A stretch of DNA of 64,000 nucleotides, from positions 3,038,001 to 3,102,000 of the forward strand of contig NC_010681.1 in the NCBI RefSeq assembly GCF_000020125.1, given 5' to 3'. The first letter of the stretch is position 1; every line of letters begins with the position of its first letter. Of the stretch, positions 1 through 64,000 are shown in pieces. A program made the translations under genes and the position numbers. Below the pieces are notes generated by a model. The model had not been told where the DNA came from. It saw only the letters and a list, made by a program, of their open reading frames with translations, and ran no database searches. This DNA is from Paraburkholderia phytofirmans PsJN (GTDB lineage Bacteria > Pseudomonadota > Gammaproteobacteria > Burkholderiales > Burkholderiaceae).

Positions 1-667
1 GCGCCGACAGCATCGAACCGAGACCGCCCGCTTTCGACGTCGCCCACCACACCAGCGCAATGCACATCACGATCTTGATCGGCGCGGACCAGCTTTCGAG
101 CCAGCGGATCGAATCGGTGCCATGAACTATGAAGTAGATTTGCAGCGCCCAGAACACGAGGAAACACGCGAGCTGCGCGAGCGAGATGTCGAGAAACGGC
201 AGAACCGCGCCATGCAGCGCGTTGCCGGTGAGAATGTTGAGCAGCGTATAGATCGCGCTGCCGCCGAGCCAAGTCTGAATCCCGTACCAGCCGCACGCGA
301 CAATGGCGCGCAGCATTGCCGGTAATTTGGCGCCCTGCGTGCCGAACGAGGAGCGCACCAGCACCGCGTACGGAATGCCGTGCTTCGCGCCCGCGTGGCC
401 GATAAGCAGCATCGGCACCAGCACGATCAGGTTGCCGAGCAGCACGGTCGCGACTGCCTGCCACGGCGACATGCCCTCTTCCGTCAAGCCGGCGGCGAGC
501 ATGTACGACGCGATGTTCATCACCATGCCGACCCACAGCGCTGCGAAGTGATACCACTTCCACGTGCGCTGCGCGACGCCGGTCGGCGCAAGATCGTCGT
601 TGTAAAGACTGCTGCCCTGCACGCCGGCCGCGAACTGCGGGTCGGCGGGTTGCGCTGTCTGCTTCAT
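1..667 (-). CDS. NCS1-family nucleobase/hydantoin:cation symporter (3' end cut by window edge)
   Basis: The N-terminal 222 residues of a nucleobase:cation symporter-1 permease are visible; the C-terminal half lies outside the window. After a short hydrophilic start (MKQTAQPADPQFAAG) come the family's NDDLAPTGVAQRTW segment and TM1 (FAALWVGMVMNIASYMLAAG). The HGIPYAVLVRSSFG segment follows, and then further hydrophobic helices. NCS1 proteins import uracil, thymine, hydantoins, allantoin or cytosine. Its place directly downstream of preT-preA makes uracil/thymine or dihydropyrimidine uptake the likely role. It is the fourth gene of a minus-strand operon. A dihydropyrimidinase gene would be expected beyond the edge, which is inference. 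Confidence 0.88.
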   Translation of the reverse strand, partial: MKQTAQPADPQFAAGVQGSSLYNDDLAPTGVAQRTWKWYHFAALWVGMVMNIASYMLAAGLTEEGMSPWQAVATVLLGNLIVLVPMLLIGHAGAKHGIPYAVLVRSSFGTQGAKLPAMLRAIVACGWYGIQTWLGGSAIYTLLNILTGNALHGAVLPFLDISLAQLACFLVFWALQIYFIVHGTDSIRWLESWSAPIKIVMCIALVWWATSKAGGLGSMLSA

Positions 668-811
668 CTAGAGCTCTCCACTCGATCGTTGAGGCCCGCG
701 CGGCTTCTGTCGGCGCGTCGGGCCTTTTGGGGAATGACAGGTTCAGTACTAGCGCTGCGTTTGTTTCAGGTTGCCTCAGTTTGCTTTAGTTTTCTTCAAC
801 CACGTCCTGTT

Positions 812-2146
812 TCAGGCGGCTTTTGCCGCGTGCGCGTGCGCGTGCTCGGCGGTTTCAGCCGTGTCCGCCGATGCGCTCACGCCTGCGTCCACGCGCGCCG
901 GATTGTTCGGATGCGTGGTCCAGTTCGCGTATTCGCCGTTGTCGACGCGCTCCATCGAGATGCACTGCTCGACCGGACACACGTGCATGCACAGATTGCA
1001 GCCGACACATTCGGAGTCCATCACTTCAAAATGCCGGACGCCATCTTTTTCTTTCATGATGGCCTGGTGAGCCGTGTCTTCGCAGGCGATATGACACAGA
1101 CCGCACTGGATGCACTTGTCCTGGTCGATGCGCGCCTTGATGTCGTATTTCAGGTTCAGGTACTTCCAGTCGGTAACGTTCTGGACGGCGCGGCCGCGAA
1201 TATCGTCGAGTGTCGCGTAGCCTTTTTCGTCCATCCAGTTGGAGAGGCCGTCGGTCAAGTCGGAAACGATACGGAATCCGTAGTGCATCGCCGCGGTGCA
1301 GACCTGCACGCTGCCCGCGCCGAGCACCATGAATTCGGCCGCGTCGCGCCATGTCGTAATCCCGCCGATGCCGGAGATCGGCAGATTCGGCGTTTCCACA
1401 TCGCGCGCGATTTCCGCGACCATATTCAGCGCGATCGGCTTCACGGCCGGGCCGCAATAGCCGCCGTGCGTGCCCTTGCCATCGACCATCGGCAACGGCG
1501 ACATCGCGTCGAGATCGACGGCGACGATCGAGTTGATCGTGTTGATCAGCGACACGCCGTCCGCGCCGCCTTTATAGGCCGCGCGCGAACCCGTTCGAAT
1601 GTCGCTGATGTTCGGCGTGAGTTTGACGAGGCACGGCAGCCTGGTGCCTTCCTTCACCCAGCGCGTGACCATCTCGACATACTCAGGCACCTGCCCGACG
1701 GCCGCGCCCATGCCGCGCTCGCTCATGCCGTGCGGGCAGCCGAAATTCAGTTCGACCGCATCCGCGCCGGTGTCTTCGACGAGCGGCAGAATCCACTTCC
1801 AGTCGCGTTCGTTGCACGGCACCATCAGCGAGACGATCATCGCGCGGTCCGGCCAGTCGCGTTTGACTTGCGTGATCTCCTTCAGGTTGACGTCGAGCGG
1901 GCGGTCCGTGATCAGCTCGATGTTGTTCAGGCCCGCCATGCGCTGGCCGTTCCATTGCACTGCGCCGTAGCGCGAGCTGACGTTCACCACGTGCGGGTCG
2001 AGGCCGAGCGTTTTCCACACCACGCCGCCCCAGCCTGCTTCGAAGGCGCGGTTCACGTTATAGGCTTTGTCGGTCGGCGGCGCGGAGGCGAGCCAGAAAG
2101 GATTCGGCGAAGTGATGCCGGCAATCGTACAGCGCAGATCGGCCAT
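812..2146 (-). CDS. preA: NAD-dependent dihydropyrimidine dehydrogenase, subunit PreA
   Basis: PreA is the catalytic subunit of bacterial dihydropyrimidine dehydrogenase, which reduces uracil/thymine to the 5,6-dihydro form. The 444-residue protein starts MADLRCTIAGITSPNPFWLA, a dihydroorotate-dehydrogenase-like FMN barrel with an ELNFGCPHG motif and GIGGITTWRDA near its end. Two 4Fe-4S clusters follow (CIQCGLCHIAC and CVGCNLCMHVCP). The start at 2146 has an AAGGAG ribosome site 8 bases upstream. The gene is immediately downstream of preT in the same operon. Oddity: the C-terminus carries an Ala/His-rich tail (EHAHAHAAKAA) after the last cluster. Close relatives include dihydroorotate dehydrogenases, but the ferredoxin domain and the preT neighbour make PreA secure. 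Confidence 0.95.
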   Translation of the reverse strand: MADLRCTIAGITSPNPFWLASAPPTDKAYNVNRAFEAGWGGVVWKTLGLDPHVVNVSSRYGAVQWNGQRMAGLNNIELITDRPLDVNLKEITQVKRDWPDRAMIVSLMVPCNERDWKWILPLVEDTGADAVELNFGCPHGMSERGMGAAVGQVPEYVEMVTRWVKEGTRLPCLVKLTPNISDIRTGSRAAYKGGADGVSLINTINSIVAVDLDAMSPLPMVDGKGTHGGYCGPAVKPIALNMVAEIARDVETPNLPISGIGGITTWRDAAEFMVLGAGSVQVCTAAMHYGFRIVSDLTDGLSNWMDEKGYATLDDIRGRAVQNVTDWKYLNLKYDIKARIDQDKCIQCGLCHIACEDTAHQAIMKEKDGVRHFEVMDSECVGCNLCMHVCPVEQCISMERVDNGEYANWTTHPNNPARVDAGVSASADTAETAEHAHAHAAKAA

Positions 2147-2214
2147 GTTCGGCTCCTTGGGGACTGCTGTTTTTTGTCTGGTATGACGCTTCGTCAGGCT
2201 TGGCTCGATTCGCT

Positions 2215-3564
2215 TCAGGCGGCTTTTACCGCTGTGCGAGCGAACTGAGCGTCGATCGCGGCAGCGGCGATCTTGCCGTCCTGCACCGCCTGCACCGTGA
2301 GGTCGATGCCGCCGGTGGCCGCGCAATCGCCGCCGGCCCACACGTTCGCGAGCGACGTCTGGCCATTCGCATCGACCGCGATGCGGCTGCCGTCCAACGT
2401 CAGCAACTCACGCTCGATGCCGACCGCCACCAGCGTTTGACCGATCGCCTTGAGCACCATGTCGGCCTCGACCACGAAGCGCTCCTCTCCACCATCCTTC
2501 GACGTGCGCGCGAATTCGACACCTGTCACCACGCCGCCGTCGCCGATCAGACGCATCGGCGCGGCATGCGTGACGAGCGTGACGCCGCTGGTCTGCGCGA
2601 AGTCGCGTTCGGCCCAGGTCGCGCTCATCGCTTCGACGCCGCGCCGGTACACCATCGTCACCGACGTCGCGCCGAGCTTGCGGCTTTGCACGGCAGCGTC
2701 CACCGCCGTATTGCCGCCGCCGATCACGACCACGCGGCGGCCCACCGGCACCGTGCCGAGATCGCTCGCGCTGCGTACCTGCTCGATGAAGTCCACCGCG
2801 TTCATCACGCCGCCGAGGTCTTCGCCGTCCATCGCGAGCGCCCGCACGCCGGTGAGGCCAATCGCGAGGAACACCGCGTCGTGCTGCTTGCGGAGCGTGT
2901 CGAGGTCGACGTCACGTCCGAGCGACACGCCGTGCTTGATCTCGATGCCGCCGACAGAACACAGCCACTCCACTTCACGCTGCGCAAAGTCGTCGACGGT
3001 TTTATAGGCGGCGATACCGTATTCGTTCAGGCCACCGGCTTTTTCGTGCGCGTCGTAAATCGTCACGTTGTGGCCGGCCAGCGCGAGCCGATGCGCACAG
3101 GCAAGGCCCGCCGGACCCGCGCCGACCACCGCGACGTGCCGTCCGCTTTCTGCCGCGCGTTTGAAGAGCACCTCGCCGCGCGCCATTGCCCAATCCGTGG
3201 CGTGACGTTGCAGCGCGCCGATCGCCACCGGCTTCGCGTCCTGATGGTTCCGCACGCAAGCGCCTTCGCACAGAATCTCCGTCGGGCAGACGCGCGAGCA
3301 CATGCCGCCTAGCGGGTTGGCCGACAGAATATCCACGGCCGAGCCCTTCAGATTGCCGTTGCTGATCTTGCGGATGAAGCTGGGAATGTCGATCTGCGTC
3401 GGGCAAGCGTTCACGCACGGCGCGTCGTAACAGTAGTGGCAGCGGCTCGCCGCCGCGGCTGCGGCACTTGCGTCGAGCAGGGGCGCGATGTCGGAGAACT
3501 CGCACGAGAGCTGCTCGGGCGATAGCCGCTGAGCGGCAATATCGCCGGTTTGCTTGATGGCCAT
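2215..3564 (-). CDS. preT: NAD-dependent dihydropyrimidine dehydrogenase, subunit PreT
   Basis: PreT is the electron-input subunit that passes electrons from NADH through FAD and Fe-S clusters to PreA. The 449-residue protein has the N-terminal cysteine-rich domain shared with glutamate synthase small subunits (CHYCYDAPCVNACPTQID, then CSRVCPTEILCEGAC). The FAD-binding GAGPAGLACAHRLA segment follows, and then the NAD-binding GGGNTAVDAAVQS segment. A C-terminal ANVWAGGDCAATGGIDLTVQ completes the FAD site. Start at 3564 follows an AAGGAA ribosome site; an upstream in-frame start at 3636 lacks one and adds a non-conserved arginine-rich leader. It sits between the amidohydrolase and preA in the pyrimidine-reduction operon. 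Confidence 0.94.
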   Translation of the reverse strand: MAIKQTGDIAAQRLSPEQLSCEFSDIAPLLDASAAAAAASRCHYCYDAPCVNACPTQIDIPSFIRKISNGNLKGSAVDILSANPLGGMCSRVCPTEILCEGACVRNHQDAKPVAIGALQRHATDWAMARGEVLFKRAAESGRHVAVVGAGPAGLACAHRLALAGHNVTIYDAHEKAGGLNEYGIAAYKTVDDFAQREVEWLCSVGGIEIKHGVSLGRDVDLDTLRKQHDAVFLAIGLTGVRALAMDGEDLGGVMNAVDFIEQVRSASDLGTVPVGRRVVVIGGGNTAVDAAVQSRKLGATSVTMVYRRGVEAMSATWAERDFAQTSGVTLVTHAAPMRLIGDGGVVTGVEFARTSKDGGEERFVVEADMVLKAIGQTLVAVGIERELLTLDGSRIAVDANGQTSLANVWAGGDCAATGGIDLTVQAVQDGKIAAAAIDAQFARTAVKAA

Positions 3565-3699
3565 ACTCGTTCCTTCTTCGATGTGAGGACGTAGCCGCTC
3601 CTGCCGGCCACGCTTCGAGCGGCGCCGGGACGGCATGTTTTATGGGCACGACGGTGAAGCGGGTCAAACGTGTCGATACGGACCGCAACCGCTAAAGCG

Positions 3700-4980
3700 T
3701 TATGAAACCGGCTCGCACGCACGCTCCAGCATGGCGTGCAGCAATACATTGGCGCCCGCCTCGATCCATTCGAAGGTGGCGTCCTCGATTTCGTTGTGAC
3801 TGATCCCGTCCACGCACGGCACGAACACCATCGAAGTCGGCGCAACTTGCGACAGATAGCAGGCATCGTGTCCCGCACCGGACACCATGTTGCGATGCGG
3901 ATAACCGAAGCGTTCCGCCGCGGCGCGCACGGACTTCACGCAGGCTTCGTCGAAGGCGACCGGCGCGTAATAAAAAATCTGCTCGAGTTCGGTTTCGAGG
4001 CCGATACCGTTCGCGATGTCGGCCACGCCCTTGCGCAAGGCGGCATCCATTTTCGCGAGCACGGCATCGTCCGGATGACGGAAATCGGCGGTGAAGAACA
4101 CGCGGCCCGGAATCACGTTGCGCGAGTTCGGATAGACCTGCATCATGCCGACCGTCGCGCAGCCGAATGGCGCGTTGTCCAGACCGATACGATTGACCAG
4201 ATCGACCACGCGCGCGGCGCCGAGCAACGCGTCGCGACGGCGCGGCATCGGCGTCGGACCCGCGTGCGCCTCCTGTCCCGTCAGCGTGATTTCGTACCAG
4301 CGCTGACCTTGCGCGTCGGTCACGACGCCAATGGTTTTCTGCTCGGCTTCGAGAATCGGGCCCTGTTCGATATGCAGTTCGAACGCCGCGTGCAGTGGCC
4401 GTCCGCCGCATGGAATATCGCCCGCATAGCCGATGCGTTCGAGTTCCTCGCCGATGGTCTTACCGTCCACGTCCTTGCGCGACAGACCGTAGTCGAGCGT
4501 GAACACGCCGGCGAACACGCCTGACGCCACCATCGCGGGCGCGAAACGCGAGCCTTCCTCATTGGTCCAGATCACCACTTCGACTGGGTGCTCGGTCTCG
4601 ATGCCGTGATCGTTCAGACTCCGAATTACTTCGAGACCGCCGAGGACGCCGTAGATGCCGTCGAAGCGGCCGCCTGTCGGCTGCGAGTCGGCGTGCGAAC
4701 CGGTCATGACCGGCAACGCAGCGGGATTGCGCCCGGCGCGGCGCATGAATACATTGCCCATCTGGTCCACACTGACCGTGCAGCCGGCTTCCTTCGCCCA
4801 ACTGACGATCAGATCGCGTCCCTCCTTATCGAGGTCGGTGAGCGCGAGGCGGCAGACGCCGCCTTTAGGCGTTGCGCCGATCTTCGCCATGGTCATCAGG
4901 CTGTCCCACAGCCGCTTGCCGTCGACCTTGATCGACGTGGTGGGTTCAGCATGCTTCAGCGCTTCGGATACCGCATTCAT
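3700..4980 (-). CDS. Zn-dependent N-carbamoyl-beta-alanine / allantoate-type amidohydrolase (hydantoinase/carbamoylase family, M20)
   Basis: This 426-residue enzyme belongs to the hydantoinase/carbamoylase branch of M20 amidohydrolases. Metal-ligand motifs are visible: TGSHADSQ (His96), GRFDGIYGVLGGLE (Asp107), TNEEGSRF (Glu141/Glu142), FELHIEQGP (His203) and SGAGHDACYLSQ near the C-terminus. In a preTA operon the expected reaction is hydrolysis of N-carbamoyl-beta-alanine (or the beta-aminoisobutyrate analogue) to the beta-amino acid, CO2 and ammonia, the last step of reductive pyrimidine breakdown. Start at 4980 is preceded by AAGGAG. It is the first gene of the operon, so the operator upstream should control the whole set. 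Allantoate or L-carbamoylase activity cannot be excluded from sequence alone. Confidence 0.88.
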   Translation of the reverse strand: MNAVSEALKHAEPTTSIKVDGKRLWDSLMTMAKIGATPKGGVCRLALTDLDKEGRDLIVSWAKEAGCTVSVDQMGNVFMRRAGRNPAALPVMTGSHADSQPTGGRFDGIYGVLGGLEVIRSLNDHGIETEHPVEVVIWTNEEGSRFAPAMVASGVFAGVFTLDYGLSRKDVDGKTIGEELERIGYAGDIPCGGRPLHAAFELHIEQGPILEAEQKTIGVVTDAQGQRWYEITLTGQEAHAGPTPMPRRRDALLGAARVVDLVNRIGLDNAPFGCATVGMMQVYPNSRNVIPGRVFFTADFRHPDDAVLAKMDAALRKGVADIANGIGLETELEQIFYYAPVAFDEACVKSVRAAAERFGYPHRNMVSGAGHDACYLSQVAPTSMVFVPCVDGISHNEIEDATFEWIEAGANVLLHAMLERACEPVS

Positions 4981-5129
4981 TCGTCTCGCTCCTTTCGGTG
5001 AACCGACATGAAACTGGTGCATCGGCGGCGGGTTTTGGGGCGCGCCCGCACGGGGGCGGTGCAGATTCGAAGCCCTCGATGACCTCTCACACAGAGGGCA
5101 AACCCTGGGGCATCGGCCGCCCTTTCAAT

Positions 5130-5147
5130 CCTGTCCAGTTGGACAGG
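5130..5147. promoter_or_regulatory. RutR-like operator palindrome
   Basis: CCTGTCCAGTTGGACAGG is a perfect inverted repeat with 8-bp arms and a 2-bp centre. It lies between the divergent amidohydrolase-preT-preA operon and the TetR gene. Its layout (CCA-NN-TGG core) resembles the known E. coli RutR site TTGACCANNTGGTCAA. The rest of the 341-bp intergenic stretch (4981-5321) shows no gene. Confidence 0.6.
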
Positions 5148-5321
5148 TTGTAGCCGATTAAACTCGCCAAATCAACACCTTTCGTGCGGTGAGAAACATA
5201 GCGAGAAGCGTGCCATTGCACCGCAGCACGCCTTCGACGCGCGAGACGAATGCGCGTGTGGGCAGCGCGCCAAACGACTAGAATGAAGCGCGACGCGGCA
5301 CCCATGCCGCCGAAGGCGAAC

Positions 5322-6032
5322 ATGAGAGACGACGACGTGGCGGCTGACATCACGGAAAACGAGGAAACACGCGCACCTTTGCGGCGGCGCAAGGCGCACA
5401 TTCGCGAGTCGAATGAAGCGCATCTTCTGGCGTGCGCGGAGGCGGTTTTCGCCGAGCGCGGACTCGACGGCACGAGCACCGCGATGATCGCGGAACGCGC
5501 GGGCTTACCAAAAGCCAACGTGCATTACTACTTCCCGACAAAGCTCGCGCTGTATCGACGCGTGCTGGAAGACCTGTTCGAAGACTGGCATCGCGCGGCG
5601 GATACGTTCGAGTGCAGCGACGACCCGGTCGAAGCGATCGGCGGGTACGTGCGCGCGAAAATGGAATTGTCGCGGCGCCGGCCGCTCGGTTCGAAGGTGT
5701 GGGCGAGCGAGATCATTCACGGCGCGGAGCATATGGAGGACATTCTCACGGAGCGGGTGAAGCCGTGGCTCGATAGCCGTGTGAAGGTGATCGACGATTG
5801 GATCGCGCGCGGGCTGCTTGCGCCGGTGAATGCGCAGACGCTGATGTATATGATCTGGGCGACGACACAGCACTATGCCGACTTTGATGCGCAGATTCGC
5901 GCGCTTAAGGGCAAGCGCGCGTTGACGCAAAAGGCGTTCGATGCGACTACGGAGGAAGTGGTGCAGTTGGTGATTCGGGCTTGCGGGGCGGTATCGCCGG
6001 GGAAGGTGGATTTGCCCGAGTGTAACGCGTAG
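5322..6032 (+). CDS. TetR-family regulator, RutR-like
   Basis: This 236-residue TetR repressor has the N-terminal helix-turn-helix (AVFAERGLDGTSTAMIAERA, then GLPKANVHYYFPTKLALY). The ligand domain is of the RutR type (GSKVWASEIIHGAEHM and YMIWATTQHYADFDAQI). RutR-type proteins sense pyrimidines and control pyrimidine catabolism, matching the divergent preTA operon. The start at 5322 is chosen because GAAGG lies 6 bases upstream; in-frame ATGs at 5283 and 5304 would add a non-conserved leader. The operator palindrome lies about 175 bp upstream. Confidence 0.87.
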   Translation: MRDDDVAADITENEETRAPLRRRKAHIRESNEAHLLACAEAVFAERGLDGTSTAMIAERAGLPKANVHYYFPTKLALYRRVLEDLFEDWHRAADTFECSDDPVEAIGGYVRAKMELSRRRPLGSKVWASEIIHGAEHMEDILTERVKPWLDSRVKVIDDWIARGLLAPVNAQTLMYMIWATTQHYADFDAQIRALKGKRALTQKAFDATTEEVVQLVIRACGAVSPGKVDLPECNA

Positions 6033-6045
6033 GTTCGAAGCTAGG

Positions 6046-6240
6046 GTGCTCGAGTTGTTTCAGCAGATCGAATCTTCCGGCGAGAGTGTGATCGTGACAG
6101 ACTGCGGCAAACCCGTGCTCGAAGTGCGGCCCTATCGCGGCATGGAACGCAACGCACTCGAAGTGCTGCGTGGCACGCCTTTGCGTTATGACAATCCCAC
6201 GACGTCCATCACCGAAGACGCGTGGGAGGTCACTCAATGA
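6046..6240 (+). pseudogene. Phd/YefM-type antitoxin remnant
   Basis: About 64 codons read FQQIESSGESVIVTDCGKP and LEVRPYRG, the core of a Phd/prevent-host-death antitoxin, and run to a TGA at 6238-6240. The normal N-terminal strand and start are absent. Reading the same frame upstream gives FEARVLELF, matching the family's FKARCLELF, but this overlaps the end of the TetR gene and has no plausible start; GTG at 6046 has no ribosome site. An ATGA overlap at 6237 would start a toxin, but that frame quickly runs into the antisense of boxA. This looks like a truncated toxin-antitoxin module left at an old junction between two catabolic clusters. Confidence 0.55.
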
Positions 6241-6296
6241 TCACTCCAGGCGAGTTCCATGAGATCTTGCCGACCGCACGACCGGACACCATCCGG

Positions 6297-7538
6297 TCAA
6301 TACGTCTCCAGATGCAGCCTCCCCTCCTTCTTCAACTTCACCCACAGCGCTTCCCAATCCAGCTGATGCCGCTCGCCAATCTCCTTGAGCGCTTGCAGCA
6401 CACCATCCTCCATGCCCTTCAACCCGCACACGTAAATATGCGTGTTGTCGTCCTTGAGCATGTGCGCCACATCGACGGCGCGTTCGCGCATGGCGTCCTG
6501 AACATAACGCTTCGGTTGACCGGGCGTACGCGAAAACGCCAGATTCGTATCGATGAAATCCTTCGGCAGATTCGTAAGCGGCCCGAAGTACGGCAACTCT
6601 TCCTTGGTCCGCGCGCCGAAGAACAACATCAACTTGCCCGTAGCGCCCTTCAGCCGACGCCGGCGGCGATACTCGGTCATCGCGCGCATCGGCGCTGAGC
6701 CCGTGCCGGTGCAGATCATCAGCAGATGCGAGTTCGGATGGTTCGGCATCAGGAACGTGCCGCCGAACGGGCCGATCACCTTGACCACGTCACCCTTCTT
6801 CAGATCGCACAGGTAGTTCGAACACACGCCGTCCAATGAGTCGCCGTGTTGCTGCGAAACACGTTTGACCGTCAGCGAGACGTTGTTGTAACCAGGCCGC
6901 TCGCCATCGCGCGGGCTCGCAATCGAATACTGGCGCGCGTGATGCGCGCGGCCGTCGGCGGCAGTGCCGGGCGGCAGAATGCCGATCGACTGGCCTTCCA
7001 GCACCGGGAACGGCATCGACCCAAAATCCAGCACGATATGATGAATGTCGCTATCGGTCGATCCGTCCGTCAGCCGGTAGTTGCCGACCACCGTCGCGCT
7101 AGTCGGCTCCTTGTGCGTGTAGAGATTCACGTAGGGCTTCGCTGCGGACCACGGCGGCACGACCGAGCCGCGCACGGTATCCACTTCGATGCCGCTCGCC
7201 TCGGCCACCGTATCGCCCGACGCGCCCGCGCCTGGCAATTCGTCCGCGGCGGGCACGGCCATCGTGTTCTGTTCCGGCAGGACGTCCCATGTGAACTGCT
7301 CTTCGATCGGATACGCGTCGGCCTTCAGCACCGTGCGCCAGTTATCGATTGCGCCGGTCGGACACGGCGGCACGCACGCCATGCAGCCGTTGCAGATCTC
7401 CGCCTTGACCACGTAGTTGTTGTCGTCGTGCGTGATCGCATCGACCGGGCAAGTCTCTTCGCACGTATTGCAGCGAATGCAGATTTCCGGATCGATCAGA
7501 TGCTGCCTGAGAACTTCGATCGATACTGGGCCGTTCAT
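6297..7538 (-). CDS. boxA: Benzoyl-CoA 2,3-epoxidase reductase component BoxA
   Basis: BoxA passes electrons from NADPH through FAD and two 4Fe-4S clusters to the oxygenase BoxB. The 413-residue protein has an N-terminal bacterial ferredoxin domain with [12 protein letters not shown] and [13 protein letters not shown] linker leads to a ferredoxin-NADP reductase module: [15 protein letters not shown] (FAD), [16 protein letters not shown] (NADPH pyrophosphate) and a C-terminal LHLETY. Start at 7538 is chosen over the in-frame ATG at 7550 because a GAGGAA ribosome site lies just upstream of 7538. It is last in the minus-strand boxC-boxB-boxA operon. Confidence 0.96.
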
Positions 7539-7598
7539 GACTTCCTCCATCTTGAGATGCGGCGCAACCGTGCATGGCGCCGTTCGCCGCCCGCGCGC

Positions 7599-9026
7599 TC
7601 AGTTAAAGCGCACGTATTCGAAATCGACCGGCTGACGGTTCACGCCCATTGCGGGCGGCGCGATCCAGTTGGCGAACTTGCCGGCTTCCGTCACGCGTCC
7701 CATCAAAGAAGCGACGTAAGCGCGGTCTTCCGGCGTAGCGAGCCATTTCGCCTCATTGGCAGCCCATTCGCTTTCGCTGACCACACGGCCATCGGGCGAC
7801 ACACGCGTACCCGCGAACGTGCCGATCTGCCGATTGAACGCTTTATGCGGCACAGTCATGCGGAAATCGATGCCCGCCTTGTCCAGCACCTTGTTCCAGC
7901 GCCCCACGCCCGCCACCGAATCCTTGATGTAGTCGTCGCGCAGCACTTCGTTCATCGCGTTGAGCATCGGCACTTCGCGCTCGACCAGCTTGCCGTCCTG
8001 CACGTCGAGCAGCTTGTAGCTCTGACCGTTCAACTGATGATCGTCGTCGCGCTTGTTTTCTTCGTAACGGCCTTTGAGGCCCGAGCTATAGAACGTGGCC
8101 GCGTTGGAAGAATGATCCGCGCCGAACAGGTCGATCGTGACCGAGTAATGGAAGTTCAGATAGCGTTGAATGGTCGGCAGATCGATCACGCCGGCCGCGC
8201 GAAGCTTCGAGACGTCGTCGGTGCCGAGTTCGTTCATCACCTGAGCTGTGCGCTGGATCACGCGAGATACACCCGACTCGCCGACGAACATGTGATGCGC
8301 TTCTTCAGTCAGCATGAACCTCGTGGTACGCGCGAGCGGATCGAAGCCCGACTCGGCGAGCGCCGACAACTGGAACTTGCCGTCGCGATCGGTGAAGTAC
8401 GTGAACATGAAAAACGCGAGCCAGTCCGGCGTTTTCTCGTTGAACGCGCCGAGAATGCGGGGATTGTCGTCGTCGCCTGAACGGCGGCCGAGCAATGCTT
8501 CGGCTTCCTCACGGCCATCGCGGCCGAAGTAACGATGCAGCAGATACACCATCGCCCACAGGTGGCGGCCTTCTTCCACGTTCACCTGGAAGAGGTTGCG
8601 CAAGTCGTACATGGAGGGCGCCGTCAAGCCAAGGTGACGCTGCTGTTCGACCGACGCCGGCTCGGTATCGCCTTGCGTCACGATGATACGGCGCAGATTC
8701 GCGCGATGTTCGCCGGGCACGTCCTGCCAGGCCGCTTCGCCCTTGTGTTCGCCGAAATGAATCTTGCGGTCCTGCTCGCCGGGCGTAAGAAAAATGCCCC
8801 AGCGGTAGTCCGGCATCTTCACGTGATCGAAATGCGCCCAGCCGCCCGCGTCGACGCTTACGGCGGTACGCAGATAAACGTCATAGCCGTGCGAGCCTTC
8901 CGGGCCCATATCGCCCCACCACGCCAGGAAATTCGGCTGCCATTGTTCGAGTGCGCGCTGCAGCGCGCGGTCGTCGGCGAGGTTGACGTTGTTCGGAATC
9001 TTTTCGCTGTAGTTGATCGTTGACAT
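7599..9026 (-). CDS. boxB: Benzoyl-CoA 2,3-epoxidase oxygenase component BoxB
   Basis: BoxB is the diiron epoxidase that converts benzoyl-CoA to 2,3-epoxybenzoyl-CoA with O2 and electrons from BoxA. The 475-residue protein carries the diiron ligand helices VNVEEGRHLWAMVYLLHRYF and RFMLTEEAHHMFVGESG, plus the YLNFHYSVTIDLFGAD segment typical of BoxB. Start at 9026 (MSTINYSEKIPNNVNLADD) has AGGAACC upstream. The gene lies between boxC and boxA; spacing to boxA is 60 bp and to boxC 124 bp. Confidence 0.96.
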   Translation of the reverse strand: MSTINYSEKIPNNVNLADDRALQRALEQWQPNFLAWWGDMGPEGSHGYDVYLRTAVSVDAGGWAHFDHVKMPDYRWGIFLTPGEQDRKIHFGEHKGEAAWQDVPGEHRANLRRIIVTQGDTEPASVEQQRHLGLTAPSMYDLRNLFQVNVEEGRHLWAMVYLLHRYFGRDGREEAEALLGRRSGDDDNPRILGAFNEKTPDWLAFFMFTYFTDRDGKFQLSALAESGFDPLARTTRFMLTEEAHHMFVGESGVSRVIQRTAQVMNELGTDDVSKLRAAGVIDLPTIQRYLNFHYSVTIDLFGADHSSNAATFYSSGLKGRYEENKRDDDHQLNGQSYKLLDVQDGKLVEREVPMLNAMNEVLRDDYIKDSVAGVGRWNKVLDKAGIDFRMTVPHKAFNRQIGTFAGTRVSPDGRVVSESEWAANEAKWLATPEDRAYVASLMGRVTEAGKFANWIAPPAMGVNRQPVDFEYVRFN

Positions 9027-9150
9027 GGTCGGTTCCTGGTTAGGAAACTGCAGTGACGATGAATGGCGCGTATCTGACAAACGGTGGCCTGTTTCGCGCT
9101 CATTGAGCGGACGGCGTTCAGACGCCCATCACGCGCGCATCAAATGCGTA

Positions 9151-10821
9151 TCAAACACGCGAGACGTCGAATTGCGCCTTGCTGCCCTTGCCGTACACCT
9201 TGAGCGCGCCCTTCTCGCCCACTGCGTTCGGCCGGTTGAAAATCCAGTTCTGCCACGCGGTGAGACGGCCGAAAATGCGCGTCTCCATTGTTTCCGGACC
9301 GTTGAAGCGCAGGTTCGCTTCGAGTCCGGTCAATGCATCCGGCGACATCGCGGCGCGTTCTTCGAGCGCGATTCGGATTTCGTCGGCCCAGTCGATGTCG
9401 TCGGGCGATGCGGTCACGAGACCGAGGCGTTCGGCTTCGACTGGCTTGATCGGCTGACCGATCAGGGAGCGCACAGCATCGAGCGGCTCCGCTTCCTCAT
9501 AGAAACGGCGACCGAGACGCGACTGATGCGTGACCATCGGATAAAGGCCGAAGTTGACTTCGGACAGCGTGATGGCCGGCTCTTCCTCTTCGTTGCTCGG
9601 CAGCGCCGCCATATACGTGCGGTCGGCGGCGAACGCGAGTTCCGCGAAAGTGCCGGCGAAGCACGAGCCCGGCTCGATCAGCGCGAACAGCGAACGCGAC
9701 GAGACGTCGATGCGCGCCAGCGTGCGGCGCAACAGGCCGATGGTCTCGCGCACGAACCAGTGATCTTTGTGTTGCATAAGCGAGGCGTCCGCGGCGAGCA
9801 GATTCCGGGCGTCGCCTTCGGTCTTGAAGACCCATGTGCCGACCGCCAGTTCGTTGGTGCGCATGCAAAGGATCGCGTCGTCGAGTTCGCGGGCGAATTG
9901 CAACGGCCACCAGTTCACGCCGGCTGCGACGATCTCATCGATATTCGTGGGCGGTTCGCTCTGCGGCGCCTTGGCAGTGAACGTCGCGATACGTTTTGCA
10001 CGATCGATCGTGACGTCGAGCGTTTTATAAGTGAGGCCTTCTTCGCGATCCGTGCGTTCGATACGCGTGAGCACAACACCTTGTGCGTCAGCGGGACGAT
10101 CGCTTTGCTCGGCGAGTTCGAGCGCGCGTGCCTGGATCGCCTGGTCGAACTGATTCGGCTTCACGACTTCATCCACGAGACGCCATGCTTTCGCGCGCTC
10201 GCCGCGTACGCCCTCGACCACCGTGCAGAAGATATCGGCGCGATCGTGCCGCACCTTGCGTTTGTCGGTGACGCGCGTGAGGCCGCCGGTGCCCGGCAGC
10301 ACGCCGAGCAGCGGCACTTCCGGCAGCGACACCGATGACGAACGGTCGTCCACCAGATAGATCTCGTCACAGGCCAGAGCGAGCTCATAACCGCCACCGG
10401 CGCACGCACCGTTCACGGCAGCCAGAAACTTCAGTCCCGAATGACGCGACGAATCTTCCAGACCGTTGCGCGTTTCGTTGGTGAACTTGCAGAAGTTGAC
10501 CTTCCACGCATGCGTCGAGAGACCCAGCATGAAAATGTTGGCGCCCGAGCAGAACACGCGGTCTTTCAGGCTCGTCAGCACCACGGTTTTCACTTCGGGA
10601 TGCTCGAAGCGGATGCGCTGTACCGCGTCGTGCAGTTCGATGTCGACGCCGAGGTCGTACGAATTCAGCTTGAGCTTGTAGCCGTCACGAATGCCGCCGT
10701 CCTCGGCGATATCGATGCCGAGCGTCGCGACGGGACCGTTGAAGCTCAGCTTCCAGTGCTTGTACTGGGAGGGTTCAGTGCGGTAGTCAACCGGCGCGAC
10801 GGCGGTTTCTGCTGTGGACAT
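9151..10821 (-). CDS. boxC: 2,3-epoxybenzoyl-CoA dihydrolase BoxC
   Basis: BoxC hydrolyses 2,3-epoxybenzoyl-CoA, opening the ring to 3,4-dehydroadipyl-CoA semialdehyde and formate. At 556 residues it is a double crotonase-fold protein. The first half has the oxyanion region VFCSGANIFMLGLSTHAWKV and NGACAGGGYELALACDEIYL. The second half has a degenerate crotonase fold with PGSCFAGTFAELAFAADRTY. The start at 10821 follows CAGGAG. First gene of the boxCBA operon; its promoter at 10863-10891 is overlapped and flanked by GCACT/AGTGC elements. Confidence 0.96.
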   Translation of the reverse strand: MSTAETAVAPVDYRTEPSQYKHWKLSFNGPVATLGIDIAEDGGIRDGYKLKLNSYDLGVDIELHDAVQRIRFEHPEVKTVVLTSLKDRVFCSGANIFMLGLSTHAWKVNFCKFTNETRNGLEDSSRHSGLKFLAAVNGACAGGGYELALACDEIYLVDDRSSSVSLPEVPLLGVLPGTGGLTRVTDKRKVRHDRADIFCTVVEGVRGERAKAWRLVDEVVKPNQFDQAIQARALELAEQSDRPADAQGVVLTRIERTDREEGLTYKTLDVTIDRAKRIATFTAKAPQSEPPTNIDEIVAAGVNWWPLQFARELDDAILCMRTNELAVGTWVFKTEGDARNLLAADASLMQHKDHWFVRETIGLLRRTLARIDVSSRSLFALIEPGSCFAGTFAELAFAADRTYMAALPSNEEEEPAITLSEVNFGLYPMVTHQSRLGRRFYEEAEPLDAVRSLIGQPIKPVEAERLGLVTASPDDIDWADEIRIALEERAAMSPDALTGLEANLRFNGPETMETRIFGRLTAWQNWIFNRPNAVGEKGALKVYGKGSKAQFDVSRV

Positions 10822-10862
10822 GGGGCGTCTCCTGACTGGACGATGCAAAACTGTTTTTTTGA

Positions 10863-10903
10863 ACAATAGTGCACTGTCAAACCCATGTAAAGCACTTTAG
10901 TGC
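10863..10903 (-). promoter_or_regulatory. boxCBA promoter with candidate BoxR operators
   Basis: On the minus strand, TTTACA (10886-10891) and TATTGT (10863-10868) are separated by 17 bp, a good sigma-70 promoter for boxC. The spacer holds the palindrome AGTGCACT (10868-10875). GCACTTTAGTGC (10892-10903), an inverted GCACT/AGTGC with a 2-bp centre, lies directly upstream of the -35 box. The same motif recurs at the boxR/boxD promoter, so these are the best BoxR operator candidates. Confidence 0.65.
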
Positions 10904-10938
10904 ATGTTTGCTAGTAAACCCTGACGTCGAATTGCACG

Positions 10939-11913
10939 TTAGCCGAGCCGCGCTTCGTCGGGCGATTCCGCAGCGAGTCTCGCGGCGAGGCGGTCGCGCA
11001 GTTGCAGGTAGGCGTCGGCCAAGGTTTTTTCGCTGGTGTCGAAGGTCATGTCGGCGCGGGCGTAGAGCTCGCTGCGCCCCGCCAGGATGCGCTTCAGGTC
11101 GTCCATCGCCTCCTTGTTGCCCGACATCGGCCGCAGGTCGCCTTGCGCGACGACGCGGCGCATGTGCTCCTCCGGCGCGGCCTGCAGCCACACCGTATAG
11201 CAATGCGACAGCAACGTATTGAAGGTGCCCGACTCCGACACCAGCCCGCCCGGCGACGCGATCACCGCGCGTTCGTGTTCCTGAATCACGGCCTCCAGCG
11301 CGCGGTGTTCGTAACGCCGGTAAGCGGCCGCGCCATAAAGCGAATGAATCTCCGAGGGCGGGCAGCCGGCCAGTTGCTCGATTACACGTGTGAGTTCGAC
11401 GAACGGCACTTTGCGCTCCTGCGCGAGCATTCGTCCGAGCGTCGATTTGCCGGCGCCGCGCAGGCCGATCAACGCAATCCGGTCCTTGCGATGCGGGTCG
11501 CGCGGCGCCTGCGCGAACATCTCGGCGAGCGCCACGCGGGCGCGCTGCAAGGCCGCCTGATCGCGTCCCTGCAGCAGCTCGCGGATCAGCAGCCATTCGG
11601 CGGAGGCCGTGGTTTCGTCACCGATCACCTCGGCCAGCGAACAGTTCAAGGTGCCCGCGATCTGCCGCAGCACCAGCACCGACGCATTGCCCACCCCCGA
11701 CTCCAGATTCGCCAGATGCCGCTCCGACAGGCCGGTTTCCGCGGCTAACGTCTTGCGCGTCATGCCGCGGCGCGCGCGCAGCAGACGCACGCGTTCGCCC
11801 ATTGCCGTGAGAAACGGATCGCGCTCTGCGCCGCGCTCCGGCACCCGTTCGGCGCGGCTCGCGTCCTCGTCGGCTGAGTCGGCCAGCGGTACGGAAGAGT
11901 AATTTTGGTTCAT
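10939..11913 (-). CDS. boxR: Benzoyl-CoA-responsive transcriptional regulator BoxR (HTH + shikimate-kinase-like domain)
   Basis: This 324-residue BoxR/BzdR-type regulator has an XRE helix-turn-helix at about residues 38-98 (MTRKTLAAETGLSERHLANL). It is followed by a shikimate-kinase-like domain with Walker A GLRGAGKSTLG at about 150-160 and ASPGGLVSESGTF further on. In characterised members the kinase-like domain binds benzoyl-CoA and releases DNA. Start at 11913 is the first ATG giving the family N-terminus; its ribosome site is weak. It lies between boxCBA (same strand) and the divergent boxD-bclA operon, consistent with control of both. Confidence 0.93.
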   Translation of the reverse strand: MNQNYSSVPLADSADEDASRAERVPERGAERDPFLTAMGERVRLLRARRGMTRKTLAAETGLSERHLANLESGVGNASVLVLRQIAGTLNCSLAEVIGDETTASAEWLLIRELLQGRDQAALQRARVALAEMFAQAPRDPHRKDRIALIGLRGAGKSTLGRMLAQERKVPFVELTRVIEQLAGCPPSEIHSLYGAAAYRRYEHRALEAVIQEHERAVIASPGGLVSESGTFNTLLSHCYTVWLQAAPEEHMRRVVAQGDLRPMSGNKEAMDDLKRILAGRSELYARADMTFDTSEKTLADAYLQLRDRLAARLAAESPDEARLG

Positions 11914-11941
11914 GTTTTGCTGCCCGTTAACTTCGATACAT

Positions 11942-11982
11942 GTACTATAGTGCTTGACAGACACCAGGTGAACGGTTAATTT
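11942..11982. promoter_or_regulatory. boxR / boxD divergent promoter with a shared operator-like palindrome
   Basis: GTACTATAGTGC at 11942-11953 is the GCACT-NN-AGTGC motif with one mismatch. On the minus strand the boxR promoter reads TTCACC (11967-11972), 17 bp, TATAGT (11944-11949), so the -10 lies inside the motif. On the plus strand TTGACA (11954-11959), 17 bp, TAATTT (11977-11982) abuts the motif and points to the DUF4863-boxD-bclA operon. One bound regulator could therefore block both promoters. Confidence 0.62.
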
Positions 11983-12105
11983 TCGCCAAATATTGATCCA
12001 ATAACAAACGCTGTTGAGAACTTTCGGCAGCGTCACGGAGATGGCGCGACGACTCGCATGCATTAACGTGCGTGTGCGGTCGAAGGCGCCGATCTGGAGG
12101 CTCGC

Positions 12106-12573
12106 ATGTCCCCACATGAATTCCAGCGCCTGATCGCGGGCGTCACGGAGCAACTCGACGGCCGGCCGCTCGACGGCGAGCTGGCGGACTGGCTGAACGA
12201 CACCTATCCCGCCGACGGAGACGCGTTCCGCGAGCTTGCAGAGGCATGCCGAACCGGCGTCGCCGAAGGCTGGCTGTGCAACCGCGAAGGCGGCGGCATT
12301 CGCTACGGCCGCATCTTCAAGGCGCTGCCCGAAACCCACGGCTTTTCCGTCGACGTCGTCGATATGAAGGATATTGCCGGTCCGCATCATGTTCATCCGA
12401 ACGGCGAGATCGATCTGATCATGCCGCTCACCGAAGGCACCACCTTCGACGGCCACCCGGCCGGCTGGTGCGTGTACGGGCCCGGCTCCGCCCATCGGCC
12501 GACGGTGGCGAACGGCGAGGCGTTGGTGCTCTATCTCCTGCCGCAAGGCGCCATCGAATTCACTCCCGCCTGA
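12106..12573 (+). CDS. DUF4863 / 4-hydroxylaminobenzoate-lyase-like protein of the box cluster
   Basis: This 155-residue soluble protein starts MSPHEFQRLIAGVTEQLDGR after a GGAGG ribosome site. Its second half is a small cupin-like fold with conserved GPHHVHPNGEIDLIMPL, WCVYGPGSAHRPTV and LYLLPQGAIEFTPA. From memory it matches the DUF4863 family, which includes PnbB (4-hydroxylaminobenzoate lyase) and is often found in box clusters. It is first in the plus-strand operon with boxD, the ligase and the hydrolase. Its role in benzoyl-CoA metabolism is unproven; the His/Glu cluster could bind metal. Functional name moderate, family membership good. Confidence 0.75.
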   Translation: MSPHEFQRLIAGVTEQLDGRPLDGELADWLNDTYPADGDAFRELAEACRTGVAEGWLCNREGGGIRYGRIFKALPETHGFSVDVVDMKDIAGPHHVHPNGEIDLIMPLTEGTTFDGHPAGWCVYGPGSAHRPTVANGEALVLYLLPQGAIEFTPA

Positions 12574-12581
12574 GCGCCGCC

Positions 12582-14177
12582 ATGACCGAACTCCTGAAGA
12601 ACCATGTAGCCGGCCAATGGATCGCCGGCAGCGGCACAGGCGTCACGCTCACCGATCCGGTGACAGGCGTCGCGCTCGTGCGTGTGTCGAGCGAAGGTCT
12701 CGATCTCGCACACGCGTTCGGCTTTGCGCGCGATACCGGCGGCGCCGCGTTGCGCGCCTTGACCTACGCGCAGCGCGCCGCCCGTCTCGCCGATATCGTC
12801 AAGCTGCTGCAAGCGAAACGCGACGACTACTATGCGATCGCCACCGCGAACTCCGGCACCACGCGCAACGACTCGGCCGTCGATATCGACGGCGGCATTT
12901 TCACGCTCTCGTATTACGCGAAACTCGGTGCGTCGCTCGGCGACGTGCATGCGCTGCGTGACGGCGAAAGCGTCTCGCTGAGCAAGGATCAATCGTTCAG
13001 CGTGCAGCACGTGCTCACGCCGACACGCGGCGTCGCGCTCTTTATCAACGCGTTCAATTTTCCATCGTGGGGCTTGTGGGAGAAAGCTGCGCCAGCGTTG
13101 CTATCCGGCGTGCCCGTCATCGTCAAACCGGCTACGGCAACCGCCTGGCTCACCCAACGCATGGTCGCCGATGTGGTCGACGCGGGCATTCTGCCGCCCG
13201 GCGCGCTCTCGGTGATTTGCGGCAGTTCGGCGGGCCTGCTCGATCAGATTCAGTCTTTCGACGTCGTGTCGTTCACGGGCTCGGCGCAAACCGCCGCCAC
13301 GTTGCGCGCGCATCCGGCCTTCGTGCAGCGCGGCGCGCGTCTGAACGTCGAAGCCGACAGCCTGAATAGCGCGATTCTGTGCGCCGACGCCGCGCCCGGC
13401 ACACCGGCCTTCGATCTCTTCATCAAGGAAGTGGTGCGCGAAATGACGGTGAAATCCGGGCAAAAATGCACGGCGATCCGGCGCGCGTTCGTCCCCGAGG
13501 GCGCACTTGAAGCCGTGCTCGAAGCGCTCAACGCGAAGCTCGCGAAAATCACCGTCGGCGATCCGCGCAACGACACCGTGCGCATGGGTTCGCTCGTGAG
13601 CCGCGAGCAATACGAGAACGTGCTGGCCGGCATCGCGGCGCTGCGCGAAGAAGCGGTGCTCGCCTTCGACGGCTCCGCTGTGCCGCTCATCGACGCAGAC
13701 TCAAATATCGCGGCTTGCATCGCGCCGCATCTGTTCGTGGTCAATGATCCGGATAACGCGACGCTACTGCACGACGTCGAAGTGTTCGGACCGGTGGCGA
13801 GCGTGGCGCCCTATCGCGTCGCCACTGACGCAGCAACGTTGCCCGAAGCGCACGCGGTCGCGCTCGCGCGGCGCGGCCAGGGATCGCTCGTCGCCTCGAT
13901 CTATTCGAACGACGAAGCACATCTCGGCCGTCTTGCGCTCGAACTTGCGGATTCGCATGGCCGCGTGCATGCCATTTCGCCTTCAGTCCAGCAGAGTCAA
14001 ACGGGTCACGGCAACGTGATGCCGATGTCGCTGCACGGCGGCCCGGGCCGCGCGGGCGGCGGCGAGGAACTCGGCGGCTTGCGCGCGCTAGGTTTCTATC
14101 ACCGGCGTTCGGCCATTCAGGCAGCGAGCGCGGCAATCGGCTCGCTGACGCAAGCGACTCATTTGCCCAAGACCTGA
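12582..14177 (+). CDS. boxD: 3,4-dehydroadipyl-CoA semialdehyde dehydrogenase BoxD
   Basis: BoxD oxidises the ring-opened semialdehyde to 3,4-dehydroadipyl-CoA with NADP+. The 531-residue protein is an aldehyde dehydrogenase of the PaaZ-N-terminal type: FINAFNFPSWGLWEKAAPAL, VSFTGSAQTAATL, NVEADSLNSAIL with the catalytic Glu, and SGQKCTAIRR with the catalytic Cys. The C-terminus has the family's MSLHGGPGRAGGGEELGGLR. Start at 12582 lies 8 bp after the DUF4863 stop, so the two are almost certainly co-transcribed. Confidence 0.95.
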   Translation: MTELLKNHVAGQWIAGSGTGVTLTDPVTGVALVRVSSEGLDLAHAFGFARDTGGAALRALTYAQRAARLADIVKLLQAKRDDYYAIATANSGTTRNDSAVDIDGGIFTLSYYAKLGASLGDVHALRDGESVSLSKDQSFSVQHVLTPTRGVALFINAFNFPSWGLWEKAAPALLSGVPVIVKPATATAWLTQRMVADVVDAGILPPGALSVICGSSAGLLDQIQSFDVVSFTGSAQTAATLRAHPAFVQRGARLNVEADSLNSAILCADAAPGTPAFDLFIKEVVREMTVKSGQKCTAIRRAFVPEGALEAVLEALNAKLAKITVGDPRNDTVRMGSLVSREQYENVLAGIAALREEAVLAFDGSAVPLIDADSNIAACIAPHLFVVNDPDNATLLHDVEVFGPVASVAPYRVATDAATLPEAHAVALARRGQGSLVASIYSNDEAHLGRLALELADSHGRVHAISPSVQQSQTGHGNVMPMSLHGGPGRAGGGEELGGLRALGFYHRRSAIQAASAAIGSLTQATHLPKT

Positions 14178-14286
14178 CGGCGCACGAATCTAACGATAAG
14201 GACCGGGCAAGCACATTAGCCTGACAGCATCAAGCGGATCACGAGCACAGAATAGCCGGACCGCGCCCACCCGATGGAGGAGACAC

Positions 14287-15879
14287 ATGGAAGCCCTGTT
14301 GGAAAAGGCCGCGAATCAGCCCGCCGCGACAGCCGAAGCGCCGCCCGCGCTATTCAATTTCGCGGCCTACCTGTTTCGACTGAACGAAACACGCGCCACC
14401 AAGACCGCCTATATCGACGACACCGGCAGCATTACCTACGGTGAACTGGAAGAACGAGCGCGGCGCTTCGCTAGCGCGCTGCGAACGCTCGGCGTGCATC
14501 CCGAAGAGCGCGTGCTGCTCGTCATGCTCGATACCATCGCGCTGCCGGTTGCCTTTCTCGGCGCGCTCTACGCGGGCGTCGTGCCGGTCGTTGCGAACAC
14601 GCTGCTCACGCCCGCCGACTACGTGTATATGCTCACGCATAGCCATGCGCGCGCGGTGATCGCCTCGGGTGCGCTGGTGCAGAACGTAACGCAAGCGCTA
14701 GATTCCTCCGAACATGACGGTTGTCAGTTGATCGTCTCGCAGCCGTGTGAAGGCGAGCCGCTTCTCGCGCCTCTGCTCGAAGAATTGATCGACGCCGCCG
14801 CGCCCGCCGCCAAAGCCGCGGCAACCGGTTGCGACGACATCGCCTTCTGGCTGTATTCGTCAGGCTCGACCGGCAAACCGAAGGGCACGGTCCATACGCA
14901 TGCAAACCTGTACTGGACCGCCGAACTTTACGCGAAGCCGATCCTCGGTATCGCCGAAAGCGACGTGGTGTTCTCCGCAGCCAAGCTGTTCTTTGCATAC
15001 GGTCTCGGCAACGGCCTGACGTTTCCGCTGTCGGTCGGCGCCACGGCGATCCTGATGGCGGAGCGTCCCACCGCCGACGCAATTTTCATGCGTCTCGTCA
15101 AACATCGCCCTACCGTATTCTACGGCGTACCCACGCTCTACGCGAACATGCTGGTCTCACCCAACTTGCCCGCACGCGCCGATGTCGCGATGCGGATCTG
15201 CACCTCGGCGGGCGAAGCGTTGCCGCGTGAAATCGGCGAGCGCTTCACCGCGCATTTCGGCTGCGAGATTCTCGACGGCATCGGCTCGACAGAAATGCTG
15301 CATATCTTCCTGTCCAATCGCGCGGGCGCGGTCGAGTATGGGACGACGGGGCGACCCGTGCCGGGATACGAAGTCGAGTTGCGCGACGACGCCGGTCACG
15401 CCGTGGCCGATGGCGAAGTCGGCGATCTGTACATCAAAGGCCCGAGCGCAGCCGTGATGTACTGGAACAACCGCGAGAAAACGCGCGCTACTTTTCTCGG
15501 CGAATGGATTCGCAGCGGCGACAAGTACTGCCGGCTGGCGAACGGCTGCTATGTCTACGCGGGCCGCAGCGACGACATGCTCAAGGTGAGCGGCCAGTAT
15601 GTCTCGCCGGTCGAAGTGGAAATGGTGCTGGTGCAGCACGGCGCGGTGCTCGAAGCGGCGGTGGTCGGCGTCGATCACGGCGGCCTCGTCAAGACCCGCG
15701 CGTTCGTGGTGTTGAAGCGTGAATTCGCGGCGTCTGAGATACTCGCGGAAGAGTTGAAGGCTTTCGTGAAGGACCGCCTCGCGCCACATAAATACCCGCG
15801 CGATATCGTGTTCGTCGACGATTTGCCGAAGACTGCCACCGGAAAAATTCAACGCTTCAAACTGCGCGAGCAGTCATAA
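14287..15879 (+). CDS. bclA: Benzoate-CoA ligase
   Basis: This 530-residue ANL-superfamily ligase activates benzoate to benzoyl-CoA, the entry reaction of the box route. It starts after GGAGGAGACAC. Motifs are the AMP-binding YSSGSTGKPKGTVHTHANLY, the benzoate-CoA-ligase hallmark AKLFFAYGLGNGLTFPLSVG, DGIGSTEMLHIF, GEWIRSGDKYCR and the C-terminal catalytic lysine segment PKTATGKIQRFKLREQS. It lies 109 bp after boxD in the same orientation and 8 bp before the alpha/beta hydrolase. Confidence 0.95.
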   Translation: MEALLEKAANQPAATAEAPPALFNFAAYLFRLNETRATKTAYIDDTGSITYGELEERARRFASALRTLGVHPEERVLLVMLDTIALPVAFLGALYAGVVPVVANTLLTPADYVYMLTHSHARAVIASGALVQNVTQALDSSEHDGCQLIVSQPCEGEPLLAPLLEELIDAAAPAAKAAATGCDDIAFWLYSSGSTGKPKGTVHTHANLYWTAELYAKPILGIAESDVVFSAAKLFFAYGLGNGLTFPLSVGATAILMAERPTADAIFMRLVKHRPTVFYGVPTLYANMLVSPNLPARADVAMRICTSAGEALPREIGERFTAHFGCEILDGIGSTEMLHIFLSNRAGAVEYGTTGRPVPGYEVELRDDAGHAVADGEVGDLYIKGPSAAVMYWNNREKTRATFLGEWIRSGDKYCRLANGCYVYAGRSDDMLKVSGQYVSPVEVEMVLVQHGAVLEAAVVGVDHGGLVKTRAFVVLKREFAASEILAEELKAFVKDRLAPHKYPRDIVFVDDLPKTATGKIQRFKLREQS

Positions 15880-15887
15880 GGTGATTT

Positions 15888-16742
15888 ATGCAGAACCCCG
15901 CCATTGGCAACGTTGCAGCGACGACCGCCAGCGAATTCGCTGATTTGCCTGCTACCGCGTCGCATGGGCCGTTGCGCATCGAGTATCGTTGGCTCAATGA
16001 AGCGGCAGGCGACGCGCCGATCGCCGTCTTCCTGCACGAAGGTCTCGGCTCGATCGCGATGTGGCGCGACTGGCCGCAAACGCTGTGCGAACGGCTCGGC
16101 ATGCGCGGGCTGGTTTATTCACGGCCCGGCTACGGACTTTCCACCCCGCGTCCGCATGCAGTGAAGTGGCCCGTCGATTTCATGACGGCGCAGGCGCGCG
16201 ACATTCTGCCCGCTTTGCTCGACGCACTCGATATCGATATGCGCGAACGCCGGCGCATGTGGGTGATCGGCCACAGCGATGGCGGTTCGATCACGCTGCT
16301 GTATGCGGCACTCCATCCGGAAGAATTGGCCGGTGCGGTGGCCATTGCGCCGCACGTTTTCGTCGAAGATATTTCAGTGGAGAGTATCGCGCAGACCAAA
16401 CAACTCTACGAAACAACGGACCTGCGCAGCAAGCTCGCCCGCTATCACGCGGACGTCGATTCCGCGTTTTATGGCTGGAACGACATCTGGCTGAATCCGG
16501 CATTCAGGCAGTGGTCGATTGCAGAAGAAATGGCGTCGATCCGCAAGCCGCTGCTCGCGGTGCAAGGCCACGACGACAACTACGGCACGATGGCCCAAAT
16601 TGACACGATCGCCGTACAGGTGCCGCATGCGCAACTGGTCAAGCTCGACGCTTGCGGGCACTCGCCGCATCGCGACGCGCCGCAACCGCTGAACGACGCC
16701 ATTGCGGCATTCGTTTCGAGCGCGGCGCGTCTGGACCATTGA
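15888..16742 (+). CDS. Alpha/beta-fold hydrolase of the box cluster
   Basis: This is a 284-residue single-domain alpha/beta hydrolase. An oxyanion-type FLHEGLGSIAMWRDWP is followed by the nucleophile elbow VIGHSDGGSITLLYAALHP (Ser in GHSDGG), an acidic residue near AVQGHDDNYGT, and the catalytic His in DACGHSPHRDAP. There is no signal peptide, so it acts in the cytoplasm. Its start is 8 bp after the benzoate-CoA ligase stop, so it is part of the operon. It could hydrolyse CoA thioesters, enol-lactones or trapped intermediates of the pathway, but no substrate can be read from sequence. Confidence 0.85.
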   Translation: MQNPAIGNVAATTASEFADLPATASHGPLRIEYRWLNEAAGDAPIAVFLHEGLGSIAMWRDWPQTLCERLGMRGLVYSRPGYGLSTPRPHAVKWPVDFMTAQARDILPALLDALDIDMRERRRMWVIGHSDGGSITLLYAALHPEELAGAVAIAPHVFVEDISVESIAQTKQLYETTDLRSKLARYHADVDSAFYGWNDIWLNPAFRQWSIAEEMASIRKPLLAVQGHDDNYGTMAQIDTIAVQVPHAQLVKLDACGHSPHRDAPQPLNDAIAAFVSSAARLDH

Positions 16743-16752
16743 GGTCATGAGC

Positions 16753-16777
16753 GCGGCGCGTCTTCACGACGCGCCGC
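16753..16777. terminator. Hairpin between convergent operons
   Basis: GCGGCGCGTC (16753-16762) pairs with GACGCGCCGC (16768-16777) across a 5-base loop, between the stops of the hydrolase (16742) and gntP (16805). The 10-bp GC-rich stem suits a bidirectional terminator, though neither side has a long T tract. Confidence 0.5.
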
Positions 16778-16804
16778 ATTGCAGCGCTATTGCTGTCGAA
16801 CCGC

Positions 16805-18175
16805 TCAGATCACCGTCGACAAACCCAGCGTCAACAACAATGCTGTCACCGAGATGATCGTTTCGCAAACGGTCCATGTCTTGAAGGTTTGCGGCACCGT
16901 CATGCCGAAGTACTCCTTCACCAGCCAGAAGCCGCCGTCGTTCACGTGCGAGAGGATTAGCGACCCCGCACCGGTGGCCAGCACCAGCAACTCGGGGCGC
17001 ACGCCACCCACCGTGCTTGCGGCCGCAGCCGCGATCGGCGCGATGATGCCGGCAGCCGTTGCCATCGCCACCGTCGCCGAACCGGTCGCCACGCGAATCA
17101 GCGCCGCCACCAGCCAGGCGAGAATCAGCAACGGCACGTGCGCGCCGGTCGCGACATCCACAATCGCTTTCGACGCGCCGCTGTCGATCAGAATGCGCCC
17201 GAAACCCGCGCCCGCTCCCACCACCAGCGTGATGCTCGCGGTCGGCGCAAGACATTCGTTGGTGAACTTGAGGATCTGGTCGCGGTTGAAGCCGCGCGCC
17301 TTGCCGAAGGTGATGAAGCTCAACAGCACAGCCAGCAGCAGCGCCATGTCCGGGTGACCGATCAGGCGCAGCACGTTATTCGCTGTCGATTTGGCCGGCA
17401 CGATCAAATCGGCCCAACTGCCGACCAGCATCAGCAGCACCGGCAACAACACTGTCAACAGGGTGATGCCGAAGCCCGGCAACTCCTGGTGCGAGCGCTT
17501 CGCGTCCTGTTCGATGAATTGCTGCGCCATCGGATTGACGCCGTCGAGCACGACAAAGCGCGCGATCAGCTTCGAGAACAACGGACCGGCAATCGCAGCG
17601 GTCGGAATACCGACGATCAGTGCGTAGAAAATCGTGTGGCCGATATCCGCGTTGTACGCGGTCACTGCGAGCAACGCGGCCGGATGCGGCGGAATCAGCC
17701 CGTGCACGACCGAGAGACCCGCCACCATCGGAATGCCGACGCGAATCATCGAGGTGCCGGTACGCTGCGCCACGTTGAACGCAATCGGAATCAGCAGCAC
17801 GAAGCCGACTTCGAAGAACACCGGCAAGCCGACGAGGAACGCGATGCACATCATCGCCCAATGCACGTTCTTCGGACCGAACAGGTCGATCAACGTGCGT
17901 GCGATGCGCTCCGCGCCGCCCGACTCGGCCATCATCTTGCCGAGCATGGTGCCCAGACCGACCACGATCGCAATGTGGCCGAGCGTGCCGCCCACGCCGG
18001 TTTCGAACGACTTGAGAATCGACGTCGCCGGCATGCCGACGGCCAGCGCCAACGCCACCGACACCACCATCAAGGTGATGAACGGATTCATCTTGAAGCG
18101 CGCGATCAGCACGACGAGCGCGATGATGGCGATCAATGCATAGACGAGTAACAGACTTCCTTGAACGGTCGCCAT
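16805..18175 (-). CDS. GntP-family permease (sugar acid / D-serine type)
   Basis: This is a 456-residue integral membrane protein with about 12 hydrophobic helices. Typical GntP segments are FKMNPFITLMVVSVALALAV, GFGRILIDSGASKAIVD, ATGSATVAMATAAGIIAPI and SHVNDGGFWLVKEYFGMTV. Characterised GntP members import gluconate and other sugar acids, and DsdX imports D-serine. Start at 18175 has AGGAG upstream. It lies downstream of a porin and a SelA-like PLP enzyme on the same strand, suggesting uptake of the substrate of that enzyme. The exact substrate is open. Confidence 0.9.
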   Translation of the reverse strand: MATVQGSLLLVYALIAIIALVVLIARFKMNPFITLMVVSVALALAVGMPATSILKSFETGVGGTLGHIAIVVGLGTMLGKMMAESGGAERIARTLIDLFGPKNVHWAMMCIAFLVGLPVFFEVGFVLLIPIAFNVAQRTGTSMIRVGIPMVAGLSVVHGLIPPHPAALLAVTAYNADIGHTIFYALIVGIPTAAIAGPLFSKLIARFVVLDGVNPMAQQFIEQDAKRSHQELPGFGITLLTVLLPVLLMLVGSWADLIVPAKSTANNVLRLIGHPDMALLLAVLLSFITFGKARGFNRDQILKFTNECLAPTASITLVVGAGAGFGRILIDSGASKAIVDVATGAHVPLLILAWLVAALIRVATGSATVAMATAAGIIAPIAAAAASTVGGVRPELLVLATGAGSLILSHVNDGGFWLVKEYFGMTVPQTFKTWTVCETIISVTALLLTLGLSTVI

Positions 18176-18284
18176 AGGTGCTCCTGAAGGGAAAGAACCG
18201 CGCCGCCGCTTTGAGCGCTTTGCAGCGCTCTCTGCCGCATAGGTCACACGACATGCTGCGAATGCGACAACGCGGGCGGCGTGC

Positions 18285-19403
18285 TTAGAACTTGTGGCGG
18301 ATGCCGGCGACGGTCACGAACTGACCGTTGTTGCTCGACGGATTGGAAATGCCTTCAACCCACGCTTTCGAACCGGACGAGCGCTGGTAGATGCCGTTCA
18401 GGTAGAGGTCGGTCGTCTTGGACAGGAAGTACTCGCCGCCCAGGCTCAACTGGTTGTAGTGCGCGTTGGTCGCCGTGGTGCCGCTGGTGTTCTGCGTCGT
18501 GTAGATGTAGCCGAGCGCGAGCAGCGTGGCCGGCGTGAACTGGTACTTCAGGCTGGCTTCGTAGTTGGCGAACCGCAGGCTGCCGCCCGTCAGCAACTGG
18601 AATTGCGAGTTCGTGTAGAGCAATGCGACGGTAGCCGGACCGAACACGTACGCACCGCCCGCGCCCCACACCTGATTGCGCTTCACACCGCTGATGATCG
18701 ACGAGCCGGTGTTGTAGTAATTGTCCGAAGGCGCCGCGCCCGCGGTGCTGGTAGCCGGCTGATTGACCAGCGAGTACGCCGCGTCCAGACGCACCGGACC
18801 GTTCACGTAATCAGCGCCGACGCTCCATGCGCGGTTGTTGGCGAAGTCGCCCGCAGCGTTCGAGAACGCGTACATGGCGTTGGCAGTGAAGCCTGCATAC
18901 GTCGGCGTGGTGTACTTGACCGCGTTGTTGGTGCGATAAGTGTTGTTGATATCGTCGTTGTCGTAGATCGCGTTGCCGTACTGGCTCATGGCGCCGACGC
19001 CGTTGATCTGCAGATTCGACAGATAGTCCTGCACGCTGTTGTACTGACGGCCGAGCGTGATCGTGCCGGCCTTACTGTTGGACAGCGCGACCCATGCGCT
19101 ACGACCGAAGATGCGGCCGCCCTGGCCCAATGCGCCGGTCTCCAGGCTAAAGCCATTTTCCAGCTTGAACATCACCTTGTTGCCACCGCCCAGATCTTCC
19201 GTGCCGAGCAGGCCCCAGCGCGAGCCCTGCACATTGCCCTGCGTCGCCTGATAGGCCTTTTCGCCCTTCTGATTGTTCGTGAACGTAAAGCCCGCGTCGA
19301 CGATACCGTAGAGCGTCACGCTGCTTTGCGCCTGCGCGGCTTGTGCGGCGAGTCCGGCCACTGCGAAGGCGATGGCCGTACGGAGAATCTGCTTGTGCGT
19401 CAT
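18285..19403 (-). CDS. Outer-membrane porin, Gram-negative OmpC-like (Burkholderia type)
   Basis: This 372-residue trimeric general porin begins MTHKQILRTAIAFAVAGLAA, a signal peptide cleaved after AQAAQAQ. The mature protein starts SSVTLYGIVDAGFTFTNN, the standard Burkholderiales porin N-terminus, and ends VAGIRHKF with the C-terminal Phe needed for barrel insertion. Internal signatures are SRWGLLGTEDLGGGNKVMFK and LGRQYNSVQDYL. It probably delivers the substrate of the adjacent GntP permease across the outer membrane, although such porins are broadly permeable. Confidence 0.94.
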   Translation of the reverse strand: MTHKQILRTAIAFAVAGLAAQAAQAQSSVTLYGIVDAGFTFTNNQKGEKAYQATQGNVQGSRWGLLGTEDLGGGNKVMFKLENGFSLETGALGQGGRIFGRSAWVALSNSKAGTITLGRQYNSVQDYLSNLQINGVGAMSQYGNAIYDNDDINNTYRTNNAVKYTTPTYAGFTANAMYAFSNAAGDFANNRAWSVGADYVNGPVRLDAAYSLVNQPATSTAGAAPSDNYYNTGSSIISGVKRNQVWGAGGAYVFGPATVALLYTNSQFQLLTGGSLRFANYEASLKYQFTPATLLALGYIYTTQNTSGTTATNAHYNQLSLGGEYFLSKTTDLYLNGIYQRSSGSKAWVEGISNPSSNNGQFVTVAGIRHKF

Positions 19404-19459
19404 GGTTTCCTCAAGTCGAAAGAAAAATGAACGCCGGTGACATCGAGCATGTTCCGGCG

Positions 19460-19488
19460 ATATAAGTAGTACTAAGCGGGCAAGTCAA
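19460..19488 (-). promoter_or_regulatory. Porin promoter
   Basis: On the minus strand TTGACT (19483-19488) and TTATAT (19460-19465) are 17 bp apart, upstream of the porin start at 19403. This is the clearest sigma-70 promoter in the block and suggests the porin (with gntP) can be transcribed separately from the PLP-enzyme gene. Confidence 0.6.
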
Positions 19489-19492
19489 AGCC

Positions 19493-19514
19493 GCACCGGA
19501 ACGGCGTCCGGTGC
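19493..19514 (-). terminator. Hairpin downstream of the PLP-enzyme gene
   Basis: GCACCGGA (19493-19500) pairs with TCCGGTGC (19507-19514) around a 6-base loop, 34 bp after the PLP-enzyme stop and just upstream of the porin promoter. On the minus strand it is followed by GGCTTTG, a weak T run, so termination is only likely to be partial. Confidence 0.45.
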
Positions 19515-19547
19515 TGCGGTCAAGCCAGGGTCATCGGTGAAGCGAAA

Positions 19548-20756
19548 TCAGTCGGGCCAGTTGCGGCGCGCGGCGATGCGGCGAGCGTCGCGCTGGTAAA
19601 ACGGTGTGACGATGGGTTCGGGCGACAGACGCGCCCGTTCGAGTTCGGCGGTCAGCCTAGCCAGCACGATCTGCTCTTCACCCGGGTGCAGATTGCACGG
19701 GTCGATAAAGAAGAAATGCAATTCGGCTTCGTGATCGCGCACGATCACCGGCGCTTCCCCCGCAGATGGATGCGCCAGTGCGTCGGCGAGATCCCATGCG
19801 GTGATGCGCGCCTGCTTCGGATCGATGTGCAACTTCAGGCGGTCGAGCGGATTGCCGGTCGGGTCGGCGTCGATCTCGGCCCACACACCGTCGCAACGGT
19901 TCAGCGTTTCACGCCACAGCGTCAGGTAGCCGCGTTCGCGGGCACGGATCGCGACGTGGTCGCGCTGCTGCCACTGCTCGAGCGCGGCAATCGCGCCGAC
20001 AATGCCTTCCTTACCGACTTTCATGCCGCGGCCGATGCCGCCATTCTGGAAATAAGCGGCACGTACCAGCGCTTTCTTGCCCGCGACGATGCCGGCGGTC
20101 AGTCCGCCGAGAAACTTGTGCGCCGAATACAGCACGAGGTCCGCGCCGGCGGCGATGAAACGCTTGAGGTCGTACTCGGAAGCCGCGTCGACGATCACGG
20201 GTACGCCCTTCGCACGCGCGATCGCTATAAATTCTTCGAGCGGGATCATGCCGAATTGCACGGTGTGATGCGACACCACGTAAAGCGCCGCAGCCGTGCG
20301 TTCGGTGATGGCGGTGTTCAGTTGATAACCGTGCGCTTCGGTGGCCGCGCCGACCGGCACGACGCGCGCGCCCGACAAACGGATCGCCTGATCCACCGGT
20401 GCGCCATAATTGACGAGATGGCCGGTCTGGATCACGACTTCATTGCGCAGGCCCGGCAAACTGCTCGTATCCGGCAGGCGTTCGATCAAGCCGTGGTCGT
20501 CGCCCGTCATGGTGGCGGCGATGGCAAGCGTGATGGCCGCTGAGCACGACGCGGTGACATAGCCAGCTTCGCTGCCGCACGCCGCGCTGATCGCAGCGGA
20601 TGCCTTGCGTTGCAGATCGTCGATCTCGACGAATTGCGGCAGCATCTGCGCTACCGTGTCGATCACCGGCGCGCTGACGCTGGACGCGCCCAAGCTCGTC
20701 ATCGTGCCCGAAGCATTGATGACGGGGCGTAAGCCAAAACGAGAGCGAATGTCCAT
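19548..20756 (-). CDS. SelA-like PLP-dependent enzyme (aminotransferase class V fold; DgaE / ammonia-lyase type)
   Basis: This 402-residue protein belongs to the SelA-like PLP group: GLRPVINASGTMTSLGASSV, GYVTASCSAAITLAIAATMT, a VIVDAASEYDLK aspartate, and the PLP-lysine motif LVLYSAHKFLGGLTAGIV. True SelA makes selenocysteinyl-tRNA. This shorter catabolic branch includes D-glucosaminate-6-phosphate ammonia lyase (DgaE) and related amino-acid lyases. Neighbours (IclR divergent, RidA, GntP, porin) suggest deamination of an imported hydroxy- or amino-acid. The start at 20756 is the first ATG of the conserved MDIRSRFGLRPVINASG. Substrate not known. Confidence 0.82.
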   Translation of the reverse strand: MDIRSRFGLRPVINASGTMTSLGASSVSAPVIDTVAQMLPQFVEIDDLQRKASAAISAACGSEAGYVTASCSAAITLAIAATMTGDDHGLIERLPDTSSLPGLRNEVVIQTGHLVNYGAPVDQAIRLSGARVVPVGAATEAHGYQLNTAITERTAAALYVVSHHTVQFGMIPLEEFIAIARAKGVPVIVDAASEYDLKRFIAAGADLVLYSAHKFLGGLTAGIVAGKKALVRAAYFQNGGIGRGMKVGKEGIVGAIAALEQWQQRDHVAIRARERGYLTLWRETLNRCDGVWAEIDADPTGNPLDRLKLHIDPKQARITAWDLADALAHPSAGEAPVIVRDHEAELHFFFIDPCNLHPGEEQIVLARLTAELERARLSPEPIVTPFYQRDARRIAARRNWPD

Positions 20757-20780
20757 GAAGCGCCTCCGACCTGGTATTTC

Positions 20781-20828
20781 TTAATTATGGAATATATGTT
20801 GTAATTGCGGATCAGTCTAGCATACAAT
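20781..20828. promoter_or_regulatory. AT-rich divergent control region (PLP enzyme / IclR)
   Basis: Within the 116-bp gap, AATTA (20783-20787) and TAATT (20802-20806) flank an AT-rich core containing GGAATATATG, a plausible IclR site. On the plus strand TTGTAA (20799-20804), 18 bp, TACAAT (20823-20828) is a fair promoter for the iclR gene. Confidence 0.4.
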
Positions 20829-20872
20829 CCCCCTGCGTCAACTGGCCAAAAACATAGCGACAGAGGAGCACG

Positions 20873-21745
20873 ATGGCTCGCACGTCCCGACCTTCCGCGT
20901 CCGCCGGCGAATCCGTGGCGGCAGCGGCGCATCCGTCCGCAGAGCAATCGCAGGGTGAAACCGTGGCGCCGCGCACGCGCACCAGCGCGCTCGACCGGGC
21001 CGTGCAGATTCTCGACGCGCTTCAGCAGGCGAACCGCCCCGCCACCGCGTATGAAGTTGCGCGCATCGTCGGCGCACCGTTGTCCACCGTATATTCGATC
21101 ATCAACGACATGGTCGAGAAGAGTCTGCTGGCGCGGCGTGTCGACGGCACCATCTGGCTCGGCTCGCGCCTGTACGGCTACGGCCTGACTTACGCGAGTT
21201 CGCTCGACTATCTCGCGGTCGCGCATGAGGAAATGCAGCGGCTCTCCGCCGAAGTCGAAGAAACCGTGCAAGTCTGCGGTCTCGAAGACGGCATGATGGT
21301 GGTTCAGCAAATGGCCGAAGGCCCCGGGCATTTTCGCGTCACGTCGCGAGTCGGCAGTCGCGTGCCGCTCAATTGGACGGCTTCGGGCCGGTTGCTGGTC
21401 GGCCACTTGCCGGACGCCGAACGGGTCGCGTTTTTCGCGCAGCACGCGCAAAGCTCGCCCACCGGGCGCGCGGAAACGCGGCCGGAAGTGCTCGCGCAGA
21501 TCGCGCGCGAAGCGCTTGAGGCGCGACTGTCGATTCAGATCGGCGAATCGGATGCGTCCGTGGCGTGCCTCGCAGCGCCCGTGCTCGACAACAGCGGCGC
21601 GTGCGTCTTCACCATTTCGATCGTGATGCCCGAGGCGAAGGCCGCGCTCGGCACCGAACGTTTCGCGCAAGCCGTGCAGTCGGTGGCGGCCCGGATCGAA
21701 GCGCGCCTTGGCTGGCGGCACCGCGAGCAGGAGCCGGCCGCGTAA
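20873..21745 (+). CDS. IclR-family transcriptional regulator
   Basis: This 290-residue protein has a low-complexity 35-residue leader, then the winged HTH (SALDRAVQILDALQQANRPA and GAPLSTVYSIINDMVEKSLL). The IclR effector domain follows (VGSRVPLNWTASGRLLVGHL, AAPVLDNSGACVFTISIVMP). It is divergent from the PLP-enzyme gene and 53 bp upstream of the RidA gene, so it most likely controls both. The effector is presumably the substrate or product of the PLP enzyme. Confidence 0.9.
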   Translation: MARTSRPSASAGESVAAAAHPSAEQSQGETVAPRTRTSALDRAVQILDALQQANRPATAYEVARIVGAPLSTVYSIINDMVEKSLLARRVDGTIWLGSRLYGYGLTYASSLDYLAVAHEEMQRLSAEVEETVQVCGLEDGMMVVQQMAEGPGHFRVTSRVGSRVPLNWTASGRLLVGHLPDAERVAFFAQHAQSSPTGRAETRPEVLAQIAREALEARLSIQIGESDASVACLAAPVLDNSGACVFTISIVMPEAKAALGTERFAQAVQSVAARIEARLGWRHREQEPAA

Positions 21746-21798
21746 GCGCCGCCGCCCTGCTCAATTCTCAACGACCGCTCACCCTCACGTCCTTATCG

Positions 21799-22260
21799 AT
21801 GAACTGCTACGACCGGCTGCACACGCGCGGCCTCAAGCTCCCGCAAGTGCCGACGCCGATCGGCAATTTCACGCACTGCACACGCGAGGGCAATCTGCTG
21901 TTCCTGTCCGGCCAGGGTCCGCTCGACGAAACCGGCTCGCTGATGACCGGCAAGGTCGGCGCTACGGTCAGCGCGGACGAAGCCTACCGGCATGCGCAAA
22001 TGGTCGGACTCAATCTGCTGGCGGTGCTGCACGACGAACTCGGCGATCTGCGCCGCGTGAAGCGCATCCTCAAACTGCTCGGCATGGTCAACGCAGCGCC
22101 GGATTTCACCGAGCATCCGCGCGTGATCAACGGCTGCTCGGATCTCTTCGTCGATATATTCGGCGACGCCGGTCGCCACTCGCGCTCCGCGGTCGGCGTG
22201 GGCTCGCTGCCGGGCAATATTACCGTCGAGATCGAGGCCATCGTCGCGATCCAGGATTGA
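21799..22260 (+). CDS. RidA/YjgF-family protein
   Basis: This 153-residue member of the RidA superfamily has the signature segments GNFTHCTREGNLLFLSGQGP, RVKRILKLLGMVNAAPDFTE, DLFVDIFGDAGRHSRSAVGV and GNITVEIEAIVAI. Archetypal RidA proteins hydrolyse reactive enamine/imine intermediates released by PLP enzymes. This protein aligns with the longer, deviating branch rather than archetypal RidA, since it ends SLPGNITVEIEAIV. Co-localisation with a SelA-like PLP enzyme and IclR fits clearance of its enamine product or the next deaminase-like step. Confidence 0.87.
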   Translation: MNCYDRLHTRGLKLPQVPTPIGNFTHCTREGNLLFLSGQGPLDETGSLMTGKVGATVSADEAYRHAQMVGLNLLAVLHDELGDLRRVKRILKLLGMVNAAPDFTEHPRVINGCSDLFVDIFGDAGRHSRSAVGVGSLPGNITVEIEAIVAIQD

Positions 22261-22397
22261 CGGTCGCGCAGTTTTCAACAAATACCCAAATTTCCACATC
22301 TTCACAAAAGTTACACAGGTCAGCGACTATTCTTGCGCATCGCTGACCTGGGCACATGGATGCCCTGGCGCAACTTTCCCGTGCCGGAGACATTGCC

Positions 22398-22724
22398 ATG
22401 TCTGTTGTGTCGAACCCGTCGATTGCCTTGCATCGCAAACGTTTGTCGGCCGCGCTGGCCGCCGTGTCGCTGTGCCTGCTGCTCGGCGCATGCGGCAACG
22501 ACGACGACAAAACTCCGGACACGCGCGCGGTTAGTTCCACCGTGAGTCCCGCGGGCGACGGCAACGCCGCTGCCGTGCCGCCGGCGAATCCATCCTCCGC
22601 TTCACCCGCGCCCGCTGCCGTTACGATTCAAACCCCCGCACTACCCGCATCAAGCGCCGACCCGGCATTGACCGCCGCCGCGTCGACGCCGCTCGCCACA
22701 CCCGTTATCCACACCGTCGACTGA
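22398..22724 (+). CDS. Small Ala/Pro/Ser-rich lipoprotein
   Basis: This 108-residue protein has a type II signal peptide ending LCLLLGAC (lipobox Cys32) followed by GNDDDKTPDTRAV. The mature part is low-complexity, rich in Ala, Pro, Ser and Thr, with no recognised domain. Start at 22398 (MSVVSNPSIALHRKRLSAA) has GGAGA upstream; an in-frame ATG at 22356 would add 14 residues before the positively charged n-region. It precedes the phospholipase gene by 81 bp in the same orientation, so they may be co-expressed. Function unknown. Confidence 0.7.
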   Translation: MSVVSNPSIALHRKRLSAALAAVSLCLLLGACGNDDDKTPDTRAVSSTVSPAGDGNAAAVPPANPSSASPAPAAVTIQTPALPASSADPALTAAASTPLATPVIHTVD

Positions 22725-22805
22725 GTTTCGCGCGTCACGCGACGCGCGGGCGAGTCTCGCGTGTTGCGTGCATCGTTCCTTCACTGAAGATCGAAAGCCA
22801 ATACC

Positions 22806-24917
22806 ATGACCTCAAAAAATCGCCGTGATTTTCTGCGCTCCGCCGCGCATGCAGCGGGTTCCGCCACCGCGTTGAGCATGCTGCCGCTGGGCATTCGCAA
22901 CGCACTCGCCATTCCCGCCAACAACAAGACCGGCACCATTCGCGATGTCGAGCACATTGTCGTGCTGATGCAGGAAAACCGTTCGTTCGACCACTACTTC
23001 GGCACGCTCAAGGGCGTGCGCGGTTTTGGCGACACGCGCGCGATCAATCTGCCGAACGGCAAGCCCGTGTGGTATCAACCGCTCGCGGCGGATGCCGGTT
23101 ACGTGCTGCCGTTCCGCCCGAGCGCGCCGAATCTGGGTCTGCAATTCCTGCAGGATCTCGCGCACGACTGGACCAGCACGCACGCGGCTTGGAACGGCGG
23201 CCGCTACGATCAATGGGTGCCCGCCAAGAGCGCCACGACAATGGCCTATTTCACGCGCGAGGACATTCCGTTTCACTACCAACTCGCCGATGCGTTCACC
23301 ATCTGCGACGCGTACCACTGCTCGCTGATGGGACCGACGGACCCGAACCGCTATTACATGTGGAGCGGCTGGGTCGGCAACGACGGCAGCGGCGGCGGCC
23401 CAGTGATCGACAACTCCGAACTCGGCTACGGGTGGTCCACTTACCCCGAAGTGCTGCAGAACGCGGGCATTTCGTGGAAGATCTACCAGGACATCGGCAC
23501 CGGTCTCGACGCCAACGGTTCGTGGGGCTGGACGCAAAACCCGTACATCGGCAACTACGGCGACAACTCGCTGCTCTACTTCAACCAGTACCGCAACGCG
23601 CAGCCCGGCAATCCGCTTTACGACAACGCGCGCACCGGCACGAACGCGGCGAAAGGCGACGGCTACTTTGACATCCTTAAACGCGACGTGCAGAACAACG
23701 CGTTGCCGCAAGTGTCGTGGATCGTCGCGCCCGAAGCCTACTCCGAACATCCGAACTGGCCGACCAACTACGGCGCGTGGTACATCGACCAGGTCCTGCA
23801 GATTCTCACGTCGAATCCCGAGGTGTGGAGCAAGACGGTGCTGCTGATCAACTACGACGAGAACGACGGTTTCTTCGATCACATGGTGCCGCCGTTCGCA
23901 CCGTCGTCGAGCGCGAACGGTCTGTCCACCGTCGACACAAGCAACGAAATCTATCCGGGCGATGCGAAGATTCCCGCCGCCCCGTACGGACTCGGACCGC
24001 GCGTGCCGATGCTGGTCGTGTCGCCGTGGTCGAAAGGCGGCTATGTGTGCTCGGAACTGTTCGACCACACGTCGGTGATCCGCTTCATCGAAAAGCGTTT
24101 CGGACACGAGCACAACCTCGGCGAATCGAACATCACGCCGTGGCGCCGCGCGGTGTGCGGCGATCTGATGTCGGCGTTCAACTTCCGCAATCCGAACGAC
24201 GCTTTCCCGACGCTGCCGGGCACGAGCGGCTACGTGCCGCCGGATCAGAACCGCCATCCGGATTACGTGCCGCTGCCGCCCGCCTTGCAGGCCGTGCCAA
24301 AGCAGGAACCCGGCGTGCGCCCCGCTCGCGCGTTGCCCTACGAGTTGTTCGTGCGTGTGCATGGCGAAGGTTCGGCCAACCAGCTTACGATGCGCTTCGT
24401 CAACACGGGCCGCACTGGCGCAGTGTTTCTCGTCTATGCCGCGCATAGTCTCGACGCGCCGCGCACCTACACGGTCGAAGCCGGCAAGCGCCTGCAGGAC
24501 GCGTTGCCGCTGAATGCCGACGGCAGCTACGACTTCACTGTGTACGGCCCGAATGGCTTTCTGCGCCGCTTCGCGGGCAAGCCGGTCGCGCGCAACTGGT
24601 GGAACGGTTCCGACATCGCGCGGCCTGAAGTCGAGGAAGGCTACGACGTCGCGAACGGCAATCTGCAGTTGCGCCTTGAAAACGTGGGCAGCGCGCCTTC
24701 CCAATTCAAGATCGTCAACGCGTACGACCCGAACAACGTGATCCGGCATACGGTGCGCGGCGGCGACACTGACCAGATCTACCTCGATCTGCGCAATGCT
24801 CACGGCTGGTACGACCTGGCGATTACGGTCAATACGGATCCGCTGTTCGCGCGGCGTTTTGCCGGACACGTGGAGACCGGCAAGAGCAGCATGAGCGATC
24901 CGGCGCTGGGGAGCTAA
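22806..24917 (+). CDS. plcN: Phosphocholine-specific phospholipase C, Tat-exported
   Basis: This 703-residue member of the acid phosphatase/phospholipase C family (PlcH/PlcN) has a Tat signal peptide, SKNRRDFLRSAAHAAG. Catalytic-core motifs are VVLMQENRSFDHYFGTLKGV (ENRSFDHYFG is the family hallmark), HYQLADAFTICDAYHCSLMG, LINYDENDGFFDHMVPP and RVPMLVVSPWSKGGYVCSEL. Two C-terminal DUF756-type beta domains follow. It hydrolyses phosphatidylcholine and similar lipids outside the cytoplasm, often supplying phosphate or choline. N versus H type cannot be settled here. Confidence 0.9.
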   Translation: MTSKNRRDFLRSAAHAAGSATALSMLPLGIRNALAIPANNKTGTIRDVEHIVVLMQENRSFDHYFGTLKGVRGFGDTRAINLPNGKPVWYQPLAADAGYVLPFRPSAPNLGLQFLQDLAHDWTSTHAAWNGGRYDQWVPAKSATTMAYFTREDIPFHYQLADAFTICDAYHCSLMGPTDPNRYYMWSGWVGNDGSGGGPVIDNSELGYGWSTYPEVLQNAGISWKIYQDIGTGLDANGSWGWTQNPYIGNYGDNSLLYFNQYRNAQPGNPLYDNARTGTNAAKGDGYFDILKRDVQNNALPQVSWIVAPEAYSEHPNWPTNYGAWYIDQVLQILTSNPEVWSKTVLLINYDENDGFFDHMVPPFAPSSSANGLSTVDTSNEIYPGDAKIPAAPYGLGPRVPMLVVSPWSKGGYVCSELFDHTSVIRFIEKRFGHEHNLGESNITPWRRAVCGDLMSAFNFRNPNDAFPTLPGTSGYVPPDQNRHPDYVPLPPALQAVPKQEPGVRPARALPYELFVRVHGEGSANQLTMRFVNTGRTGAVFLVYAAHSLDAPRTYTVEAGKRLQDALPLNADGSYDFTVYGPNGFLRRFAGKPVARNWWNGSDIARPEVEEGYDVANGNLQLRLENVGSAPSQFKIVNAYDPNNVIRHTVRGGDTDQIYLDLRNAHGWYDLAITVNTDPLFARRFAGHVETGKSSMSDPALGS

Positions 24918-24947
24918 GCCTTAGCCGAACGTCTCGATGAAATACAG

Positions 24948-24985
24948 CGGCCGCTGCCATGGAAAACGCAGCGGCCGTTTTTCTT
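24948..24985 (+). terminator. Rho-independent terminator after the phospholipase C gene
   Basis: CGGCCGCTGC (24948-24957) pairs with GCAGCGGCCG (24968-24977) over a 10-base loop and is followed by TTTTTCTT. It lies 30 bp after the plcN stop. It is the clearest intrinsic terminator in the window. Confidence 0.85.
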
Positions 24986-25016
24986 CCACCATCGCTCGTA
25001 ATCGCATTGAGCAACG

Positions 25017-26306
25017 TCACGCCGCCACAGCGGACGATAACGACGCGCGCTCGCGTGCCTTCTCGCGAATCGCCTGCACGATAAATTCCGCATCGCGTGC
25101 GACGCCGGAGAAACGCCCCGAGCCCCACGTATGCAGCCATGGCAAGCCCACGAAATACAAACCGTCGATCGGCGTAATGCCGCGCGTATGCGCGGGATAA
25201 CCGCGACCGTTGAACACGGGTGCGTCGAGCCAACTGAAGTCCGGCGTAAAACCAATGCACCAGATGATCGCGGCAATGCCGCTTGCTTCCAGATCAAGCG
25301 TGGTGCGTTCCTGTGCCGGACGCCAGACAGGTTCGTACGCGCCACCCGCCGGCGCGTCGATGCCACGCTTCTCGATGAAGTTGTCGATGCTCACGTTGAT
25401 CCGGTTATACGTCTCGTCGGCCGCATCGAGATTGGCCGCAAGCGTAGGTGAAAAATGGAATTGGCCGTCGCGCAGATCGTCGAGGCGGCCGTACAACTCC
25501 ATGCCCTCCGCGGCGAATTTGCGCAGATCGATATCGCGGCCGCCGTCTCGGCCCGTCACGTAGTGGTTGGTGTTGTCGCGCACGCCTTCGCGCAACGGAT
25601 GCTTTTCGACCGGCATGTCGTAGTACTGCATGTCGGCCAGCCAGTCGACCACGTCGCGGCCACGATAGAAGCGCGCGCAGCGCGGCGCCTCGCCCACCGC
25701 CAGCACCACCTTGCGGCCGGCCAGATGCAAGTCTTCCGCGATCTGCGCGCCCGATTGCCCGGTGCCGACCACCATCACCGCGCCATCAGGCAGCGCCTGC
25801 GGGTTGCGATACGCCGACGACTGCAGCTGCACGATTCGCGCGGGCAAGCGCTCGGCGAGGCGCGGCACGATCGGCGTGTGGTAGCCGCCCGAGGCCACCA
25901 CCACCTGATCCGCGCTGAAATCGCCCTGCGTCGTCGTGATCGCGTAGACGCCGTCGTCGCGCTGCTTGACGCGTTTGACCTCGGTGCGCTCCATCAGCGG
26001 CGCATCGACATGCGCAATGAAGCCGTCGAGGTACGCCACGATCTCGTCCTTCTTCATGAAACCGTGTGGATCGTTGCCGCGATACGGATAACCGGGCAGC
26101 GCGCATTGCCAGTTAGGCGTGACCAGACAGAACGCGTCCCAGCGCTGCTCGCGCCATGTGTGCGTCACAGTGTTCTTCTCGACGACCAGATGGTCGATGC
26201 CGGCCTCTTTGAGGTAATAGCTGACCGACAGTCCCGCCTGACCGCCGCCGATGACGAGCACGCTGTAATGGCCCTCGGCGCGCGCGTGATGTGCTGGATT
26301 CGACAT
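25017..26306 (-). CDS. MSMEG_0569-family flavin-dependent oxidoreductase (Nit1C cluster)
   Basis: This 429-residue protein of the flavin-containing monooxygenase-like group has FAD-binding SVLVIGGGQAGLSVSYYLKE at the N-terminus, a second Rossmann motif MVVGTGQSGAQIAEDLHLAG, and the C-terminal FVGLPWLHTWGSGRFSGVAR. It matches the flavoprotein conserved in Nit1C (nitrilase) clusters, where it may act with the radical SAM and nitrilase proteins. It is the last gene of the operon, 26 bp after MSMEG_0570. Nit1C clusters are linked in the literature to nitrogen starvation and cyanide assimilation; the reaction of this protein is unproven. Confidence 0.85.
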   Translation of the reverse strand: MSNPAHHARAEGHYSVLVIGGGQAGLSVSYYLKEAGIDHLVVEKNTVTHTWREQRWDAFCLVTPNWQCALPGYPYRGNDPHGFMKKDEIVAYLDGFIAHVDAPLMERTEVKRVKQRDDGVYAITTTQGDFSADQVVVASGGYHTPIVPRLAERLPARIVQLQSSAYRNPQALPDGAVMVVGTGQSGAQIAEDLHLAGRKVVLAVGEAPRCARFYRGRDVVDWLADMQYYDMPVEKHPLREGVRDNTNHYVTGRDGGRDIDLRKFAAEGMELYGRLDDLRDGQFHFSPTLAANLDAADETYNRINVSIDNFIEKRGIDAPAGGAYEPVWRPAQERTTLDLEASGIAAIIWCIGFTPDFSWLDAPVFNGRGYPAHTRGITPIDGLYFVGLPWLHTWGSGRFSGVARDAEFIVQAIREKARERASLSSAVAA

Positions 26307-26332
26307 GATGCATCCTCTGAAAAAATAAGCGC

Positions 26333-26617
26333 CTAGCTGAATTCGATAACCTTGACGGTTGCGCCCGGCCGCTCGCGAAAGCGCGCCGCGTCGCGCTCGA
26401 TCTGTGCAAGCTGGTCCATCGCCGCCGAGCAGGCAAAGCCGTATTTCTCGCGCACGCGCTCCGACGCGATGCCCAGCGCCTGGCGCGAGCGCGCCACAAA
26501 ATCGTCCAGCGCGTAGACCTCGCCAGGGACGAAAAATTCGCCGATCACGCGCGAGGGCGAATAACAGTTCGCTTCGTCGCCATCAGGCCATTGAATGCGA
26601 AAGTGCATGACAGGCAT
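26333..26617 (-). CDS. MSMEG_0570-family nitrogen-starvation response protein
   Basis: This 94-residue protein starts MPVMHFRIQWPDGDEANCYS, a segment diagnostic of the family found only in Nit1C-type clusters. It continues FFVPGEVYALDDFVARSRQA. No catalytic motif is known. The start at 26617 has AAGGA upstream and lies 14 bp after the end of the glycosyltransferase stub. Function unknown; conserved association with nitrilase operons. Confidence 0.87.
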   Translation of the reverse strand: MPVMHFRIQWPDGDEANCYSPSRVIGEFFVPGEVYALDDFVARSRQALGIASERVREKYGFACSAAMDQLAQIERDAARFRERPGATVKVIEFS

Positions 26618-26631
26618 CGCTAATCCTTGAA

Positions 26632-26745
26632 TCAATGAGTGAGCACGAACACGGTCGCGTCGTGCCCATGTATCGTCAAAGGCGTCGCCAGTTCGAGCGT
26701 GTGCACGACGCCGTCGCGCGGGTTGACTGTGCACAGCGCGCTCAT
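26632..26745 (-). pseudogene. Stub of the MSMEG_0565-family glycosyltransferase
   Basis: A 37-codon frame reads NPRDGVVHTLELATPLTIHG then HDATVFVLTH and stops. This matches the N-terminal GGVVHTLALAEAL...GHDVTVFAL region of the glycosyltransferase that sits here in other Nit1C operons. It still starts in an ATGA overlap with the upstream AIR-synthase-like gene (26742-26745), so the translational coupling survived while roughly 90% of the gene was deleted. A functional 37-residue peptide is possible but less likely. Confidence 0.65.
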
Positions 26746-27725
26746 GTCACACCACCCTTTCCGACAATGAACGGCTCGCGCTGAAAATCCCATAGCATTG
26801 CAGCGTCATCTTCCTGCTGCACGACCACCTGACTCGTCGCATCGACGGATCCGATCACCGCACACGAGAGAGCGCGCGCATCGAATAGCGCCTGCACGGC
26901 ATCGACATGCTCGGGCCGCACGGATAGCAGATAGCCGAAACTCGGAAACGCGGTCACCCAGCGTTCCAGTGCCACGCCGTCGGGTTTGGGAATGCGCGCG
27001 AGATCGATCCGCGCCCCCACCCGTGAACACTCCAGCAACATCAACGCCGTGCCGAGCGTACCCGCCATGCTGATATCTTTCGCGGCGTCGCACAGGCCGC
27101 TCTCCGCCAATTGCGGTAGCAGTTCGAGATCGCCGCGCAGACGCCCGGCCGGTGCATCCACCGACGCATTCCAGAACGGATACGGTTCTTCAAAATGGCC
27201 GCGCAGATCGATCGCCATCATCAGGCTATCGCCCGGTTTCGCGTTGAAGCTCGACAGCAACGCCTTGGCGCGGCCGATAATCGATACCGCCAGTTGCGCA
27301 GCGTCGCTGCGCGTATTCGTGTGGCCGCCGACAATCGGCACGCCGTACGCGACCGATGCCGCCGCCATGCCCGCCAGCACCTCGTCGGCCGCGCCGATGC
27401 CCGGACTCCACAGCGCATCCACCACCGCCAGCGGCCGCCCACCCATCGCATAGATATCGCTGACGTTGACCATCACGCTGCTGTAGCCGGCAAACCATGG
27501 CATGGCGCTGACAAAATCGCTGACCATGCCTTCGATGGCAAAGAGCAGATAGCCGTCGCCATCGGCAAGCGCGGCGCAGTCGTCGCCTAGCGCCACGGCC
27601 TGTGCGAGATCGTGCGTGCCGTGAGGCAAACGCTTCGCCAGCGCACCGACCACGTCGACGATATCGGTCTTGTGACGGAACCCACGGCTTTCGCGCAAGC
27701 TGGCGACGAGATCGGCAACGCTCAT
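26742..27725 (-). CDS. sll0787-family AIR-synthase-like protein (Nit1C cluster)
   Basis: This 327-residue protein is related to the PurM/SelD/ThiL/HypE fold: an early GDDCAALADGDGYLLFAIEG metal/ATP loop, VMVNVSDIYAMGGRPLAVVD and GVPIVGGHTNTRSDAAQLAV. The fold suggests ATP-dependent activation of a carbonyl or amide-type group. Start at 27725 lies in an ATGA overlap with the GNAT gene (27722-27725). It matches the protein conserved in nitrilase clusters of cyanobacteria (sll0787) and mycobacteria. Substrate unknown. Confidence 0.85.
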   Translation of the reverse strand: MSVADLVASLRESRGFRHKTDIVDVVGALAKRLPHGTHDLAQAVALGDDCAALADGDGYLLFAIEGMVSDFVSAMPWFAGYSSVMVNVSDIYAMGGRPLAVVDALWSPGIGAADEVLAGMAAASVAYGVPIVGGHTNTRSDAAQLAVSIIGRAKALLSSFNAKPGDSLMMAIDLRGHFEEPYPFWNASVDAPAGRLRGDLELLPQLAESGLCDAAKDISMAGTLGTALMLLECSRVGARIDLARIPKPDGVALERWVTAFPSFGYLLSVRPEHVDAVQALFDARALSCAVIGSVDATSQVVVQQEDDAAMLWDFQREPFIVGKGGVT

Positions 27726-28333
27726 GCCGCACTCCGCGCGGGCTCGATACGACGCGAATACACTTGTGCTGGCGTGGGCGTGACGAACCCACCAAAGGGC
27801 GTCACACACGGCGGATAGCGGTCCAATTGCGCCTGCATCAGATGGTGCGGCCTGCCGAGCAGCGTTTCCTCGGCGAGCACGTCCCAATGCATCGCGCGAA
27901 AGAGCGGCACATTCTGGCTCTGCACATGGGCCAAAAACGTCTCGCAGCCCAACGCATGCGCGCTGCTTACCGCGAGACGAATCAGCGTCGCGCCGATTTT
28001 TCCATGCCGACGAAACGCCGCATGCACGGCGAGGCGCGAACCGAACCACACGTTGTCGTGATCGCGATGAATCCGCACGGTGCCGACCACCTGCTCCGGC
28101 ATGCCGCCAAGACAACTGACGGCCACCAATTGCTGCGCGTGCCGATCGATATCGTCACGATCGTCCGCAACGAAAATGCCCTGCTCGATGCAGAACACCG
28201 CACGCCGCAATTTGAATGCCTCTTCGGCTTCCCAATTCAACGTGGTCCACTTGATGCGGAATTCACTCGGCGCATACGGTGCGGAATCGATGTCACCGTC
28301 CAGCGCCTCGCCTGCAATCGCTTCACCGAACAT
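27722..28333 (-). CDS. MSMEG_0567/sll0786-family GNAT N-acetyltransferase (Nit1C cluster)
   Basis: This 203-residue GNAT-fold protein has LRRAVFCIEQGIFVADDRDD, VGTVRIHRDHDNVWFGSRLA and the acetyl-CoA loop RRHGKIGATLIRLAVSSAHA. It has a C-terminal extension ending VYSRRIEPARSAA. Start at 28333 is 2 bp after the radical SAM stop; an in-frame ATG at 28375 would overlap that gene. The acyl acceptor is unknown; its strict place in Nit1C operons suggests it acts in the same pathway as the nitrilase. Confidence 0.86.
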   Translation of the reverse strand: MFGEAIAGEALDGDIDSAPYAPSEFRIKWTTLNWEAEEAFKLRRAVFCIEQGIFVADDRDDIDRHAQQLVAVSCLGGMPEQVVGTVRIHRDHDNVWFGSRLAVHAAFRRHGKIGATLIRLAVSSAHALGCETFLAHVQSQNVPLFRAMHWDVLAEETLLGRPHHLMQAQLDRYPPCVTPFGGFVTPTPAQVYSRRIEPARSAA

Positions 28334-28335
28334 GA

Positions 28336-29448
28336 TCACTCCTCGTACGACGATAGCGACGAACACGCGCCGCATTTACCGCAGCCCGCCTTGATATCGC
28401 TCGAACGCATGGCCGCTGCATTGAGCATGCCGCCAAGCGGCTGCAACACCGACTTCATGAATTCAGGCGTGGGCGCCGGATGATCTTCGAGCGGCGTGCC
28501 GCTAATCGGCACGAATGGCACCACGAACGGATAGACGCCCAGTTCGATCAATTCGCGCGACATCGCCAGGATCGCCGCCGCGCTATCGCCGAGCCCAGCA
28601 AGAATGTAGGTACTGACCTGACCGCGCCCGAATACGGCCACGGCGGATTTGAACGCTTCCATGTAGCGCGATAGCGGCACGCTTGCCTTGCCCGGCATGA
28701 TGCGTTCGCGCAAAGCGGGCGTCACCACTTCGAGATGCATGCCGAGCGTGTCGATGCCGCTCGCTTTCATGCGCGCGAACCAGCGGTCGTCGTCGGGTGG
28801 CTCGCATTGCGCCTGGATCGGCAGATCGACCGCGGCCTTGATCGCGAACGCGCTCTCGCACAAAATCTGCGCGCCGCGATCCGGCGTGGGCGGCGTGCCG
28901 GTGGTCAGCACCATATGCTTTACGCCGTCGAGCAACACGGCCGCGCGCGCCACTTCCGCCAGTTGCTCCGGTGTCTTGCGCGCAATCGTGCGGCCCGCCG
29001 CCAACGACTGCCCGATCGCGCAGAACTTGCAGCTCTTGCGCCGGCTCTCGTAGCGAATACAAGTTTGCAATACGGTCGTCGCGAGCACGTCCGCACTATG
29101 CAATGCGGCGATATGCGAGTACGGCACGCCGTCGAGCGTCTGCATGCCGTAAAAACGCGGCGCCTTCGGGAAGCTGATGTTGGCGATTGGAATCGTGCCG
29201 CGCAACAGCGCGCTCGAACCGCTCGCATCCGGCGTCTGCGCAACGAAGGGCGAGTGCCACGCGGTGCTCGTATGCACAGGCACCATGATCGTCACGCCGT
29301 CCACCGTCACCGCCTTATGATCCGACGGACCCGCGCCGCCGCGCCGGCTCGCCGCGCCCGCATCCGGCGATACGAGGCGCAAACCGGCCGACTGCAATTC
29401 AGTCATCAATTGCCGGCTCCGCGCCGACAGCGAGTCGCTGGCGTTCAT
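28336..29448 (-). CDS. MSMEG_0568-family radical SAM protein (Nit1C cluster)
   Basis: This 370-residue radical SAM enzyme has Fe-S cysteines arranged C130-X9-C140-X2-C143 ([17 protein letters not shown]) rather than the canonical CX3CX2C. That is followed by [20 protein letters not shown] and an Elp3/biotin-synthase-like barrel. A second cysteine set, CGKCGAC (356, 359, 362), lies near the C-terminus and could hold another cluster. The start at 29448 is supported by AAGGAGG 5 bases upstream, giving a 50-bp overlap with the nitrilase gene. Reaction unknown. Confidence 0.87.
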
Positions 29449-30433
29449 CGCATCCTCCTTCGGTTGAATTGAAATCGATACTCGATGCGGCCGGCCACGC
29501 CGGCATCGGCGCCACGGTTTCCGCGGGCCGCCGGTTGATCGCGAGACTCAGCAACTCGGGCCGCGCGTAATGGCCGACCGAATCCATCATGCGTTTGCGC
29601 TTGGTGATCAAGGCCATGTCGAGATCGGCGATCACCATGCCTTCGCCCTCGCGCAGCGGTTCGGCCAGATGCTGTCCTTCCGGCGAAACGATCGCAGTAT
29701 TGCAGCCGCCGCGCAGCGCCTTTTGCAAATTCGTCTCCGGCGTCACGGAGGCGATCTGCGCCTCAGTAAGCCATCCCGTTGCATTGACGACAAAGCAGCC
29801 CGACTCCAGCGCGTGATGCCGGATCGTCACTTCGATCTGCTCGGCGAAGATCGGTCCCACGAGAGAGCCAGGGAACTGGCTGCAATGAATCTCTTCGTGC
29901 TGCGTCATCAACGCATAGCGCGCGAGCGGGTTGTAATGCTCCCAACAGGCCAGCGCGCCGACACGCCCCACCGCCGTATTCGCCACCGTCAAACCTGCGG
30001 CGTCGCCCTGCCCCCAGATCATCCGTTCATGAAACGTCGGGGTAATCTTGCGGCGTTTGAGGGCGATCCGGCCATCCACGTCGAAGATCAACTGCGTGTT
30101 GTAGAGGCTGCCGTGATCGCGTTCGTTGACGCCGAGCACCACCACCATCCGATGCAAACGCGCCTGCTCGGCCACCGCCTGCGTCACCGGGCCCGGCACG
30201 ATCACGGCCTCTTCATAGAGTTTCATGTGATCGGCGCCGGACACGACCGGCGGCCGCACGAAAGAAAAGTACGGGTAATACGGCACGAAGGTTTCGGGGA
30301 ACACGATCAGCTGCACACCCTCGCGTGCGGCTTTCCCGATGGCCTCGCAAACCTTCTCGAGCGTGCCGCCGCTGCGCTCGAAGTCGGGTGCGATCTGAAC
30401 CGCTGCGGCGCGCACGATACGTTTGTCGGACAT
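29399..30433 (-). CDS. Nit6803-type aliphatic nitrilase (Nit1C cluster)
   Basis: This 344-residue carbon-nitrogen hydrolase of the nitrilase superfamily has the catalytic triad in context: Glu in [15 protein letters not shown], Lys in [20 protein letters not shown], Cys in [18 protein letters not shown]. It hydrolyses a nitrile to acid and ammonia. In Nit1C clusters it has been linked to assimilation of cyanide-derived nitriles and to growth under nitrogen limitation. ATG at 30433 is preferred over GTG at 30442, whose ribosome site would be too close. The C-terminal tail is Ser/Glu/Cys-rich and overlaps the radical SAM gene. Confidence 0.93.
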
Positions 30434-30463
30434 AGTGGTCACTTGCCTCTTGTCAAACTGCGG

Positions 30464-30946
30464 TCAGACCGTCCACGTGTGGATGACCAGCGCATTGTCC
30501 TTGCGGTGAAGCAACTGAATGTCGAGCACGTCGAGCGGACTGATCGGCCGGATACCTTCGATCAGCGAGGCTTCGCCGTGGCCATACAGCGCTTGCAGTG
30601 CGAAGCGGCACGCGTAGACCTTGCCGCCCTCTTCCATGAACTTCGTCAACTGTTTGTTGAAGTTCAGATGACCGGGAAACGCTTCGTCGCCGAGCGTCGG
30701 AAAGCCGCGTTGCAAGCCGAGCGTCACGCCCGGTCCATACAGCAGCACCGATGTTTCGAAGCCCTTACGTTGCAGCCGCGTGGCCTGCAGCATATTGACG
30801 AAACCGATCGAACCTTCGAACGCGACCGTATGAAACGTGACGAGTGCCTTCTCGCCCGGCTCGGCTTTCACGTCTTCGAAGACTTTCTCCTCGTAGTCGA
30901 CAAGGTAATCGCCTTTCTGATGCAGCGGTTTGTTGACGGCTGGCAT
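30464..30946 (-). CDS. MSMEG_0572/sll0783-family nitrogen-starvation response protein
   Basis: This 160-residue protein begins [20 protein letters not shown], with [20 protein letters not shown] and [20 protein letters not shown], a DsrE-like fold pattern. It matches the small protein that begins Nit1C operons; in cyanobacteria the homologue sll0783 is strongly nitrogen-induced. First gene of the operon, 30 bp before the nitrilase, and downstream of the sigma-54 promoter at 31014-31029. Biochemical role unknown. Confidence 0.88.
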
Positions 30947-31013
30947 GACACTCTCCGATCAGGTTTGCTAAGTAAAAGAGGACGCGCGTTCAAGCTGTGC
31001 GCGCTTCTTCTAA

Positions 31014-31029
31014 TGCAACGGCCGTGCCA
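31014..31029 (-). promoter_or_regulatory. Sigma-54 (-24/-12) promoter of the Nit1C operon
   Basis: The minus strand reads TGGCACGGCCGTTGCA, which matches the sigma-54 consensus TGGCACG-N4-TTGCW at every defined position. It lies about 70 bp upstream of the MSMEG_0572 start, leaving a normal leader. Sigma-54 control fits a nitrogen-starvation operon. Confidence 0.8.
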
Positions 31030-31266
31030 TTGATCGGCCAGGCGAATGCGATCAATCAGCAATCAATTCCGTCTCGATTCGAAGTGCGACTCGAAAAAAT
31101 TTTGGGCGCGAAGGTTGCATATGACTCGGGCATCCGGCGCGAACGCCGTTGCTGCGGCTTTATCGCACCAGCCATGTGCGATTCGCGCATATCTGCGTGT
31201 CGGCGTGGTGCAGTCATTCACCACGGTCGATCAATCCAATCATTGATCGCATGCGAATGCGATCAA
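31029..31266. repeat. Duplicated ATTGATCG/CGATCAAT palindromic sites in the Nit1C-mocR gap
   Basis: ATTGATCG (31029-31036) and CGATCAAT (31049-31056) form one inverted repeat. About 210 bp away ATTGATCG (31242-31249) pairs with CGATCAA (31260-31266), extending to perfect 10-bp arms TTGATCGCAT / ATGCGATCAA (31243-31266). A further CGATCAAT (31228-31235) faces the second site. Both copies share GCGAATGCGATCAA. One overlaps the edge of the sigma-54 promoter and the other precedes the mocR gene. A third inverted repeat, CGTGGTG/CACCACG (31204-31225), lies between them. No gene is present in 30947-31306. Confidence 0.6.
31165..31179. promoter_or_regulatory. NtrC-like enhancer site
   Basis: GCACCAGCCATGTGC matches the NtrC half-site arrangement GCACC-N5-GGTGC at 9 of 10 positions. 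It is about 140 bp upstream of the -24 element, a typical enhancer distance. Only one good site is visible. Confidence 0.5.
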
Positions 31267-31306
31267 GTTCTTCAACGTAATAGAGACCCGAAGAGACCCG
31301 AAACCG

Positions 31307-32698
31307 ATGAGCAGCCCCACACATCACTGGATCAAACGTCTCGCCGACATTCGCAAACCCGCCTATCTGGCGATTCCGGATCTGATCGAAGAAGATCTCG
31401 CCACCGGGCGGCTGCGTCCGCGCGACCGCTTGCCGGGGCTGCGCGATCTCGCACTGGAACTCGCGCTGAACTACACGACGGTGGCGCGCGCTTACGCCGA
31501 AGCGCGCAAACGTGGCCTGCTCGATTCACGCGCGGGCAGCGGCACGTTCGTGCGCGGCCGTACCGCCACTTTGCCGCTCGCGGGCGGCAGCAGTATCGAG
31601 ATGTCGATGAACACGCCGCCCGAGCCGCCCGACTTCGCGATACGTCTGCGAGAATCCGCCGCGCGGCAGATGGCCGACAGCGATCCCTATCAGTTGCTGC
31701 GCTATCAGGACTTCGGCGGCTCGGCGGCTGACAAGGACGCGGGCGCCGAATGGTTGAGGCGGCGCGTGCCGCATTGCGACGCGCAGAACGTGCTGGTGTG
31801 CCCCGGCATCCATAGCGCGCTGGTGGCGCTCGTCTCGCAACTCGCGCGGCCGGGCGGCACCATTTGTCTCGATTCACTGGCCTACCCCGGCATCAAGGCA
31901 ATCGCCGCGCAACTCGGTGTGCGTCTGCAAGCGCTGCCGCGCGATGACGAAGGACCGCTCGCACACGCCTTCGAGGCGCTCTGCAAGACCGACAAGCCCA
32001 GCGCGTTCTACTGCAATCCGACGCTGCAGAATCCGAGCACGCTCACGCTCACACACAAACGGCGCGAGGCGCTCGCCGACGTCGCGCTGCGCTACAGCGT
32101 GCCGATCATCGAAGACGATGCCTACGCGATGCTGCCGCAGAACGCGCCCGACGCGCTCGCGAGTTTCGCGCCCGAACTGACCTATTACGTCACCGGTTTG
32201 TCGAAGAGCTTCGGCGCCGGTTTGCGCGTCGCGCATCTGCATGCGCCTACGCCGCGGCAGACGCAGCGGCTAGCCGGCGCATTGCGCGCGACCACCGTCA
32301 TGGCGAGTCCGTTCACGGTCACGCTCGCGACCCGGTGGATCGCGGACGGCACCGCGGCTGACATGCTCAACGCGATTCGCAACGAGTCGCGCGCCCGCCA
32401 GATCATCGCTTCGCGCATGCTCGGAGCGTGGCGTTACGAAGCGCATCAGGATGGCTTTCATTTGTGGTTGCCGGTGCCGGTGGAAAGCGGCTGGAGCGCA
32501 TCCGAACTCGCGTTGCAGTTGCGCAATCAGGGCATCGCCGCCGTGGCGGGCGCTGCGTTTTCGACCGACGGCAATCCGCCCAACGCCATGCGCCTCTGTC
32601 TCGGCGGATCGAAAACGCGCGACGAATGCGAAGAGGCGCTGCGCATCGTCGCGGAGACACTCGATCATCCGCATCATCTGCATTCTCCGGTGATGTGA
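31307..32698 (+). CDS. MocR-type regulator (GntR HTH fused to PLP aminotransferase fold)
   Basis: This 463-residue protein has an N-terminal GntR winged helix (LPGLRDLALELALNYTTVAR, AYAEARKRGLLDSRAGSGTF) and a fold-type I aminotransferase domain. The latter has AFYCNPTLQNPSTLTLTHKR, the VPIIEDDAYAML aspartate and the PLP lysine in YYVTGLSKSFGAGLRVAHLH. MocR proteins use bound PLP and an amino compound as effector. It is divergent from the Nit1C operon with two copies of an ATTGATCG palindrome between them, so it is the likely local regulator of itself and perhaps of Nit1C. Confidence 0.9.
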   Translation: MSSPTHHWIKRLADIRKPAYLAIPDLIEEDLATGRLRPRDRLPGLRDLALELALNYTTVARAYAEARKRGLLDSRAGSGTFVRGRTATLPLAGGSSIEMSMNTPPEPPDFAIRLRESAARQMADSDPYQLLRYQDFGGSAADKDAGAEWLRRRVPHCDAQNVLVCPGIHSALVALVSQLARPGGTICLDSLAYPGIKAIAAQLGVRLQALPRDDEGPLAHAFEALCKTDKPSAFYCNPTLQNPSTLTLTHKRREALADVALRYSVPIIEDDAYAMLPQNAPDALASFAPELTYYVTGLSKSFGAGLRVAHLHAPTPRQTQRLAGALRATTVMASPFTVTLATRWIADGTAADMLNAIRNESRARQIIASRMLGAWRYEAHQDGFHLWLPVPVESGWSASELALQLRNQGIAAVAGAAFSTDGNPPNAMRLCLGGSKTRDECEEALRIVAETLDHPHHLHSPVM

Positions 32699-32995
32699 CG
32701 CGATCCTCAGACGCCTCTAGCCAGCGTTATTGTCATACGAATACAGCGTATCGCGAGCGATCGATCAGCGCGCAACGACACGCTGTTCCACGCGCATTGA
32801 AAAAGCCGACGCGCAAGAAATATTTCGCGCGCGCTCGACACACCGCCCCGCACCGCTCACCCGCCTCGGTGTGTAATTGAAAGCATTCCCCCACTCAAGT
32901 CCCACTAATTGGAGCCGTATACAGCTTGTGAGGCCACTGCCTCGCTGACTCCGACTCCGACTCCGGTTCACCGCTCACTCCGAAAGACTCCCGAC

Positions 32996-34795
32996 ATGTT
33001 CACCTCCATTCGCGCGCGCATCGTCGCCCTGTGCGTCGCTATCGTTGTGGTCGCGCTCGCCGCCAACGCGGTTCTCAACTATGTCGTCGCCAACTCGTAT
33101 AACGCCGATGCCATCGACAGCAGTCTGAGCGCGGTCGAAAGCGGTCACGCAGGCGGCATCGGCGACTGGGTCGCCGCCAACAGCCAGATGATCAACTCGC
33201 TGCAAGACGCGGTGCTGCAAGCGGATCCGTCCGCCGCGCTGAAGCAGATCGCCGCGGCCGGCAAGTTCACCAACGTGTACGTCGGCTATGCGGACAAGAC
33301 CGCAAAGTTTTCCGATCCGACCGGCATTCCGCCCGACTACGATCCGACCGGCCGTCCCTGGTACAGGCAGGCGGCGGAAGCGGGCAAGCCGGTGGTCACG
33401 CCGCCTTACGTGGACGTAGGCACGGGCAAGCTAGTGGTGGCGTTCGCTGCGCCCGTGGTGCGCGACGGCGCGGTGAAAGGCGTGGTCTCCGGCGATGTCG
33501 CGATGGACAGCGTGATCGCCAACGTCAAGGCGATTCATCCGACACCGGCGAGCTTCGGCATGCTGATCGATGCGAGCGGCCACATCGTTGCGCACCCCGA
33601 TCCGAAACTGACCTTGAAGCCGGTCTCCGATGTGGCGCCGGGCCTGACCGGCGACAAACTCGCCGCCCTCTTCAGCGCCGAGCGTCCGCTCGAAATGGAC
33701 GTGAACGGCAGCACGAAGCTGCTGCGTGCACAGGCGATTCCCGGCACCGACTGGTACGCGGTCGTCGCGCTCGATAAAGCCGAAGCGACCGCCGGCATGC
33801 GTTCGCTGCTGACCGCTTCGGTGATCGCGCTGATCGTGATCGCGGGCATCGCTGCCGCTATCGTGGCCGCGGTCACCGCTGTGTCGTTTCAGCGTCTGTC
33901 GAAAGTGCGCGACGCGATGGATGCCATCGGCTCCGGTGAAGGCGACCTCACGCAGCGCCTGCCCGCCGTCGGCAACGACGAAGTCGCGCAGATCGCGCGT
34001 TCGTTCAACACCTTCATCGACAAACTCAGCCACGTGATGCGCCAGATTCGCGACGCCAGCGAATCGGTGCGCGTGGCCGCGAATGAAATCGCCGCGGGCA
34101 ACGTGGATCTGTCGGGCCGCACGGAGTCTGCGGCGGCGAGCTTGCAGCAAACCGCCGCGTCGATGGAAGAAATCACCTCGACCGTCACGCAATCGGCAAG
34201 CGCCGCGAAGCAGGCCGACGGCACCGCCGTGTCCGCCTCGCAGGTCGCCTCGCGCGGCGGCGTCGTGATCTCCGAAGTGATTGCGACGATGGGCGAGATC
34301 CAGCATGCGTCGGTGAAGATCTCCGACATCATCGGCGTGATCGACGGCATTGCGTTCCAGACCAACATCCTCGCCTTGAACGCCGCGGTGGAAGCCGCGC
34401 GCGCGGGCGAACAGGGCCGCGGTTTCGCGGTCGTGGCCGGTGAGGTGCGCAGCCTCGCGCAGCGTAGCGCGCAGGCGGCGAAGGAAATCAAGGCGCTGAT
34501 CGAATCGACTGTGGCGAGCGTGACGTCGGGTTCGGACCAGGTGCGCCAGGCCGGCGAGACGATGACGGAGATCGTCAGCAACGTTGGCAACGTGACGACC
34601 ATCATTTCCGAAATCACCCAGGCGGCCAACGAGCAGACGCGCGGCATTCAGGAGGTGAACCGCGCGGTCAGTCAGCTCGACGAGATGGTTCAGCAGAACG
34701 CCGCGCTGGTCGAGGAATCCACCGCGGCAGCCGCCGCGCTGCAAAGCCAGGCGGTGAGCCTCGCCAGCGCGGTGACGCAATTCAAACTCGATTAA
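32996..34795 (+). CDS. Methyl-accepting chemotaxis protein with amino-acid-type dCache domain
   Basis: This 599-residue chemoreceptor has TM1 at about 8-30, a periplasmic dCache_1 domain at about 35-265, TM2 at about 270-297, then HAMP and a cytoplasmic signalling domain with the hairpin tip [20 protein letters not shown]. The ligand domain has YDPTGRPWY with Tyr115, Arg120, Trp122, Tyr123, plus Tyr138 and Asp167. This reproduces the spacing of the amino-acid-binding motif of PctA-type receptors. Amino acids are therefore the predicted attractants. Start at 32996 places TM1 at the N-terminus; an earlier in-frame ATG would precede it with an unrelated Thr/Pro-rich leader. The 297-bp gap upstream shows no gene. 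Confidence 0.92.
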
Positions 34796-34817
34796 ACGCT
34801 TTTGCAGGGACACCGCA

Positions 34818-36398
34818 GTGACGTTCTATAGAAATCTGAAGATCGCCGTTAAGCTGGCGTTGCTCGGCGCGGTGTTGCTGGCCGCGACGATGATCGTGGG
34901 CCTGGAAGGCTGGCACGCGTTGTCGAAAACGCATGCGCTGCAAATCGAGTCGGCGCAATCGCTCGGTCGATATGCGCAAGCCGCCGACACGGCGCGCGTC
35001 GCGCAGGTCGAGTTCAAGAAGCAGGTGCAGGAATGGAAAGACCTGTTGTTGCGCGGCGCCGATCCCGCCGCGTTCGCCAAATACCGTGATGCCTTCAGCA
35101 AGGAAAGCGGCACGACGCACGCCGCCCTGCTGCGCCTGAAGGACCAGTTGAGCGCATTGGGCGCGAACGTGGACGGTGTCGACAAGGCGCTCGCCACGCA
35201 CGCTTCGTTGCAGGACAGTTACATCGATGCGCTCAAGCGTTACGACGCCACCGATCCGAACACCGCGCACGTGGTCGACGGGCTCGTGAAGGGCATCGAC
35301 CGCGCGCCGACCGCCGCAATCGACGACATCGTCGCTTCCGTCATGCAACAGGCGCAGGATTCCAGCGTGCGCACGAGCGAAGCGGCGGAACGCGCCTATA
35401 CGATCGCCACGGTGCTGTTGCTGTCGGTCGTGATCGGTTCGCTCGGCGTCGGCGCATTTGCGGTGTGGTTTCTCAGCCGCAGCATCACGCTGCCGGTCAG
35501 GCAGGCCGTGGGCGTCGCGCAGGCGGTTGCGGCAGGCGATCTGCGCGCGGACGTGGCGGTGGCGAGCCGCGATGAAACCGGCCAGTTGCTCATCGCGCTC
35601 AACGACATGAACCAGCGTTTGCGGCATATCGTCAGCGAGATTCGTGAAGGCGCGACGACGATTTCGTCGGCCACGCAGGAGATCGCGGCGGGCAACCTCG
35701 ACCTGTCGGCGCGCACCGAACAGCAGGCGGCCTCGCTCGAAGAGACCGCTGCGTCGATGCAGCATTTCACCAGCTCGGTCCAGCGCAACGCCGCCAATGC
35801 GCGCGAAGCCACCACGCTCGCGCAAACCGCCGCGCAAGCCGCGCGCGACGGCGGCGCAGTGATGAGCGACGCGGTACGCACGATGGGCCAGATCGATGCC
35901 GCGTCCAGGCGCATCGTCGATATCATCGCGGTGGTGGAAGCGATCGCCGCCCAGACCAATATTCTCGCGCTCAACGCCGCGGTCGAAGCAGCGCGTGCCG
36001 GCACGCAAGGGCGCGGCTTTGCGGTGGTCGCGAGCGAAGTGCGCAGTCTCGCGCAACGTTCCGCCGATGCCGCGCAGGAGATCAAGGCGCTGATTCGCGA
36101 GTCGGTCGCCACGATCGACGCCGGCACGCAACTGATCAATCACGCGAGCAATACGATGGACGGTGTGGTGGCCAGCGCGGGCAGCGTGACGCGCATCGTC
36201 GAATCGATCGCGACGGCAAGCGTCGATCAGGCAGCAGGTATCGCGGAAGTCAACGATGCCGTCACGCAGATGGATCAGGTGACGCAAAGCAACGCGGCGC
36301 TCGTCGAGCAGGCGGCTGCCGCAGCCGATGCGGTGCAAAGCAAGGCATCGGGGCTCGTGCAAAGCGTGAGTTTCTTCAGGCTGGGCGCCGCGGCTTGA
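34818..36398 (+). CDS. Methyl-accepting chemotaxis protein with four-helix-bundle ligand domain
   Basis: This 526-residue receptor has TM1 at about 10-30 ([20 protein letters not shown]), a helical periplasmic domain of the 4HB/TarH type to about 190, TM2 ([20 protein letters not shown]) and HAMP. Its signalling domain has [20 protein letters not shown]. The start is GTG at 34818 with AGGGA upstream, 22 bp after the first receptor's stop, so both are probably one transcript. The ligand cannot be predicted. The last residues are FFRLGAAA, with no CheR-tethering pentapeptide. Confidence 0.92.
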
Positions 36399-36443
36399 TG
36401 GAGCGGGCGCGGCGCCGGTTGTTATACGAGGGCGATGCGGCGC

Positions 36444-36824
36444 TTACGACTCGAAATCGAGTCCGCCGATCAACACCAGAGGATCGGCCTGCGTATGCGA
36501 GAGAAAATCCAGTTCCCGCGCATGATTCCAGGCTGCGAGCTTGCGCGGCAATGCGGCCAGATAGCCGGCGAAACGCACCGGCCCTTCAGCGCCCATCAGT
36601 CGCTCGATTTCGTCGCTGTCCCAGGTCAGATACAGATTCAGCGGATACGGGTACTGCCCCATGTCTTCGATGGGCGCTGCGTGAATCCGTACGCGAGTGG
36701 GATGCCCATGGCCACCGTACGGCAGCACTTTGGTCTGCACGGTTGTCGCGAAACAGGCGGCAATAGCCTCGGCGATGCGAGGCGCGAACTCTTCATCGAA
36801 ACGGGCGGCACTCTCGGGACGCAT
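36444..36824 (-). CDS. Conserved small hypothetical protein (DUF5594-like)
   Basis: This 126-residue soluble protein begins MRPESAARFDEEFAPRIAEA and has YGGHGHPTRVRIHAAPIEDM and YPYPLNLYLTWDSDEIERLM. The start at 36824 follows GGAG, although the frame stays open a little upstream. From memory it resembles a Burkholderia-restricted family annotated DUF5594; I cannot confirm this. No catalytic motif or membrane segment. Convergent with the chemoreceptor gene. Confidence 0.65.
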   Translation of the reverse strand: MRPESAARFDEEFAPRIAEAIAACFATTVQTKVLPYGGHGHPTRVRIHAAPIEDMGQYPYPLNLYLTWDSDEIERLMGAEGPVRFAGYLAALPRKLAAWNHARELDFLSHTQADPLVLIGGLDFES

Positions 36825-36918
36825 CCAGGTCTCCAGCTTATGCGTGATGAACTGGATATCGTAGCATGCGGGTAGGCGTGCCCAACCGCAGCAGCGGCTT
36901 TGCGCCGGCCCATCCGCC

Positions 36919-37269
36919 TCAAACCGTCTTCAGAATCCGCGGCTTCGCTTCGTTCACCGCCAATGCGAGTTCAGGCACCGCATCGGGAGCGCCGGCGCCC
37001 TTCTCCGTGCGCATCGACAGATAGCGCAAGCAGCACACCCGCAAAAACGATGCGAAATTGGTCGGCATCTCGCCGCGCAACGCGATCAGTTCGTCGTAGA
37101 GCTTCACGGCGAACTGGCTGGTCGTCATGCTCTCGCGCGCGGCGATTTCGTGCAGCACGTCCCAGAACAGATTCTCCAGCCGCACCGTAGTGATCACGCC
37201 GTGAATGCGCAACGAGCGCGTGCGCGACTCGTACAGGATCGGATCGGCGTTGATGTATATCCCACACAT
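36919..37269 (-). CDS. Ribbon-helix-helix domain protein
   Basis: This 116-residue protein starts MCGIYINADPILYESRTRSL after GGAG. It contains IHGVITTVRLENLFWDVLHE and ARESMTTSQFAVKLYDELIA, which fits the RHH_4 ribbon-helix-helix fold (beta strand followed by two helices), and a C-terminal segment FASFLRVCCLRYLSM. It probably binds DNA as a dimer. No partner toxin is adjacent. The target is unknown. Confidence 0.75.
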   Translation of the reverse strand: MCGIYINADPILYESRTRSLRIHGVITTVRLENLFWDVLHEIAARESMTTSQFAVKLYDELIALRGEMPTNFASFLRVCCLRYLSMRTEKGAGAPDAVPELALAVNEAKPRILKTV

Positions 37270-37424
37270 AACGTTTGCTCCTTAATTACAGGCACACGCG
37301 CCGTGGCGCTTTGCATGCAGCCACGGCACGCCGCCCGTCTTCGTCAACATACGCCGGCATTCGGCGCCCGGCAATCGCATCGAACCCGAACACCGCGCCG
37401 GCCCCGTCGAACCGCTTTACACAT

Positions 37425-39011
37425 TTACACCGCGCGTTTATTCATCTGCCCCGCGATGTGATCCGCCTGACGAATCGCCAGTGTGACGATCGTCAGGGTC
37501 GGATTTTCCGCCGCGCCGGTGGTGAACTGGCTGCCATCCGAAATGAACAGGTTCGACACTTCATGCGTCTGGCCGAAGCGGTTGCACACACCGTCTTCGG
37601 CGCGCGCGCTCATGCGGGCGGTGCCGAGATTGTGCGTGGACGGATACGGCGGCACGCGATACACCGTCTTCGCGCCCGCCGCTTCATACACTGCCGTGCC
37701 CTGCTTGTAGGCGTGGTCGCGCATCGCTTCGTCGTTCGGGTGATCGTCGAAATGCACGTTGGCGACCGGCTGGCCGTACTGATCCTTCACGTCCGTGTTC
37801 AAGGTCACGCGATTGCTCTCGCGCGGCATGTCCTCACCGACGATCCACATGCCCGCCGTGTACGCGTATTGATCCATCGCCTGGCTGAAGGTCGGCCCCC
37901 ATGCGCCCGGATTCAGAAAGGCCGCGTAAAACGGCAGGCCGAGCGACACGGTCTCCATGTGGTAGCCGCCCGCGAAGCCGCGCTGCGGATTGAACACCGC
38001 TTCGTCCTCGATGATGCCGGCCATCGTGGTGCCCTTGAACATCTCCACCTTGTCGTTGAACACCGCATACACCGAGCCCGTGGTGTGACGCATATAGTTG
38101 CGGCCCACCTGGCCCGAGCCGTTCGCGAGCCCCTGCGGGAATTTGCTCGAATGCGAGTTCAGCAACAGCCGCGGCGTCTCGATCGAGTTGCCGGCCACCG
38201 CGACAACGCGTGCCTTCTGCCGCTGCAATTTGCCGTTGCCGTCGTAATAGAGCACCTCCTTCGCCTTGCCGCGCGCATCGGTTTCGATACGCACCACGTG
38301 GGCCTGTGTGCGCAACTCCATATGGCCGGTTGCCTGAGCGCGCGGCAATTCGGTGTAGAGCGTCGACCACTTCGCGCCCGTACGGCAGCCCTGAAAACAG
38401 AAGCCGCGCTGGAAGCAATGCGCGCGGTCGTCGCGCACCACGCTATTGATCGCCATGTGGCCGGTATTGCAATCCTTGTAGCCGACTTTCATCGCGCCGG
38501 CCGACATTACCTTGAAGTTGTTGTTGCCCGGCAGGCCCGGCAAACCATTGGTGCGCGTCACGCCCATTTTCTGCGAAGCGCGGTCGTAGTATGGATCGAG
38601 TTCTTCACGCGTAACCGGCCAGTCGAGCAGATTGGCGTCCTTGATATCGCCGTAGGTCGTCTTTGCCTTGAACTCGTACGGCTGGATGCGCAGACTCGCG
38701 CCGGCCCAGTGCGTGGTCGTGCCGCCCACCGTCTTGCAGATCCACGCGGGCAGATTCGGGAAGTCCTTGGCGATGCGCCAACTGCCCGACGTGGTGCGTT
38801 TGTCGAGCCATGACAGCATCTGGAACGCGCCCCATTCGTCGGTCGTGAAATCGCCCTGCGTATGCAGCTTGCCCGCTTCCAGCACCACGACGTTGATGCC
38901 CTTCTGCGCCAGCTCGTTGGCGAGCGTGCCGCCGCCCGCGCCGGAGCCGATGATCACGACGACCCTGTCGTCGTTGTGCGAAAAACGCACCTTGTTGTTG
39001 TCCTGATCCAT
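37425..39011 (-). CDS. GMC-family oxidoreductase, gluconate-2-dehydrogenase-like large (FAD) subunit
   Basis: This 528-residue flavoprotein has VVVIIGSGAGGGTLANELAQ (FAD), VGGTTTHWAGASLRIQPYEF, AVAGNSIETPRLLLNSHSSK and the C-terminal active-site region STHNLGTARMSAR and LFISDGSQFTTGAAENPTLT. It matches the large subunit of membrane-bound FAD-dependent sugar/gluconate dehydrogenases that pair with a Tat-exported small subunit. Start at 39011 has GGAGAAAG upstream; an in-frame ATG at 39032 lies inside the hairpin repeat. No cytochrome c subunit follows: 37270-37424 is non-coding. Confidence 0.9.
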   Translation of the reverse strand: MDQDNNKVRFSHNDDRVVVIIGSGAGGGTLANELAQKGINVVVLEAGKLHTQGDFTTDEWGAFQMLSWLDKRTTSGSWRIAKDFPNLPAWICKTVGGTTTHWAGASLRIQPYEFKAKTTYGDIKDANLLDWPVTREELDPYYDRASQKMGVTRTNGLPGLPGNNNFKVMSAGAMKVGYKDCNTGHMAINSVVRDDRAHCFQRGFCFQGCRTGAKWSTLYTELPRAQATGHMELRTQAHVVRIETDARGKAKEVLYYDGNGKLQRQKARVVAVAGNSIETPRLLLNSHSSKFPQGLANGSGQVGRNYMRHTTGSVYAVFNDKVEMFKGTTMAGIIEDEAVFNPQRGFAGGYHMETVSLGLPFYAAFLNPGAWGPTFSQAMDQYAYTAGMWIVGEDMPRESNRVTLNTDVKDQYGQPVANVHFDDHPNDEAMRDHAYKQGTAVYEAAGAKTVYRVPPYPSTHNLGTARMSARAEDGVCNRFGQTHEVSNLFISDGSQFTTGAAENPTLTIVTLAIRQADHIAGQMNKRAV

Positions 39012-39027
39012 TTCTTTCTCCGCTGTC

Positions 39028-39159
39028 GACAAGAGTTAACGCTTTAGCGCTTACTCTTGTCCCATGCACCGCAGTCGACCAGAGTTGGCCCTTTAGCGCT
39101 TACTCTGGTCCCATGCACCGCTATCGCCAAGAGTTAGCGCTCCAGCGCTTACTCCTGCC
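39028..39159 (-). repeat. Three tandem 49-bp hairpin units between gluconate-dehydrogenase-like subunits
   Basis: Three units start at 39028, 39077 and 39126, an exact 49-bp period. Each folds into a 9-bp stem: GACAAGAGT/ACTCTTGTC, GACCAGAGT/ACTCTGGTC, GCCAAGAGT/ACTCCTGCC. The loop carries CTTTAGCGCTT-like sequence and each unit is followed by CCCATGCA. Units 1 and 2 differ by a compensated base pair. In the minus-strand mRNA the first stem ends 16 bases before the GMC start codon, next to its ribosome site. Confidence 0.8.
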
Positions 39160-39181
39160 CCATGCAAAGCTCTCGTCGCGA

Positions 39182-39853
39182 TTAGCTATCCGTCGGAATC
39201 GGGCCACTGGCAGCAGGCGGCGGATTGGGCAGCCACGATAGGCTGTTGAACCCTTTGGTCAGGTAGCCGCCGTCGCCTTCCGAAGCGCCGTAGCCGAAGT
39301 GCGCGTACGCCATGGTGTTGGCGTACAGCGAAACCACCGCTGTGCTGCGTATCGTGTTGAAGAACGGCGTGCCCGCGAGCGCGGCGACGTCTTTCGCCTG
39401 GTCCGCAGGCGCGCGTTTCAGCCAGTCTGCACCCGCCTGCGCGTCGAGTTGTTTGACCCCGTCCGCAAGTTGCTGGCGTACCGCCGGATCGGCTTTCGCT
39501 TTCGCGTCGAGGTCCTTGACCACCAGCGCGTAGACCGCGTTGTCGAGCGTGGGGTGCGGATAGAGCTGCCGTGTGAAGGCCAGAATCACTTCGCCCTGGT
39601 GCGTGTCGAGACCTTGCAGTTCGAGCGCCCACGCGCGGCTCGGCGCCAGCGTCGACAGTACCGACGAGAACGCCAGCGTGCCCACCAGCACACCCGTACC
39701 TCTCAATAGCTCGCGGCGCGTGAGCGGAATGCGCAACGCGGCCGCGGCAGCTTTCGTCGCGCGATGTTCGCCGCCGTGCTCATGATCGTGTTCATGAGGA
39801 TGCTCATGACGTGCGTGATCGGACGCGACGATCGGGATGACCGTTGTCTTCAT
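39182..39853 (-). CDS. Gluconate 2-dehydrogenase subunit 3 family protein, Tat-exported
   Basis: This 223-residue small subunit has a Tat signal, PLTRRELLRGTGVLVGTLAF, cleaved after APSRAWA. It is preceded by an unusual histidine-rich N-terminus (HARHEHPHEHDHEHGGEH). The mature part has HQGEVILAFTRQLYPHPTLD and FNTIRSTAVVSLYANTMAYA, typical of subunit 3, which carries the cofactor-less partner of the GMC flavoprotein to the periplasm. Start at 39853 follows GGAGA. It precedes the large subunit by 170 bp that hold three tandem hairpin units. Confidence 0.88.
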   Translation of the reverse strand: MKTTVIPIVASDHARHEHPHEHDHEHGGEHRATKAAAAALRIPLTRRELLRGTGVLVGTLAFSSVLSTLAPSRAWALELQGLDTHQGEVILAFTRQLYPHPTLDNAVYALVVKDLDAKAKADPAVRQQLADGVKQLDAQAGADWLKRAPADQAKDVAALAGTPFFNTIRSTAVVSLYANTMAYAHFGYGASEGDGGYLTKGFNSLSWLPNPPPAASGPIPTDS

Positions 39854-39867
39854 GGTTGTCTCCTGTC

Positions 39868-39902
39868 GACCGGAGTTGGCGCTTTGACGCCTTATTCCGG
39901 TC
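39868..39902 (-). repeat. Single copy of the same hairpin element upstream of subunit 3
   Basis: GACCGGAGT (39868-39876) pairs with ATTCCGGTC (39894-39902), including one G-T pair, with a loop related to the tandem units (GGCGCTTTGACGCCTT). It ends 14 bases before the subunit 3 start codon, the same placement as unit 1 before the GMC gene. The shared flank GTCGACAG(C)GGAGA continues into the ribosome site. Confidence 0.75.
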
Positions 39903-39965
39903 CCATCCAAGATGGTTGCTTGTGGGGTATTGCAACTACGCGCGGCGGCCGCCGGGTGACTTTTA

Positions 39966-40364
39966 CTATTGATAGTGGCCGTGGCGTTCCAACACTTCAA
40001 TCTTGTAACCGTCAGGGTCCTGAATGAAAAAATAACGCGCCAGCAGCTCGCCGTTATCGTTGTGAAACTCGCGCAAATCGTTGGGCGTCATACCGAGATC
40101 GAGCAGACGCTGGCGTTCGTGTTTCGCATCGTCGACCACGAAAGCGACGTGACCGTATCCATCGCCGTGCGAATACGGTTCCTCGCGGCCTTTGTTCCAG
40201 GTGAGTTCTATCTCGGTGTCGGCCTCCGCGTTGCGCAAATAGGCGAGCGTGAAGTCCGGAAAATCGAGCCGGTGCGATACGTCGAAATTGAAAGCCTTTT
40301 GATAGAACGCGAGCGAGCGCGGCAGATCCTGCACACGGATCATCGTGTGAATGAGTTTGGCCAT
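39966..40364 (-). CDS. gloA: Lactoylglutathione lyase (glyoxalase I)
   Basis: This 132-residue VOC-fold enzyme isomerises the methylglyoxal-glutathione hemithioacetal. It starts KLIHTMIRVQDLPRSLAFYQ and contains LAYLRNAEADTEIELTWNKG, SHGDGYGHVAFVVDD and FIQDPDGYKIEVLER. These place the metal ligands His6, Glu (in EIELTWN), His (in GYGHVAF) and Glu (in YKIEVLE). Length and motifs are those of the Ni/Co-dependent bacterial GloA. It stands alone; upstream is a 360-bp gap. Confidence 0.94.
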   Translation of the reverse strand: MAKLIHTMIRVQDLPRSLAFYQKAFNFDVSHRLDFPDFTLAYLRNAEADTEIELTWNKGREEPYSHGDGYGHVAFVVDDAKHERQRLLDLGMTPNDLREFHNDNGELLARYFFIQDPDGYKIEVLERHGHYQ

Positions 40365-40724
40365 CTGTGTCCCCTCCTGGTTGAATCAAGTTTAGGAGGT
40401 CGCACAGACGAGTGGTAATGCACGGCTAAATCGCGCCAGGGACTTGCCCTATGTTGCAGAAGCGTCGATTGCGGGGATTTCGCTCGCGCGTCGGCGGCGC
40501 GAACAGCGGTGGACGTGGCGCCACGTCAGGTTGCATTGCAACACGCCAGCTTGTTCAAGCGCGCATGCGCCGAATGGCATTAGGCAAAACCCGACCTCGA
40601 CGTAGTGCCCACGCGTATCCGGCGAAGCCCATTCGTTTTTGCCTGACCACCCTACACACGCGCGCCGAGTTTCCATAACATCGGGCTTGACTGTCTTTCT
40701 AAATGCTGTGGAGCGTAGTGCGTG
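40365..40724. other. Intergenic region with two palindromes
   Basis: I see no convincing gene in these 360 bp between divergent gloA and the DUF2000 gene. A perfect 16-bp palindrome GACGTGGCGCCACGTC (40512-40527) is followed three bases later by GTTGC-ATT-GCAAC (40530-40542). Either could be a regulator site. A 75-codon plus-strand frame at 40451-40678 is arginine-rich and looks spurious. Confidence 0.5.
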
Positions 40725-41135
40725 ATGGAATTCGATACGAAAGTCGCGATCATCGTGCTGGACGATCTCGCTGTCTGGCAAAAACTCAATGTGACCGCGT
40801 TTCTCGCGACGGGGATCGCGGGCGCGGCACCGGAGGCAATGGGTGAGCCGTACGAGGACGCGGCGGGCCGCCGGCACGCGCCGCTGCTCGGCCAGCCGAT
40901 GATGGTGTATCAGGCGGACAACGCGGGTTTGCTGCGCGCGTTTCGCCAGGGCATTGAACGCGAATTGACGCGCGCCGTGTATGTGCGCGCGATGTTCGCG
41001 ACCGGCCACGATCAGGCCAACCGCCAGGTGTTCCGCGCCGAACCCGCCGATGCGCCCGACCTCGTCGGTATTGCCGTGCGCGGGCCGAAGAAGGCGGTGG
41101 ATAAAGCCGTGAAGGGTCTTTCACTGCATGCGTGA
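40725..41135 (+). CDS. DUF2000-family protein
   Basis: This 136-residue protein is MEFDTKVAIIVLDDLAVWQK, then LNVTAFLATGIAGAAPEAMG and GLLRAFRQGIERELTRAVYV. It fits the DUF2000 family, whose fold resembles peptidyl-tRNA hydrolase II and whose members are often fused to or next to Lrp/AsnC-type regulators. Here it is convergent with an Lrp gene 30 bp away, in line with that association. Start at 40725 follows GGAG. Function unknown. Confidence 0.8.
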   Translation: MEFDTKVAIIVLDDLAVWQKLNVTAFLATGIAGAAPEAMGEPYEDAAGRRHAPLLGQPMMVYQADNAGLLRAFRQGIERELTRAVYVRAMFATGHDQANRQVFRAEPADAPDLVGIAVRGPKKAVDKAVKGLSLHA

Positions 41136-41165
41136 CACGGCCTACTGAAATCGCGCGCTCAGCGT

Positions 41166-41690
41166 TCAGAGTTCAGGACTCGGGCCGCGCTCCAGATAGG
41201 TAGTCAGCGCGATATAGCTGCGCGTGCCGGTAAATCCTTCGATCGCGTGAATACGCGCGAGCAGTTGTTCGAGTGATTGCGTGTCGCGCGTGCGGACCTT
41301 GAGCAACATCGCGCTCTCGCCCGTCACGGTGTGAATCTCCTCGACATCAGGTAGCTCCTGCAGCGCGAGCAGTTGCCGAGTCACCGCCCAACTCGTCGTA
41401 TCGACATGCACGAACGCAAGCAACGGGCGGTTCAGCCTCGCGCCGTCGAGCGCGGCGACAGTGCCCTTGATCACGCCTTCCTTCTTCAAACGCCGGGTGC
41501 GTTCGTGGACCGCGGGCGCCGACAGGAACAGTAGCTTGCCAAGCTCGGCATAAGTGCGCGTGGCGTCTTCGGCGAGCAGCGCGAGCAGCTTGCGGTCGGT
41601 GTCGTCGAGCGAGGCCGGGCCCGGTTGGGTGCCCGGCGTCCGGAGCGCTCTGCCGCTGCGGGTGGAAGGTGAGCGCGAACGCGTGCTCAT
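41166..41690 (-). CDS. Lrp/AsnC-family transcriptional regulator
   Basis: This 174-residue regulator has a Ser/Arg-rich leader, an HTH (LDDTDRKLLALLAEDATRTY, LFLSAPAVHERTRRLKKEGV) and a RAM domain (LLAFVHVDTTSWAVTRQLLA, TVTGESAMLLKVRTRDTQSL). It starts in an ATGA overlap with the end of the acyl-CoA synthetase gene (41687-41690), so it is the third gene of the SDR-synthetase operon. That position suggests feedback control of the operon by an amino or organic acid. Confidence 0.9.
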   Translation of the reverse strand: MSTRSRSPSTRSGRALRTPGTQPGPASLDDTDRKLLALLAEDATRTYAELGKLLFLSAPAVHERTRRLKKEGVIKGTVAALDGARLNRPLLAFVHVDTTSWAVTRQLLALQELPDVEEIHTVTGESAMLLKVRTRDTQSLEQLLARIHAIEGFTGTRSYIALTTYLERGPSPEL

Positions 41691-43348
41691 GGTCTTGCCG
41701 CGGCGTTGTCCCCGTCTTGTGCGAGTCCCTCGCGCAAGGCTTTACGGATCACCTTGCCGGTCGGCGTCAACGGCAGGCTGTCGACAAAGCGGATCTCGCG
41801 CGGATATTCGTGCGCGGCGAGACGCGTTTTGACGTGATGCTGGATCTCGCGCACGAGCGCCTCGTCGCCGACAAAACCGGCCTTGAGCACCACGAACGCC
41901 ATCACGATCTCCGTGCGCTCGGGATCCGGCGCGCCGATCACGGCCGCCATCGAAACAGCCGGATGGCGCAGCAATGAATCTTCAATCGAAGCCGGTCCGA
42001 TTCGATAACCGGCGCTCGTGATCACGTCGTCGCCACGGCCGACGAAGCGGATAAAACCGTCCGCGTCGCGGGTGCCGAGGTCGCCGGTCAGCAGAAACTT
42101 GCCGCGGAATTTGTCGCGCGTGGCCGCCTCGTTGCCCCAGTACCCGAGGAACATGACCGGATCGGGCGCGGCCACCGCGATATCGCCGATTGCGCCTTGC
42201 GGCAGTTCGTTGCCGTCCGTGTCGACGATCGCGACATAGTGTCCCGGCACCGCTCGGCCAATCGCGCCAAAGCACGGCTCGAACAGCGCCGCGCACGACG
42301 ACACCACCACGTTGCACTCCGTCTGCCCGTAGAACTCGTTGATCGTCACGCCCAGTGCCCTGCGGCCCCAGCCGATCAATTCCTCGCCGAGCGATTCGCC
42401 GCCGCTTGCCACCGAGCGCAACGCGAGGCTCCAACGTTCCGGATGCTCGACGCCCCGCATCATCTTCAGCGCGGTCGGCGGCAAAAACGTATGCGAGACC
42501 GCGTGGCGCGCCATCAGATCGAACGCGGCCTCGCCGTCGAATTTCGCAAAGCGGCGCGCCAACACCGCGACGCCGTGATGCCACGACGGCAGCAGCACGT
42601 CGAACAGACCGCCGATCCATGCCCAGTCCGCGGGCGTCCACATCAGCGTGGCGTGCGCGGGAAAGCCCTGTTGCGACATCTCGACGCCCGGCAGATGACC
42701 CAGCAACACGCGATGCCCATGCAGCGCGCCCTTCGGCTTGCCGGTCGTGCCCGAGGTATAGATGATGACGGCGGGATCGTCGGCGCCGGTGTCGGCGGGC
42801 GTGAAGCTCGCGGCCGCGCCATTCAGCGCATGCCAGAATGAACGCACAGGCGCTTGCGGATCGCTGTTGTCCTGATCGATATCCACGCTGAAGACAGTGC
42901 GTAATGCAGGCAACGCCGCGCGGATTTCGTCGACCTTCCGCACGCCGGCGTGATCGGTGATCAACGCCACCGCGCCGCTGTCGCCGAGCCGGTGTTCGAT
43001 CGCGTCGACGCCGAACAGCGCGAAGAGCGGCACGGCCACCATACCGGCCTTATAAGCGGCAAGGTGCGCGACCGCCGTTTCGATCGATTGCGACAGGAAG
43101 ATGCCGATGCGGTCGCCACGTTGCGCGCCCGCTGCGAGCAGCACATTGGCGAAACGATCGGACAGCGTCTTCAACTGGTCGAACGTATAGCGTGTGGCGT
43201 TGCCCTCGGCGTCTTCGTAGATCAGCGCAAGGCGGCCCGAACCGTCAGCCCATTTGTCGCAGACGTCGACGCCGATGTTGTAGCGCGCCGGGATCTCCCA
43301 GGCGAAGTTTGCCGCCAGCGATTCATAGGTCTGGCCGTCGAGATTCAT
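41687..43348 (-). CDS. Acyl-CoA synthetase (AMP-forming, medium-chain type)
   Basis: This 553-residue ANL enzyme has PAVIIYTSGTTGKPKGALHG, the middle ATP motif INEFYGQTECNVVV, GKFLLTGDLGTRDADGFIRF and the C-terminal PLTPTGKVIRKALREGLAQ lysine. It activates a carboxylic acid to its CoA ester. The N-terminus (YNIGVDVCDKW) and the length put it with acetyl/medium-chain acyl-CoA synthetases. It overlaps the SDR gene upstream and the Lrp gene downstream by ATGA junctions. Substrate is not evident; a branched or terpenoid acid is possible. Confidence 0.88.
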   Translation of the reverse strand: MNLDGQTYESLAANFAWEIPARYNIGVDVCDKWADGSGRLALIYEDAEGNATRYTFDQLKTLSDRFANVLLAAGAQRGDRIGIFLSQSIETAVAHLAAYKAGMVAVPLFALFGVDAIEHRLGDSGAVALITDHAGVRKVDEIRAALPALRTVFSVDIDQDNSDPQAPVRSFWHALNGAAASFTPADTGADDPAVIIYTSGTTGKPKGALHGHRVLLGHLPGVEMSQQGFPAHATLMWTPADWAWIGGLFDVLLPSWHHGVAVLARRFAKFDGEAAFDLMARHAVSHTFLPPTALKMMRGVEHPERWSLALRSVASGGESLGEELIGWGRRALGVTINEFYGQTECNVVVSSCAALFEPCFGAIGRAVPGHYVAIVDTDGNELPQGAIGDIAVAAPDPVMFLGYWGNEAATRDKFRGKFLLTGDLGTRDADGFIRFVGRGDDVITSAGYRIGPASIEDSLLRHPAVSMAAVIGAPDPERTEIVMAFVVLKAGFVGDEALVREIQHHVKTRLAAHEYPREIRFVDSLPLTPTGKVIRKALREGLAQDGDNAAARP

Positions 43349-44265
43349 CGTGTCTGCTCCTGCAAGCCCGTCGGCGGTTGATAGCGCGGGAAGCCGTTAT
43401 ATTCGATCGTACGCTGCGCTTCAGCGAGCGGCCATGAATGGCGCGCGTTCGGCACGCCGCCGTCGACACGGATCACCGTACCGTTGATGAACGCCGACGC
43501 CTCCGACAACAGAAACACCGCCGCGCTGGCGAGTTCCGATTCCGTGCCGAAACGCTGCAACGGCACCTTATGCTTCAGCGTGCGCAGTAGCGCCTGGTAC
43601 TCTTCGTTGTAGCTGTCCATGCCCGCTGACGCAATCCAGCCGGGCGCGACCGCGTTGACTCTGACGCCTGCGTGGCCCCATTCGCAAGCAGCCGTTTCTG
43701 TGAAGTTCCATACGCCCGCACGCGCCGCGCCGGAGTGCCCCATGCCGGGCATGCCGCCCCAGATGTCCGCCAGCATGTTCACGATCGCGCCGCCGTGATG
43801 CTGCATCCATTGGGTATAGCACTCGCGGGACATCAGAAACGTGCCGTGCAGATTGTTGCGCACGACCGCGTCCCAACCGTTCAGGGAGATGTTTTCGAGC
43901 CTCGCGGGGAATTGGCCGCCCGCGCAGTTGAAAAGGCCGTCCACGTGACCCAGATCCGTGATGATCGAAGCGATCGTTTCACGCACCTGCTGCTCGTTGC
44001 GGATGTCGCAAGAGTAAATTTTGTGGCCGATGGCGGAGGACGGATGATCCGCCGCCAGTTCGGCTTGCACCGCTTTCAGCTTGTCTTCGCTTCGGCCGAC
44101 CAGCGCCAGGGTCGCTCCGAGGGATGCGAGTTCGTGAGCCGTGCATCGGCCGAGCCCGCTGCCCGCGCCGGTGACGATGACCACCTTGCCGGTGAAAAGG
44201 CCTGCGCGGAAAACAGAACGATAGCCGCTGGAGAGCGGCGAGCTACTCGACGAAGCTGCGGGCAT
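43345..44265 (-). CDS. SDR-family oxidoreductase, 2,4-dienoyl-CoA-reductase-like
   Basis: This 306-residue short-chain dehydrogenase has GKVVIVTGAGSGLGRCTAHE (NAD(P) site), DGLFNCAGGQFPARLENISL and the C-terminal FINGTVIRVDGGVPNARHSW. The usual catalytic Tyr-x3-Lys is replaced by Ser-Gly-Ala-Ala-Arg in MGHSGAARAGVWNFTE. Loss of the Tyr is known in dienoyl-CoA reductases, but loss of the Lys is unusual. First gene of a three-gene operon with the acyl-CoA synthetase and Lrp. It may saturate an unsaturated acyl-CoA. Confidence 0.85.
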   Translation of the reverse strand: MPAASSSSSPLSSGYRSVFRAGLFTGKVVIVTGAGSGLGRCTAHELASLGATLALVGRSEDKLKAVQAELAADHPSSAIGHKIYSCDIRNEQQVRETIASIITDLGHVDGLFNCAGGQFPARLENISLNGWDAVVRNNLHGTFLMSRECYTQWMQHHGGAIVNMLADIWGGMPGMGHSGAARAGVWNFTETAACEWGHAGVRVNAVAPGWIASAGMDSYNEEYQALLRTLKHKVPLQRFGTESELASAAVFLLSEASAFINGTVIRVDGGVPNARHSWPLAEAQRTIEYNGFPRYQPPTGLQEQTR

Positions 44266-44359
44266 TCGGGTGTCTCCTTCATGTGCTGCGTTTTCGATGT
44301 TTTCTGAGTTTAGCTCATGTTTTGTTTGCCCGTTGTTGTCGCTGTCAATTTCATTTCAG

Positions 44360-45745
44360 TTATTTCGTGCTTGATATTTCATTAATTTTTGAGCTAGGCT
44401 CAACTCCGGTCCACTCGACTGCCCGCGCGGCACCCACCGTCGTGCGTTCATCGAGCCCGACGGCCAGATCGTCAACCGGCCGCGAGCGTGGCCGCGCCAG
44501 CGCCGCGTTCAGCTTGCCCCGATCCAGTTCTTTCTCCCACGCCGCAATCACAATCGACGCCACGCCGTTGCCCATCGTATTGGTCAGCGCCCGGCATTCG
44601 GACATGAACCTGTCGATGCCGAGAATCAGCACCATCGCCGTCACCGGCACGGTCGGCACCACGGAAAGACTCGCAGCCAGCGTGATGAACCCCGCCCCCG
44701 TGACGCCCGTCGAACCCTTGGACGTCAGCATCGTCACCGCCAGCAGCGTGATTTCCTGAGCGATCGTCAAATGCGTGTTGGTGGCCTGCGCGAGAAACAG
44801 CACCGCGAGCGTCATGTAGATATTGGTGCCGTCGAGATTGAACGAGTAGCCGGTCGGCACTACGAGACCGACAATGCCGCGCGAGCAGCCGAGCCGCTCC
44901 AGCTTCTCCATCAGTTGCGGCAGCGCGGCTTCCGACGTGGAAGTGCCGAGCACGATCAGCAATTCATCCTTGATGTACACGACGAAGCGCCACAAACTGA
45001 ATCCGCATGCCCGCGCAATCAGACCGAGGCCGCACGAGACGAACAGAAACGCGGTCAGATAGAACGTGCCGATCAGTTTCATCATCGGCAGCAAGGAGAC
45101 GATGCCGTATTTGCCGATCGTGAATGCGATCGCGCCGAACGCGCCGATCGGCGCGAGGCTGGTGATCATCCGCACGATACGGAAGAACGTTTTAGACAGC
45201 AGGTCGATCAGGCCGATCAGCGGTTTGGCGGGTTCGCCCAGCACCGCGAGCGCGGTGCCGAACAACATCGCGATCAGCAGCACCGGCAGAATATCGCCCT
45301 GCGTGAAAGCGCCGGCGAACGTGTCGGGAATGATGTGCATGAAGAAGCCCGCGAGCCCTTCACCGTGTGCGGCTTGCGCGGCATAACTCGCGATCGCGCC
45401 GGCATCGAGCGTGGATGGATCGACGTTGAAGCCGATGCCCGGTTTCAGCACATGCGCGGCGAGCAGACCGATCGCCAGTGCGAGCGTCGACACCACCTCG
45501 AAATACAGCAAGGCCTTGCCGCCGACGCGCCCAACTTTGCGCATGTCGTGCATGCTCGCAATACCGGTCACGACCGTGCAGAAAATCACCGGGCTGATGA
45601 TCATGCGCACGAGTTTGATGAAGGCATCCCCGAGCGGTTTCATCGCCACGGCGTCCGCGGGCAGAAAATGCCCCAACGCCACGCCGATGATGATCGCCAC
45701 GATCACCTGCACATACAGCACCTTGTAGAGCGGTTTGCGTTTCAT
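44360..45745 (-). CDS. dctA: C4-dicarboxylate:H+/Na+ symporter DctA
   Basis: This 461-residue DAACS-family transporter contains [40 protein letters not shown], the Ser-rich hairpin [40 protein letters not shown] and [20 protein letters not shown]. It imports succinate, fumarate and malate, and sometimes orotate. The C-terminus is about 30 residues longer than usual and polar. Single gene, with the LeuCD-like operon upstream on the same strand; dicarboxylate uptake could feed that pathway. Confidence 0.93.
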
Positions 45746-45845
45746 GTCTCCTCCGTTTTTGCAGGCAAAGCGCGTCCGTTCCCTTCTGGTGGGGAATGAG
45801 TCACGCGCTGTTTGGTTGGATGGCGACGTGGATGTCGCCGGGGTG

Positions 45846-46457
45846 TTACAACACGGCGGCCCAGCTATGCCGCGCGAAATGGTCTCGCTCGAATGCTTCG
45901 ATGTCGTGCAATGAAGCGAGCGTCAGATCGATGGTGTCCATGCCTTCGACCACCATCTGTTTATGACGAGCGCCTAGTGGAAACGCAAACACGCGTCCCG
46001 TGGCGGACGTCACCGTTTGGCGTTCGATGTCGATATGCAGCGGCGCTGCGGGCTGCGTTGCCGCGTCATGCAAGAGGACGTCGATTTCGTCGCGTTCAAG
46101 CTGCACGAGCAGCAGACGGTTATTCATCGCGTTCGAATAGAAAATCTCCGCGAAGCTCGGCGCGATGACCGCCTCGAAACCGCCTTGTTGAAGTCCCCAC
46201 ACCGCGTGCTCACGGCTCGAACCGCAGCCAAAGTTCGAACCGCCGATCAGAATGCGCGCGTCACGATACTCAGGCTGATTCAGCACGCAGTCGCTACGCG
46301 GCTCGCCTTGCGCATCGAAACGCAAGTCATACAGCAAGCCATCCTTGAGCCCCGCCTTGCCGATAATGCGCAGAAACTGCTTCGGCATGATCTGGTCGGT
46401 ATCGAGGTTTTCGATCGGCAAAGGCGCGGCGGTGCCGTGGATTTCGGTAAGTCTCAT
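45846..46457 (-). CDS. Isopropylmalate-dehydratase-type small subunit (LeuD paralogue)
   Basis: This 203-residue swivelling domain of the aconitase superfamily has [40 protein letters not shown] and [20 protein letters not shown]. It pairs with the large subunit through an ATGA overlap (46454-46457). No leuB or leuA is nearby, and the operon contains a dehalogenase-like hydrolase, so this is probably a catabolic paralogue (a 2-methylmalate, citraconate or dimethylmalate-type hydratase) rather than leucine biosynthesis. That is inference. Confidence 0.87.
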
Positions 46458-47869
46458 GACTGCGTCTCCAGCGTGCGGACGTCGGTGATGCGTCCGGTCA
46501 ATGCGGCCGCCGCGGCCATCGCGGGGCTCATCAGGTGAGTACGGCCGCCACGGCCCTGGCGCCCTTCGAAGTTGCGGTTAGTGGTCGAGGCACACCGTTC
46601 GCCGGGCGTCAGAAAATCGTCGTTCATCGCCAGACACATCGAGCAGCCCGGCTCGCGCCATTCGAAACCGGCCTCGCGCAATGTCGCCGCGACGCCTTCG
46701 GCTTCCGCCTGGCGGCGCACGCTGCCCGAGCCGGGCACGACCATCGCGCGCACGCCCTGCGCGACGTGGCGCCCCGCGACGATCGACGCGACGATGCGCA
46801 GATCTTCAATGCGTCCATTGGTGCAGGAGCCGATGAACACGCGATCGATCGGCGTGCCCGCAATCGGCTGATCTGCGTCGAGGCCGATATAGTCGAGCGC
46901 GCGGCGTAACGCGGCGGCGGCTTCCGGTGTCTTTTGCGCGGCCGCAGCGGGAATCCGTTCGTCGACGGCGATGGCCTGATCGGGACTCGTGCCCCACGTG
47001 ACAAACGGCGAAATATCGCATGCGTCGAAACGATACTCGCTATCGAAGCGCGCGCCCGGGTCCGACTTCAGTTCACGCCAGTCGCTCATCGCTGCGTACC
47101 ACGCGATCTCATCGAGTTGCGTTGCGTGTGCGCGGATGTAGTCGAAGGTGGTGGCATCGGGTGCGATCAGCGCGGCACGCGCGCCCGCTTCGACGGTCAT
47201 GTTGCACAAGGTCATGCGTGCTTCCGCCGACAGCGACGCGATGGTCGATCCAGCGAATTCCACCGCATAGCCGCGCGCACCCTGCGCGCCGATTCGGCTG
47301 ATGATCCACAGAATCAGATCCTTCGACGATGTGCCATACGGCATGGGGCCCTCGATCGTGATGCGCATGGTCTGCGCGACGCGATACACCAGCGTCTGCG
47401 TGGCGAGCACATGTTCGACCTCGGACGTGCCGATGCCGAAACCCAACGCGCCGAGCGCACCATACGTGGTGGTGTGGCTATCGCCGCACAACACGACCAT
47501 GCCCGGCCGAACCAGTCCACGCTCGGGCGCGACGATATGTTCGATGCCTTGCAACGGATCGTTTGCCGCATGCAGCGCGATGCCGGCCTCGGCGCAATTG
47601 CGCGCCAGGTTGTTCGCGAGCAGCAACGACGCGGCATCGCGAATCACACGCGGCGCTTCCGCGTGCGTCGGAATGATGTGACTGACCACCGCGAGCTGCT
47701 GCTTCGGCCGGCGCACGCGCCGCGTTTTCGCGGCCAGCGCGCTGAACGCTTGCGGGCTGGTGTATTCGTTCATCAGATGCAGATCGACGTACAGCAGCAC
47801 GTTCTGTTCATCGACGCGCGTCACGACATGCGAATCGACCAGCTTCTGGTAAAGGGTTCGTGTTGACAT
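46454..47869 (-). CDS. Isopropylmalate-dehydratase-type large subunit (LeuC paralogue)
   Basis: This 471-residue protein has the 4Fe-4S cysteine motifs of the aconitase superfamily in VFIGSCTNGRIEDLRIVAS and EPGCSMCLAMNDDFLTPGER. It also has VVLCGDSHTTTYGALGALGF and EFAGSTIASLSAEARMTLCN. It starts MSTRTLYQKLVDSHVVTRVD, 17 bp after the hydrolase gene stop. With the small subunit it forms a hydro-lyase for a 2- or 3-hydroxydicarboxylate. Context argues for a role other than leucine synthesis. Confidence 0.88.
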   Translation of the reverse strand: MSTRTLYQKLVDSHVVTRVDEQNVLLYVDLHLMNEYTSPQAFSALAAKTRRVRRPKQQLAVVSHIIPTHAEAPRVIRDAASLLLANNLARNCAEAGIALHAANDPLQGIEHIVAPERGLVRPGMVVLCGDSHTTTYGALGALGFGIGTSEVEHVLATQTLVYRVAQTMRITIEGPMPYGTSSKDLILWIISRIGAQGARGYAVEFAGSTIASLSAEARMTLCNMTVEAGARAALIAPDATTFDYIRAHATQLDEIAWYAAMSDWRELKSDPGARFDSEYRFDACDISPFVTWGTSPDQAIAVDERIPAAAAQKTPEAAAALRRALDYIGLDADQPIAGTPIDRVFIGSCTNGRIEDLRIVASIVAGRHVAQGVRAMVVPGSGSVRRQAEAEGVAATLREAGFEWREPGCSMCLAMNDDFLTPGERCASTTNRNFEGRQGRGGRTHLMSPAMAAAAALTGRITDVRTLETQS

Positions 47870-47886
47870 GATGAAGGCCCGAGCAA

Positions 47887-48765
47887 CTAGGACTGCAGAA
47901 ACGGAAGGACGCGTTCGAGCAATAACTCGGGCGCTTCCTCGGGAATGTAGTGACCGCACGGCAGCGCTTCGCCGCTCACCCTGGCCGACCACTTCCGCCA
48001 TTCGGCGAGCGGCTCGAAGCATTGTTCGATCACGCCTTGCGCGCCCCACAGCGCGAGGAAATCGCATTCGATCTTCCGCCCCTCAGCGAGCGACGCGCGG
48101 TCGTGTTCGAGGTCGATCGTAATGCTCGCGCGGTAGTCCTCGCAGATGCCGTGCGCGGTGCCGGGGTCGCTCAGGCAGCGCAGATATTCGGCATAGGCCG
48201 CGTCGGTGAATGGCGCGAGGCCTGCGCTGCGCGCGCCGATGGTCTGCTTCAGATATAGGTCGGGGTCCGCGCGAATCAGCGTCTCGGGAAACGGCGCGGG
48301 TCGCACGAGAAAGAACCAGTGCCAGTAAGCGCGCGCGAAATCGAACGAGGTCTGTTCGTACATCGCGAGGGTCGGCGCGACGTCGAGCGTCACGAGCCGC
48401 GTCACGGCTTGCGGATGATCGAGCGCCATGCGGGCGGCCACGCGTCCGCCGCGATCGTGGCCGATCACGGCGAAGCGGTCGAAACCTTGCGCATGCATCA
48501 GCGCGAGCTGATCGGCGGCCATGCGGCGCTTGGAATAGTTCGCGTGGTCGTGGGTGCCCTGCGGTTTGCCGCTGTCGCCATAGCCCCGCAAATCCGCGGC
48601 GATCAGCGTGAAGTGTTGCGCCAACGTCGGTGCGACCTTGTGCCAGATGGCGTGAGTTTGTGGATGCCCATGCAGCAGCAGCAAAGCCGGCCCGTTGCCG
48701 CCGCGTATCGCGTTGATGCGGATGCCGTCGACCTCGGCCGACGCGTCTGTGAAACCTGCAAACAT
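47887..48765 (-). CDS. Predicted haloacetate/fluoroacetate dehalogenase (alpha/beta hydrolase)
   Basis: This 292-residue alpha/beta hydrolase has the dehalogenase nucleophile elbow VIGHDRGGRVAARMALDHP: Asp104, with Arg105 and Arg108 placed to bind a carboxylate. The halide-pocket residues are in AYWHWFFL (His149, Trp150) and ICEDYRA (Tyr211). Asp128 and His272 (CGHYIPEEAPE) complete the triad. This is the pattern of fluoroacetate dehalogenases such as the one from Rhodopseudomonas palustris. Start at 48765 has GGAGG 5 bases upstream. First gene of the operon with LeuCD paralogues, divergent from a LysR gene. An epoxide hydrolase is the main alternative. Confidence 0.85.
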   Translation of the reverse strand: MFAGFTDASAEVDGIRINAIRGGNGPALLLLHGHPQTHAIWHKVAPTLAQHFTLIAADLRGYGDSGKPQGTHDHANYSKRRMAADQLALMHAQGFDRFAVIGHDRGGRVAARMALDHPQAVTRLVTLDVAPTLAMYEQTSFDFARAYWHWFFLVRPAPFPETLIRADPDLYLKQTIGARSAGLAPFTDAAYAEYLRCLSDPGTAHGICEDYRASITIDLEHDRASLAEGRKIECDFLALWGAQGVIEQCFEPLAEWRKWSARVSGEALPCGHYIPEEAPELLLERVLPFLQS

Positions 48766-48859
48766 CATTGCCTCCCATGTTTGAATGAAGTCTAATTGAT
48801 GCCTGCAGCGATATGGTTTCTCTTGGCGCAATCCGGAATTAACTTTTAGGAACGAATCG

Positions 48860-49762
48860 ATGGACGGCTTTTCCGACCTGAATCTGTTCGCGCTGGTGGC
48901 GCGCCATCGCAATCTCGCCGCGGCCGCGCGCGAACTCGGCGTCACGCCGCCGTCCATCAGCAAGCGGCTTGCGCAACTCGAACAGCGTCTCGGCGTGCGC
49001 CTCGTGAACCGCACCACACGGCGCGTGAGCCTGACGGCGGAGGGCGAGATTTATCTGGCGAATGGCTCGCGCATCCTCGACGACCTCGCCGAACTCGAAC
49101 AATTGGTCACGCAGAGCCGTGCCGAGCCGGCCGGCCTGTTGCGCGTGAATGCGTCGTTCGGTTTCGGCCGCGCGCACATTGCCCCGGCGATTTCGCGTTT
49201 CAGCGAACGGTTCCCATCGATGAAGATTCAACTGCATCTGACGGACCGGCCGGTCAGCTTGCAGGAAGAAGGCTTCGATCTCGGGATCCGTTTCGGCGAA
49301 GTGCCGGATGCGCGCATCAACGCGCGCTTGCTGCTGAAGAACCAGCGCGTCGTGTGCGCGTCGCCGGCTTATGTGAAGCGGCACGGCGCACCGCAAATGC
49401 CGCACGATCTCACGCGCCATGCCTGCCTCGTCTTACGCGAAAACGAATCGGCGTACGGCACGTGGCATTTTTCGCGCGGCAAGAAATCGGAGACGGTGAA
49501 GGTGGACGGTCCGCTAAGCAGCAACGACGGCAGCGCCGTGCTGAAGTGGGCGCTCGACGGCCGCGGCGTGGCCGTACGCTCGGCGTGGGAAATCGCCGGC
49601 CATCTACGGCGCGGCGAACTGGTGCCGCTTCTCGCCGACTGGACGCTGCCGAACGCGGACATTCACGCCATCTATCTGGAGCGGCACCGCTTGTCGGCCA
49701 AGCTGAGGACGTTCATCGAGTTTCTCGGCGACGAGTTGCGCGAGAGCGTTCAGGCCACCTAG
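48860..49762 (+). CDS. LysR-family regulator, divergent from the dehalogenase-LeuCD operon
   Basis: This 300-residue LTTR has the N-terminal HTH (FALVARHRNLAAAARELGVT, PPSISKRLAQLEQRLGVRLV) and a substrate-binding domain with LLRVNASFGFGRAHIAPAIS and DLGIRFGEVPDARINARLLL. This places it in the large CrgA/DmlR-like branch. Start follows AGGA. The 94-bp gap to the hydrolase gene is the expected control region; regulation of that operon is inferred from position. Confidence 0.9.
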   Translation: MDGFSDLNLFALVARHRNLAAAARELGVTPPSISKRLAQLEQRLGVRLVNRTTRRVSLTAEGEIYLANGSRILDDLAELEQLVTQSRAEPAGLLRVNASFGFGRAHIAPAISRFSERFPSMKIQLHLTDRPVSLQEEGFDLGIRFGEVPDARINARLLLKNQRVVCASPAYVKRHGAPQMPHDLTRHACLVLRENESAYGTWHFSRGKKSETVKVDGPLSSNDGSAVLKWALDGRGVAVRSAWEIAGHLRRGELVPLLADWTLPNADIHAIYLERHRLSAKLRTFIEFLGDELRESVQAT

Positions 49763-49774
49763 CGAGACATGTGC

Positions 49775-49966
49775 TCACCCTGCCCGCTTATTGCGCTGTT
49801 GGGTCCGGCTGGCGCGCCAGCGCAGCAGAAACCCGACAAGCGCGGCAAAAGCGGCAGTCCCCATGTAGCCGCCGAGACGAATCGCGTCTTCGCCCGGCAA
49901 GCGGGAGATCAACAGAACGACTACGGCGAGCGCCGGCACGGCCAGAAGTCCAATGATCCATTTCAT
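49775..49966 (-). CDS. Small membrane protein (63 aa)
   Basis: The protein starts MKWIIGLLAVPALAVVVLLI with GGAGA upstream. It has one clear helix, a short loop (SRLPGEDAIRLGG), a second hydrophobic stretch (YMGTAAFAALVGFLLRW) and a basic C-terminus, so two membrane segments are likely. No family recognised. It sits between two LysR genes and overlaps neither. Confidence 0.6.
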   Translation of the reverse strand: MKWIIGLLAVPALAVVVLLISRLPGEDAIRLGGYMGTAAFAALVGFLLRWRASRTQQRNKRAG

Positions 49967-50028
49967 CTCTTGTCTCCGCTCTTTTCTGCGTAGCATACCC
50001 GCGCGAGATGCAAGATGAACCTCGTCGT

Positions 50029-50937
50029 TTACGCGGGCACGCCTCGGCCCGTGCCATGCGCCTGCTGCAAAATGAAATCGATGAAGGTCGACGCCGCGCG
50101 CGTGTGATGCCGGTTCGGCATATACAGCATGTACATGTGCGTGCCGAAGATGCTCAGGCGCCATTCGTCGAGCGTGGTGAGCACGTCGCCGCGGCGCAGA
50201 TCGTCCTGCACCACATAGTCGGGCACAAGGCCCACGCCAAGGCCGGCGAGCACCGCCTGACGCAAGAACAGAAAGTTCTCGGAGATGATGCTCGGCTCCA
50301 GCAGCACTTCATGCCGTTCGTCGCGCAAATAAGCGGCCACCCGCAATTGCCGGCCGACCACTGCCGCGGTAATCAGCGGCGCCGTGCGCAGGTCGTCGAG
50401 TTGCCGCGGCATGCCGTGCCTGTCCGCAAAATCCGGCGACGCGCACGCCACATACCGCACCGGCCCCATGTCTCGCGCGACGAGGTTTTGCGGCGGCTCG
50501 GACATCACGCGCACGGCGATATCGACTTCATCGCGCATCAGGTCTTCAACACGGTTTTCGAACATCACATCCAGCACGATGCCCGGATAAAGCCGCTTGA
50601 ACGCGATCAGCCAGTCCGACATGATGAGTTGCCCGTAACCGCTCGGCACGCTCAGCCGCACGCGCCCTTGCAGGCTCTGCCCGAGCGTGGTGACGGATTC
50701 GCGCGCGGCCAGCAGCGCGTTCTGGATCGTGCGGCCGTGTTCGTAGAGTTGCAGGCCGATCTCGGTCGGCTCGACGCGGCGCGTCGTGCGCCTCACGAGT
50801 TGCAGCCCGATGGAACGCTCCAGCTGATTCAGGTGGTAGCTCACGTTCGCCCGGCTCATCTTCAGCCGACGCGCGGCTTCGCTGAGATTGCCGGCGTCCA
50901 GAATGTCCACCAGCAGGGTCAAGGAGTTGACGTCCAT
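50029..50937 (-). CDS. LysR-family regulator of the pimeloyl-CoA-type operon
   Basis: This 302-residue LTTR has an HTH at the N-terminus (VNSLTLLVDILDAGNLSEAA, KMSRANVSYHLNQLERSIGL) and a CrgA-like effector domain (LSVPSGYGQLIMSDWLIAFK, LGVGLVPDYVVQDDLRRGDV). It is divergent from the enoyl-CoA hydratase/dehydrogenase gene, with TTGACA/TGTCAA sites in the 142-bp gap. Likely activator or repressor of the dicarboxylate beta-oxidation operon. Confidence 0.9.
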   Translation of the reverse strand: MDVNSLTLLVDILDAGNLSEAARRLKMSRANVSYHLNQLERSIGLQLVRRTTRRVEPTEIGLQLYEHGRTIQNALLAARESVTTLGQSLQGRVRLSVPSGYGQLIMSDWLIAFKRLYPGIVLDVMFENRVEDLMRDEVDIAVRVMSEPPQNLVARDMGPVRYVACASPDFADRHGMPRQLDDLRTAPLITAAVVGRQLRVAAYLRDERHEVLLEPSIISENFLFLRQAVLAGLGVGLVPDYVVQDDLRRGDVLTTLDEWRLSIFGTHMYMLYMPNRHHTRAASTFIDFILQQAHGTGRGVPA

Positions 50938-50961
50938 GGCAGCGCCTTTGTCAAAGAAACC

Positions 50962-50976
50962 TTGACAGTCTGTCAA
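50962..50976. promoter_or_regulatory. LysR operator candidate
   Basis: TTGACAGTCTGTCAA is a perfect 6-bp-arm palindrome with a 3-base centre. TGTCAA/TTGAC half-sites recur nearby (CTTTGTCAAAG at 50947-50957, then ATTGTCAATAAAC and CCTTGAC). They fill the gap between the LysR gene and the divergent operon, a typical LTTR arrangement. Confidence 0.55.
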
Positions 50977-51079
50977 CCGCCCATGTGATTGTCAATAAAC
51001 CTTGACCGACTCACAATCGGGACAGTTCGCCAGACCCCGGCATGCTTTGCCATGCGACCCATCACAATCAGGAGACGCC

Positions 51080-53200
51080 ATGACCCCCAATCCTTCGGCC
51101 GACGTTGTCTCGCGCGAATTGCGCGGCAAGGTGCTGCTCGTGACGATCGACCACGCGCCGGTCAACGCGCTGTCTGCCGACGTGCGGCGCGGCCTGCTCG
51201 CCGCCATCGAAGCCGCGGATGCCGACAAGGCCGTGGAAGCGGTGCTGATCGTCGGCGCGGGACGCAATTTCATCGCCGGCGCGGACATTCGCGAGTTCGG
51301 CAAGCCCCCGGTGCCCCCGTCGCTGCCGGACGTGTGCAACCGCATCGAGGCGTGCACGAAGCCGGTGGTCGCCGCAATTCATGGCGCGGCGCTCGGCGGC
51401 GGCCTGGAAGTAGCGCTCGCGGCGCATTACCGGATTGCCGTCGACGGCGCGAAGCTTGGCTTGCCTGAAGTACAACTCGGCCTGTTGCCGGGCGCGGGAG
51501 GCACACAGCGCACGCCGCGTTTGATCGGCGCGCAGGCCGCGCTCGATCTGATCCTGAGCGGCCGTCACGCCAGCGCGAAGGAAGCGCTGGCGTTCGGTCT
51601 GATCGACCGTCTAGGCAGCAGCGACGACATCCTCGCCGAAGGCCTTGCCTACGTGCACGAGTTGCTGGCCGCGCACGCGCCGGTGCGCCGCACGCGCGAC
51701 GCCGCGGCACTCAGCGACCGCGCCGCGAGTCTCGCGGCCGTCGCCACGGCACGTGCGGAAACCGCGAAGAAATCGCGCGGCCTGTTCTCGCCGCTGAAAA
51801 TCGTCGATGCCGTCGAGGCCGCCATCGAACAGCCTTTCGACGAAGGTCTGCGGGTCGAACGTAAGCTGTTCCTCGAATGTATCGACAGCCCGCAGCGCGC
51901 CGGTTTGATTCACGCGTTCTTTGCCGAGCGCGAAGTGCTCAAGGCGCCGGAAACGCGCGCTGCCAAACCACGCACCTTAAATACGATCGGCGTGGTGGGC
52001 GGCGGTACGATGGGCGCGGGCATTGCCGTCGCGGTGCTCGACGCCGGCCTGCCGGTGACGATGATCGAGCGCGACGACGCGTCGCTCGCACGTGGCCGCG
52101 CGCACATCGAAAAAGTCTACGACGGCCTGATCGCCAAAGGCCGCCTGAGCGCGGAGAAAAAAGCGGCGCTCATGTCGCGCTGGAGCGGCAGCACGTCATA
52201 CGATGCGCTCGCCGGCGCCGACCTCGTGATCGAAGCCGTATTCGAAGACCTCGCCGTCAAACAGGCCGTATTCGCCGAACTCGATCGCGTCTGCAAAGCG
52301 GGCGCGGTGCTTGCGACCAACACCTCGTATCTCGACATCGACGCGCTCGCGTCGAGCGTTTCGCGTCCCGCCGACGTGATCGGCCTGCACTTCTTCTCGC
52401 CCGCTAACATCATGAAGCTGCTGGAAGTGGTGGTGCCGAAGCAGGTCAGCGCCGATGTAGTCGCCACCGCGTTCGAGCTGGCGAAAAAGTTGCGCAAGAC
52501 GCCGGTGCGCGCGGGCGTGTGCGACGGCTTTATCGGCAACCGCGTGCTGGCCGTGTATCGCAGCGCCGCGGACGCCATGATGGAAGACGGCGCCTCGCCC
52601 TATCAGATCGACGCGGCCGTGCGCGCGTTCGGCTTTCCGATGGGACCGTTCCAGGTGGTGGATCTGGCGGGCGGCGACATCGGCTGGGCGGCACGCAAGC
52701 GGCGAGCGGCGACGCGCAATCCCGCCGCGCGCTATGTGCAGATCGCCGACCGCCTGTGCGAGCGCGGCTGGTTCGGCCAGAAGAGCGGACGCGGCTTCTA
52801 TCTGTACCCCGAAGGATCGCGCAGCGGCACGCCCGATCCGGAAGTCGAGGCGATCATCGACGCCGAACGCGCACGCGCCGGCATCACGCCGCGCAGCTTC
52901 ACCGACGAAGAGATCATCCGCCGCTACATGGCCGCGATGATCAACGAAGGCGCCAACGTCGTGCATGAACGCATTGCGCTGCGGCCGTTGGACGTCGACG
53001 TGACGTTCCTGTACGGCTATGGCTTTCCGCGTTATCGCGGCGGTCCAATGAAATATGCGGACATGGTCGGCTTGCCGAAAATCCTCGCCGACATCCGCGA
53101 GTTCGCCAAAGAAGACCCGCTCTTCTGGAAACCCTCGCCGCTGCTGATCGAACTGGTGGAACGCGGCGCCGATTTCGCGAGCCTGAACCAGAGCGTCTGA
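51080..53200 (+). CDS. Bifunctional enoyl-CoA hydratase / 3-hydroxyacyl-CoA dehydrogenase (PimF-like)
   Basis: This 706-residue fusion has a crotonase half ([56 protein letters not shown]). The 3-hydroxyacyl-CoA dehydrogenase half has [39 protein letters not shown] and [20 protein letters not shown]. It carries out the hydration and oxidation steps of beta-oxidation. Next to a paired PimC/PimD-like dehydrogenase, the substrates are probably CoA esters of medium dicarboxylates such as pimelate. Start at 51080 follows GGAGA. No thiolase is in the window. Confidence 0.92.
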
Positions 53201-53285
53201 AACGGCGCATCATCGTCGACGTCCATCATGATGACCGGCCGCGCCCAGCGCGCGCCGTTCGCTCAACCCAATCCGGAACCCCGCC

Positions 53286-54494
<1,209 letters not shown>

Positions 54495-54507
54495 GGGGGC
54501 GCACGTC

Positions 54508-55635
54508 ATGAATTTCCAGCACACCGAAGACCGCCGCATGCTGGCGGATACGCTGAACCGTTTTGTCAGCGAGCAGTACGCATTCTCGACGCGAGACCGG
54601 ATCGCTCAGTCCGACCAAGGCTATAGCGGCGAATTGTGGAGCCGCTTTGCCGAACTCGGCATTATCGGTGCACTGTTCGATGAAGCGGACGGCGGTTTCG
54701 GCGGCGGCGGTTTTGATATCGCGGTTGTATTCGAGAGCTTGGGGCGCGGTCTCGTGGTCGAGCCGTTTCTCGATACGCTGATCGTCGGCCGCGCCATTGC
54801 ACGCAGCGGCAACGAAGCGCAAAAAGCCGTGCTCGGCGAATTGATCGACGGCTCGCGGATCGTCGCGCTCGCGCACGGCGAGCCGGACAGTCACTATGAA
54901 CTGTCCCGCGTATCGGCGCGTGCGGAGCGAAGCGGCTCGACGTGGCAACTGAACGGAGCCAAGGCCGTGGTTCAGCACGGCGAGCACGCTTCGCTTTTTC
55001 TGGTTTCGGCGCGCACCGGCGGTGACGACGATAGCGACGCCGGCATAACGCTCTTTCTCGTGCCACGCGATGCAGCCGGCGTCAGCGTGCGCGGCTATCG
55101 CAAGATCGACGGCGGCCGCGCTGCTGAAGTGACATTGGACAACGTCACGCTCAGCGACGACGCATTGCTCGGCACGCCCGACGCGGGCTTCGCGACGCTC
55201 GAATACGCGATTGGCTGCGGCGTGTTCGCGCTGTGTTCCGAAGCAGTCGGCGCGATGGATGTCGCCAAGGACTACACCCTCGAGTATCTGCGCACGCGCA
55301 AACAGTTCGGCGTGCCGATCGGCAGCTTCCAGGCGTTGCAGCATCGCATGGCCGATCTGCTGCTGGAGATCGAGCAGGCCCGCTCGGCGGTGATCAATGC
55401 AGCGGCGGCGCTCGGTGCCGAGCGCAAGGTGCGGGAGCGCGCGGTGTCGGCGGCCAAGTACAGCATCGGGCGAATCGGCGCGCTGGTCGCGGAAGAATGC
55501 ATTCAGCTGCATGGCGGCATCGGCATGACGTGGGAACTGCCGCTCGCACATTACGCGAAGCGCCTCGTGATGATCGATCATCAACTCGGGGACGAGGACC
55601 ATCATCTCGAACGGTTCGTCGCGCTGGGCCGTTGA
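54508..55635 (+). CDS. Acyl-CoA dehydrogenase, pimeloyl-CoA dehydrogenase small-subunit-like (PimD)
   Basis: This 375-residue, divergent acyl-CoA dehydrogenase has FSTRDRIAQSDQGYSGELWS, LFDEADGGFGGGGFDIAVVF, YLRTRKQFGVPIGSFQALQH and ECIQLHGGIGMTWELPLAHY. The N-terminal and loop segments are those of PimD-like subunits that accompany PimC. Expressed with the upstream gene; followed by a MarR gene after 70 bp. Confidence 0.9.
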   Translation: MNFQHTEDRRMLADTLNRFVSEQYAFSTRDRIAQSDQGYSGELWSRFAELGIIGALFDEADGGFGGGGFDIAVVFESLGRGLVVEPFLDTLIVGRAIARSGNEAQKAVLGELIDGSRIVALAHGEPDSHYELSRVSARAERSGSTWQLNGAKAVVQHGEHASLFLVSARTGGDDDSDAGITLFLVPRDAAGVSVRGYRKIDGGRAAEVTLDNVTLSDDALLGTPDAGFATLEYAIGCGVFALCSEAVGAMDVAKDYTLEYLRTRKQFGVPIGSFQALQHRMADLLLEIEQARSAVINAAAALGAERKVRERAVSAAKYSIGRIGALVAEECIQLHGGIGMTWELPLAHYAKRLVMIDHQLGDEDHHLERFVALGR

Positions 55636-55647
55636 CCTTGACATGAC

Positions 55648-55680
55648 TTTCCATGGAAACCACAATGATTTCCATGGAAG
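55648..55680. promoter_or_regulatory. Paired MarR operator candidate
   Basis: TTTCCATGGAAA (55648-55659) is a perfect 12-bp palindrome. TTTCCATGGAAG (55669-55680) repeats it with a perfect TTCCATGGAA core. The centres are 21 bp apart, two DNA turns, so two dimers would sit on the same face just upstream of the MarR start at 55706. Confidence 0.65.
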
Positions 55681-55705
55681 CCAATCATTAGCCGAGGTAA
55701 AGGTC

Positions 55706-56179
55706 ATGCGCAATCAGAAGAAAGGGGTACCGTCCTCGCCTGCCCTCGAAACGCATCTGGGTTATTGGCTGAGACTCGTATCCAATCATGTCTCAGGCAA
55801 CTTCGCTCGTGCTTTGCAGGAACGCAGCGTGTCCGTGGCCGAATGGGTCGCGCTCAATCAGATTCAAAGATGGACGGACATGACGCCCGCGCAACTCGCC
55901 GACGCGATGGGCATGACGCGTGGCGCAATCTCGAAGGTGCTGGACAAGCTGCAAGAGAAGAAATGGATTTCGCGCGCGACGAGCGCGGAGGACAACCGCG
56001 TGCAGTTCCTTTCGCTGACTCCGCAGGGAAAACGCGCGCTGCCGGATCTAGCGTCGATTGCCGATGAAAATGACGACCACTTCTTTAGCGCGCTGGATGC
56101 CGATGAGCAGAGCACGCTTCGAAGCCTGTTGCGCAAGTTGGCGGAGTTGCACCGGATCAGCAACGTGCCGGTGGATTGA
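55706..56179 (+). CDS. MarR-family regulator
   Basis: This 157-residue winged-helix regulator has GYWLRLVSNHVSGNFARALQ, the recognition region MTPAQLADAMGMTRGAISKV and the wing ISRATSAEDNRVQFLSLTPQ. Start at 55706 follows GAGGTAAAG. It lies at the end of the pim-type operon and is preceded by its own pair of TTTCCATGGAAA palindromes, so it is likely autoregulated. Its other targets are not evident. Confidence 0.9.
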   Translation: MRNQKKGVPSSPALETHLGYWLRLVSNHVSGNFARALQERSVSVAEWVALNQIQRWTDMTPAQLADAMGMTRGAISKVLDKLQEKKWISRATSAEDNRVQFLSLTPQGKRALPDLASIADENDDHFFSALDADEQSTLRSLLRKLAELHRISNVPVD

Positions 56180-56302
56180 GGACTCGCAAGCTCCAGCGAG
56201 ATTGTTGCTAACCAGCGTGCGCTCAATGATGGGGCGTTGCACGCTTAAGGCGGTCTGCCGGCATTCCGTTCGCCGTCCCGTCAGTCATTCGCTCAAGCGA
56301 AC

Positions 56303-56779
56303 TCACTCCGGCGCATCCATCCCCGATTGCAGATAGTTCTGGATGCCGACCTTGTCGATCAACTCAAGATTCGTCTCGAGCCAGTCGATATGTTCCTCGG
56401 TGTCGTCGAGAATATGGGTCAAAATCTCCCGCGAGATGAAGTCGCGGACCGACTCGCAATAGACGATGGCCTCCTTGCAGGTGGCCTGCGACATCTGCTC
56501 CAGCTTCAGATCGCACTCCATGATCTCTTTGGTTTCTTCGCCGATCAGCAGCTTATGGAGGTCTTGCAGATTCGGCAGGCCGTTCAGCAGGAAGATGCGC
56601 TCGATCAGCAGATCCGCATGCTTCATCTCGCCGATGGATTCGTCATACTCATGCTTGCCGAGCTTATCGAGCCCCCAGTGCTTGTACATGCGGGCATGCA
56701 GGAAATACTGGTTGATCGCGGAGAGTTCGTTCTTCAGTTGCGCGTTCAGGTATTCCAGGACCTTTGGGTCGCCTTGCAT
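56303..56779 (-). CDS. bfr: Bacterioferritin
   Basis: This 158-residue iron-storage protein assembles into a 24-mer. It starts [20 protein letters not shown] after AGGGAGG. The heme ligand Met52 and ferroxidase ligands Glu18, Glu51, His54, Glu94 and His130 are present. By ungapped alignment the residue at E. coli position 127 (usually Glu) is Thr, next to Glu128/Glu129. It ends [13 protein letters not shown] Fur-box-like site lies 155 bp upstream; no adjacent intact bfd gene is visible. Confidence 0.95.
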
Positions 56780-57486
56780 GTTACCTCCCTGTTTCGTGTG
56801 CGAAGACCCCGGCGCCGGCGAAAGATAATGGATCGGGCCGGCTCCTCGGTGGCATTGCACCAGCACGGAACCTGCCTCACGGTTTATATTTTTTAGCCGT
56901 CATCCCAGCATAGCGCATCGAGTCGGCAAGGCAAAAAATGATAATCGTTCTCATATGTCTGACGACGAGCTTACGTCGGCGGGGACGACTTGCTGCAAGC
57001 GCCATGCCACAGGCCGCGCGGGTTTTCCGCCACAACGACGACAGCCGACGCGGTTCGCGCAATGCGCTCGGGATTTGATAGTGCGCCGCAAAACTCCTGG
57101 CCTCGGCAAACGCCCGCGACCCGGCCATCGACGGCGGGGTCGCTGAGCCGCCGAAAAGGCGGCACGACACTAGATACAGTGCTTGGCTCGCCTCGATAAA
57201 CGACTAGTATGGTTTGGTGAGCACGCTCCTCGGACCTCGGGGAATACAGCATGGCTCGCGACTCATCTGTCGCACAGACCCGGCACAGGATTGCGCCCTG
57301 ATGCCCGCTCCCGACGCACGTTAATGCGGTGCGTCATGACTTGAACGCGCCCGCTTCCTCACGCCGCGTAAAAACCTGTTTGCACGCTGCAACGCAAATG
57401 CGTTCGCCGTCGACAAGACGCCGGACCGTCTCTTGTGTTCGAGCGATCGACGAAACGATACCTGTCCGGCGCGAAGGAGCGACAAA
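56780..57486. other. 707-bp intergenic region between bfr and the Rieske-P450 gene
   Basis: I find no convincing gene here. It holds the Fur-box-like site, a possible bfr promoter, and an inverted repeat GACGCAC (57313-57319) / GTGCGTC (57329-57335) about 150 bp upstream of the P450 fusion. Short frames on both strands are arginine-rich and unconserved in appearance. Confidence 0.5.
56934..56952. promoter_or_regulatory. Fur-box-like site
   Basis: AAAAATGATAATCGTTCTC matches the 19-bp Fur consensus GATAATGATAATCATTATC at 15 positions. On the minus strand it is followed at once by TTGCCT, 16 bp, TATGCT, a plausible bfr promoter. Confidence 0.5.
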
Positions 57487-59286
57487 ATGAACGCGAGTCT
57501 TCAGGCAGTGCGTTCGGGTTCCCCGGACACGGTAGTGATAGCGCGCACGAAAGAACTCGCGGACGACGGCATCAAGGCGGCGAACATCGACGGCATCGAT
57601 TTGATCGTTCTTCGCCACGGCAACGCCATTTCGATTTTTCAGGGCCGCTGCCCGCATCAAGGCACGCTCCTGTCTGAAGGAACAGTAAAAGATGGCGTGC
57701 TCGCCTGCCGCGCACACGGTTGGCAGTTCGACTGCTCGTCAGGCTGCAAGCAAGGGCCAAGTAGTTCGAATCTGAAGCGCTTCGACGCAATCGTCGAGAA
57801 CGGCGAAGTTAAAGTCGATCGCAACGAAGTGCGCGCATGGAATGCGCAGCGCCCTGCCCCGGCAGTGATAATGCCGTGCCGCGAATCTGCCGTGAGATCG
57901 CTTGCCCAGCTCCCTGGCCCCAAGCGCGTTTCGTTTCTCGGCAATACGTTGCAACTACGTCCCGAGAAGCTGCACCTCGTACTCGAAGAGTGGTGCAGGG
58001 AATTCGGCCCCGTGTACACGTTCCGATTGATCGGCCGCCCATTCGTCGCGATCGCCGATCCCATTCTCATCAGTCAGGTGTTGCGCGATCGCCCTGGCGC
58101 GTATCGCCGCTGGAACGTGATCGAAACCGTTGCGCGCGAGTTGGGCATCAACGGCGTTTTCTCCATGGAAGGCGATGCCTGGCGACGGCAACGGCAACTC
58201 GTCGCCAAGGCGCTAGACCCTCTGCATCTGCGTGCCTTCTTTCCGTTGCTCTGCGAAATGACACGTCGATTGCTGCAACGCTGGGAGAAAGCGGAGCGCG
58301 AGCGGCAAATCATCGATATCCAGAAAGACCTGATGCGATACACGGTGGACGTCACCACCAATCTCGCGTTTGGATATGACATGGATACCATCGAAAGCGA
58401 GGGCGACGTGATCCAGCGTCATCTCGAAGTCGTGTTCCCGATGATCAACCGGCGGATCAATGCGCCCTTCCCTTATTGGCATTACGTCAAGCTAGCCGCA
58501 GACAAGACGCTGGATCGCGCCTTGATTGCGGTTCAGGCGCTCACGAAGGACCTCATCGCCGCCAACCGCGCGCGCCTCGCGCAGCGCCCGGAAACGGACA
58601 CGATGCCCACGAATCTGCTCGAGGCGTTGCTCATGGCGCAACACGATGGAGAAGCGCCGCTGACAGACGATGAAGTACTGGCCAATGTGTTCACCATCCT
58701 GTTGGCCGGACAGGACACGACGGCGAACACGATCGCCTGGGTGGCGTACTTCATTGCGTCTTTACCAGACGTCCAGCGAAAAATGCAGGAAGAAGTCGAT
58801 GCCGTTATCGGATCCGCAGCCATGCTCGAAGATTTTGACGCCGGAGACGCGCTCCTCTATGTGAACGCGGTCATCAGCGAGTCCATGCGGCTCAAATCGG
58901 TGACGCCCGTTCTTGCAGTCGAGCCGAATTACGACGTGCAAGTGGGCGACATTGCGATCCCGAAGGGCGCGGTGCTGTCGCTATTGACGCGCGAGGCAGG
59001 GCTGCAGCAAGGCGGCCATTCGGCGCCCGACGTATTCGATCCGGCCCGCTGGCTCACCGGCGAAAGTGCCGCCAGCCATCATCGAGCGGGGTTCATGCCG
59101 TTCGGCTCCGGACCTCGCCTCTGTCCGGGACGCAGCCTCGCCTTGATGGAAGTGAGATCAGCAGTCGCCATGCTGTGCCGCAACTTCGATCTGCTGCTGG
59201 TCGACAACGCGTCCGAGGTGGAGGAAGTGTTCGCGTTTTCGATGGTGCCGCGAAACCTGCGCATCGAATTGCGTCGACGCGGTTAG
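57487..59286 (+). CDS. Rieske [2Fe-2S] ferredoxin - cytochrome P450 fusion protein
   Basis: This is one 599-residue frame with two complete redox modules. Residues 1-118 are a Rieske ferredoxin: cluster ligands C55-P-H57 in GRCPHQGTLLSEG and C74-R-A-H77 in LACRAHGWQFDC. Residues about 141-599 are a P450. It starts QLPGPKRVSFLGN and has the C-helix W232xxxR236 and the I-helix AGQDTTAN (407-414). The ExxR pair is E465/R468, and the heme loop FGSGPRLCPG has Cys546. A roughly 22-residue linker joins them. Start at 57487 gives MNASLQAVRSGSPDTVVIAR. There is no signal peptide or membrane anchor. The Rieske part probably delivers electrons to the heme in cis; a separate reductase would still be needed and none is adjacent. 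Substrate unknown. Confidence 0.93.
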   Translation: MNASLQAVRSGSPDTVVIARTKELADDGIKAANIDGIDLIVLRHGNAISIFQGRCPHQGTLLSEGTVKDGVLACRAHGWQFDCSSGCKQGPSSSNLKRFDAIVENGEVKVDRNEVRAWNAQRPAPAVIMPCRESAVRSLAQLPGPKRVSFLGNTLQLRPEKLHLVLEEWCREFGPVYTFRLIGRPFVAIADPILISQVLRDRPGAYRRWNVIETVARELGINGVFSMEGDAWRRQRQLVAKALDPLHLRAFFPLLCEMTRRLLQRWEKAERERQIIDIQKDLMRYTVDVTTNLAFGYDMDTIESEGDVIQRHLEVVFPMINRRINAPFPYWHYVKLAADKTLDRALIAVQALTKDLIAANRARLAQRPETDTMPTNLLEALLMAQHDGEAPLTDDEVLANVFTILLAGQDTTANTIAWVAYFIASLPDVQRKMQEEVDAVIGSAAMLEDFDAGDALLYVNAVISESMRLKSVTPVLAVEPNYDVQVGDIAIPKGAVLSLLTREAGLQQGGHSAPDVFDPARWLTGESAASHHRAGFMPFGSGPRLCPGRSLALMEVRSAVAMLCRNFDLLLVDNASEVEEVFAFSMVPRNLRIELRRRG

Positions 59287-59324
59287 TCGAGAATAGAAGA
59301 CGGAAACCGAGTTGAACCGCATGC

Positions 59325-60623
59325 TTATGAAAGTGCGTCCAGCAACGCATACCACGCCACCCCCGCGCTGATATAAAACCGCTGCAACGCATGCAACGGA
59401 ACCGGCTCGATCGGCGTCGGCGGGAGCGGCAAGCCCTTCGCCGCCCCTCCAAGATACGCAGCCAGGTGCTTGCCTAACGTCGTCGCCATCGCGATGCCGC
59501 GTCCGTTGTAACCGAGCGCGATAGTCATACCTTTCGCTGGCATATGCACGTGCGGCAAGAAGTTGCGCGTAATGGCGATGCGGCCCGCCCAGCGGAATTC
59601 GTATTCGGTGCCCCTCAGTTGCGGAAACATCAACTGAGCGGCTCGCTCGAGATGCGCCCAATCCGCCGCGTTGCGAGGCTCGCGAAACGGACCGCGTCCG
59701 CCCATCAGCAAACGTCCATCCGCGTCCTTGCGAAAGTACAGCAGCAGCCGCCGCGAATCGGACGCCACTTCTCCGCCCGCCAGAATCGTTGCGCCGACAT
59801 CGTCCGCCAGCGGCTTCGTCGCGACAATGAAGCTGTTTGCCGCGATCACCGATTGCGCCAGTCGCGGCCAGAGTCCGTCGGTATAGCCGTTGGTGGCGAG
59901 CAGCACCTGTTTCGACTCGATGACCGGACCGTGCGCCGTGCGAATGCGCCATCCGTTCGCGCCGCGCTCGATGCCCGCGGCGCGAGTCCCGCCATGAATC
60001 TGCGCGCCCGCTGCTTGCGCCGCGCGCGCAAGGCCGCGTGCATAACTCAGCGGTTGCACGCTGCCCGCACGCCGATCGACCCAGCCGCCGACAAACGCGT
60101 CAGTGCCGAGCCGTTTCGATACCTGCGCACGGTCGAGCAACTCGACCGGCGCGCCACGCGCTTCCCACTGTCCCGCGCGAGCGTACAGCGTCTTCAGCAG
60201 CTTGTGCGAATGGGTCGGCTGAATCCAGCCCGCGCGCGTTGCATCGCAGCGAATGCCGTGGCGCGCGACCAGATCGAAAACCGTATCCGCAGCACCGCCC
60301 GCCATTTGCACGAGCGCGTTGCCATCGCGCGGACCATAGCGTCGGATGAGTTCATCGGGATCGTATTTCAGGCCGGGAATGACCTGGCCGCCATTGCGGC
60401 CGGACGCTCCCCAGCCGGGCTCGTTGGCGTCGATCACGCAGACGCGCAAGCCCTGCTCCGCCAGATGCAACGCCGTCGACAAACCGGTATAGCCGGCGCC
60501 GACGATCGCCACGTCCACGACCGTCGAGTTATCGAGTGGAGGCGTTACCACCGCGGGTTCCGCTGTCGCCGCCCACAGCGAGGGCGGCAACGGCTTTGCA
60601 ACTTCAACTTCAACCAGGCTCAT
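59325..60623 (-). CDS. FAD-dependent amine/D-amino-acid oxidase (DadA/PuuB-like)
   Basis: This 432-residue DAO-family flavoprotein has VVDVAIVGAGYTGLSTALHL (FAD), GASGRNGGQVIPGLKYDPDE, LLATNGYTDGLWPRLAQSVI and GLGYNGRG-like IALGYNGRGIAMATTLGKHL. The GRNGGQ and GYNGRG signatures are typical of gamma-glutamylputrescine oxidase (PuuB)-like and related amine oxidases. ATG at 60623 is 8 bp after the ABC ATPase stop, so it is the last gene of the transporter operon. The substrate is therefore likely the amine or amino acid imported by it. Confidence 0.88.
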   Translation of the reverse strand: MSLVEVEVAKPLPPSLWAATAEPAVVTPPLDNSTVVDVAIVGAGYTGLSTALHLAEQGLRVCVIDANEPGWGASGRNGGQVIPGLKYDPDELIRRYGPRDGNALVQMAGGAADTVFDLVARHGIRCDATRAGWIQPTHSHKLLKTLYARAGQWEARGAPVELLDRAQVSKRLGTDAFVGGWVDRRAGSVQPLSYARGLARAAQAAGAQIHGGTRAAGIERGANGWRIRTAHGPVIESKQVLLATNGYTDGLWPRLAQSVIAANSFIVATKPLADDVGATILAGGEVASDSRRLLLYFRKDADGRLLMGGRGPFREPRNAADWAHLERAAQLMFPQLRGTEYEFRWAGRIAITRNFLPHVHMPAKGMTIALGYNGRGIAMATTLGKHLAAYLGGAAKGLPLPPTPIEPVPLHALQRFYISAGVAWYALLDALS

Positions 60624-60631
60624 GATGGTCT

Positions 60632-61378
60632 TCAAATCCGGGGCGCTTCGGACAGCGCAGGCATCTTGCCGAGAAACTCGCGCGTGCGGGCATGGCGCGG
60701 ACGGTCGAACAACTCGGCCGCGCTGCCTTCTTCATGGATCGCGCCGTCGTGAAGAAAACACACACGGTCGGCCACTTCGCGCGCAAACGCCATTTCATGC
60801 GTGACGACGATCATCGTCATGCCGTCGTCGGCCAGTTGGCGCATCACGCCGAGCACTTCACCAACCAGCTCCGGGTCGAGCGCCGAGGTGGGTTCGTCGA
60901 AGAGAATCGCTTTGGGCTCCATGGCCAGCGCTCGCGCGATCGCCACGCGCTGCTGCTGTCCGCCCGACAGTTCCGCCGGATGCGCGTTCATACGATGCGC
61001 AAGCCCGACCTTGTCGAGCAGGTGCCGCGCGCGCTCGCGTGCCTGAGCGCGCGCTTGCTTCTTCACGAACACGGGACCCTCGAACACGTTTTCAAGCGCC
61101 GTGCGATGCGGAAACAGATTGAAACGCTGGAACACCATGCCGACCTGCGCGCGCAGTTCGTGGATCTGTTTCGATTTGGCATCGACGGTGCGACCCTCGA
61201 CGGTGATCTCTCCGGCGTCATGCCGTTCCAGCCCGTTGATACAGCGTAATAGCGTGGATTTGCCCGAGCCCGATGGGCCGATCAGACAGACCACCTGGCC
61301 GCGTTCCACATTTAGACTGACGCCTTTCAGCACGTGCTGATCGTGAAATCGCTTGTGAATCGAGTCGACCTTGATCAT
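60632..61378 (-). CDS. Polar amino-acid ABC transporter ATP-binding protein
   Basis: This 248-residue ATPase of the GlnQ/HisP type has Walker A LIGPSGSGKSTLLRCINGLE, Q-loop MVFQRFNLFPHRTALENV, signature AELSGGQQQRVAIARALAME, Walker B AILFDEPTSALDPE and the switch His in IVVTHEMAFAREVADRV. Starts in an ATGA overlap with the permease gene (61375-61378). Energises import with the permease and binding protein of this operon. Confidence 0.94.
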   Translation of the reverse strand: MIKVDSIHKRFHDQHVLKGVSLNVERGQVVCLIGPSGSGKSTLLRCINGLERHDAGEITVEGRTVDAKSKQIHELRAQVGMVFQRFNLFPHRTALENVFEGPVFVKKQARAQARERARHLLDKVGLAHRMNAHPAELSGGQQQRVAIARALAMEPKAILFDEPTSALDPELVGEVLGVMRQLADDGMTMIVVTHEMAFAREVADRVCFLHDGAIHEEGSAAELFDRPRHARTREFLGKMPALSEAPRI

Positions 61379-62031
61379 CGTTTTCCCTTCAGTCCAAGGC
61401 GGCGTTCGAGCCGCCGCAATCCATAGACGAGCGGCAGGCTGAGTCCGAGATAAAGCAGCGCGACCAGCGTGAAAACCGTCATGTTCTGAAACGTGGACGA
61501 TGCAATGAGCTGCCCGGCACGCGTCATTTCGGCAACCGTGATGGTCGAGGCGAGCGACGAATCCTTCAGCATCATCACGAGCGTGTTGCCGTACGGTGGC
61601 AACGCGATCCGGAACGCTTGCGGCAACACCACGCGCCGCATGATCATCGCGCCGCGCATGCCGATGGACTGCGCCGCTTCGATCTGCCCGTGATCGATCG
61701 CCTGAATGCCCGCGCGGAAGTTCTCCGCCTGATACACCGAGTACGCAATACCGAGGCCGATAAACCCGGCCTGGAAGGCGGACAACTGCACGCCGAGATC
61801 GGGCAGCACAAAGTAGATATAGAAGAGCTGAACGATGATCGGCAGTCCGCGAATCACGTTGATGAAAGTAGCGGCCGCGTTCGACACGACGCGGTTGTCG
61901 GACACGCGCATCAGCGCGAGCAGCAACCCGAGCACGGTGCTCAGAACGAACGAGCAGAAAGTAATCTCGATCGTGACGACCGCGCCTTTCAGCAGGATCG
62001 GCAGGAATTCAACGGCGTTCTGGAAGAACAT
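61375..62031 (-). CDS. Polar amino-acid ABC transporter permease
   Basis: This 218-residue HisM/GlnP-type inner-membrane protein begins MFFQNAVEFLPILLKGAVVT, with five predicted helices. The EAA loop is GQIEAAQSIGMRGAMIMRRV followed by VLPQAFRIALPPYGNTLVMM. It couples the binding protein to the ATPase. Only one permease gene is present, so it probably forms a homodimer. Confidence 0.93.
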   Translation of the reverse strand: MFFQNAVEFLPILLKGAVVTIEITFCSFVLSTVLGLLLALMRVSDNRVVSNAAATFINVIRGLPIIVQLFYIYFVLPDLGVQLSAFQAGFIGLGIAYSVYQAENFRAGIQAIDHGQIEAAQSIGMRGAMIMRRVVLPQAFRIALPPYGNTLVMMLKDSSLASTITVAEMTRAGQLIASSTFQNMTVFTLVALLYLGLSLPLVYGLRRLERRLGLKGKR

Positions 62032-62060
62032 GGCGGGCAGTCCTTATTCTGAAAACGGCG

Positions 62061-62825
62061 TCATTCCACCTGCCACTTCTTGACGATCTGCGTGAGCGTG
62101 CCGTCGGCCTTGATCTTTTTGATGCCGGCATTCAACTGCTCCAGCGTGGCCGTGTCGCCCTTGCGCACGACAAAGCACAACTGGCCTTTCACCGAAGGCT
62201 GATATCCGCTGACGAGGCGCAGTTGCGGATTCGGATTGTGCTGAAGCTGATAGGCAATGATCGGATGATCGCCGAAGCCCGCTTTGATACGGCCCAATGC
62301 GACGTCGCGCATGATGTCGGCGACCGAATCGTAAGTGCGGACTTCCTTGAAGATGCCCTTCTTGTTCAAGGCGTCGACGAACGCGGTGCCGACCTGCGCG
62401 CCGACGATCTCGCCCTTGAGATCGTCCATGGACGTGTACTGACCTTTGTCGTCGGCGCGAACGATCAGGCCTTCGCCGTACGAATAGACCGTATCGGAGA
62501 AATCGACGACCTGTTCGCGCGCTGGCGTCTTCAGCATGGCTGCTGAAATGATGTCGATCTTTTTGGTGGTCAGCGACGGAATCAGCGACGAGAACGTGGT
62601 CTGCTCGATCTTCACATCGAAGCCCGCCGCCTTGCCCGTTGCCGTGATCGCATCGACCAGCAGCCCCTGGATCGAATTGCTCTTCACGTCGAGAAAGGTG
62701 AACGGCACGCCGGTGGCCGTCGAACCGACCTCGTAGGTGGTGGCGGCAACCGACCAGGCCGGCGCGCCGGCGAGCAGCAATCCTGTTGCAAAGACACTAG
62801 CGAAGCGTTTGGCGAACTGGAACAT
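62061..62825 (-). CDS. Polar amino-acid ABC transporter periplasmic substrate-binding protein
   Basis: This 254-residue family 3 solute-binding protein has a signal peptide MFQFAKRFASVFATGLLLAG ending APAWSVAA. The mature lobe has DVKSNSIQGLLVDAITATGK, VDFSDTVYSYGEGLIVRADD and GEIVGAQVGTAFVDALNKKG, and ends TLTQIVKKWQVE. First gene of the operon, divergent from an IclR regulator. Start at 62825 follows GGAGA. Ligand unknown; the adjacent oxidase suggests an amine or unusual amino acid. Confidence 0.92.
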   Translation of the reverse strand: MFQFAKRFASVFATGLLLAGAPAWSVAATTYEVGSTATGVPFTFLDVKSNSIQGLLVDAITATGKAAGFDVKIEQTTFSSLIPSLTTKKIDIISAAMLKTPAREQVVDFSDTVYSYGEGLIVRADDKGQYTSMDDLKGEIVGAQVGTAFVDALNKKGIFKEVRTYDSVADIMRDVALGRIKAGFGDHPIIAYQLQHNPNPQLRLVSGYQPSVKGQLCFVVRKGDTATLEQLNAGIKKIKADGTLTQIVKKWQVE

Positions 62826-62924
62826 GAGTCTCTCCACGGAGTTGGCGAGGGCCGACAGGAATATCGGCCACCATCGGTCTAACTATGATATTCGAATCAA
62901 AAATATCGACTAACGGAAATTGCG

Positions 62925-62939
62925 TATCGATATTCGATA
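62925..62939. promoter_or_regulatory. IclR operator candidate
   Basis: TATCGATATTCGATA is a perfect palindrome (6-bp arms, 3-base centre). A related GATATTCGAATC lies at 62887-62898 and AATATCGAC at 62912-62920, all in the 154-bp gap between the transporter operon and the IclR gene. Confidence 0.55.
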
Positions 62940-62979
62940 TGCTAGTCTCGATGCTACGCCTAAACAATTGGGTAATTCC

Positions 62980-63804
62980 ATGACACGCAAGACGCCCGAC
63001 GCGCCGCCGGAAGCCTCTCCGGAACCGGATGAGACGCCGGATGCGCTGTTCAATCAGTCGCTGGAGAAGGGAATCGCGGTGCTACGCGCGTTCAGCGCGC
63101 AGCGCCGGTCGATGACGCTGCCCGAAGTCGCGGAAGCGACGTCGATTACCAAAAGCTCTGCGCAGCGCATGATCTACACGCTGGAGAAGCTCGGCTACGT
63201 GAGAAAGCATCCGCGTACGAAGCGGTATCAGCTCGCGCCGCGTGTGATGCAAATCGGTTTCAACTATCTTGCCGCCGACACGCTGATCGACGTCGCCAAC
63301 CCGTTTCTGTCCGAACTCACCAATGTCACCGGGGAGACCACCAATCTGACCGAGCCGGACGGCGTCGACATGGTCTACGTTGCACGCTTCGTCTGTACGA
63401 AGTTCGTGCCCATTCATATGCCGATAGGCAGCCGTATTCCGATGTACTGCACGGCGTCGGGGCGGGCTTATCTCGCGGCGCTGCCGGACGACGAGTCACG
63501 CGCGCTGCTGGTGGCCAGCGATCGCGTGACGCACACGCAGTACACCGTCACGGATCTCGAGGAGATCGGCACGCGTCTTGTGCTTGGGCGGCGCAATGGT
63601 TATGCGTCGAACCGCGAGGAGTTGTTTATCGGCGATATGACCATCGCGGCGGCGGTGCTCGACGGCGAGCGCCGCCCGGTCGGCGCGGTTCACGTCGTCG
63701 CGCCGACGAGCCGCTGGACGCTGGCGGACGCCGAAGCGCGGCTGGCGCCGGCGGTGATCGATTGCGCGCGTGGTATCAGTAGTTCGATCAGGACACTGGT
63801 TTGA
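62980..63804 (+). CDS. IclR-family regulator of the transporter-oxidase operon
   Basis: This 274-residue regulator has an acidic/Pro-rich leader (DAPPEASPEPDETPD), the winged HTH (LEKGIAVLRAFSAQRRSMTL, ATSITKSSAQRMIYTLEKLG) and the IclR effector domain (MPIGSRIPMYCTASGRAYLA, AAAVLDGERRPVGAVHVVAP). Start at 62980 (MTRKTPDAPPE) is chosen because the in-frame start at 62920 overlaps the operator palindrome. Divergent from the ABC transporter/oxidase operon, which it likely controls. Confidence 0.91.
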   Translation: MTRKTPDAPPEASPEPDETPDALFNQSLEKGIAVLRAFSAQRRSMTLPEVAEATSITKSSAQRMIYTLEKLGYVRKHPRTKRYQLAPRVMQIGFNYLAADTLIDVANPFLSELTNVTGETTNLTEPDGVDMVYVARFVCTKFVPIHMPIGSRIPMYCTASGRAYLAALPDDESRALLVASDRVTHTQYTVTDLEEIGTRLVLGRRNGYASNREELFIGDMTIAAAVLDGERRPVGAVHVVAPTSRWTLADAEARLAPAVIDCARGISSSIRTLV

Positions 63805-63848
63805 AATGACGTGTCGTGTGCGGCGCTTGGGGCTACGCTACAGAATGT

Positions 63849-64000
63849 TCACCGTAGCGTGACTGTGCTCGCATCCTGCTGGCCTGAAGAAGAAGCCGAC
63901 GGAAACACCATCCCTCCTTCGGCCTCGCTCCAGCGCGCGACCCATTCGGGCAACGCCGGCGATGACTGCGTCACGCCGGAAAGTTGCATCAGCTCGGCGG
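63849..64000 (-). CDS. 3' end of an unrecognised gene (cut by window edge)
   Basis: An open minus-strand frame of 50 codons enters from the right edge and ends with TGA at 63849. It reads AELMQLSGVTQSSPALPEWV, then ARWSEAEGGMVFPSASSSGQ and a short tail ending TVTLR. Codon choice looks like that of neighbouring genes. It is convergent with the IclR gene 44 bp away. Too little is visible to name it. Confidence 0.5.
   Translation of the reverse strand, partial: AELMQLSGVTQSSPALPEWVARWSEAEGGMVFPSASSSGQQDASTVTLR

Follow-up and report, generated by a model that had tools for sequence, protein, structure and literature searches.

A cytochrome P450 of the soil bacterium Paraburkholderia phytofirmans PsJN is encoded as one polypeptide with a Rieske iron-sulfur module. 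Both domains are complete, their ligands are conserved, both halves are under selection and the architecture recurs in several phyla. We estimate, with a probability of roughly three in four, that the protein is a P450 monooxygenase with its own built-in proximal electron donor, in which electrons would run from NAD(P)H through a reductase in trans to the Rieske cluster, and from there to the heme and O2. The fusion is probably a variant of P450 electron supply that is new within the literature searched.

The fusion gene and its conserved residues

The gene occupies positions 57487..59286 of the window (the whole 64 000-nt stretch of DNA that was analysed) and is read, like all of its features given below, from the + strand. 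Its translation yields 599 amino acids plus the stop codon, with internal stops absent. An AAGGAG ribosome-binding site was read in the sequence at 57474..57479; because it sits 7 nt 5' of ATG 57487, this start is favoured over the alternative TTG 57433, from which the frame would encode 617 amino acids. No promoter or terminator signal exceeding that of shuffled sequences was found in a scan, and a search of PHROGs returned no matches. The genome (8.2 Mb, 3 contigs) contains a single copy of the fusion and one other P450 above the Pfam cut-off. The latter, the only other P450 found, is a 417 amino acid protein (L126 8253-9506; contig C3, ~2083 kb) that adjoins what appears, by eye, to be a Ku/ligase D DNA-repair pair.

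The Rieske [2Fe-2S] domain (Pfam PF00355) covers residues 16–99 (57532..57783; E 1.2e-16, 60.8 bits, cut-off 20.3) and the cytochrome P450 domain (PF00067) residues 143–577 (57913..59217; E 6.7e-81, 272.8 bits, cut-off 22.8). They are separated by a linker (approximately residues 113–137; 57823..57897) that varies in length and sequence in alignment A1, and residues 125–133 of it have pLDDT <50 in the AlphaFold2 model of the protein. The first-pass annotation of this DNA had described an uninterrupted 599-residue Rieske and P450 fusion; the frame is indeed open over 57487-59286 with both Pfam domains complete, and the residue numbers that it gave (C55-x-H57, C74-xx-H77, AGQDTT 407–412, E465/R468 and C546) are all correct on translation.

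Conservation of these residues was analysed in 149 full-length fusions, kept from 161 proteins after removal of 12 that covered less than three quarters of one profile (including seven p450-only rows, three truncated rows, P0025 and the Rhodoblastus fusion); as the 149 were selected by match to profiles of the same family, degenerate Rieske halves would be lost from this set. In the first cluster ligand pair (C55-P-H57; 57649..57657), both Cys and His are present in 149/149 fusions. In the second (C74-x-x-H77; 57706..57717), His is found in 149/149 and Cys in 148/149, the one exception being homologue P0007, which has Gly in place of Cys74. The P450 half is similarly conserved: (i) the I-helix oxygen-activation motif AGQDTT (407–412; 58705..58722) retains D410 in 148/149, T411 in 148/149 and T412 in 147/149 fusions, as expected for an O2-using monooxygenase, (ii) the ExxR motif (E465 to R468; 58879..58890) retains E in 149/149 and R in 148/149 and (iii) the heme-ligand Cys546 in FGSGPRLCPGR (59122..59124) is kept in 149/149. 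The cluster ligands, the heme Cys and E465 are also retained in all 19 divergent fusions of alignment A3.

The fold of the P450 half resembles that of P450 BM3, CYP97 and CYP3A, and the alignment with solved structures spans residues 135–599. No solved chain spanning both domains was present in the Foldseek/VIA matches listed; P450 matches fill those lists, which gives this absence little weight. The protein thus has the attributes of the cytochrome P450 superfamily (fold, heme Cys, ExxR and the I-helix A/G-G-x-D/E-T-T motif) together with the C-x-H ... C-x2-H signature within a Rieske domain that marks Rieske [2Fe-2S] proteins. It falls outside the self-sufficient P450s (CYP102, CYP505 and CYP116B), which hold an NAD(P)H reductase in the chain, since only the Rieske and p450 domains score above cut-off; it also falls outside the Rieske non-heme iron oxygenases, because its C-terminal part is a P450 and not a mononuclear non-heme iron domain.

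Recurrence, selection and history of the fusion

A homologue search gave 2212 matches at E ≤ 1e-3 from 7996 candidates scored, and the best 120 were examined. Both Pfam domains are present in 113 of these 120 best homologues listed; the other seven are p450 only. Within the genus Paraburkholderia, P450 matches of some kind at E ≤ 1e-60 occur in 66 of 144 genomes and a full-length match including the Rieske half in 10 of the 144, all 10 being confirmed by profile. These 10 genomes and the 113 two-domain homologues exclude a sequencing error that joined two genes near codons 119–140, one of the outcomes that had been named as fatal to the fusion. When the order was sampled evenly, matches at E ≤ 1e-100 came from 12 of 349 genomes, the sole fusion being that of P. 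phytofirmans PsJN itself. Across 369 genomes of the class, three further P450 matches were found in two other genomes, none of them with an adjoining Rieske gene. The family is sparse.

Among named public genomes at least 564 loci were confirmed and 80 were kept for inspection. With profiles built from alignment A1, a single-ORF fusion was found in 22 of 116 loci, a partly redundant set in which L014 and L037 appear to be one record. Twelve of the 22 belong to the 80 named-genome loci: Burkholderia sp. SRS-W-2-2016, Paraburkholderia sp. NMBU_R16, two Cupriavidus, an Anaerolineae bacterium, Ca. Uabimicrobium, a Kofleriaceae bacterium, Sulfidibacter, an unclassified proteobacterium, a Porticoccaceae bacterium, Rhodoblastus acidophilus and Flavobacterium poyangense. 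At least six phyla possess the fusion (Pseudomonadota, Chloroflexota, Planctomycetota, Myxococcota, Acidobacteriota and Bacteroidota), and an intact copy lies on the Methylorubrum extorquens AM1 megaplasmid. Judged from these sequences, the fusion is phylogenetically broad but sparse, real and functional-looking.

Purifying selection acts on both halves. In comparisons with seven loci of the genus, dN/dS was 0.11–0.22 for the Rieske half (6 of the 7 comparisons; that with L015 was not computable) and 0.10–0.17 for the P450 half (all 7). The linker, of only 24–25 codons, gave 0.22–0.55 in the five comparisons out of seven that could be computed, and in the comparison with L011 its value equals that of the Rieske half. 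The ratios are rough where dS exceeds 1, as it does in several comparisons.

For the history of the Rieske half, a P450 tree was built from 78 rows, 42 with the fusion and 36 solo. The rows were picked by hand, one in two being taken from A1 and selected proteins and loci added. The fusion label needs 12 changes on this tree, against a mean of 26.1 when labels are shuffled, and at least 5 of the 12 are forced by starred branches (quick tree method); one of the solo rows, P0056, hardly differs from a fused gene and begins within the P450, and may therefore be a truncated gene model. The 12 changes indicate that the Rieske half was, as read from this tree, gained or lost several times; the tree is silent on which. 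Solo P450s of the same clade without a Rieske half occur at L017 and in Nitrospira (L043 and L044). The P450 at L017, a locus of the genus, is 73% identical, and there is no Rieske in the 17.4-kb stretch around it (L017/L125), so that some lineages can evidently do without the Rieske half.

A related P450 has its Rieske partner in a separate gene. The two genes of Gammaproteobacteria bacterium 45_16_T64 (L049) lie on the same strand in different frames: the P450 gene runs to 9401 and, 65 nt past it, a 116 amino acid Rieske gene begins at ATG 9467. A gene for an LCM-type methyltransferase then follows. We counted this proximity of P450 and Rieske genes as support for a Rieske–P450 partnership. 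The Rieske protein scores 32.7 bits against the fusion profile, no better than other free Rieske proteins, so the locus supports partnership and not common descent of the pair. It was the one such case among 88 loci with a P450 lacking a fused Rieske domain, and the split arrangement was thus not found to be a recurrent form. The three genes in a row (L049 7980-10662) are a possible split form of the system.

Rieske subtype, domain arrangement and proposed mechanism

When the Rieske half alone was compared with the PDB, its nearest solved relative was the toluene-4-monooxygenase ferredoxin T4moC (E 2.2e-11), followed by Rieske oxygenases and other oxygenase ferredoxins, with a weak match to a cytochrome b6f subunit (E 2.2e-5). 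Respiratory Rieske proteins have a hydrogen-bonding Ser after the second His ligand, at a position which we take to be equivalent to residue 79 of the fusion. This residue (second His +2) is Trp in 148/149 fusions, including W79 of the P. phytofirmans protein. Residue 81 (second His +4) is Phe in 127/149, among them F81 of the P. phytofirmans protein, and Tyr in 22/149. It would correspond to the position at which dioxygenase ferredoxins have a conserved Phe, and the Rieske proteins of mitochondria and chloroplasts only Tyr (PMC1847435). With no Ser or Tyr donors after the second His, and with oxygenase ferredoxins as relatives, the Rieske half is by sequence of the low-potential oxygenase-ferredoxin type; the 22 fusions with Tyr81 may differ.

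Residues 79 and 81 and the nearest solved relatives leave a high-potential reading unsupported. The "higher-potential" chemistry expected in the first-pass annotation fits the +100 to +400 mV of Rieske proteins in general (PMC6237146) but not the oxygenase-ferredoxin subtype, for which potentials near −150 mV are expected (PMC1847435), and finds no support in W79, F81 and the proximity to T4moC. As the potential of P450cam is quoted as −170 mV (PMC11638306), electron transfer from a cluster near −150 mV to the heme would be close to isoenergetic.

AlphaFold2 models were analysed for two fusions that are 45% identical: the P. phytofirmans protein with alignment A1 (56 rows; pLDDT 85.4, pTM 0.87) and P0075 of Ca. 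Uabimicrobium with alignment A5 (65 rows; pLDDT 91.0, pTM 0.89). The alignments overlap in rows, and the two models are therefore not independent. Such pTM values are hard to reach with ~77–79% of the residues in the P450, so the Rieske domain appears to be placed confidently. The models suggest a fixed domain arrangement rather than a free-floating Rieske domain.

Covariation was computed on the 149 fusions (Neff 103), with masks set after the first coupling list was seen. By mutual information the top interdomain pair is 75–545 (rank 1 of 46157), in which residue 75 adjoins Cys74 and residue 545 adjoins the heme Cys546. Of the 20 strongest pairs that involve the cluster tip, seven have their P450 residue in helix C or the Cys loop, where 1.4 would be expected, a count attained by 8 of 456 shifted masks; after shuffling of the P450 halves between rows, 1 of 200 shufflings reached the mean coupling of the tip to helix C and 0 of 200 that to the Cys loop. 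Inverse covariance placed 76–291 first among interdomain pairs and 75–545 eighth. Five of the top 30 tip pairs lie in a wider proximal mask that includes the meander (the count is not significant, 0.21; the mean is, 0.02). Mutual information with shifted windows gave 0.14 for helix C (not significant) and 0.029 for the Cys loop, the meander being without excess. In three random halves of the data 4, 4 and 5 of the 20 tip pairs remain, with 75–545 at ranks 205, 23 and 23, and among eight independent tree pairs the association between 75 and 545 was in the right direction, albeit not significant (median p 0.25). The covariation is not tip-specific, since the rest of the Rieske domain likewise has helix C or the Cys loop as partner in 5 of its 20 strongest pairs, a count attained by 0 of 456 shifts. 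It is a weak hint that points to the proximal face of the P450 and to no particular part of the Rieske domain.

We infer the direction of electron flow, the docking face, the trans position of the reductase and the oxidation of a substrate as follows. NAD(P)H would reduce a flavoprotein reductase encoded by a separate gene, and the reductase would pass electrons to the N-terminal low-potential Rieske cluster. On its linker of ~25 residues, the Rieske domain would dock with the His-ligated cluster tip against the proximal side of the P450, that of the Cys ligand, close to helix C and the Cys loop, and would deliver two electrons singly to the heme. The heme would then activate O2 via the D-T-T motif and oxidise the substrate. 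A precedent for direct donation is T4moC, which gives electrons directly to its oxygenase across ~12 Å between centres, with the cluster ligand His67 at the exit (PMC4200526).

Electron partners, rival readings and known systems

The neighbours of the fusion that were scanned in the window are acyl-CoA metabolism genes and genes for a MarR regulator, a ferritin-family protein, a DAO-type FAD oxidoreductase, an ABC transporter with its binding protein and an IclR regulator. A reductase of known P450-partner type was absent among them, in agreement with the earlier statement that no dedicated reductase is adjacent. We also surveyed 23 stretches with 277 genes, predicted by a simple gene caller that missed the fusion itself in L048; 75 chosen neighbour proteins were scanned from 17 of these stretches, two of which (L049 and L125) are without a fusion. 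This took up the comparison of gene neighbours recommended in the first-pass annotation, and it revealed no conserved operon hinting at a substrate or a reductase: no family occurs in more than 3 of the 75 neighbours, among 25 of 157 families listed, and Pyr_redox_2, the fold of many FAD reductases, occurs in two. Since no reductase recurs near the fusions, the reductase probably acts in trans.

Candidate reductases in the genome comprise 3 Reductase_C matches, located at C1:3450399, C1:292710 and C1:1464460, and 13 NAD_binding_1 matches, one of the Reductase_C matches being within a Rieske–reductase fusion. The separate dedicated FAD reductase of class I P450s was found neither adjacent nor recurring nearby, the three Reductase_C matches lying elsewhere in the genome. 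A possible electron donor is a 560 amino acid flavoprotein with an N-terminal Rieske domain followed by Pyr_redox_2/Reductase_C (L004 1366-3045; contig C1, ~1463–1465 kb). At ~288.4–293 kb of the same contig (L002, L003 and L128), an NAD_binding_1 reductase match, two VanA-type Rieske oxygenases and a Reductase_C flavoprotein are clustered, together with a small ferredoxin that looks 3Fe-4S-like.

The reading that survives best beside ours gives the Rieske half a role in sensing (of redox state or O2), in structure or in docking, while an ordinary ferredoxin feeds the P450 heme. The solo P450s of the same clade (L017, L043 and L044) indicate that such a P450 can work with another donor; the genome does contain, by eye, a 3Fe-4S-type ferredoxin beside a reductase, and both the lack of a reductase recurring beside the fusion and the covariation beyond the cluster tip are consistent with it. 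We nevertheless consider it unlikely, because four cluster ligands kept in 148–149 of 149 fusions would be needless for a purely structural role, and if the domain lies at the proximal face, to which the weak covariation points, it would keep an outside ferredoxin from binding there. Less probable still is a fusion that merely joins two activities, its Rieske half acting in trans as the ferredoxin of some other enzyme: Rieske ferredoxins of this kind do serve non-heme oxygenases, several Rieske oxygenases being encoded in this genome, but no family is found in more than 3 of the 75 neighbours scanned and an architecture kept from Bacteroidota to Proteobacteria better fits an internal partner. 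An assembly error, a chance run-on or a decaying pseudogene, for which no supporting evidence was found though the linker is variable, is ruled out by the identical single-frame architecture in independent genomes and by dN/dS far under 1 in both halves.

P450s are classed by their electron partners. The ferredoxin of the CYP116B enzymes is plant-type, XplA has an N-terminal flavodoxin on its P450 and the Methylococcus CYP51 fusion has a C-terminal ferredoxin of 3Fe-4S type; neither of the last two is known to have a Rieske domain. In both, the P450 is nevertheless joined to just one electron carrier and its reductase acts in trans, a plan that the built-in donor proposed here would share, with a Rieske domain as the carrier. 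The class I system P450cam–putidaredoxin, in which an FAD reductase reduces a [2Fe-2S] protein that docks at the proximal face of the P450 (PMC11638306), is alike in that a [2Fe-2S] protein feeds the P450, whereas the iron-sulfur protein of the fusion is a His-ligated Rieske inside the P450 chain. The class VII self-sufficient CYP116B enzymes (P450 RhF and CYP116B46) also combine a [2Fe-2S] domain and a P450 in one chain, in the order heme, reductase, ferredoxin and with an FMN reductase (PMC7260179), whereas the fusion has its Rieske domain N-terminal and has no fused reductase. It had been noted in the first-pass annotation that this layout departs from fusions with CPR, phthalate-dioxygenase-reductase or plant-type ferredoxin partners, and this proved correct. 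T4moC and the Rieske half have in common the ligand pattern and the CRAHxWxF segment; T4moC is a direct electron donor to a monooxygenase (PMC4200526), as the Rieske half would be by analogy, but it is a separate protein serving a diiron hydroxylase and not a heme enzyme. Rieske non-heme iron oxygenases likewise combine an N-terminal Rieske with a C-terminal oxygenase in one chain, the catalytic half of the fusion being a P450 in place of the mononuclear iron domain.

No description of a natural Rieske–P450 fusion was recognised, by title or opening of the abstract, in the literature searched, a body of text that lies outside most subscription journals and all bioRxiv preprints. Within the portions available of the papers concerned, no self-sufficient Rieske oxygenases are said to have been identified, P450 fusions being held up as the model (PMC12445004); two classes of self-sufficient P450 are named, neither with a Rieske domain and with the word Rieske absent (PMC7260179); and the P450 partners named are CPR, phthalate-dioxygenase-reductase, flavodoxin and ferredoxin, with no Rieske among them (PMC7260179, PMC11638306). 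One database source double-labels such proteins 'cytochrome P450/nitrite reductase/ring-hydroxylating ferredoxin subunit', and no study of proteins so labelled was found in the same literature. Of the earlier proposal of an undescribed system in the window, the first part holds, within the literature searched only; the system is not confined to the window, since the family spans several phyla. We lean, by a modest degree, towards a sparse, multi-phylum class of P450s defined by a built-in low-potential His-ligated Rieske domain that would reduce the thiolate heme from the proximal face, on a path in the style of Rieske oxygenases, and whose Rieske half was repeatedly lost, gained or split. If the proposed mechanism is true, two of the main biological O2-activation systems would be linked, a Rieske cluster would be able to drive a thiolate heme and a compact two-component P450 would be at hand for biocatalysis. 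The Methylorubrum extorquens AM1 copy makes the mechanism testable at once.

A ferritin-family gene adjoins the fusion in the window (56303-56866, − strand) and also in three close relatives (L117, L119 and L120); it lies ~6 kb from the fusion in L118 and L078, and another ferritin-like gene is near the fusion in L121 (10908-11381). This adjacency is treated as shared local synteny. In Flavobacterium poyangense (L095 40-17633) the fusion follows the gene of a 2524 amino acid polyketide synthase, and downstream of it are an apparent FAD monooxygenase, an acyltransferase, a free ketosynthase and an HMG-CoA-synthase-like protein (the last three by eye); this single case suggests a tailoring role for the Flavobacterium fusion.
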